From positions 1 through 26,496 of the IMG/VR virus record IMGVR_UViG_3300046477_000113: a DNA stretch of 26,496 nucleotides. One strand, given 5' to 3'. The notes beneath the pieces were generated by a model. That model was given only the letters and a program-made list of their open reading frames with translations. It was not told where the DNA came from and did not search any database. This DNA comes from a virus. Position numbers and translations under genes: made by a program. Shown in pieces: positions 1 to 26,496 of this stretch; position 1 is the stretch's first letter, and each line of letters begins with the position of its first letter.

Positions 1-20
1 AGCGAATATCCCCCTCCGAC

Positions 21-272
21 ATGTTGACGAGACGGACAACTAACCTTCACGTTCACCGGCAGACGCGCCGTTGGCTCACCCCTCTCGTCGATGCTGGTCT
101 TGCGGTTTGTTGCCTGTGTGGGCGGCCGATCGCGCCTGGTGTGCGCTGGCAGCTCGACCATACGCCGGATCGGACGAGTTATCGGGGCCCGGCGCATGCG
201 CGGTGTAACGCGCAGGATGGTGCGAGGCGTGGGAATGCGTCGCGGGCGTTGAGGACGTCGCGTTCGTGGTGA
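21..272 (+). CDS. HNH endonuclease next to the large terminase
   Basis: An 83-residue protein with a compact HNH zinc-finger nuclease core. C30-x2-C33 and a later H59-x2-C62-N63 would hold zinc, and D46-H47 is the catalytic DH pair. The basic N-terminus fits DNA binding. HNH proteins beside the terminase of HK97-like cos phages stimulate the terminase and are needed for specific cos cleavage, so this is probably a packaging factor rather than a homing nuclease. Its stop codon overlaps the GTG start of the terminase gene, indicating translational coupling. No strong ribosome site is visible before the ATG. Family assignment is firm; the packaging role is inferred from position. Confidence 0.82.
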   Translation: MLTRRTTNLHVHRQTRRWLTPLVDAGLAVCCLCGRPIAPGVRWQLDHTPDRTSYRGPAHARCNAQDGARRGNASRALRTSRSW

Positions 273-1693
273 GGGTTCAGTTGCCGCGGATCATGTCGGC
301 GCCCGAAGCTCCGAGCTCGCGCGGCAAGGAGGCGGTGGATTTCGCGAAGAAGGCGGGGTTGAAGCTGGACGGCGCGCAGGCGCTCGTCCTCGAGCACGCG
401 CTTGGTGTCAAGGACGATGGGAAGTGGGCTGCGTTCGGTGTGGGGGTTGTGGAGCCGCGCCAGAATGGGAAGGGCGCGATCTTGGAGGCGCGCGAGCTGG
501 CCGGCTTGTTCCTGTTCGGTGAGCGGTTGATCATCCATTCCGCGCATCAGGTCGACACGTCGCTCGAGCACTTCCGCAGGCTCCTCTGGCTGATCGAGGA
601 GACGCCCGAACTCGATAGGCGGGTCTCCAAGGTGAGGAACACGAACGGCCAGGAAGAGATCACCCTGAAGACCGGCGAGCGGATCCGGTTCCGGTCCAGG
701 TCGCGCGGCGGCGGCCGCGGCTTCTCCTGCGACTGTCTCGTCCTTGATGAGGCGATGTTCCTGCCCGAGTTTGCGTATGGGGCGTTGCTGCCGACGTTGT
801 CGGCTCGCCCGAATCCCCAGGTGTGGCATACGGGGAGCGCGGTCGACCAGTTCGTTCATGAGCATGGGCTGGTGTTGGCGCGCGTCAGGGAGCGCGGCGT
901 GGCCGGCGACGATCCGACCTTGGCGTTCTTCGAGTGGTCGGTGGACGGCGAGAACCCGTCGCTGGTTCCTGCCGAGCTGGCGGTCGACGAGAAGGCGTGG
1001 CGGCAGGCGAATCCTGGGATGCCTGCCCGGATCAGTGTGGATCATGTGCGGAACGAGCAGCGGTCGATGGATCCGCGCAGCTTCGCCGTGGAACGACTGG
1101 GGATCGGTGACTGGCCGGCCACGGATGGGACGGGGTCGGTGATCGACATCAATGACTGGCAAGCCCTGACCGACCCGGAATCATCGATCGTGGGGCCGGT
1201 CTGTTTCACGTTCGATGTGACGCCGGATCGTTCGTTCGCGACGATCGCCGCCAGCGGCCGTCGCAGTGATGGCCTTCTGCATGTGGAGCTCGTGGAGCGC
1301 CGTCCGGGGACTGGTTGGATCGCGCGGCGGCTCGTCGAGTTGGTCGGACGACACAAGGCCGCGGCGGTGAGTTGTGATGCGGCCGGTCCGGCCGGAAGCA
1401 TCCTTCCTGCCCTCACCGCCGCCAACATCCCTATCGAAGCGGTCAGCGCCCGCGACTACGCGGCGGCCTGTGGCCTCCTCTACGACCTCGTCGACCAGAA
1501 GGCGGTTCGCCATCTCGGCTCGGCGGAGGTTGTGGCGGCACTGAGGGGCGCTTCGCGGCGTCCGCTCGCGGATGCGTGGGCGTGGTCGCGGAAATCGTCG
1601 GCGACGGATATCAGCCCCTTGGTTGCGGTGACGCTGGCGTGTTGGGCGGCATCGACCGTGGAGACGTCTCAGGCGTTCGCGATGGCATGGTGA
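266..1693 (+). CDS. Terminase large subunit (TerL)
   Basis: A 475-residue two-domain packaging motor. The ATPase half has a Walker A motif at residues 64-70 (PRQNGKG) and a Walker B motif ending in D161-E162. The nuclease half has acidic residues typical of the RNase-H-like fold: D317 in an FDVTPDRS context, D371 in SCDAAG, and D436/D448 near the C-terminus. It would cut concatemeric DNA and pump it into the prohead through the portal. The start is a GTG (266, or 269 one codon later) overlapping the HNH stop. Length and motifs match the actinophage Terminase_1-type family. No small terminase subunit is visible; it may lie left of the window. Confidence 0.93.
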   Translation: MVRVQLPRIMSAPEAPSSRGKEAVDFAKKAGLKLDGAQALVLEHALGVKDDGKWAAFGVGVVEPRQNGKGAILEARELAGLFLFGERLIIHSAHQVDTSLEHFRRLLWLIEETPELDRRVSKVRNTNGQEEITLKTGERIRFRSRSRGGGRGFSCDCLVLDEAMFLPEFAYGALLPTLSARPNPQVWHTGSAVDQFVHEHGLVLARVRERGVAGDDPTLAFFEWSVDGENPSLVPAELAVDEKAWRQANPGMPARISVDHVRNEQRSMDPRSFAVERLGIGDWPATDGTGSVIDINDWQALTDPESSIVGPVCFTFDVTPDRSFATIAASGRRSDGLLHVELVERRPGTGWIARRLVELVGRHKAAAVSCDAAGPAGSILPALTAANIPIEAVSARDYAAACGLLYDLVDQKAVRHLGSAEVVAALRGASRRPLADAWAWSRKSSATDISPLVAVTLACWAASTVETSQAFAMAW

Positions 1694-1728
1694 CATGGGC
1701 ATTCGCCCCCAGCGAAGGGAACGTCCAC

Positions 1729-1959
1729 ATGGCCGCCTATGTAGATGATCCTGCCGAGTTCGCGTTCATCGTCGAGCGGGGATTCGTGACCTTGGACGGA
1801 CAGGCCGCCGACCTCGTCGACGCCTGCGATCCGAACCTGTGCGATCCGATATCGGGGTTCATGCGGTTCCGGTTCCGCGAGCCCTATTGGCGACGCCGGT
1901 TCGTCGACGTCACTTGCTTCGGCGACCAAGATCCACGGCTGCTCGAGGAGGTCGCGTGA
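1729..1959 (+). CDS. Small acidic hypothetical protein
   Basis: A 76-residue protein of unknown function. The ATG at 1729 was chosen because GAAGGGA at 1714-1720 gives a good ribosome site at 8 bases. Earlier in-frame ATG (1687) and GTG (1690) codons overlap the terminase stop and would add 13-14 residues, so they cannot be excluded. The sequence is acidic at the front and basic/aromatic toward the end (residues about 45-60), without recognisable motifs or membrane segments. It overlaps the next gene (GTGA), so it is translated as part of the terminase-to-portal operon. No function is assigned. Confidence 0.6.
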   Translation: MAAYVDDPAEFAFIVERGFVTLDGQAADLVDACDPNLCDPISGFMRFRFREPYWRRRFVDVTCFGDQDPRLLEEVA

Positions 1960-2438
1960 TTCATCCCACCGCACTGATCGGTGAACCGCCCGAGCATCGC
2001 GACTGGCGGCATCGCACCGCGGGCCTCTATCCCGAGATCGCCGAATCGGCGGTTATCGAGGCTTACTGCACCGTCGACGCTGGCGTCCATGAGCCGACCA
2101 AGATCAGCGAGGGCGCCTGGCTGATGAAGGGCTGCCACATCGGACACGACGCCCAGGTCGGCGCAGACTGCGAACTGGCCCCCCACACCGTCCTGGGAGG
2201 CCATGTAAGGCTCGAGGCGGGCGTCCGGTGCGGAATTGGAGTCCTGGTAAGACCCTTCATCACCGTGGGCGCAGGAGCGCGCCTAGGGGCTGGCGCGGTG
2301 GTTGTGTCGAACATTCCCGCCGGCGAGGTATGGGTCGGCAACCCGGCCCGCCGCCTGTACGGGATCATGACGGGTGACATCTTGACTATCGCCGAGATTG
2401 AGGGCTGGCAACAGATCGCCGACAAGGTGCGAGAGTGA
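1956..2438 (+). CDS. Left-handed beta-helix (hexapeptide repeat) acyltransferase
   Basis: A 160-residue protein with the [LIV]-G-x4 hexapeptide rhythm from about residue 40 to 130 (for example IGHDAQVGADC and VGAGARLGAGAVV). It ends in the family's usual VWVGNPARRL exit motif. Such LpxA/NeuD-like enzymes are trimers that move acetyl or other acyl groups from CoA to sugars or amino sugars. The GTG start at 1956 follows a strong GAGGAGG site and overlaps the previous stop. The glycosyltransferase two genes downstream suggests both act on one glycan, either on the virion or on the cell surface. Fold is clear; donor, acceptor and target are unknown. Confidence 0.82.
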   Translation: MIHPTALIGEPPEHRDWRHRTAGLYPEIAESAVIEAYCTVDAGVHEPTKISEGAWLMKGCHIGHDAQVGADCELAPHTVLGGHVRLEAGVRCGIGVLVRPFITVGAGARLGAGAVVVSNIPAGEVWVGNPARRLYGIMTGDILTIAEIEGWQQIADKVRE

Positions 2439-2869
2439 CAGACGCGCAACAAGCCGAGGTCCTGCGATTTCGGGAGACGCTAGTCACATATCAGGAAGGT
2501 TCAGCCGCACCGCTCGAGCGGCTTGCCGATGTCGTCGAACGCTGCACGTATAAGCCGGGCTGGGTTATCGAGCTCGACGAGCGCGAACGAGGCGGCGAGC
2601 ATTACGGCGCCGGCTATGGCTGGACGCTCAGCATCAGTTTCACCGTTCAGAACAGCGTCGCCCCCGGCCAAGTCACCAGTCTCCACTATTTCCCCGTTCC
2701 GCCGGCCACATGGGACACCGAGACCTGGGAACGGTGGGTGCTCGACTGCATTATCGAATGCGAGCGCCATGAGGCGATGGAATTCATCCGTTTCGGCGAC
2801 CGCGCCCCATTCTTCCCGTCACACGGCCAGAACAGCTCGAATCCTTATCTGATCGAGCGGAAACAGTGA
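2435..2869 (+). CDS. Hypothetical protein with conserved-looking C-terminal HG..NPY region
   Basis: A 144-residue soluble protein starting at GTG 2435, overlapping the acyltransferase stop. The N-terminal third is helical and charged. The middle looks like beta strands (GYGWTLSISFTVQNSV), and the C-terminal part has a Cys/His/acidic segment (CIIECERHEAMEFIRF) followed by an aromatic/proline stretch ending in NPYLIERKQ. This layout resembles small unassigned proteins near actinophage head genes, a similarity I recall rather than have tested. It sits between an acyltransferase and a glycosyltransferase and overlaps both, so a link to glycan modification is possible but unproven. Confidence 0.6.
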   Translation: MTDAQQAEVLRFRETLVTYQEGSAAPLERLADVVERCTYKPGWVIELDERERGGEHYGAGYGWTLSISFTVQNSVAPGQVTSLHYFPVPPATWDTETWERWVLDCIIECERHEAMEFIRFGDRAPFFPSHGQNSSNPYLIERKQ

Positions 2870-3555
2870 GACTGGTCGCCATTCTTTCTTGGTACGACGA
2901 ACCAGCCTGGGCGCTCACCGAGCTCGTCGCTTCACTCGCCACCGCCGGCGTCGACCACTTGGTTGCCGTCGACGGCGCCTACATGCTCTATCCGGAAGGA
3001 CGTGCCCAGTCTCCGGGTGAGCAGGCGCAGGCGATCCTGGCAGGCGCCCAGGGCGCCGACATGGGCGTTACGGTGCATTGTCCGCAGGATGTGTGGTTCG
3101 GCAACGAGATCGAGAAACGATCGTTTGCGTTCAAGGCTGCCCACATGGTTGCGCGGCCGGAAGTGGACTGGCTATGGGTCGTCGACGCCGACGAACGTAT
3201 CCAAGAAGCTCTCGGCCTTAGGGATGCCCTCGAGCGGACCGAATGCGATGTCGCCACGTTGATGATCGACGAAGTCAACGACGGCACCCGTGAGGGAGCC
3301 TTCCCTCTCCGCAAGTTCTTCCGCGCCCAATTCCACGGCATCCACCTCGAACGAAACCATTTCACCTACCTGACCGGGGACGGGCAGCTTTTGTTCGAGG
3401 GTTACTGCATCCAGAAGCCGGAACTCGTCGAGGCCGACAATTTCCCGTTCGTCCGAATCGACCATCGCGGCGGCCGCACCAAGACCCGCGATTTCCAGGC
3501 TCAGGTCTATTACGACCGGCGCAAGGAGCACGGCGCCGAACTGGTGCCGGGGTGA
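2866..3555 (+). CDS. Glycosyltransferase, GT-A-like fold
   Basis: A 229-residue enzyme candidate. It opens with a beta strand and a short loop (LVAILSWYDEP), a nucleotide-sugar-binding start typical of family-2-like transferases. A DxD metal/UDP site lies at D107-A-D109 inside WVVDADERI. The C-terminal half has aromatic and His-rich acceptor-site-like segments. The start is GTG 2866, overlapping the previous stop. Lying between terminase and portal, it is a candidate for modifying capsid or tail proteins, as reported for some actinobacteriophages that glycosylate their virions. Modification of host wall glycans is the alternative. The function class is well supported, the substrate is not. 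Confidence 0.78.
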   Translation: MRLVAILSWYDEPAWALTELVASLATAGVDHLVAVDGAYMLYPEGRAQSPGEQAQAILAGAQGADMGVTVHCPQDVWFGNEIEKRSFAFKAAHMVARPEVDWLWVVDADERIQEALGLRDALERTECDVATLMIDEVNDGTREGAFPLRKFFRAQFHGIHLERNHFTYLTGDGQLLFEGYCIQKPELVEADNFPFVRIDHRGGRTKTRDFQAQVYYDRRKEHGAELVPG

Positions 3556-3764
3556 AAAGGAAACCCAGAGTGCGTATGCATCTCATCGACGAGAAACAAT
3601 CACAGCTCCCCTCAGTCGAGGGGATTCTTGTCAGTAGGCGCCGACGCGAATACATGATCGCCCTCCCGATCCTGTTGACGACTCCGCAGGGGAACCCTGC
3701 CGAGCTCGAGTCGCGCTGGCTGACGATCCCACGTGAGCGCGTCGCCTTCTACGAGGTCCTATGA
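3552..3764 (+). CDS. Small basic hypothetical protein upstream of portal
   Basis: A 70-residue protein starting at GTG 3552, which overlaps the glycosyltransferase stop. It is basic at both ends and has an SVEGILVSRRRREYMIAL segment, predicted as beta strands separated by an arginine turn. Similar short proteins often precede actinophage portal genes, but I recognise no named family. Its stop (TGA 3762-3764) overlaps the ATG of a 16-codon reading frame in the ATGA pattern. No function is assigned. Confidence 0.6.
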   Translation: MKRKPRVRMHLIDEKQSQLPSVEGILVSRRRREYMIALPILLTTPQGNPAELESRWLTIPRERVAFYEVL

Positions 3765-3811
3765 CGAAGCCCAGACCAAAACCGCGCCCCCGTCCACCGA
3801 GGGGCTACTAG
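3761..3811 (+). CDS. 16-residue Pro/Arg/Lys peptide immediately before portal
   Basis: ATG at 3761 opens 16 codons encoding MTKPRPKPRPRPPRGY, ended by TAG 3809-3811. The start overlaps the previous stop (ATGA), and the portal ATG follows the stop with no gap. All but a few residues are proline, arginine or lysine. It may be a real DNA- or RNA-binding peptide, or simply a way for ribosomes to reach the portal start by reinitiation. Short length makes coding status uncertain. Confidence 0.4.
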   Translation: MTKPRPKPRPRPPRGY

Positions 3812-5089
3812 ATGATCCTGAACGTCAGAGGTCGCGGCCAGATCGAATACTTCTCGTTCGCCCTCACCGACATGCTCAGGTACGGCTACACCGGCCTGCG
3901 CGGACTATCGGGAACGGTCGGCGAGGACGCGATCCGTGGCATCCCCGCCATCAACCGTGCCGCCCGCATCCGCGCCGAAGCCATCGCCAGCCTCCGATTG
4001 CGATGCTGGCAAGGCGAAGGACCCGACAAGAAACGGCAGGACCAGACCTGGCAGGGGAAGCTGTTCAGTGGGGCGCCGAACGAATGGCAGACCCGGTTCG
4101 GCTTCTGGGACACCGTCGGCGAATCATTGGCCTACCGCGGCAACGCATACATCTGGAAATACGTCGACCCGATGAGCCTTCGCGTCACCGAATGGTACGC
4201 CCTCCATCCCGACCAGGTCGCCTGCAAAGGCGGCGGCCGATACGAGGTCACGATCAGCGAGGGCTACATCGACCCCGGCGGCCACGGGCCCGGCAAATAC
4301 ATGCTCGATTACGACACCATCCTGCACATTCGCGGCCACGGCGCCGGCGGAACCTGGGAAGCCCCTTCACCCGTCAAAGTATTCAGGGACGCGCTCGCCG
4401 CGCCCGTAGAGCGGCAGAACCACGAATCGAGGATGTGGCGCCGCGGCACCGCCCTCCAAGTCGCCGTCATCTTCCCGCAAGGCACCTCCAAGGAACAGGC
4501 CGACGAATGGAAGCCGAGCTGGGAGGAAACGTATGAGGGGACGGGCGGCTCGACGACCGCGGTTCTCGGTGGTGGCGCCGACATCAAGCCGATCGGGATG
4601 ACCGCCGTCGACAGCCAGTACGTCGAGATGGCGCATCTGACCGTCGAGGATGCCTCACGGATCATGGGCGTCCCCGCCAACCTGTTGGGTGCCCCGTCGA
4701 TGGCGTCGCAGACGAAGCCGACCCTCGAGGAAGACTTGATGACCTGGCTTAGGTTCGGGCTCGGCCCCGAGCTGGAACGGATCGAATCGGCGCTCGAGGA
4801 TGACGACACCATGTTCCCGCCGCTAGGGCGGTCGATCTATCCATCGTTCGACACTGACTCGTTCGTGCGCGGTGACATCATGACGGAGGCGACCGTGCTG
4901 ACTCAGCGAGTCCAGGCGGGGATCTATCTACCTGATGAGGCGCGCGCCATCATCGGCCTGCCGCCGCTCCCCGGTGGCGTCGGATCGATCCCGCAGATCA
5001 CGCCGGTCGGCGGCGCGCCCAACGCGAACCTGAACGGGAAGGGCGGCCAGGCGCCAGCCCAACCCGCCGTGGAAGGAGTTCCTACATGA
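3812..5089 (+). CDS. Portal protein (HK97-type)
   Basis: A 425-residue protein whose length, position and sequence fit the Phage_portal family. It has an N-terminal segment with the family's AINRAARIRAEAIASL helix, a central region with YRGNAYIWK and WYALHPDQV strands, and a late EDASRIMGVPANLLG helix. The C-terminus is Gly/Pro/Ala-rich and probably disordered. Twelve copies would form the DNA channel at one capsid vertex and bind terminase and the head-tail connector. The ATG directly abuts the stop of the preceding 16-codon frame. Its own stop overlaps the ATG of the protease gene. No oddities in length or core motifs were seen. Confidence 0.92.
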   Translation: MILNVRGRGQIEYFSFALTDMLRYGYTGLRGLSGTVGEDAIRGIPAINRAARIRAEAIASLRLRCWQGEGPDKKRQDQTWQGKLFSGAPNEWQTRFGFWDTVGESLAYRGNAYIWKYVDPMSLRVTEWYALHPDQVACKGGGRYEVTISEGYIDPGGHGPGKYMLDYDTILHIRGHGAGGTWEAPSPVKVFRDALAAPVERQNHESRMWRRGTALQVAVIFPQGTSKEQADEWKPSWEETYEGTGGSTTAVLGGGADIKPIGMTAVDSQYVEMAHLTVEDASRIMGVPANLLGAPSMASQTKPTLEEDLMTWLRFGLGPELERIESALEDDDTMFPPLGRSIYPSFDTDSFVRGDIMTEATVLTQRVQAGIYLPDEARAIIGLPPLPGGVGSIPQITPVGGAPNANLNGKGGQAPAQPAVEGVPT

Positions 5090-5871
5090 GCGACGTCGAA
5101 CGGTTCTATGCGGTTGCGCCGATCGAGATGGTCGACGTCCGAAACAACGAACCACAGGGAACGTGGACGATGAGCGGCTACGCCGCCGTGTTCGGGCATA
5201 AAGCAGAGGTCTACTCGGACAAGTTCGTCCGGGCGACCGTCGAGCTCAGCCCGCAAGCGTTCGCGAACGTCCTGACAAGCCAAGGGTTCAGCGAGCCTTC
5301 GGGTGTCGTCCACTTCAACCGCGGCCACGACATGAACACATCCGTTGCCGCAACGGACGTGCCCGCCGGCCAGCCAGGCAGTCTCAAGTTGAGCGTGGAC
5401 AAGAACGGCCTCCATTTCATGGCGAAAGTGTCGAAGTCCGACCCGGACGCCGTTGCGCTCGCCGAGAAGATGCGAGTCGGCGTTGTCAGGCAGGCCTCAT
5501 TCGCCTTTACCACAGCGGGCAACGAGTTCAGTTACGCCGAGAACGAAGACGGGCCCGACGAAGAGAACCGTCTGATCACCGATGTCGAGCATATTTACGA
5601 TGTGTGTGCGGCCACGCAGGGCGTGTTCTCACAGACCATTTCGAGTTTGGAGCGGTACGCAACGCTTCTCGGTCAGCCCGATCAGGGAGACCACCGCCAT
5701 CAGCCCGGCCTGGGCGAGGGCAACGGCGACAGCCCCGCAAGGGGAGTCGGCGTCGAAAGTGGACAAGACCGGCCGTTCGTCAGGGAGGTTCGCCAGTGGA
5801 TGGCAGCCGAACGGGCACGGCTCGGTCTCGTAGCAGTGGAAGGAAACGAGGATGGACGAAGAGCAGACTGA
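5086..5871 (+). CDS. Prohead (capsid maturation) protease, S78/U35 family
   Basis: A 261-residue serine protease that would remove the N-terminal delta domain of the capsid protein during prohead maturation. The core has His candidates H76 and H81 in HFNRGHD and a serine at S138 in VVRQASFAF, matching the His...Ser order of the family. The first 50 residues include the typical SGYAAVFGH opening strand. From about residue 190 the sequence becomes Gly/Asp/Arg-rich and low in structure. The gene starts in an ATGA overlap with portal and ends 20 bases inside the capsid gene, whose ribosome site lies within it. Order portal-protease-capsid is canonical. Confidence 0.88.
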   Translation: MSDVERFYAVAPIEMVDVRNNEPQGTWTMSGYAAVFGHKAEVYSDKFVRATVELSPQAFANVLTSQGFSEPSGVVHFNRGHDMNTSVAATDVPAGQPGSLKLSVDKNGLHFMAKVSKSDPDAVALAEKMRVGVVRQASFAFTTAGNEFSYAENEDGPDEENRLITDVEHIYDVCAATQGVFSQTISSLERYATLLGQPDQGDHRHQPGLGEGNGDSPARGVGVESGQDRPFVREVRQWMAAERARLGLVAVEGNEDGRRAD

Positions 5872-7213
5872 GAAGTCCGCTGCCAAGTCGCTGACGGAGC
5901 TGATCGCCCTACACAACGAGGCGGTCGAAGCATTCAGTCAGGCGGCAGACGCGGTCGACGAAGCAACGAACTACCCGGACAACTATGACGACGCCGAGCT
6001 CAAGAAGCGGCAGGACGAGTTCAGTGCCGCCGTCGTCCAGGCCGAACGGATCAAGGGCCAGATCGATAGCGCGGAGACGCGGCAGCGGATCCGCAACCAG
6101 TACACGTTGATCAAGACGAACGCGCCGGGCATCGCAGTTAAGGAGCCCGACATGTACGTCAAGGACGGCAGGCCCTTCCTGACCGACTTGTATGCCGCCC
6201 AGATCAAGGGTGATGGGGCCGCGTCGGCCCGCATCAACAAGCATCAGCAGCACGAGCTGGAGAAGTTCGCGATCACGTCGGCGACGTTCGGCGGCATCAT
6301 TCCGCCGGCGTATCTCATCGACTTGTACGCGAAGGCGTCAAGGAACGGTCGCGTGTTCGCCGACCAGGTGAACAACGCACCGCTCCCCGACGTCGGCATG
6401 TCGGTGATCGTTCCCCGCTTGACGCAGGGGCTCGCCGCCGCAGCCCAGACGACCCAGAACACCGCGGTCGTCACCCAGGACATCACCGAGGCGGATCTGT
6501 CCGTCGCCGTGAACACCATCTCCGGCTACTCGCCGGTGTCAAGGCAGGGACTCGAAAGGGCCGCCTACTCGGATCAGATCCTGTTCGAGGACCTGATCGC
6601 GCGCTACTGGGCGATCCTCGACACCTACTGCCTGAACGGGTCAGGGTCTAACAATCAGCCGCAAGGCTTGTTGGGCACGGGCAGCATCTCGAGCTCGACC
6701 GCATCGACGGCCACGGTGGCCGGTGTGTGGCCCAAGATCGCCGACGTCATCCAGCAGATCAACACGTCAGTCGGCGGCCTCGGCTACAACGCCTCCAAGA
6801 TCTTCATGCATCCTCGCCGGTGGGGATTCTTCGAGGCGGCACTCGACTCGCAGAACCGGCCGCTGATCGTCCCATCCGGTGCAGGCTTCAACGTGATGGG
6901 CCTCGACGGCAACAATACGCCCGACTACGGGCTCGTCGGAAACATGCACGGCCTCCCCGTGTTCACCGACGCGAACATCCCGACGAACACGGGTGCCACG
7001 ACGAACCAGGACTCGATCATCGTGATCGCAGACCGTGTCGTCCACCTGTTCGAGCGGGCATCCGATCCGGTGACGCTGTCGTTCGAGCAGACCGGAGCCA
7101 CCAACCTGACGGTGAACCTGATCGCCTACGGGTATATCGCGTTCACCGCCGGCCGCTACCCCGGAGCATCCGGGGCCGTGACCGGACAGGGACTGGTCCC
7201 GCCGACCTTCTAG
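5852..7213 (+). CDS. Major capsid protein (HK97 fold)
   Basis: A 453-residue HK97-type capsid protein. Residues 1 to about 90 are highly charged and coiled-coil-like, as in delta scaffolding domains removed by the protease. The segment after about residue 100 begins the mature core, with an E-loop/P-domain-like stretch (GGIIPPAYLIDLYAKA) and a later NGSGSNNQPQGLLGTG loop common in this family. The C-terminus has beta-rich A-domain sequence with AGRYPGASGAV. The start at ATG 5852 has AAGGAAACGAGG just upstream inside the protease gene. A strong hairpin follows the stop. Cleavage site and cross-linking residues cannot be fixed by eye. Confidence 0.93.
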   Translation: MDEEQTEKSAAKSLTELIALHNEAVEAFSQAADAVDEATNYPDNYDDAELKKRQDEFSAAVVQAERIKGQIDSAETRQRIRNQYTLIKTNAPGIAVKEPDMYVKDGRPFLTDLYAAQIKGDGAASARINKHQQHELEKFAITSATFGGIIPPAYLIDLYAKASRNGRVFADQVNNAPLPDVGMSVIVPRLTQGLAAAAQTTQNTAVVTQDITEADLSVAVNTISGYSPVSRQGLERAAYSDQILFEDLIARYWAILDTYCLNGSGSNNQPQGLLGTGSISSSTASTATVAGVWPKIADVIQQINTSVGGLGYNASKIFMHPRRWGFFEAALDSQNRPLIVPSGAGFNVMGLDGNNTPDYGLVGNMHGLPVFTDANIPTNTGATTNQDSIIVIADRVVHLFERASDPVTLSFEQTGATNLTVNLIAYGYIAFTAGRYPGASGAVTGQGLVPPTF

Positions 7214-7227
7214 GCCGGGACACAAAC

Positions 7228-7256
7228 GTGGGGGGCCACGGGAACTGGCCCCCCAC
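7228..7256 (+). terminator. Perfect 11-bp hairpin after the capsid gene
   Basis: GTGGGGGGCCA (7228-7238) and TGGCCCCCCAC (7246-7256) are exact reverse complements separated by a 7-base loop. It starts 15 bases after the capsid stop. There is no T-tract, so it is more likely a partial terminator or 3'-end stabiliser that favours capsid mRNA than a full rho-independent terminator. Confidence 0.7.
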
Positions 7257-7277
7257 ATCCCCGAAGGAGCCAACCGA

Positions 7278-7502
7278 ATGGCGAAAACCAAGGCTTACAT
7301 TCCCCCGCATTACGCAGACGAGGCCGCCTATGTGGCCGACCTCGAGCGGGAGCTGGCCGGCTATCGGAACCGTGTCGCCGAGCTGAAGGCGATGCATGTC
7401 CGTGACGAGGAAGGCGCGATGATCGACGCTGTCTCCGGAGAAGCGGCCGTAGAGGGTGTGCTGAAATCATTGAAGCCGGCGAAGGCGAAGGCATCCGAAT
7501 GA
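7278..7502 (+). CDS. Small coiled-coil protein after capsid
   Basis: A 74-residue protein. ATG 7278 is preceded by GAAGGAG (7262-7268), a good ribosome site. Residues about 17-45 form a likely amphipathic helix (YVADLERELAGYRNRVAELK), and the tail is rich in Lys and Ala. Position after the capsid gene is where many phages carry small head-associated or decoration proteins, but no family is recognised. It is the first gene beyond the post-capsid hairpin and couples by ATGA to a tiny membrane-protein gene. Confidence 0.65.
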   Translation: MAKTKAYIPPHYADEAAYVADLERELAGYRNRVAELKAMHVRDEEGAMIDAVSGEAAVEGVLKSLKPAKAKASE

Positions 7503-7579
7503 CGAATCTTCAAGCCTGGATCCTCGTCATCGAGGTTGGCGTTCTCGCGATCATCGCGCTGGCCGGGGCGCTCAGATAA
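7499..7579 (+). CDS. 26-residue single-pass membrane microprotein
   Basis: ATG 7499 overlaps the upstream stop (ATGA), and its TAA overlaps the next ATG (TAATG), so both junctions look like deliberate coupling. After a short polar start (MTNLQAW) the rest is almost wholly hydrophobic (about residues 8-24), ending in LR, enough for one membrane span. No known family. A membrane peptide inside the head module is unexpected. It may only serve to keep ribosomes moving between its neighbours. Confidence 0.5.
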   Translation: MTNLQAWILVIEVGVLAIIALAGALR

Positions 7580-8247
7580 TGCATCCGCCCGGTGCGGTCA
7601 TCATCCCCGGCCAGGAGACCGCCCGTTATCACCGGTTCACCTCATCGCTCGTAAATCTCGAGCTGCCACCAGGGTCACAGTTGATCTTCGGGATCGGCAC
7701 CTCGATCATCCAGAACTTGAACGACTCAATCCGTGCCCTCCGTGATGAGGACGAGTGGGTGTGGATCGTCGGCGATGACCATGTCTTCGCCCCGGATGCA
7801 TTGATGCGGCTCCTTGACCGTGAAGCCGACATGATCGCCCCTCTATGCACCCGGCGCGGGCCCCCGTTCCCGCTCGTCCACTATGGGCCGCTGCGGCGCG
7901 TCATCCAACTCGACGACCTCGAGGACGACGACGAGCCATTCGAGGTCGACGTGACCGGGTCACTGATGCTGATCCGCCGCCACATCCTCGACCACGTCGG
8001 CGACCCCTGGTTCACGAACACGCCGGGACGGATGGATGAGGAGTTCAAGTTTTGCGCGAAGGTCCGAGCCGGCGGGTTCAAGATCCTCGTCGATCCGGCC
8101 GTCACCGTCGGCCATATCGGCGTGATCGTCACCTATCCGCGCATGGACACCGACGGCACCTGGGGCATCCACATCGACTACCTCGGCGCCACCACGGCCG
8201 GCGAGTTCCATCCGGGCGGCTTCCAGGCCGAGAAGGCGTTCACCTAG
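7579..8247 (+). CDS. Glycosyltransferase, GT-A-like, in the head module
   Basis: A 222-residue protein with features of a GT-A transferase. A beta strand (GAVIIPGQE) is followed by a helix, then the sugar-nucleotide site IVGDDHVF with D66-D67-H68. A strand-loop RRHILDHVGDPWF and an acidic MDEEFKF segment act as the likely catalytic-base region, followed by a GFKILVDPAVTVGHIG strand-His motif. These late motifs are typical of family-2-like enzymes that end in a conserved His. The gene lies between capsid and connector genes and overlaps the preceding microprotein by TAATG. Virion protein glycosylation is the most natural role, but the acceptor is unknown. Confidence 0.78.
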   Translation: MHPPGAVIIPGQETARYHRFTSSLVNLELPPGSQLIFGIGTSIIQNLNDSIRALRDEDEWVWIVGDDHVFAPDALMRLLDREADMIAPLCTRRGPPFPLVHYGPLRRVIQLDDLEDDDEPFEVDVTGSLMLIRRHILDHVGDPWFTNTPGRMDEEFKFCAKVRAGGFKILVDPAVTVGHIGVIVTYPRMDTDGTWGIHIDYLGATTAGEFHPGGFQAEKAFT

Positions 8248-8886
8248 ATGCCCGGCGCCCAAGATCTTTGCACGCTCGCCGACGTTCGCGCCAGCCTCGA
8301 GATCCCGACAGCGGACACGTCACGGGACGCGCTGATCGCAACACTGATCACGGCTGCATCCGAAGCGATCCTCAACGAGACCGACCGCGAGTTCGCACCT
8401 GTCACTGCCAGCGCCACCCGCAGATTCCGCGTCGACGGCCGCCAGGTCAGCCTCGCCCCATTCGACCTTCGCACCGTCAGCGCGGCCACGATGAACCCCG
8501 AGACCTCGTCGCCGACGACGCTCACCGTCACCAGCGACTATCAGCTCCTACCGATCGGCGCACCATCGGGCACCTATACGAGCCTCGAGCTATCAGGCTT
8601 CCTCGCGTCCCTGTACGCCTCGAACACGCTGTATGCGTTCGGGTACGCCCTCCTCGACATCACGGGCGCCTGGGGATTCGCGACCGTCCCCCTCGACGTC
8701 AACCGCGCCTGCGTGATCACAGTCGGCAGTTGGCTCCGCAAAGACGTAGCGACCATGTTCGGCCCCGGAGAAATAGGACTCGCTGGCGGTATCGCTCCCA
8801 GTTTCCCGGCGACACTAGAAATTCCTCGCGCCGCCCTCTATCTGCTCGGGCCGTTCTACCGACTAAGGCAATGGGTCAGTGTCTGA
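8248..8886 (+). CDS. Head-tail connector (HK97 gp6-like adaptor)
   Basis: A 212-residue protein whose first 50 residues match the helical start of phage head-tail connectors (LCTLADVRASLEIP then a helix with LIATLITAASEAILNETDREF). Beta strands follow (residues 55-110), then more helix. It would form the ring attached below the portal. The ATG directly abuts the glycosyltransferase stop. It is longer than the roughly 100-residue HK97 gp6 but similar to actinophage connectors. Synteny after capsid supports the call. Its end overlaps the next gene's GTG start by 8 bases. Confidence 0.75.
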   Translation: MPGAQDLCTLADVRASLEIPTADTSRDALIATLITAASEAILNETDREFAPVTASATRRFRVDGRQVSLAPFDLRTVSAATMNPETSSPTTLTVTSDYQLLPIGAPSGTYTSLELSGFLASLYASNTLYAFGYALLDITGAWGFATVPLDVNRACVITVGSWLRKDVATMFGPGEIGLAGGIAPSFPATLEIPRAALYLLGPFYRLRQWVSV

Positions 8887-9097
8887 TGAAGACGCCCGAG
8901 ATGACGGCCTCAATGATGACGAAGGCGAAGTGATGGACGCCCTCTTCGATGCGTTCAGTTCTTACACCGCCCTGCCAATCCAGCATGAGGACGAGCCGGC
9001 CGAGTTTCGTTACCACATCCACATGCTGCAAGGCTTACTGGCGTGTCGGGTCGCTCGCCGCAGCTACCCCGAAGGCTGGGTCAATGCCGCTAGCTAG
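8879..9097 (+). CDS. Small acidic protein
   Basis: A 72-residue protein. GTG 8879 gives a very acidic first 18 residues (DEDARDDGLNDDEGE). An alternative ATG at 8933, with GAAGGCGAAG upstream, would remove that part. The rest is helical with an HIHMLQGLLACRVARRSYPEGW segment. It occupies the place of a head-closure gene but shows no recognised signature. It overlaps the start of the very basic His-rich gene downstream, so the pair may act together. Confidence 0.55.
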   Translation: MSDEDARDDGLNDDEGEVMDALFDAFSSYTALPIQHEDEPAEFRYHIHMLQGLLACRVARRSYPEGWVNAAS

Positions 9098-9314
9098 CCA
9101 GGGCGGAAGCTGTAAAGCCAAAGGGTCTCACGGTCCCGCTAAGTCAGCAAGTAGCGGAGGCGGAGGATCGAGCAAAGGGCACGGCAAGGGTCATGCAACG
9201 CACGGCAAAACTCATGCCTCGCACGGGAAGGCGGCCAGGCATCACGGCAAGGGCCACGCGAGCCATGGCAAATCTCATGCGACCCGGGCGGCGCATAGCG
9301 TCTGCGGCCACTAG
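9084..9314 (+). CDS. His/Lys/Gly heptad-repeat protein
   Basis: A 76-residue, strongly basic protein with 13 histidines. After a Ser/Gly-rich first third, codons 33-67 (9180-9284) are five 7-residue units in perfect register: HGKGHAT, HGKTHAS, HGKAARH, HGKGHAS, HGKSHAT. Cysteines occur near both ends (C10 and the third-last position). Spacing of His suggests metal binding, and Lys/Arg suggests nucleic-acid or polyanion binding. ATG 9084 overlaps the upstream stop and the TAG directly abuts the tail-terminator ATG, so it is within the structural operon. It is not a known head-closure protein by sequence. Coding is likely; function is unknown. Confidence 0.7.
   Translation: MPLASQGGSCKAKGSHGPAKSASSGGGGSSKGHGKGHATHGKTHASHGKAARHHGKGHASHGKSHATRAAHSVCGH
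9180..9284 (+). repeat. Five tandem 21-bp repeats encoding HGKxHAx heptads
   Basis: Units begin at 9180, 9201, 9222, 9243 and 9264. Four share a degenerate 17-base core (CAYGGCAARDSYCAYGC), and the third (9222) has drifted to HGKAARH. Third-position differences between units show the repeat is maintained at the protein level. Confidence 0.85.
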
Positions 9315-9746
9315 ATGGCGACTTCGACTATCCCCACTCTCAAGGCGAACCTTGTGACGCAATTGCAGGCGCGCGCTGGCCTCACCGGCATCCAGGTGAC
9401 GAACGGGCCACCGCTGCCGTCGCCCTCCAGGGAATACATCTGGGTCGGTGACGTCGACGGTGTCGAAGAGATGGCGACCGCTGGCATCAATACACGGCAC
9501 GAGGACTACAACACCAAGGTCGTCATCCATGTGGAGAAGGACGGCACCGACACCGCCGCCACCGACGCTCGCTGTTTCGTCCTCTCAGCCGAGCTCGAGA
9601 ATCAGCTACGCACCGACCCGACCGTCAGCGGCGCAGTCAGCCTTGCCCAGTTGACGGCCTATCGCCTCACCGAGTTCGTGCAGCCGGATGGGATGGCACG
9701 CATCGCCGAACTCGTCGTCACCGTCAACTGTCAACAGTGGATCTAG
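9315..9746 (+). CDS. Tail terminator / tail completion protein
   Basis: A 143-residue protein with the alpha-beta pattern of siphophage tail terminators. An N-terminal helix (LKANLVTQLQARAGL) is followed by a strand, a Pro-rich loop (NGPPLPSPSREYIWVGDV), strands with VVIHVEKDGTD, a long helix (ARCFVLSAELENQL) and a final strand pair. Such proteins cap the growing tail tube and join it to the head. It sits between head connector and major tail protein, as expected. ATG follows the stop of the His-rich gene without a gap. No catalytic motifs are expected or seen. Confidence 0.68.
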   Translation: MATSTIPTLKANLVTQLQARAGLTGIQVTNGPPLPSPSREYIWVGDVDGVEEMATAGINTRHEDYNTKVVIHVEKDGTDTAATDARCFVLSAELENQLRTDPTVSGAVSLAQLTAYRLTEFVQPDGMARIAELVVTVNCQQWI

Positions 9747-9756
9747 GAGGACACGC

Positions 9757-10104
9757 ATGGCAACACTGACAACACAGGTCATCAACCGGGCTGGCACGAT
9801 CGTCACGCCGGTAGCCGCGGCCGGTGGTGGTGACGCGATGGCGACCGGATCCGGGATGATGCTCGAGGTCGTGAACGGTGGCGGCTCCCCGATCACCGTC
9901 ACGCTCGTCGTCCCCGCCGCCCGCACCTTCGAGCCGAACGTGGCGATCACCAGCCCCGCAGTCGTTGTCGCGAACGCCACGACACGCTGGATCGGCCCGG
10001 TCGACGCAGGGACGTTCACCGACCCGGTCACCGGCCTTTGCAGCATCACCTACAGCGGCGTCACCACCGTCACGGTCGCAGCCGTCCAGCTCGCACAACC
10101 CTAG
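9757..10104 (+). CDS. Beta-rich virion-associated protein (possible decoration)
   Basis: A 115-residue Gly/Ala/Thr/Val-rich protein likely to be a beta sandwich. It has strands such as MMLEVVNGGGSPITVTLVVP and a WIGPVDAGTF turn before a C-terminal strand (ITYSGVTTVTVAAVQL). This pattern resembles small phage structural proteins that decorate heads or tails and are often left unnamed. ATG 9757 has a strong GGAGG site at 9746-9750. There are no Cys and no charged domains. It lies directly upstream of tail-tube genes, so tail decoration is equally possible. Confidence 0.6.
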   Translation: MATLTTQVINRAGTIVTPVAAAGGGDAMATGSGMMLEVVNGGGSPITVTLVVPAARTFEPNVAITSPAVVVANATTRWIGPVDAGTFTDPVTGLCSITYSGVTTVTVAAVQLAQP

Positions 10105-10113
10105 GAGACCAGC

Positions 10114-10272
10114 ATGTCCAAGTACGTCATCGCGTCCGAGGAGGGCGCACAGCGGTATGGGGCCGAACTCGGCGAATCGGTCGACCTACATCTCGATCAT
10201 GGCGAAGAGCTCGCCGTTGTCGCCGCCGGCTGGCTCGAGCACGACAAGAAGCCGAAGGAGGCGAACAAGTAA
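10114..10272 (+). CDS. 52-residue acidic hypothetical protein
   Basis: ATG 10114 follows AGGAGA (10103-10108) at good spacing, and the TAA directly abuts the major tail ATG at 10273. The product is 52 residues with a charged, helical centre (LDHGEELAVVAAGWLEHD) and a lysine-rich end. Many phages carry a similar small protein just before the tail tube gene with no known role. Coding is supported by ribosome site and gene packing. Confidence 0.6.
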   Translation: MSKYVIASEEGAQRYGAELGESVDLHLDHGEELAVVAAGWLEHDKKPKEANK

Positions 10273-10695
10273 ATGCCGATTGGCGCACTCACAAACGCAC
10301 TCGTCCTGATCAACAGCGTCGACCTCAGCTCGCAGTGTTCCGCGGTTCACCTCACGGACTCGAGGGCGAACGTGGATATCACAGCGATGGGGGCATTGAA
10401 CATCACCTATACGAAGGGGCTCGGCGACGCGACCGCGGCGTTCGATTTCTTCCAGAGCGGCGATGTAGGCAAAGTTCACGCCACGTTGTCGCCGCTGATC
10501 GCGGCGACGACACCGTTCGCGGTCGAGGTTCGCATGATCAACGCGGCCAGAGGCTCGACCAACCCCTGCTACTTCATGGCCGGGGCATTGCTGTTCGACT
10601 ACCCGATGCTCGACGGCAAGATCGGTGACGCGAACTCGGCGTCATACACGTTCCGCAACGCGAGCCAGGCCGGAGTCACCTACCCGATCTCCTAA
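10273..10695 (+). CDS. Major tail (tube) protein
   Basis: A 140-residue protein fitting the short gpV-like tail tube family of actinophages. It starts with strand LVLINSVDLSSQCSAV, then ANVDITAMGA, the motif typical of this group. A long strand pair with DATAAFDFF follows, then VEVRMIN and a C-terminal FDYPMLDGKIGDANSASYTF, matching the usual late glycine/aspartate turn. Hexameric rings would stack to form the tube. Neighbours are consistent: terminator upstream, assembly chaperone and tape measure downstream. The stop overlaps the next ATG (TAATG). Confidence 0.82.
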   Translation: MPIGALTNALVLINSVDLSSQCSAVHLTDSRANVDITAMGALNITYTKGLGDATAAFDFFQSGDVGKVHATLSPLIAATTPFAVEVRMINAARGSTNPCYFMAGALLFDYPMLDGKIGDANSASYTFRNASQAGVTYPIS

Positions 10696-11072
10696 TGGCC
10701 GCAAGCCGTATCGAGATCAAAGGTCAGAAGGAACTCGAGGTGGCGTTCCTCGAGCTGCGCAAAGAGGTGTTCCTCGAGTTGAAGGCGGAACTCTTGCACG
10801 CGGGTGAACAGGTACGCGGCGAGGCGCAGACGCGCGCCGCTTTCGAGATCACGAACATCGGTCCTCGCTGGCAGCAGATGAGGATCGGTGCAACTGTGAA
10901 GGGCGTCTATGTGGCGCCGAAGACGCGGCCGCATGGCGGATCGAAACGGCCGAACCTCGCCGGTGAGCTGATGGAGTCGATGGAAGGCGCCCTGGACGCG
11001 AAACGCGACGAGGTGTACGCCGAAGTCGACGCAATGGTAACCGCATCCGCGGCCCGGCAGGGCTTCTACTAG
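10695..11072 (+). CDS. HK97 gp10-like neck / tail-completion protein
   Basis: A 125-residue, mainly helical N-terminal protein (IKGQKELEVAFLELRKEVF and following) with a central beta hairpin containing VKGVYVAPKTRP and a C-terminal helix ending in AARQGFY. This matches the shape of HK97 gp10-like proteins involved in head-tail joining. Its place after the major tail gene rather than before it is unusual compared with the classic order. It starts in a TAATG overlap. The alternative is an unrelated small tail-assembly protein. Confidence 0.6.
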   Translation: MAASRIEIKGQKELEVAFLELRKEVFLELKAELLHAGEQVRGEAQTRAAFEITNIGPRWQQMRIGATVKGVYVAPKTRPHGGSKRPNLAGELMESMEGALDAKRDEVYAEVDAMVTASAARQGFY

Positions 11073-11084
11073 GAAAGGATCAGA

Positions 11085-11534
11085 GTGCCCAAATTGAAGA
11101 TCGAGGGCGTGCCGCCTTATGACGGCGACTACAACCTCGACATCGCCGCGTTCACCGGGACCGAGCTGCACACGATCAAAGAGATCAGCGGCGTCCGCGC
11201 CGGCGAACTCCAAGAGGGATTGCAGGCCGGTGACTATGACCTGGTCGTCGCCTTCACCGTGATCGTGTTGCAACGCGCCGGTAGGGACGTCGACCCGGCC
11301 GAGATTATGGCCGCCACCGTCGGCGCGATCACCGTTGACCTCCAGACAGAGATCGAGGTGGTGGATGAGCGCCCCCCGGCTTCACCGGGCCCCAATGGGA
11401 TGACTGGTGGCGAGCCGAACGGGTCCGGCGGCGCCGAAAGCAAGAGCTCGCTTTCCGAGACTTCTGGTTCACCTTCGACCGACGCTGGGGACCAGCCAGC
11501 GAACCGCCCCGAAGCTATTGGCAGCCCTTCCTAG
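11085..11534 (+). CDS. Tail assembly chaperone, short form (gpG-like)
   Basis: A 149-residue protein starting at GTG 11085 with GAAAGGA upstream. The first 95 residues form the structured part (DLDIAAFTGTELHTIKEISG region, actually starting YNLDIAAFTG, then helices with ELQEGLQAGDYDLVVAF). The rest, from about residue 98, is a Pro/Ser/Gly-rich unstructured tail that is typical of out-of-use reading after a frameshift site. Family members wrap the tape measure protein while the tail tube grows. Located between tail tube and tape measure genes, as in lambda. The long form is made by -1 frameshifting at 11372-11378. Confidence 0.85.
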   Translation: MPKLKIEGVPPYDGDYNLDIAAFTGTELHTIKEISGVRAGELQEGLQAGDYDLVVAFTVIVLQRAGRDVDPAEIMAATVGAITVDLQTEIEVVDERPPASPGPNGMTGGEPNGSGGAESKSSLSETSGSPSTDAGDQPANRPEAIGSPS

Positions 11535-11638
11535 GAGATGTATGCGGCTTGCGCCCCGAGGATCTCGGTGATCTCACCCCATACCAGTTGGACGCTTGCT
11601 GGGACTGGGCACGGTCGCGAGGCGTGATCGATGCCTAG
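11085..11638 (+). CDS. Tail assembly chaperone, -1 frameshift fusion (gpGT-like)
   Basis: Translation of the upstream frame to codon 98 and then -1 gives a 184-residue fusion. The downstream frame is open from just after its TGA (11366-11368) to TAG 11636-11638. The added 86 residues are well structured and aromatic, with RDFWFTFDRRWGP and a C-terminal LTPYQLDACWDWARSRG that resembles T domains of other phages. The switch site is C-CCC-CCG (11372-11378), read CCC-CCG in the zero frame and CCC-CCC after slipping. The fusion overlaps the tape measure start by 8 bases. Ratio of long to short product is unknown. Confidence 0.8.
11372..11378 (+). promoter_or_regulatory. Slippery heptamer for -1 ribosomal frameshift
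   Basis: The zero-frame codons are CGC CCC CCG, so the heptamer C-CCC-CCG fits X-XXY-YYZ. The -1 frame has a stop 4 bases before it and is open for 86 codons after it. Any downstream stimulatory structure was not computed. Confidence 0.78.
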
Positions 11639-13370
11639 GGCTCTTATCGTTTCGATCCTCGGCGACGCGAAGCAGTTCGGCGCCGAGCTCGACAAGGCGG
11701 CAGGCAAAACACGCCAGATGGGGCGTGTCGCCGGTGTAGCCGGGATCGCTATCGCGGGCGGTCTCGCCTACGGCCTCGAGAAGTCCGTCAAGGCGGCGAT
11801 GGAAGCTCAGGTGTCGACGGCTCGCCTAGACGACGCCTTCAAACAATCAGGACAGTCGGCTGCGGCGTTCGGCGGACAGATCAATACGTCCGAGACGAAC
11901 ATGCGTAGCCTCGGCTTCACCAACACGGACACTCGGACGTCTCTTGGCTCTCTCGAGATCGCGACGCATAACGCGCGGCAGGCGATGGGCCTCCTCGGAG
12001 TTTCCGCCGACATCGCCCGCTTCAAGAGCACCGACCTCGGATCAGCGACCAAGATCCTGACGATGGCTATGGCCGGGTCGCAGCGCGCCACGAAACAGCT
12101 CGGCTTGACGATTCAGCCCGTCACCTCCAACTATGACGCGCTCAAGGCGACGATGCATGGCACTGAGACGGCACAGCAGAAGATGGAGTTGGCGGCGGCG
12201 AAAGCGATCGACAAGCAGGCGACGGCGAAGGAAGTGATCGCTCTCGTCACTGAGAAACTACACGGCCAGGCGGATGCTTTCTCGCAGACCGCGGCCGGCG
12301 GTATGGCTCAGTTTCATGCGCAGACGACGGCACTCGGAGAGAATCTGGGGAAAGCGTTGCTGCCAGCGTTGGTAATGGTGAGCGGGGCGCTTGCTGTTGC
12401 AACCGGATGGATGGCGCAACACGAAACGGTAACCAAGATCGTGGTCATCGCGATCGGCCTGCTTGCCGCCGCGCTCCTGGCCGCATCCGTGGCGACGAGC
12501 ATCATGACGGCGGCAACCCTGGCCTTCGACATCGCGGCCAGCCCGGTCATCCTCGTCATCCTGGCGGTCGTCGCATCGCTCGCCGTCCTCGGTATCGCGA
12601 TCTACGCGATCGCCACCCACTGGAAAGAGATCAAAACCGTGTTCGTGAACGTCTGGAACGACATCAAACAGGTCTTCGACGACAGCATCGCCTTCGTCAA
12701 AGACCATTGGAAACTGTTCGTGGAGGCGTTGGCAACAATCATCGCCGGACCGCTTGGCCTCCTCGTCGCATTCATCGCGACGCACTGGGCGACGATCAAA
12801 CAGGATGCCTCCGACGCCTGGGACGCGATCAAGTCGGCCGTCGGTGATGCCTGGACGGGGATCAGCACCAGGGTCACGAATGGGATCGCCGCCGTCGTCA
12901 ACCTTGTGCAAAGCCTGCCAGGCAAGATCGTGAACGCGATCGGTGACCTATCCAAACTCCTCTACGGGGCCGGCATCTCGATCATCCAGGGACTCGTCGA
13001 TGGCATCAAGTCCGAGTTCGAGAAGGCGAAGAGTTTCATCGGCGGGATCGCTCATTCGATCGCGTCGCTCAAGGGGCCGCTCGACTACGACCGCGTGCTA
13101 TTGGTCCCGCACGGCAAGGCGATCATCGAGGGGTTACAGACAGGGATGGAGACGGCGCTACCGAGCGTCTATTCGTTGGCCGCTGGGATCGCTCCCAAGA
13201 TTGGAACAGGCGCCGCGGTGGCAACCGGCGCCGGCGGGGCGGGCGCCAACGTGACGATCAACGTGGGGCCGGTCCATGGGTCCGCCGACCAGGCGTTCGC
13301 CTACCAGTTGCGGGACGAGCTCGTAGCGATCGGCCGCCGCGAAAAGAACATCTTCGGTGGGTTCGCCTAG
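11631..13370 (+). CDS. Tape measure protein
   Basis: A 579-residue protein with typical tape-measure layout. The N-terminal region is Ala-rich with GVAGIAIAGGLAYGL at about residues 34-48. A long helical segment rich in Ala, Gln, Thr and Lys follows. At residues 267-330 lies a large hydrophobic block (two or three spans), then repeated amphipathic W-rich segments (THWKEIKTVFVNVWNDI, DHWKLF, THWATIKQDASDAWDAI), and a Gly/Ala-rich C-terminus with VTINVGPVHG. It sets tail length and may help DNA cross the membrane. At the usual 0.15 nm per residue it implies a tail near 85-90 nm, which is short. Overlaps the chaperone fusion by 8 bases. Confidence 0.9.
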   Translation: MPRALIVSILGDAKQFGAELDKAAGKTRQMGRVAGVAGIAIAGGLAYGLEKSVKAAMEAQVSTARLDDAFKQSGQSAAAFGGQINTSETNMRSLGFTNTDTRTSLGSLEIATHNARQAMGLLGVSADIARFKSTDLGSATKILTMAMAGSQRATKQLGLTIQPVTSNYDALKATMHGTETAQQKMELAAAKAIDKQATAKEVIALVTEKLHGQADAFSQTAAGGMAQFHAQTTALGENLGKALLPALVMVSGALAVATGWMAQHETVTKIVVIAIGLLAAALLAASVATSIMTAATLAFDIAASPVILVILAVVASLAVLGIAIYAIATHWKEIKTVFVNVWNDIKQVFDDSIAFVKDHWKLFVEALATIIAGPLGLLVAFIATHWATIKQDASDAWDAIKSAVGDAWTGISTRVTNGIAAVVNLVQSLPGKIVNAIGDLSKLLYGAGISIIQGLVDGIKSEFEKAKSFIGGIAHSIASLKGPLDYDRVLLVPHGKAIIEGLQTGMETALPSVYSLAAGIAPKIGTGAAVATGAGGAGANVTINVGPVHGSADQAFAYQLRDELVAIGRREKNIFGGFA

Positions 13371-15275
13371 ATGCCGGTTGACCTCGACCGCAACGGACGG
13401 CTTCCGCAACTCACCGTCCAGGTTGACAAGACGAACCTGCCGACCAACCCGGTCCGGGTTTGGACGGAGATCACCGGCTACGTCCGCCATCTGAGCTCGA
13501 CCACATCGGGCCGCAACGACGAGTTTCAGCGGACGACACCCGGAACGTTGCAGCTCGTCCTCAACAACCGGGATGATGCCGGCGTCCGCTTCGAGACGTT
13601 GGGCGTGAAGAAGGCTCAGTGGGTGCGTGTTCAGGCGGTGTGGCAGGGGACGACGTATCCGATCTGGCAGGGAGTGATCGAGGGATTGCTCAGGCAGTGG
13701 CCGCAGGCGGGGAAGGACGCGACGCTCACCTTGACCGCGGCGGACTCATTGAAGCTGTGTCGCCTCTATGACTTGGTCGGCGAGACATTCCCGGCGCAAC
13801 GTGTCGATCAGCGAGTCGCTGAGACTCTCGCGCTCGTCGGATTCCCTGTCGGCTATTTGAACGCGACGCTCGGCTTCACGCCTTCCCTCTATTGGCGCCT
13901 TGACGAGGCGGCCGGCACCACAGCCCTCGACACAAGCGGCAACGGACGCACCGGAACCTATGGCGCAGGTATCACACTCAGTCAGACGGGGGCACTCACC
14001 GGCGACGCCGATACCGCCGTCTCATTCAATGACACGATAACCGCGGAGGTCCAGTCGGCCTATCAGCCGTTCACGCTGCTATCGAAACGCACGTTCATGG
14101 GTTGGGCGAAACGCACCGCGACAACGACGATTGACACGTTGTTCGGGCAAGCGTCGAACGCGAGCCCGCCGATCGGTGCATCACTCCAAATCCAGGCGGC
14201 CAGCAACCTCGTTGCTTGGGCGACCGGCGCCGGCGGTAACTGTTCATGGACGAATGCATGGCCGGGAACCGGAACCTACGTTCACTGGGCGCTCACCTAC
14301 GACGACACGACGCAGACAGTCGAGCTATTCATCAACGGAGTGTCGCAAGGACCGATCGTTATCACCGCCGGCTACAACACCGGCATCGTCCCCAACACTC
14401 TCGTTCTCGGCTGCCGCTTCAACGCGAACGTCTACGTCGACCCGTGGAATGGCGCCATCGATGAATTCGCCGTCTATGAATACGTCCTATCGGCTCGAGC
14501 GATCTCCACGATCTATCAGACGGGACTCCTCGCGCCAGCCGGGACGTTCGACACCGATACCGACCTCTGCGACGCGGTCGTTACGCCGTTGTCGACGAAC
14601 TCGGATGCCCTCTCGCAGCTTCTCGCCCTCGAGGGATCGAACAACGGCCTCCTTATCGCCAACCCTGACGGGACTATGACCTACCAGGGGCGTCACTGGC
14701 GCGTCATCCACGCTCTCACGGCGTCGGTGAAACTCGCCGACGACATGACCGGCATCCAGTACCGCGACAACGTCCAATACCAGGACGACGACTCCCGCCT
14801 CGCGAATGTCGTCAACGTGACCCCGTTTGGCTCGTCGACGCCGGTGACGGTCCGCGACTCGGCGAGCCAGGGCATATATTTCTCGCGCGTCAATCCGAGC
14901 GTCGACCGCAGCCTTCTCTCGAGCAGCACCAGCCTTGCCCTTTCGGCGGCCCAGTGGCTTCTGAACAAATACAAGGACCCATCACCCAGGGTGCCGACGA
15001 TCGTCGCCGACCTGATGGCCGTCCAGCAGCGCAGCAACACGTTCGTCGGCAACCTCCTCGCTGCCGTGAACAGCCAACGCTGGAACTGGAAACGGACAAC
15101 GGCCAGCCCGATCAGCCAAGACGTCTACATCGAGCAGGTCTCCCATGACGTCGATCCGCGCGTCCCGGCTTGGGTGACGACGCTGGCGTTTTCGCCGGCG
15201 GATGCTGAGTCCGCTTGGATTCTCGCCGACACGACCTTCGGCATCCTTGGCTCAACTACGAAGCTCGCCTATTAG
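13371..15275 (+). CDS. Minor tail protein with internal LamG-like domain
   Basis: A 634-residue protein directly abutting the tape measure gene. Residues 1 to about 165 look like a distal-tail/baseplate type beta domain. Residues about 170-385 form a concanavalin/LamG-like insert: the SLYWRLDEAAGTTALDTSGN opening, then HWALTYDDTTQTVELFINGV and IDEFAVYEYVLSARAI, which are classic for Laminin_G_3. The rest returns to a baseplate-like fold with repeated strands. The insert probably binds host carbohydrate, making this a receptor-binding candidate. Repeated Gly/Ser/Thr composition and Trp-rich strands agree. No enzyme motif is visible. Confidence 0.78.
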   Translation: MPVDLDRNGRLPQLTVQVDKTNLPTNPVRVWTEITGYVRHLSSTTSGRNDEFQRTTPGTLQLVLNNRDDAGVRFETLGVKKAQWVRVQAVWQGTTYPIWQGVIEGLLRQWPQAGKDATLTLTAADSLKLCRLYDLVGETFPAQRVDQRVAETLALVGFPVGYLNATLGFTPSLYWRLDEAAGTTALDTSGNGRTGTYGAGITLSQTGALTGDADTAVSFNDTITAEVQSAYQPFTLLSKRTFMGWAKRTATTTIDTLFGQASNASPPIGASLQIQAASNLVAWATGAGGNCSWTNAWPGTGTYVHWALTYDDTTQTVELFINGVSQGPIVITAGYNTGIVPNTLVLGCRFNANVYVDPWNGAIDEFAVYEYVLSARAISTIYQTGLLAPAGTFDTDTDLCDAVVTPLSTNSDALSQLLALEGSNNGLLIANPDGTMTYQGRHWRVIHALTASVKLADDMTGIQYRDNVQYQDDDSRLANVVNVTPFGSSTPVTVRDSASQGIYFSRVNPSVDRSLLSSSTSLALSAAQWLLNKYKDPSPRVPTIVADLMAVQQRSNTFVGNLLAAVNSQRWNWKRTTASPISQDVYIEQVSHDVDPRVPAWVTTLAFSPADAESAWILADTTFGILGSTTKLAY

Positions 15276-15282
15276 GAGCTAG

Positions 15283-15888
15283 ATGGCTATCCCGTTCGCA
15301 ACCGCTGAGGTCGTCACCGCCGTCGAGATGAACGAGCTCGCCCGTGCGCATTGGCGCAAGACAACCGCCAAGGTCGTCGCCAACACGGTCACTGAGACGG
15401 ATCTGTTGAACGGGGAGATCACGATCGACGCTGGCGCGATGAGCACGAACCGGATGCTGCGACTGACGGCGATCGGCGACTGGATCAACAACACGGGCGC
15501 CGCAGTCGGCACACCGCGGCTGAAGCTGAAGCTGGGCGCGACGACGATCGTTGACTCGAACGTGATAGCGACCAACTGGTCTACCTCAGCATTGCGGACG
15601 CCCTGGCGGCTCGTGGCCGAGATCGAGAACCTTGGTGCTACTAACTCTCAATGGACGCATCTCATGGGGAGCGGCATCCTGAACAATCCGGCGGCCGGGT
15701 TCAGCACTGCGACGACGGGGGAAGGAGCAATGGTCGCCGTGAGTCCCGCCACCCTCGCTTTGAGCGTCGCCAACTCGTCGGCGGTCGACACAACCGCAGC
15801 CCAGGCGCTGGCATTGACGGTCACGTTGGCGACAGCGAACGCCCTCGAGGATATGACGCTCAAGTTCGCGACCGTCGAGATCGTCTAA
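15283..15888 (+). CDS. Beta-rich minor tail protein
   Basis: A 201-residue Ala/Thr/Ser-rich protein preceded by an AGGAGCT ribosome site. After a helical start (TAVEMNELARAHWRKTTA) it becomes a series of beta strands (LRLTAIGDW, RLKLKLGATTIVDSNVIAT, AMVAVSPATLALSVANS). The pattern resembles phage tail-tip or fibre-like proteins found after the main baseplate protein. It lies between the LamG tail protein and the endolysin. No catalytic or binding motif is visible, so the call rests on composition and position. It could alternatively be a fibre-attached domain. Confidence 0.6.
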   Translation: MAIPFATAEVVTAVEMNELARAHWRKTTAKVVANTVTETDLLNGEITIDAGAMSTNRMLRLTAIGDWINNTGAAVGTPRLKLKLGATTIVDSNVIATNWSTSALRTPWRLVAEIENLGATNSQWTHLMGSGILNNPAAGFSTATTGEGAMVAVSPATLALSVANSSAVDTTAAQALALTVTLATANALEDMTLKFATVEIV

Positions 15889-15900
15889 GAAGGAGATCTG

Positions 15901-16497
15901 ATGAGTACTGCCCAGGTGCTACCGCACCAACTACCCGAACTGAAATGGGAGGCATCCCCGAACTGCGGAACCCGCAACGGAGCAAAGGTTCGGCTCGTCG
16001 TCGTCCACCGTTGGGGTGTTCGCTTCACAGACGAACAGGCCGAAGCGCGCTCCTACCAAGGCGTCATCAACTACTTCAAGCAGCCCTCGAGCCAGGTCAG
16101 CGCCCACATCGTCTATCCGGGGTCAGCGGCTCCGGGTGAGGCGACACAGATGGTTCCGTGGCATCAGAAGGCATGGGCTGAGGCGTACTACAACCCAGAC
16201 GCTGTCGAGATCGAGTCGGCTGACGCGATCTGGCTGGGCGCCGACCCTGCCGGATTCCATCAGCTCGCCCGCATCACCGCCTACCTGCTCCACCATCACG
16301 GCCTGCCGGCGAAGGAGCTCGACGCGACAGGGATCGTCCACGGCAGCGGGTTCTGTCGTCACGGTGACCTCGGCCAGCTCGGCGGCGGCCACACATCGTG
16401 TCCGACCACGGACCCGCATCTTTGGGCGGCGTTCTGCGGCCTCGTCCGGTACGAATATCACCGAGGCGGGTACCGTTCCACATGGGGCAAGGCCTAA
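15901..16497 (+). CDS. Endolysin: N-acetylmuramoyl-L-alanine amidase (Amidase_2-like)
   Basis: A 198-residue lysin that would cut the bond between muramic acid and the stem peptide. Amidase_2 signatures are RLVVVHRWGV with zinc-ligand candidate H36, SAHIVYPG with H69, and late GIVHGSGFCRHGD (H147, H154) followed by GGGHTSCP (C167). The expected zinc set is H36, H154 or H147, and C167. There is no obvious signal peptide, so export through a holin is expected. No separate cell-wall-binding domain is evident. A strong AAGGAGAT site precedes ATG 15901. It heads the lysis module. Confidence 0.85.
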   Translation: MSTAQVLPHQLPELKWEASPNCGTRNGAKVRLVVVHRWGVRFTDEQAEARSYQGVINYFKQPSSQVSAHIVYPGSAAPGEATQMVPWHQKAWAEAYYNPDAVEIESADAIWLGADPAGFHQLARITAYLLHHHGLPAKELDATGIVHGSGFCRHGDLGQLGGGHTSCPTTDPHLWAAFCGLVRYEYHRGGYRSTWGKA

Positions 16498-16504
16498 CGC
16501 TTAG

Positions 16505-16717
16505 ATGCCGCCAGACCAGAACGATGCCCTTGAGGATATCGAGCGTCTGCCGCTGCCGGTCCAGGTCGCGGTCATGGCGAACGAACTGAAGAACCAGTCG
16601 CGGCGGGTCGCCGGCGTCGAACGGAGTCTGAGGAGCGTCCAGGCTGCGTTGTGGGGGCTCGTCGTCGCCCTCATCGTGGCGAGCATCACCATCGCAGTGT
16701 CCTTCCACCATCCCTAA
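16505..16717 (+). CDS. Membrane protein, holin-like
   Basis: A 70-residue protein. Residues 1-45 are charged and helical (possible coiled coil). Residues about 48-67 form one hydrophobic span (LWGLVVALIVASITIAVSF), ending in a short HHP tail. Such one-span proteins directly after an endolysin are often holins or holin partners in actinophages. It starts 7 bases after the endolysin stop and ends in a TAATG overlap with a second membrane protein. Class is inferred from topology and place. Confidence 0.62.
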   Translation: MPPDQNDALEDIERLPLPVQVAVMANELKNQSRRVAGVERSLRSVQAALWGLVVALIVASITIAVSFHHP

Positions 16718-16974
16718 TGGGACTCGAAGACAGACGATCGCCGGTTCGGTTCGCGAGTTGGCGGCTTGTCGCGGCGGTCCTGATCGCCAGCTTCTTCTTC
16801 GTCGGCTGGCTCGCGTACACCCTCAGCGTGCAGCGCAGCGAGGTGCAGCACAACTGCGTCCGCATCAACCGGCTCGAGGACGCGTTGAACACGATCCTAC
16901 GGACAAGCAGGCTGGCTCAACCGGACTTGATCCACGATTTGCGTCTGCTAGCCCAGGCGCGCTGCATCAACTAA
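16717..16974 (+). CDS. Membrane protein in lysis module
   Basis: An 85-residue protein starting in a TAATG overlap (ATG 16717). After a basic stretch (residues 1-16) there is one hydrophobic span (about 17-37: LVAAVLIASFFFVGWLAYTL), then a polar region with two Cys and a helix (INRLEDALNTILRT). The positive-inside rule suggests a cytoplasmic N-terminus and an external C-terminus. It could be a second holin component or a spanin-like or antiholin protein. No named family is recognised. Confidence 0.58.
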   Translation: MGLEDRRSPVRFASWRLVAAVLIASFFFVGWLAYTLSVQRSEVQHNCVRINRLEDALNTILRTSRLAQPDLIHDLRLLAQARCIN

Positions 16975-16983
16975 GGAGGCGGC

Positions 16984-17163
16984 ATGAATTGGAAAGAATC
17001 GATCAACGAGGGCGCGATCGCATTGGCGCTCATGATCACCATCGCCGCCCTCGCGGTGATCGTGATCGTCAGCGGCTCGGACGCGATCGCCGCGACCGGC
17101 CTTCGCGACCTCGCCATCCTCCTGGGTGGCGCCCTCGCCGGCACCAAGATCCCGAAGCAATGA
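16984..17163 (+). CDS. Two-span membrane protein, small holin candidate
   Basis: A 59-residue protein with two hydrophobic segments (about residues 11-31 and 38-54) split by a short SGSDA turn, and a basic TKIPKQ end. Size and topology resemble class II holins. The start at ATG 16984 has a strong AAGGAGG site (16974-16980). The stop overlaps the next ATG (ATGA). Of the three membrane proteins in this module it is the best holin candidate, although which one makes the lesion cannot be decided from sequence. Confidence 0.6.
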   Translation: MNWKESINEGAIALALMITIAALAVIVIVSGSDAIAATGLRDLAILLGGALAGTKIPKQ

Positions 17164-17546
17164 CCGTCCAGACGTTCGGCCCGTATCCGGCGAAGGTTGT
17201 CGGCATCCATGATGGTGACACGATGACCCTCGATATCGACCTCGGCTTCGACCACATGATCGTCGGTGATGACTGGAACGGCAAGACACGGCTGGCATGC
17301 CGCGTGGTCGGCATCAACGCACCCGAGCTGTCAACCGTGGCGGGGAAGGCTGCGCTCGCCTACGCGCAGACGTTGATCAAGATCGGCGATCTAGTCACCG
17401 TCGTCTCGCACGGCTGGGACAAGTACGGCGGCCGGTTCGATGGCGCTGTCACGCTTGCGAACGGAGCCAGCTATGGCGACGCGATGATCGCGGCGGGGCA
17501 GGCTGTGTTTTGGGATGGGACTGGGGCGAAGCCGGTCCCAACGTAA
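17160..17546 (+). CDS. Staphylococcal-nuclease-like (thermonuclease) protein
   Basis: A 128-residue protein with the SNase order: an opening strand GIHDGDTMTLDIDLGF, then CRVVGINAPEL, which supplies the family's Arg and Glu catalytic positions, a following helix (AALAYAQTLI), then SHGWDKYGGRFDGAVTL with the second Arg, and a final AGQAVFWDG. Key residues appear present, so Ca-dependent DNA or RNA cleavage is plausible. It is coupled (ATGA) to the last lysis-type membrane protein and ends just before an intergenic promoter. No signal peptide is obvious. Host DNA degradation or release-associated cleavage are possible roles. Confidence 0.78.
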   Translation: MTVQTFGPYPAKVVGIHDGDTMTLDIDLGFDHMIVGDDWNGKTRLACRVVGINAPELSTVAGKAALAYAQTLIKIGDLVTVVSHGWDKYGGRFDGAVTLANGASYGDAMIAAGQAVFWDGTGAKPVPT

Positions 17547-17553
17547 AGTCTGC

Positions 17554-17581
17554 TTGACTTAGCCGGAGGGTGCTGTAGAGT
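17554..17581 (+). promoter_or_regulatory. Sigma70-like promoter for the right-hand gene block
   Basis: TTGACT (17554-17559, 5 of 6 match to TTGACA) and TAGAGT (17576-17581, 4 of 6 match to TATAAT) are spaced 16 bases apart. It lies in the only sizeable gap in this part (17547-17589). Expected transcription start, about 7 bases past the -10 box, is next to ATG 17590, and no ribosome site is visible there, so the first mRNA should be leaderless. Confidence 0.6.
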
Positions 17582-17589
17582 GCCGCCCT

Positions 17590-17769
17590 ATGGAGACAAC
17601 CAGTAAGCCCAAAGGACGGCCGATGAGCGAGATCTATCGCCTAGTCCGCGAGGACGAGACCCGGTTCGCTGATCTGGCAAAGACGTGGCCCGAACTGCTA
17701 GTGGACGAGCAGGTAGAGCTGGTGCTGATCGCCCACTCAATGAGACTTGGGACGTGGCGCAAGTCGTGA
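17590..17769 (+). CDS. 59-residue hypothetical protein, first gene after promoter
   Basis: The ATG at 17590 sits 8 bases after a -10-like box, with no Shine-Dalgarno sequence, fitting leaderless translation. An internal ATG (17623) is also possible. The 59-residue product is basic at the start (KPKGRP) and then helical and charged, with a mixed C-terminal half (ELLVDEQVELVLIAHSMR). No family is recognised. Its stop overlaps the GTG of a ribbon-helix-helix gene, so both are likely first products of the early transcript. Confidence 0.55.
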   Translation: METTSKPKGRPMSEIYRLVREDETRFADLAKTWPELLVDEQVELVLIAHSMRLGTWRKS

Positions 17770-17939
17770 GTAAGACGCACCTGACCGAAAGAATCAACCT
17801 CTGGCTCGACAAGGAACTCTTCCACCAGCTCGAGGTTCTAGCGGCAGCGGGTGACCGCACCATCGCCGCTGAGATGCGGCGCGCGCTTAGGGCGCACGTC
17901 GATCGAGCCGCTCGCGAACCGGAGTTGAAGCCGGTATGA
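17766..17939 (+). CDS. Ribbon-helix-helix (Arc/CopG-like) DNA-binding protein
   Basis: A 57-residue protein with the RHH layout. A beta strand (ERINLWLD, residues 8-15) is followed by helix one (KELFHQLEVLAAA), a turn with GDRT, and helix two (IAAEMRRALRAHVDRAA). Dimers use the strand to read operator DNA. Start at GTG 17766 overlaps the previous stop. As the second gene after the promoter, it may repress that promoter (autoregulation) or control late genes. No toxin partner is next to it, so an antitoxin role is not suggested. Confidence 0.75.
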   Translation: MSKTHLTERINLWLDKELFHQLEVLAAAGDRTIAAEMRRALRAHVDRAAREPELKPV

Positions 17940-18097
17940 CCTCGCTCTCGCCGAAGCTGAACACCATCTGCGCCGTCCACGGCTGCACCACCGGCACTGA
18001 GTACACGCGGGTCACCGCCAGCGGAGACCTCGTCGGCTACTGCCGCAAGCACGCGATCAAGGCGTCGGCCCTCTTCGACAAACCCTTCACGAAATGA
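17936..18097 (+). CDS. Tiny zinc-binding-like protein
   Basis: A 53-residue protein with CAVHGC near the N-terminus (C12 and C17) and CRKH later (C36, H39), a plausible zinc site. The rest is Thr/Ser-rich with a lysine-rich end. It starts and ends in ATGA overlaps, so it belongs to the same operon. Function is unknown. Nearby genes encode several similar short Cys proteins. Confidence 0.55.
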   Translation: MTSLSPKLNTICAVHGCTTGTEYTRVTASGDLVGYCRKHAIKASALFDKPFTK

Positions 18098-18507
18098 CGG
18101 CGTGTGCGCGGTGTGGCCGCGAACAGCCAATCCTTGTCAGCCCTTGCCCACAATGCGGGCACCGGGACGCCTCGGAGTCTTCAATCCCGACTCCGCTCAT
18201 CCACGATGGGAGCCAGACCCCCAGGAACCGGGGCGGAGACTCCGAGGCGAACAAACGACCCCAACCCTATTTCTGCAACGACTGCGGCCGACGGTTCTAC
18301 AACATCGGCTGGCATTGTGAGGCGTGCGGCTCGTCGAACTATGAGCCGGTAAGTTCGGGGCTGGAACCATCTGCTGGTAATTCCGGCGGCGATGCTTCGC
18401 GGGCATCGTCCAGCCCCGCACAGATCGCGTTCATGCGGGCGCACCGGGCATGGGCGCAGAGGTTCCAGCCGTGGCTGCTCATGGACGAGGAGTGGCTCAA
18501 TGCGTGA
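18094..18507 (+). CDS. Double zinc-ribbon protein
   Basis: A 137-residue protein with two four-Cys ribbons. The first is C4-x2-C7...C18-x2-C21 and the second C61-x2-C64...C75-x2-C78. They are joined by a 39-residue polar linker. The C-terminal third is helical with Trp and Arg (RAHRAWAQRFQPWLL). Such proteins can bind nucleic acid or help polymerase-like complexes, but no named family fits. Overlaps its upstream neighbour by ATGA and its stop overlaps the next ATG by 8 bases. Confidence 0.65.
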   Translation: MTACARCGREQPILVSPCPQCGHRDASESSIPTPLIHDGSQTPRNRGGDSEANKRPQPYFCNDCGRRFYNIGWHCEACGSSNYEPVSSGLEPSAGNSGGDASRASSSPAQIAFMRAHRAWAQRFQPWLLMDEEWLNA

Positions 18508-18754
18508 CCGCTTCGTCGTCCGCAGCACCAGAGGCGCCCGCATCAACCCCGCAGCAGGCCACAGCGCCGGCGGTGGACGCAGGCCGTTGCCGCACAGCTA
18601 CTACGTCCTCGACAGCGTCGTGTGTTTCAACGTCATGGCTGCGTTCGAGGCGCACACGCACGGCAACCGCTTCCGGCAACGCAGCGACCAGGACCGGAAA
18701 GAGGCTGCGGAGACTGTTGCTGCCGAACTGAACGAGTGGGCGGCGACCGCGTGA
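18500..18754 (+). CDS. Hypothetical basic protein
   Basis: An 84-residue protein, basic at the start (MRDRFVVRSTRGARINPAAG), then aromatic (SYYVLDSVVCFNVMAAFEAH) and ending in a charged helix (DRKEAAETVAAELNEWA). This order resembles small phage proteins with a short conserved YxVxD core, but I cannot name the family. It starts inside the upstream zinc-ribbon gene and couples to the next by GTGA. No catalytic residues are evident. Confidence 0.55.
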   Translation: MRDRFVVRSTRGARINPAAGHSAGGGRRPLPHSYYVLDSVVCFNVMAAFEAHTHGNRFRQRSDQDRKEAAETVAAELNEWAATA

Positions 18755-18900
18755 AACCCAGGACGTGCGCCCGCTGCGGCAGGCGTCTCAGGATCGGCCC
18801 CAGGCTCCGCGTCTACAGCCGGTTCACCCATTCCTACTATTGCGCGAACCTGACCGCGTGTACGAAGCGGGCTAGGCGGCGCTTGAAGGTGGTCGCATGA
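18751..18900 (+). CDS. 49-residue zinc-ribbon microprotein A
   Basis: GTG 18751 overlaps the previous stop. The product has C6-x2-C9-GRR, then a Tyr-rich strand, then C-x5-C (CANLTAC), and a very basic tail. The layout matches the protein encoded at 19739, so the two may be paralogs. Nucleic-acid binding is likely from charge. Couples by ATGA to the next gene. Confidence 0.58.
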   Translation: MKPRTCARCGRRLRIGPRLRVYSRFTHSYYCANLTACTKRARRRLKVVA

Positions 18901-19742
18901 CCGAGCTAATCGAAGGCGAGATCGTCGAAGCCACAGAACTCGTTCCCTACGTCCCTGCTTCCACGGCGATCACTTTCGTCGAAGACGCCGAAGAGTTCCT
19001 CGCCATCGCGACCAAGCAAGCGAAGATCCTCAAGAGTTTCCTAGACAAGTCCAAGAGTGTCGTGCGGATCGGGCAGACCGAACACGTCAAGGTGGGCGGC
19101 TGGCAGTTCCTCGCGCAACAAGCCGGTCTGACCGTCGGGACCACAGCCGAAGAGCTCAGGCTCGAGGATGACTCAGGCTGGAAAGCGCACGCCAACGTCT
19201 ACCGTGACGGCAAGATCGTCGGCGAGGCCGATGCGCTCTGTCTCCGGTCAGAATCGAACTGGAAGAACCGAGACACCTATGCGCTCTGCTCGATGGCCCA
19301 GACGCGGGCCATCTCCAAGTCGATCAAGGGAATCCTCGGATTCGTGGTGGTGATGGCTGGCTATTCGGACACGCCGGCGGAGGAGATGCCGCGCGATGAA
19401 CCCATGAAGCGCGCCGCCGTCCAGAAGACTGAGTTGCCGGGTGAAACGTTCGAGGACATCTTCCAAGAAAGCCACACATCCGGCGAAACCCCGACCAAGG
19501 CTGCGGCGACGAAGCTGAACCTGCTCGTCGTCGAACTGCGGGACGCGGGGAAGATCACCACTTGGCAGCTCTACCAGTCGGTAGGCCTGATGCGCGACGT
19601 CGACCCTGGTGATTTGGGCGATGCGATGAAGCAACCTGATGAAGAAGGCATCTTCCATTGGGGGCCGCTCGCCAAGACGTTGTCGAAGGGTGAGGCCCAC
19701 CAGTTGATCGATCGGCTCTCGAAGCTACAGGCGGCGGAATGA
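18897..19742 (+). CDS. Putative Rad52-like single-strand annealing protein
   Basis: A 281-residue protein. Residues about 60-155 form the core: GQTEHVKVGGWQFLAQQAG, a beta region with a DSGWKAHANVYRDGKIVGEA hairpin, then a Cys-rich turn and the helix ALCSMAQTRAISKSIKG. The order (strand, long hairpin, then a conserved helix with AxxMAxTRAxSKA) resembles Rad52/DdrA-type annealing proteins and a group common in actinophages. The C-terminal 100 residues are a charged linker and a short helical domain, which may bind partners. Placed before replication genes, annealing or recombination is a sensible guess, but remote homology was not tested. Confidence 0.5.
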   Translation: MTELIEGEIVEATELVPYVPASTAITFVEDAEEFLAIATKQAKILKSFLDKSKSVVRIGQTEHVKVGGWQFLAQQAGLTVGTTAEELRLEDDSGWKAHANVYRDGKIVGEADALCLRSESNWKNRDTYALCSMAQTRAISKSIKGILGFVVVMAGYSDTPAEEMPRDEPMKRAAVQKTELPGETFEDIFQESHTSGETPTKAAATKLNLLVVELRDAGKITTWQLYQSVGLMRDVDPGDLGDAMKQPDEEGIFHWGPLAKTLSKGEAHQLIDRLSKLQAAE

Positions 19743-19912
19743 ACTACTCCGCCACAGCAGACATCACTTGTGATCGGTGCGGGCGCAGAGGTCAGCGCGG
19801 CTTCCACCGCGTAGTAATGCAATACCCGGAGCCGAACAAGTGGTTCTGCGACAACTGGAAAGCCTGTCTCAATCGGGAGCTAAAGCTTCTCGACGCAAAG
19901 GCGCACGCATGA
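19739..19912 (+). CDS. 57-residue zinc-ribbon microprotein B
   Basis: ATG 19739 overlaps the upstream stop. Cys pairs are C11-x2-C14-GRR and, after a Pro/Trp-containing strand, C-x5-C (CDNWKAC). It shares the C-x2-C-GRR...C-x5-C layout with the gene at 18751, on the other side of the Rad52-like gene. The helical end is rich in Leu and Lys. Function is unknown. Confidence 0.58.
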   Translation: MNYSATADITCDRCGRRGQRGFHRVVMQYPEPNKWFCDNWKACLNRELKLLDAKAHA

Positions 19913-20031
19913 ACATTCTGTTGGGCTCCCTCATTCTCGCCCTCCTCCTCTCAATGATCGCCGCCATGTGGGTGGACGTAACCGAGGCTTGCCATGAGGC
20001 GATCGTCGATGAACTCTGGGACGACGAATGA
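19909..20031 (+). CDS. 40-residue membrane microprotein
   Basis: ATG 19909 overlaps the previous stop. One hydrophobic span (residues about 3-21: ILLGSLILALLLSMIAAMW) is followed by an acidic tail (DVTEACHEAIVDELWDDE). Ends in an ATGA overlap with a second small membrane gene. No family recognised. Two consecutive one-span peptides suggest a paired membrane function. Confidence 0.5.
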   Translation: MNILLGSLILALLLSMIAAMWVDVTEACHEAIVDELWDDE

Positions 20032-20135
20032 GCCGCCAGTTTGATTGGCTCGTCGCAGGCTCCTGGGCCGCCATCATCCTCGCCCTCATCATCTTCTGGA
20101 TTGGCGTGGTCGCTGTCGTGGAATGGCTCGCATGA
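20028..20135 (+). CDS. 35-residue membrane microprotein
   Basis: ATG 20028 overlaps the upstream stop and its own stop overlaps the next ATG. A polar start (SRQFD) is followed by one long hydrophobic stretch (residues about 8-32) containing several Trp and Ile. It lies directly after another single-span microprotein. Function unknown. Confidence 0.5.
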   Translation: MSRQFDWLVAGSWAAIILALIIFWIGVVAVVEWLA

Positions 20136-20809
20136 GCCTCCGCGCTCGCACTATGGGTTGGTCCCCGGAGATTCACGCAGCCGACCTAACCAAGATCAAG
20201 GTTGCCGCTCTCTACGTCGAAACCGGCGGCGTCTACTACGGCCTCCCCGACGTTGATCCTTGGGATGAGGCGCGTGATGCGCGATTGTATGCGGGGCCGT
20301 GGCCGGTCGTCGCACACCCGCCGTGCGCGCGGTGGTGCCGGCTGTCCGGATTCGTGGAGGCCATATTCGGCTATGAGCGCGGGGACGATGGTGGATGTTT
20401 CCAGGCGGCGCTAGACGCTGTGCGCGCCTATGGCGGGGTGATTGAGCATCCGGCCGAGTCACAAGCATGGAGGCACTTCGGACTCCCCAGACCGCCTGCC
20501 TACGGGTGGTCTACCAACATGGACGGCGGCTGGTCGGCTTACGTCGAGCAAGATCGCTACGGACACGTCACCCGAAAACCGACGTGGCTGTACGCCTACG
20601 GTGTTGAGCTACCCGAGCTGCGCTTTGGCTATAGACCGCACGACCGCGAGAACGACCCTGGCTGGTGGGTACGCACCGACCGGCCATATGAGCACAAGCA
20701 CGGCGATATGCGGATGTTCGGCAGTAGCTCGAAGTCGAGTGCCACGCCTGTCGCGTTCCGTGATGTTCTTTTGGACATGGCCCGCAGCGCAGGCCGGGTG
20801 ACCGCATGA
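20132..20809 (+). CDS. DNA methylase-like protein with PPC motif
   Basis: A 225-residue protein of an actinobacterial/phage family that I recall as conserved but poorly characterised. Key features are an ALYVETGGVYYGLPDVDPWD opening, HPPCARWCRLSGFVEA, a PPC element placed like motif IV (PCQ) of cytosine-5 methyltransferases, and a YGGVIEHPAESQAW segment. The late part has KPTWLYAYG and a SSATPVAFRDVLLDMA end. No clear SAM-binding glycine motif is visible, so methylation is not proven. It lies near two clear DNA methyltransferases, which makes DNA modification attractive. Couples by ATGA on both sides. Confidence 0.55.
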   Translation: MSLRARTMGWSPEIHAADLTKIKVAALYVETGGVYYGLPDVDPWDEARDARLYAGPWPVVAHPPCARWCRLSGFVEAIFGYERGDDGGCFQAALDAVRAYGGVIEHPAESQAWRHFGLPRPPAYGWSTNMDGGWSAYVEQDRYGHVTRKPTWLYAYGVELPELRFGYRPHDRENDPGWWVRTDRPYEHKHGDMRMFGSSSKSSATPVAFRDVLLDMARSAGRVTA

Positions 20810-20892
20810 TGCGTCTCCTGTGTCCACGCTGCGGACGCAGCCTCGGCTTCAAGACGTATTGCTATGTCTGCCGGCGATCGTGGCGCGCATGA
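20806..20892 (+). CDS. 28-residue zinc-ribbon peptide
   Basis: ATG 20806 (or 20809) overlaps the previous stop. The product has two CxxC knuckles (CPRC and CYVC) spaced like a minimal zinc ribbon, and is strongly basic with a Trp near the end. Its stop overlaps the ATG of the next gene. Short, but its Cys pattern and coupling support it. Confidence 0.5.
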   Translation: MMRLLCPRCGRSLGFKTYCYVCRRSWRA

Positions 20893-21137
20893 GCCACGCC
20901 AACACGTTGCGTATTTGGGTTAGAGGCCACTACCGACTCGGCGGCTACGGCTCACAGACACCGCCCGTAAACAGACAAGAAGCCATCCGGGCCTTTGACG
21001 CGCTTGTGGCGGAGAACCAGCGTCTACGCGACGCGATCGAGGAATACATTCTCTGGGAGCCGCGTAAGGCCGGCCACGCTGAGGCACACCGGAAACTCTG
21101 CGCTGCTTTGGACGGTACGCCGAGCGAGGACACATGA
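20889..21137 (+). CDS. Hypothetical helical protein
   Basis: An 82-residue protein. The N-terminal 30 residues are basic and Gly/Tyr-rich (RIWVRGHYRLGGYGS). Residues about 30-55 are a likely coiled coil (AIRAFDALVAENQRLRDAIE) followed by another helix with a Cys (AHRKLCAAL). It is coupled by ATGA to its neighbours. No named family. The central helix could mediate dimerisation. Confidence 0.55.
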   Translation: MSHANTLRIWVRGHYRLGGYGSQTPPVNRQEAIRAFDALVAENQRLRDAIEEYILWEPRKAGHAEAHRKLCAALDGTPSEDT

Positions 21138-21208
21138 GCACGCCGAGCGCCACGCTCGAGGACCCGACCCCTCACAAGGAGACGGAGAGATCGTCAGATG
21201 GACGCTAA
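21134..21208 (+). CDS. 24-residue hypothetical peptide
   Basis: ATG 21134 overlaps the previous stop (ATGA). The frame runs 24 codons to TAA 21206-21208, giving a polar Ser/Pro/Glu/Lys-rich peptide. It may be a real microprotein or only a coupling device leading into the overlapping frames that follow. Weak evidence. Confidence 0.3.
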   Translation: MSTPSATLEDPTPHKETERSSDGR

Positions 21209-21536
21209 CAGCCGTAACTGTTCTAGCAACCACCAGCACGATCGCACTCACCGCACACCGCAAACACCTACGCCTGCCGCCGGTCAGGCACCACTACACG
21301 CTCAAAGCGGACGTGAAGCTCCGCCGGCACGCGGTCAGGGTGGATCGACGCCGGATCCTCTACATGGCCGCGAGCAGGAGGATGGCAGCGGAAGCCAGGA
21401 GAGCGGAGTCGAGATTGACCGCGACGCCTTCTACGAGTGTTTCGGCATCTACCCCGACGACCTCGGACGCAGTTTCGCAACCGCCATCGAGCTCGCACTA
21501 CGCCCTGTGGAACTGCGTCCACGGCGGCGAAGGTAA
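21198..21536 (+). CDS. Hypothetical protein overlapping the lysozyme-like gene
   Basis: A 112-residue frame starting at ATG 21198, 8 bases after GGAGAG (21184-21189). The first 70 residues are low complexity (His, Pro, Gly, Gln). The last 40 look more like a folded helical segment (DRDAFYECFGIYPDDLGRSF, then ATAIELALRPVEL) with clear GC-rich third positions. It shares most of its bases with the +1 frame that encodes the lysozyme-like protein. One of the two may be non-coding over part of the overlap. No function assigned. Confidence 0.42.
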   Translation: MDANSRNCSSNHQHDRTHRTPQTPTPAAGQAPLHAQSGREAPPARGQGGSTPDPLHGREQEDGSGSQESGVEIDRDAFYECFGIYPDDLGRSFATAIELALRPVELRPRRRR

Positions 21537-21741
21537 CGGATGGGATCCCTCAGGCACCTACTCAGGGCCACTCCAGATGACAAGCGGCTGGGCCGGGTAT
21601 CCGATCACGGACTGGAACACCGTCCCGATCTCGGAGGTGTACGCCGACGCGGAGGCCCAGTACCGGGCCAGCGGCTATTCGGTGGCGTGGCTCGAGGGGC
21701 AGTGGCCGAACACGTCACCGCCCTGCTTGGCCTACCGCTGA
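21364..21741 (+). CDS. Lysozyme/transglycosylase-like domain protein, start uncertain
   Basis: The C-terminal 80 residues form an actinobacterial transglycosylase-like domain: HYALWNCVHGGEGNGWDPSG with a candidate catalytic Glu, YSGPLQMTSGWAGYP, and a final AEAQYRASGYSVAWLEGQ then WPNTSPPCL. These are typical for SLT/RPF-like wall hydrolases. The start is unclear. ATG 21364 is used here. The frame continues open upstream to before 21190 with a membrane-like stretch (WTLTAVTVLATTSTIALTA) but no ATG, GTG or TTG in front of it. TTG 21415 with an AGGAGAGCGGAG-type site is another choice. A Ser/Thr/Pro linker precedes the domain. It could act in DNA entry or wall remodelling. Confidence 0.6.
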   Translation: MAASRRMAAEARRAESRLTATPSTSVSASTPTTSDAVSQPPSSSHYALWNCVHGGEGNGWDPSGTYSGPLQMTSGWAGYPITDWNTVPISEVYADAEAQYRASGYSVAWLEGQWPNTSPPCLAYR

Positions 21742-21760
21742 CGGGGCCGGCGAGGATCTG

Positions 21761-22801
21761 GTGACCCCGTTCGTCGCTGATGGCGATTTCACCTTGCATG
21801 TAGGCGACGCGCTCGAGGTGCTCCAGGCGCTGCCGGATGAGTCGGTGCATTGTGTGGTGACGTCGCCGCCGTACTGGGGGCTCAGGGATTATGGGACGGG
21901 TTCGTGGGCTGGCGGTGACCCCGCCTGCGATCACCTACGTCAGTCGGATGTGTCACGCCAGAGCAGCACACTCGTCGGCTCGACAGACACCCAGGGCGGG
22001 ACGATCGCATGGAAGAACTCCTGCGGCAAGTGTGGCGCGACCAGGACAGACCAACAACTCGGACTCGAACCCACACCCGACGCCTACATCACGCGCATGG
22101 TCCAGGTGTTCCGCGAGGTGCGGCGGGTGTTGAGGCGGGATGGGACGTGCTGGCTAAACATCGGGGACTCGTTCGGTGAGAAGCAGATGCAAGGCATCCC
22201 GTGGCGGCTTGCGTTCGCCCTCCAAGCCGACGGCTGGTTCCTGAGATCCGACATCATCTGGGCGAAACCGAACCCGATGCCGGAGAGCGTGACGGACAGG
22301 CCGACCAAGAGCCACGAGTATGTGTTCCTGTTGACGCGCGAGGCGCGCTATTTCTATGACGCCGACGCGATCAGGGAACCTGCGGAATACGGCTACTGCC
22401 CAACGACGAATGGTGACGCTTGGCAAAGCATCGGCGCCAGCGATCGCAATCCTCTGCGCGGTGGAAAGACGGTAAAGCTAGGGGATGGCACGGGTGGCCG
22501 TAACGCTCGTTCCGTCTGGGCGATCGCCACCCAACCCTACGCCGAAGCACACTTCGCCACGTTCCCGGAGGAGCTGCCGCGCAGGTGTATCGCTGCGGGA
22601 TGCGCTGAGGATGGCGTCGTCCTCGACCCGTTCATGGGCAGCGGCACCGTCGCCCTCGTCGCCCGCAGACTCGGCCGCAAAAGCATCGGCATCGAGTTGA
22701 ATCCTGAGTACGCGGAGCTCTGCGCGCGCAGGTTGCAGCAACAGTCGCTGTTCGCGTGCGTTGTTGACGAGTCCGCCGGCATGAAAGACACCGTTGGCTA
22801 G
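21761..22801 (+). CDS. DNA methyltransferase, SPPY class (N4-cytosine or N6-adenine)
   Basis: A 346-residue beta-class DNA methyltransferase. Motif IV is TSPPYWG with S35-P-P-Y38, and the SAM site (motif I) is DPFMGSGT beginning at D289, in the order typical of this class. An insert between them carries C56-x-H58 and C88-x2-C91, a probable zinc finger. Motifs WLNIGDSF, WRLAFALQADGWFLRSDIIW and KSHEYVFLLT match phage and restriction-linked methylases. SPPY favours N4-cytosine, but N6-adenine enzymes also carry it. Start is GTG 21761. No restriction partner is next to it, so self-protection is likely. Its stop overlaps a TTG-started nuclease gene. Confidence 0.88.
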   Translation: MTPFVADGDFTLHVGDALEVLQALPDESVHCVVTSPPYWGLRDYGTGSWAGGDPACDHLRQSDVSRQSSTLVGSTDTQGGTIAWKNSCGKCGATRTDQQLGLEPTPDAYITRMVQVFREVRRVLRRDGTCWLNIGDSFGEKQMQGIPWRLAFALQADGWFLRSDIIWAKPNPMPESVTDRPTKSHEYVFLLTREARYFYDADAIREPAEYGYCPTTNGDAWQSIGASDRNPLRGGKTVKLGDGTGGRNARSVWAIATQPYAEAHFATFPEELPRRCIAAGCAEDGVVLDPFMGSGTVALVARRLGRKSIGIELNPEYAELCARRLQQQSLFACVVDESAGMKDTVG

Positions 22802-23093
22802 AGGCATCCAGCGCGAACGGCAACTCCGCCATAGCCTCGAGGCCGACGATTGGGTCGTCATCCGCGCCGCAGGCAGTCTCGGCTGCGCCGATCTTGTCGC
22901 GTTGAAGGACGGCAAGACGCCGATGATGATCGAGGTGAAATCGACTGCGCGTGGCCCGTACGCTGCGTTTCCTCCTGCGAAGCGCGCCGACTTGAAGCAG
23001 ACCGCGATGTGGGCCGGCGCCGACGCGTGGCTGGTGCACTGGCCGCCCCGCGGCAAAGCCACCTGGATCCCGGCGGTGAACTGGCCGGCATGA
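22794..23093 (+). CDS. PD-(D/E)XK nuclease, Holliday-junction-resolvase-like
   Basis: A 99-residue protein with all expected catalytic positions: E8 in the first helix, D33 in GSLGCADLVAL, and E47-V-K49 in MMIEVKST. This order is typical of small Hjc-like or VRR-type nucleases that resolve recombination or replication branches. The start is TTG 22794, overlapping the methyltransferase stop by 8 bases. No ATG or GTG start lies upstream of the E8 helix inside this frame. It fits with the Rad52-like gene and the ATPase as part of recombination and replication. Exact substrate is unknown. Confidence 0.78.
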   Translation: MARGIQRERQLRHSLEADDWVVIRAAGSLGCADLVALKDGKTPMMIEVKSTARGPYAAFPPAKRADLKQTAMWAGADAWLVHWPPRGKATWIPAVNWPA

Positions 23094-24025
23094 CCGAATC
23101 CATCGTCTATTTCGTCCGCAATCCCGAGAATGACCATGTGCGAATCGGCTCAGACAGTAAGGGACTTGGCGGACGCGCCCGCGCGCACAGCCAATATGGC
23201 TTCGATGAGCTGCTGGCCGCATTACCAGGAGACGATGAGGACGAGAAACTAATCCATGAGTTCTTCTGCAACGATCTCGTTCCCAACCGTAAATCAGTGT
23301 ATCGCGGTGAACGAATATATGACTATGTGACTTGGCTAGTGGCGCGTGCCTACGCCGTTCCTAGCCTCGCAGATGTATCCAAACTTCCACGATTGCCCTG
23401 GGCTGTATGGGCACCCGCAGAATATCGGGCCGATGAGATCTACGAAGGGCAGCTATCAATCATCGCGGCGCTTCCGCCGCCAGAGCGGGTGGCTGCTACC
23501 CATAAGCTCGCATATCTCAGTTCGGAGAGCGACGAGTGGAATACACCACCTCTGATCTTGGACGCAGCCAGAGAAGTGTTCGGCGGAACAATCGATACGG
23601 ATCCTGCATCCAACTTTGAGGCCCAGAAGTTCGTGCAGGCGAGTGTCTGGTATTCCAAGGCGCAGAATGGTCTCCGAACGGATTTGCCCTGGAGCGGATC
23701 GGTATGGATGAATCCTCCCTATGGGATAGGCGATACTTCGGCCGGTCCATTCGTGCGGCGCCTTCTCAGCGAACTCAGGTCAGGCAACGTGCGGGAGGCC
23801 ATCACGAATCTGAACGTATCCAGCACAACGACCAACTGGTTCTCGCCCATCTGGAATATCGCCGCGCTACATCTCATATACCAGGGACGTCCGGACTATT
23901 GGCGCGCTGGGGATGAAGGAGCGAGTGGTCCAAACAAGGGTACGATCTTCTCGTATTTCGGTGACAGCGAGGATCGGTTCGTGCAAATATTTGGCCCTAT
24001 GGGTCATTTGTTGAGGGTTACATGA
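23090..24025 (+). CDS. Fusion of GIY-YIG-like (T5orf172) domain and Dam methyltransferase
   Basis: A 311-residue protein. Residues 5 to about 85 resemble the T5orf172/GIY-YIG-like domain: IVYFVRNPENDHVRIGS, an Arg in GGRARAHS, and an acidic EDEKLIHEFF helix. Residues about 145-311 are a phage Dam (N6-adenine) methyltransferase with SDEWNTPPLILDAAREVFGG, SAM motif DPASN from D171, and catalytic MNPPYG (N208-P-P-Y211). The late WFSPIWNIAALHLIYQGRPD and SGPNKGTIFSYFG match the family. The gene is lower in GC than its neighbours, suggesting recent transfer. It starts by ATGA overlap with the nuclease gene. Methyl transfer is well supported; nuclease activity of the N-terminus is uncertain. Confidence 0.82.
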   Translation: MTESIVYFVRNPENDHVRIGSDSKGLGGRARAHSQYGFDELLAALPGDDEDEKLIHEFFCNDLVPNRKSVYRGERIYDYVTWLVARAYAVPSLADVSKLPRLPWAVWAPAEYRADEIYEGQLSIIAALPPPERVAATHKLAYLSSESDEWNTPPLILDAAREVFGGTIDTDPASNFEAQKFVQASVWYSKAQNGLRTDLPWSGSVWMNPPYGIGDTSAGPFVRRLLSELRSGNVREAITNLNVSSTTTNWFSPIWNIAALHLIYQGRPDYWRAGDEGASGPNKGTIFSYFGDSEDRFVQIFGPMGHLLRVT

Positions 24026-24222
24026 TCCGCGCTCTCTGTCCCGTCTGCCATCGCGAACAACCAATCAGATGGGTTGAATGGTCGCCAGAGGGCCAGGAAT
24101 GGCGCATAGAGGCGCATCGGCGCGCCACCCGCAACAACAACGAACGCCACCGCGACTGGTTCAACCCCGGGATGCCATGCGAAGGCTCAGGCATGTTGGC
24201 ACACAAACCGAGGGTGGCTTAG
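24022..24222 (+). CDS. Small zinc-knuckle-like protein
   Basis: A 66-residue protein with C6-x2-C9 at the start, then a strand with Trp residues, a basic His/Arg region and a final PCEGSG turn. This CPxC...H...CxGSG layout is common in short phage proteins of unknown role and fits a single zinc site. It overlaps the Dam fusion gene stop (ATGA). GC content returns to the high level of the rest of the window here. Confidence 0.6.
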   Translation: MIRALCPVCHREQPIRWVEWSPEGQEWRIEAHRRATRNNNERHRDWFNPGMPCEGSGMLAHKPRVA

Positions 24223-24245
24223 ACTCCCACCTCCATGACTGGCCC

Positions 24246-24443
24246 TTGAGCAGCCTAGAGGAGCGGTGGCCGCACCCCGCCCGTGTCGGTGTCGCCATGC
24301 GCCTCGCAAAGGACGTCGGCACCTGTTGCGAGCTCCTCGAGGGCGCTCCTGTGGATCCTGACCGGATCGACCACAAGCAGCTCCGGTGGGCGAAACAACG
24401 GCTACTCGTCCGCCTCGACCTCCACGCGATCGACCTCCTATGA
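24246..24443 (+). CDS. Hypothetical helical protein before the ATPase gene
   Basis: A 65-residue product if TTG 24246 is used. An internal ATG (24297) gives a shorter 48-residue form, and the frame also extends upstream over the previous gene. It is helical and charged with two adjacent Cys (VGTCCELLEGAPVDPDRID) and a basic end (KQLRWAKQRLLVRLD). The stop overlaps the ATPase ATG (ATGA), supporting translation. No family recognised. The start is the main uncertainty. Confidence 0.5.
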   Translation: MSSLEERWPHPARVGVAMRLAKDVGTCCELLEGAPVDPDRIDHKQLRWAKQRLLVRLDLHAIDLL

Positions 24444-25681
24444 CATACGCAGACATCCACGAGCTCGCCGCCGGCATCGAAGCAGCCGACGAAGCACAAC
24501 TCCACGAACTCGAGGACGCCGAACTCGATGCCTACACGACCAACAGCAACGGCACCGAACCCGCAACCGAGTGGCAACCCCTCACCGTCAGCACCTTCCT
24601 CGAACTGCCAGAACCAGCAGGCGCCGAGCTACTCGGGCCACTCGTCCTGCGCGGCGGCAGAACCATCATCGGCGGCGACTCAGGCCACGGCAAAACCACG
24701 CTCGCCTTTGCAATCACAGCAGCCATCCTCAACGGAACCGAACTACTCGGACAAGGCGGCGCAGGCGAAGGCCCAGCCCTGATCATCGACCTCGAGCAAG
24801 GAATCAAATCGATCAAGCGCGGCATCCGGGAAGCTGAGCTCGGCGACACCGACAGCCACATCCTCAACCTCCCAGATGGGCTCGCACTCGACCAGGACGT
24901 CTGTCAGCTAAGCGAACTCGAGAACGTGATCGCTGCGCTACGCCCGGTTGTGGTCGTTCTCGACCCTTACTACAAAGCCCATCGCGGAGACGCCAACGAA
25001 GAACGCGGCGTCACCGACCTGATGCGAAATCTCGACCGTCTCCGAACCGACTACGGCTTCGCGCTCATCCTGCCCGCTCACGTCCGCAAAGAACAACAAA
25101 CCGGCGGACCACGCAAACTCAGCCTCGCCGACATCGCCGGCAGCGGAGCAATCAGCCGCGGCGCCGAAATCGTCCTCGCCATCGAACGCCTCAGCCACGG
25201 CGAAGCCCGACTTCGCTACCTCAAAGACCGCGAAGGTGACCTCCCAATCGGCGACCACCTCGACCTCACCTACACAAAGACTGACGGCTTCCAAGTCAAA
25301 GAACGAGAAACAAGCCTCTCAATCGAACAACGAATTCTCGCCGTATCAGACAGCGGATGGCTCATCGCGGCCGAATGGGCACGCGAACTCGAACTCAACG
25401 ACCAAGAGACCAGAAGCGTCCTCAAACGACTCGCCGCCGCCGACAAAATCTCGTGCGAAACCGGACCCCCAGGCCGAAAACACAACGCCGTCTGCTACTC
25501 AACCTCTGCTCGTCTAACAATTCCAGCCGACCACAGCCGACCAAGCCGAGCAGAGTGGGATGCGACCTGCTCGGCTGCTCTTCCAGCCTCTTCTATAGGA
25601 AGAGCAGACAGAGCCGAGCAGCACACGCCCGATCCTGCTGCCCAGCCAAGCTGGCAGAGCAACGACGACATCCCGTTCTGA
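24440..25681 (+). CDS. RecA-fold ATPase/helicase (AAA_25, RepA-like) with SSB-like tail
   Basis: A 413-residue protein. Residues 60-280 form a RecA-like ATPase: Walker A GGDSGHGKTT (G78-T87, with K85), ALIIDLEQG strand, Walker B VVVVLDPYY with D175, and LPAHVRKEQ sensor region, typical of RepA-type hexameric helicases and phage AAA_25 proteins. Residues about 295-355 look like a winged helix. The last 60 residues are low complexity and end PSWQSNDDIPF, matching the acidic tip of bacterial SSB (DDIPF). It is the best candidate for the replicative helicase or an origin protein. No primase or polymerase gene is seen near it. Confidence 0.78.
   Translation: MTYADIHELAAGIEAADEAQLHELEDAELDAYTTNSNGTEPATEWQPLTVSTFLELPEPAGAELLGPLVLRGGRTIIGGDSGHGKTTLAFAITAAILNGTELLGQGGAGEGPALIIDLEQGIKSIKRGIREAELGDTDSHILNLPDGLALDQDVCQLSELENVIAALRPVVVVLDPYYKAHRGDANEERGVTDLMRNLDRLRTDYGFALILPAHVRKEQQTGGPRKLSLADIAGSGAISRGAEIVLAIERLSHGEARLRYLKDREGDLPIGDHLDLTYTKTDGFQVKERETSLSIEQRILAVSDSGWLIAAEWARELELNDQETRSVLKRLAAADKISCETGPPGRKHNAVCYSTSARLTIPADHSRPSRAEWDATCSAALPASSIGRADRAEQHTPDPAAQPSWQSNDDIPF
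25525..25621. repeat. Iteron-like cluster and inverted repeat in the ATPase gene end
   Basis: The 10-mer AGCCGAGCAG occurs at 25544-25553 and 25612-25621 and inverted (CTGCTCGGCT) at 25567-25576. Variants AGCCGACCAC (25525-25534) and AGCCGACCAA (25535-25544) precede it. A 10-bp exact pair CTGCTCTTCC / GGAAGAGCAG (25575-25584 with 25598-25607) adds a hairpin. It lies in sequence coding for a disordered tail. Confidence 0.6.
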
Positions 25682-25692
25682 AAGGAGCCGCA

Positions 25693-25878
25693 ATGAACAA
25701 CTTCACCACCCTGGGAGCCACAGAGGCGTACCTCCGCCACGAAATCGATCTCGCAACCGTCATAAAGGCCGCCGAAGACGAAGGCGAGCTCGGCGACCGC
25801 GCGATCACGAACCTGCTCTTATTCGACATCGCGCTCACGCTCGACATCATCGCGAGCGCTGCAACTCCCGACGCCTAA
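25693..25878 (+). CDS. Small acidic helical protein
   Basis: A 61-residue protein. ATG 25693 has AAAGGAG (25681-25687) 5 bases upstream. It is predicted helical throughout (TEAYLRHEIDLATVIKAAED, then TNLLLFDIALTLDIIASA) and acidic. The stop directly abuts the ATG at 25879. No recognised family. Confidence 0.58.
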   Translation: MNNFTTLGATEAYLRHEIDLATVIKAAEDEGELGDRAITNLLLFDIALTLDIIASAATPDA

Positions 25879-26091
25879 ATGCCTAACTTCCCTCGAGGCC
25901 ACTGGGCCATCAAAACCAACGCCCACAACGCCAACCTCATCGCAACCCTCAGCCGGCAAACCGTCAACACCACACCAGGCCGCATCACCTGGATCCTCAC
26001 CGCCAGCGACACCATCACACTCAGAGGAATCCCCGCCATCGGCCGCGGCGTCGAAGGCGCCATCAACCACACCCGACCCGACCAAACCTAA
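25879..26091 (+). CDS. Hypothetical protein, Asn/Thr/Arg-rich
   Basis: A 70-residue protein whose ATG follows the previous TAA without a gap. It has a probable beta-rich centre (PGRITWILTASDTITLRG) and polar ends. Codon use is extremely C/A-rich, like the surrounding kilobase. Coding is supported by packing, but no function is known. Confidence 0.5.
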   Translation: MPNFPRGHWAIKTNAHNANLIATLSRQTVNTTPGRITWILTASDTITLRGIPAIGRGVEGAINHTRPDQT

Positions 26092-26289
26092 ATCCCAAAC
26101 AACCCACCCCATCACAGCCAATCCCGAATCTCCAACACACCCGCCGATTCTCATGGCATACTCCCCACGGAGCCGAAGACCACACCGGCCACACGATCGC
26201 CTGGTTAGGCACACCCCCTAGGCGCTAGCCATCACCACACAGCCGCCGAAAGGCGGCTTCTCAATGACCACACATAGCACCACCACACC
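26092..26289. other. Intergenic C/A-rich gap with one hairpin
   Basis: This 198-base gap is the largest in the window. It is rich in C and A and poor in G and T. It holds a GAAA-loop hairpin at 26241-26258. A CATACT box (26157-26162) preceded by TGG is only a weak -10-like match with no good -35. No convincing gene was seen. Confidence 0.5.
26241..26258 (+). terminator. Hairpin with GAAA tetraloop
   Basis: AGCCGCC (26241-26247) pairs exactly with GGCGGCT (26252-26258) around a stable GAAA loop. It is followed by TCTC rather than a T-run, so termination may be partial. It lies 150 bases after the last gene of the preceding block. Confidence 0.55.
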
Positions 26290-26478
26290 ATGACCACGAT
26301 CGCCAAACGCGTAGCCGCCTACACCACCAGCCCACAGCAGCAAGCATGGAAAGAATATTTAGACGCCACCCACTCGTCACACCCACTCAGCTACGACGAA
26401 GTCGAGGCATGGGCCTGGCGACGACTACAGACCGAACTCAAACGCTTGAGGATTGACGGGGGGTGTCGTCAAATCTGA
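26290..26478 (+). CDS. Small hypothetical protein at right end
   Basis: A 62-residue protein starting at ATG 26290 without a visible ribosome site. It is helical and polar with several Trp and Arg (SPQQQAWKEYLDATHS, then EVEAWAWRRLQTELKRLRID). The stop lies inside an inverted repeat (26464-26483). It follows a hairpin, so it may start a new unit that continues past the window. No function assigned. Confidence 0.5.
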   Translation: MTTIAKRVAAYTTSPQQQAWKEYLDATHSSHPLSYDEVEAWAWRRLQTELKRLRIDGGCRQI

Positions 26479-26483
26479 CGACA
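26464..26483. repeat. 8-bp perfect inverted repeat near the right edge
   Basis: TGTCGTCA (26464-26471) and TGACGACA (26476-26483) are exact reverse complements with a 4-base loop (AATC). It overlaps the last stop codon. It could be a regulator site or a weak terminator. Confidence 0.55.
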
Positions 26484-26496
26484 GACGATGCTTCAC

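Follow-up and report, generated by a model that had tools for sequence, protein, structure and literature searches.

What does the C-terminal tip of bacterial SSB do on a phage ATPase that resembles a replicative helicase, and what is encoded in the DNA of the linker that carries it? The protein in question lies in a 26.5-kb IMG/VR record (26,496 nucleotides; the whole stretch analysed is called the window below) from a tailed phage; its terminase is most similar to those of Rhodococcus, Gordonia and Arthrobacter phages. The features of the protein, compared with its closest relative (L005, from another viral contig), are as follows.

24440..25681, + strand: AAA_25 RecA-fold helicase-type ATPase, 413 aa (ATG at 24440, TGA at 25681; Pfam AAA_25)
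24674..24697, + strand: Walker A motif GDSGHGKT (residues 79-86), read from the sequence and nearly invariant in the 9-row family alignment
25310..25507, + strand: conserved domain after the core (residues about 291-356), 74% identical with L005 and conserved in the family
25661..25678, + strand: SSB-like C-terminal tip NDDIPF, from the translation; present in L005 as DDDIPF

The first-pass annotation had called this ORF a RecA-fold ATPase, and the domain searches agree: residues 46-220 match Pfam AAA_25 (E=2.8e-22; 79.7 bits against a cut-off of 27), and Walker A is present. DnaB_C scored below threshold on Pfam (20.8 bits against a cut-off of 27), the best PHROG matches were primase/helicase (E=2.6e-18) and DnaB-like (E=2.2e-13), and the PDB matches, T7 gp4 and RadA, were both weak. 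Pfam returned only AAA_25 and the sub-threshold DnaB_C, and no OB-fold SSB domain was found. The region of residues 291-356 gave no Pfam match; judged by eye, it probably folds as a winged helix-turn-helix. The protein is thus best described as a probable replication ATPase of a phage, belonging to the RecA/AAA_25 (DnaB- or RepA-like) helicases and extended at its C-terminus by an extra domain that looks DNA-binding.

Translation of the Pfam-typed ORF gave QPSWQSNDDIPF as the C-terminus of the 413-aa protein, as expected from the earlier observation that it ends NDDIPF like SSB. An acidic DD[IL]PF tip stands at the extreme C-terminus of both the ATPase and its L005 counterpart; the sixth residue from the end is N in the window and D in L005, while the last five are identical. 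No second tip-like C-terminus was present among the window ORFs on either strand. Given the window's own protein composition, the chance of DDIPF at one given C-terminus is about 2.5e-7, and that of the looser pattern [DE][DE][ILVP]PF is about 5e-6 per C-terminus or about 2e-4 over ~40 genes. The coding pattern for DDIPF followed by a stop occurred in at least 120 stretches of viral contigs, against 6 for the permuted control IDDPF-stop; in phage proteins at large the tip is therefore a genuine signature of selection. Its conservation between the window and L005 alone, judged against the identity of the linker itself, gives a p of about 0.04.

We then asked which other phage proteins carry this ending. 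A sample of 74 DDIPF-ending viral ORFs was scanned by Pfam and PHROG and matched mainly SSB families, with RecT, Erf, a Cas4-type exonuclease, a primase and a phrog_19042 protein in addition. The non-SSB cases were the phrog_19042 protein (L028:3955-4722), a RecT-like protein (L048:939-1892), the Cas4-type exonuclease (L045:2064-3401), the primase (L039:2901-4430) and an Erf-like protein (L058:8750-9643). The window has its own member of one of these families:

18897..19742, + strand: phrog_19042 protein (PHROG E=1.6e-15), without a tip in the window copy

The L028 relative matches the same family at E=2.3e-60 and has a DDIPF tip of its own; the window protein is a candidate ssDNA-handling partner. 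These sequences suggest that the SSB tip behaves as a portable motif, a tail that phages can attach to the various ssDNA-metabolism proteins just named and, in the window, to a helicase-type ATPase. In the part of the literature that we covered there was no description of such portable tips, of a phage helicase with an SSB-like tip, or of the embedded element presented below.

Relatives of the ATPase were needed to see how far the tip extends. A single-sequence scan of viral contigs found none, and an alignment with distant Gordonia helicases was required; profile scans then recovered L005-L009, L017 and L018 from viral contigs and L020 from an Actinomycetota MAG, giving a family alignment of nine members. 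All close relatives are metagenomic: a megablast against cultured phages gave no near relative of the window, and a plasmid search gave one match, which was distant. L005 is 68% identical and similar in gene order. It ends TPVDDDIPF, with four extra codons directly before the tip and a post-stop sequence unrelated to that of the window. The seven other close relatives (43-47% identical) lack the tip, which is therefore found in 2/9 aligned members; it is also missing from L147, a broken relative in G185 found by a profile search of 399 genomes of the Actinomycetota MAG's class, and from the distant helicases of Gordonia, Arthrobacter and Rhodococcus phages. The tip thus belongs to one subclade. 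The comparison of C-termini among related ATPases, proposed in the first-pass annotation as a check, accordingly came out divided: the tip is kept in L005, but it is no family trait. It is probably an SSB-type docking tail retained in that subclade. Two of the tip-less members, L007 (5956-7317) and L018 (5860-7170), end alike in NPLLEGL, and the extreme C-terminus may hold a different short, possibly docking, motif in each lineage.

The setting of the tip is a set of phages with no recognisable SSB gene. Searches with PF00436 and phrog_44 found none in the window record and six longer related records (G000-G005, G007), and the 5.7-kb G006 had no PF00436 SSB; the earlier remark that no SSB gene is visible in the window therefore holds for canonical SSBs. 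Toprim_2 had no match in the window or L005 and was found in the searched viral records only as a fusion to the ATPase in L006 (5173-7104) and L009 (5244-6995), where the Toprim (primase-type) domain is N-terminal, in primase-helicase fashion. The SSB of the MAG that carries L020, the sole host with a close relative, ends DDDIPF, which shows that at least one likely host group has this tip on its own SSB. The SSB of the cultured Gordonia phage VanLee ends DDEPPF. Host DnaG binds the SSB tip (PMC5872125), and phage annealing proteins recognise SSB C-termini (PMC5928155, PMC10711431). Because the window and L005 have neither Toprim_2 nor SSB, host DnaG would be an attractive partner for the tip. 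SSB mimicry by the ATPase is plausible on these grounds. The proposal that the tip hijacks host SSB partners is strengthened by its retention in L005, the lack of an SSB gene in either record and the DDDIPF ending of the host SSB, and is weakened in that the tip is not family-wide and the linker is no mere spacer. Docking of a phage annealing protein, or regulation of the ATPase itself, would be an equally possible role for the tip.

The linker before the tip had been annotated as disordered, which fits on composition alone, but its DNA is itself constrained and carries an element of iterons and a hairpin that is conserved among relatives. In the window, repeat searches located the following parts.

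25506..25621, no strand assigned: iteron cluster, with a repeat score above that of every other 200-nt segment of the record
25506-25515, - strand: iteron variant CTGCTCGTCT
25524-25533 and 25534-25543: iterons CAGCCGACCA
25544-25553, + strand: iteron AGCCGAGCAG
25567-25576, - strand: iteron
25612-25621, + strand: iteron
25575..25607, no strand assigned: central hairpin CTGCTCTTCC-AGCCTCTTCTATA-GGAAGAGCAG, of a rare hairpin class and with compensated pairs relative to L005

The linker iterons read AGCCGAGCAG/CTGCTCGGCT, and all three copies of GCCGAGCA in the window record (3/3) are confined to the linker. Hairpins with a stem of at least 9 and a loop of at most 13 number only three in the 26.5 kb, two of them in the linker, and the central hairpin contains an alternative inner stem, CTCTTC-TATAG-GAAGAG. 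L005 has a hairpin at the same place (CTGCTTCTCC-AGCCTTCTCTATA-GGAGAAGCAG) with iterons CAGCACACCA/TGGTGTGCTG, and its four added codons before the tip are an additional copy of CAGCACACCA. Between the two, two stem pairs have changed in both arms with pairing intact, and the accompanying residue changes are L to S, S to F and R to E; the hairpin pairing was preserved at the expense of the encoded protein. Four-fold sites differ at 4/15 positions in the linker versus 30/62 in the core. The element is not AT-rich (GC of 0.60 in the last 200 nt versus 0.63 in the record), and an Rfam search gave no match. The linker peptide SSIGRAD was considered as a tRNA-derived artefact, a reading rejected when no tRNA was found, and an intrinsic terminator was rejected on the lack of a T-run and the position of the hairpin inside the ORF.

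Iterons and hairpin recur throughout the family. At the end of the gene, over the last ~200 nt, 9/9 aligned members have member-specific iterons in both orientations and a hairpin, and repeated 8-mers there exceed all 300 dinucleotide shuffles. The members' own iterons include GGAGCAC, CCTGTCCC, GCTCACC, GGATCACC, ACTGCGCC and GAACAGTC, and several are confined to the linker: GCACACCA with 6/6 copies in L005, GAACAGTC with 5/5 in L018 and GGGAGCAC with 4/4 in L006. The repeat score of the linker tops the whole record in the window, L005, L017 and L020 and nearly does so in L008; it is not exceptional against the own record in L006, L007 and L009, where enrichment is weak. In every one of the nine, 50-100 nt separate the hairpin from the stop codon, and its loop is short and often contains TA. 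Perfect hairpins with a stem of at least 9 and a loop of up to 13 occur 2-11 times per record, and 8/9 records have one in the last 200 nt. The L006 stem is 8 bp; in L008 the central hairpin is 7 bp, and the hairpin of at least 9 bp is an upstream iteron palindrome. In the broken relative L147, reading by eye gave eight copies of a ACGACACC-type iteron and, as central hairpin, only the short CCCCTTATAGGGG. The distant, linker-less helicases L002-L004 have no such element at the gene end. The element's sequence diverges between members while its iteron-hairpin structure persists, and this family-wide conservation is the stronger and more surprising part of the locus, ahead of the tip.

Among the cultured phages of Gordonia and Arthrobacter that encode distant homologues, most have a separate initiator gene ahead of the helicase. 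The top repeat-rich segment fell inside the gene at the initiator position in 4/6 of them (Pitbull, Dardanus, Aleemily and Gsput1, where that gene is hypothetical) and outside it in Schmidt and Morgana; an annotated SSB or DNA-binding gene is close by in four of the six. The repeat-rich segments inside the initiator or same-position genes of Pitbull, Dardanus, Aleemily and Gsput1, at L185 1661-1941, L186 1601-1841, L188 1001-1241 and L189 1581-1821, are candidate lambda-like origins.

Taken together, we favour, at a probability of roughly 0.55, an initiator-type helicase with an origin-like element in its own gene and, in one subclade, an SSB-like tail that would recruit SSB-binding proteins. 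By analogy with known systems, the element is most likely a replication origin inside the helicase gene. The ATPase or a partner would act on this cis element in the linker-coding DNA: copies of the ATPase would bind the iterons flanking the hairpin, the hairpin region would open, and helicases would load on either side. Where the tip is present, in the window and L005, it would then dock readers of SSB tails (e.g. host DnaG, PriA, RecO, RecG or an annealing protein of the phage) at the fork, serving a phage without a recognisable SSB or primase gene. If so, actinobacterial phages without a recognisable SSB or separate initiator gene would have a compact replication design of a helicase with an embedded origin-like element. 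A more ambitious form, in which a single gene is the replication cassette, its initiator helicase carrying the origin, with fast-diverging iterons around a hairpin, in its coding sequence and one lineage having taken over the SSB tail so as to bring SSB-binding proteins to the fork with no SSB gene of its own, is tentative, and we would bet somewhat against it.

The element might instead be a regulatory site, either an operator or an mRNA structure that controls the gene or those downstream of it, with the tip keeping its SSB-like role. A helix-turn-helix domain would need no more than such binding sites, and the hairpin, placed 50-100 nt ahead of the stop in 9/9 members, could be an mRNA structure; the iterons, however, stand in both orientations with up to six per 8-mer, no T-run follows the hairpin, Rfam has no match and the downstream genes vary among members, which makes a regulatory site improbable, if still worth carrying along. 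The partial RadA and UvsX-like matches of the ATPase could mark it as a recombination enzyme of the RecA/Sak4 kind and not a replicative helicase, but this is quite doubtful when the best PHROG matches are to primase/helicase and DnaB-like helicase, a Toprim primase is fused in L006 and L009, and distant relatives are annotated as DnaB-like helicases beside replication initiators.

For the tip, there are reports of SSB tails touching the DNA-binding sites of their own protein (discussed in PMC5928155), and an internal regulator of this kind would fold onto the DNA-binding surface of the ATPase and compete with ssDNA, recruiting no partner. We consider this unlikely: acidity alone would need no exact DDIPF with its terminal Pro-Phe, the signature of binding to SSB partners, and the same ending is found on other phage proteins of ssDNA metabolism whose cores are unrelated. 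That the tip is a neutral or chance ending common to two related phages draws on there being just two sequences, whose conservation alone is weak evidence (the p of about 0.04 above). It is very improbable in view of the prior of about 2.5e-7, the global enrichment of DDIPF-stop over the permuted control, and the preservation of five residues despite an upstream indel, an N/D change and unrelated downstream sequence.

The surroundings of the gene show further similarities between the window and L005.

22794..23093, + strand: Hjc-type Holliday-junction nuclease, upstream neighbour (Pfam Hjc E=5.9e-9)

In L005, Hjc is also upstream of the ATPase (5224-5532, Pfam E=1.8e-8), and the order runs Hjc nuclease, short ORF, ATPase, small sigma-like ORF, a short ORF with the motif RGIPAIGRGV, and terminase. 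The window has Hjc, methyltransferase, ATPase and short ORFs including the RGIPAIGRGV motif, with the terminase at the record's other end; from the L005 order, the record may be near a whole genome opened near the terminase. The 18-nt non-coding sequence GCGCTAGCCATCACCACA is identical at window 26222-26239 and L005 7809-7826 and may be a promoter, packaging or regulatory site; in both, a short GC-rich stem (GCCGCC..GGCGGC in the window) comes next, ahead of the terminase region. Positions 24001-26000 of the window show strong strand asymmetry versus the rest of the record, with GC skew down to -0.25 and AT skew up to +0.34. A packaging site was considered for the linker element, the ATPase gene being just upstream of the L005 terminase, and is disfavoured because the sequence after the gene in L006 and L009 resembles, by eye, the start of a RusA-type resolvase and not of a terminase.

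Among known systems, the tip resembles that of E. coli SSB (DDDIPF), with which it has the last five residues in common at the extreme C-terminus after a low-complexity linker; in contrast to bacterial SSB, the window protein has no OB fold and is a RecA-fold ATPase, and its linker DNA is a cis element. The T7 gp4 tail is not an SSB-type DDIPF tip. Still, gp4 is, like the window protein, a RecA-type phage helicase with an acidic C-terminal tail, and in T7 this tail docks the polymerase (PMC5997990). The helicases of VanLee (gp46), Pitbull (gp56), Dardanus (gp48) and Schmidt (gp47) have an AAA_25/DnaB-like core in a replication module, as in the window, but lack the C-terminal linker, the tip and the repeat enrichment at the gene end; most lie beside a separate initiator gene and several near an SSB gene.

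Lambda O is an initiator and not an ATPase, and the resemblance to it is in the DNA: as at ori-lambda, several iterons lie inside a replication-protein gene. The lambdoid origin consists of iterons inside the O gene, where extra copies add residues in Stx phages (PMC7466680), just as the extra CAGCACACCA adds four in L005. Lambda has an AT-rich region adjoining its iterons, and the window instead a central hairpin. The ATPase of SaPI Rep and SCCmec Cch2 is of another class, AAA+. Both are initiator helicases with C-terminal dsDNA-binding domains that bind adjacent iterons (PMC7581432). Their layout resembles that of the window, with an ATPase core, then a C-terminal dsDNA-binding domain (putative in the window) and iterons at the 3' end of the gene; their origin, however, lies downstream of the gene, whereas the window element lies inside it.
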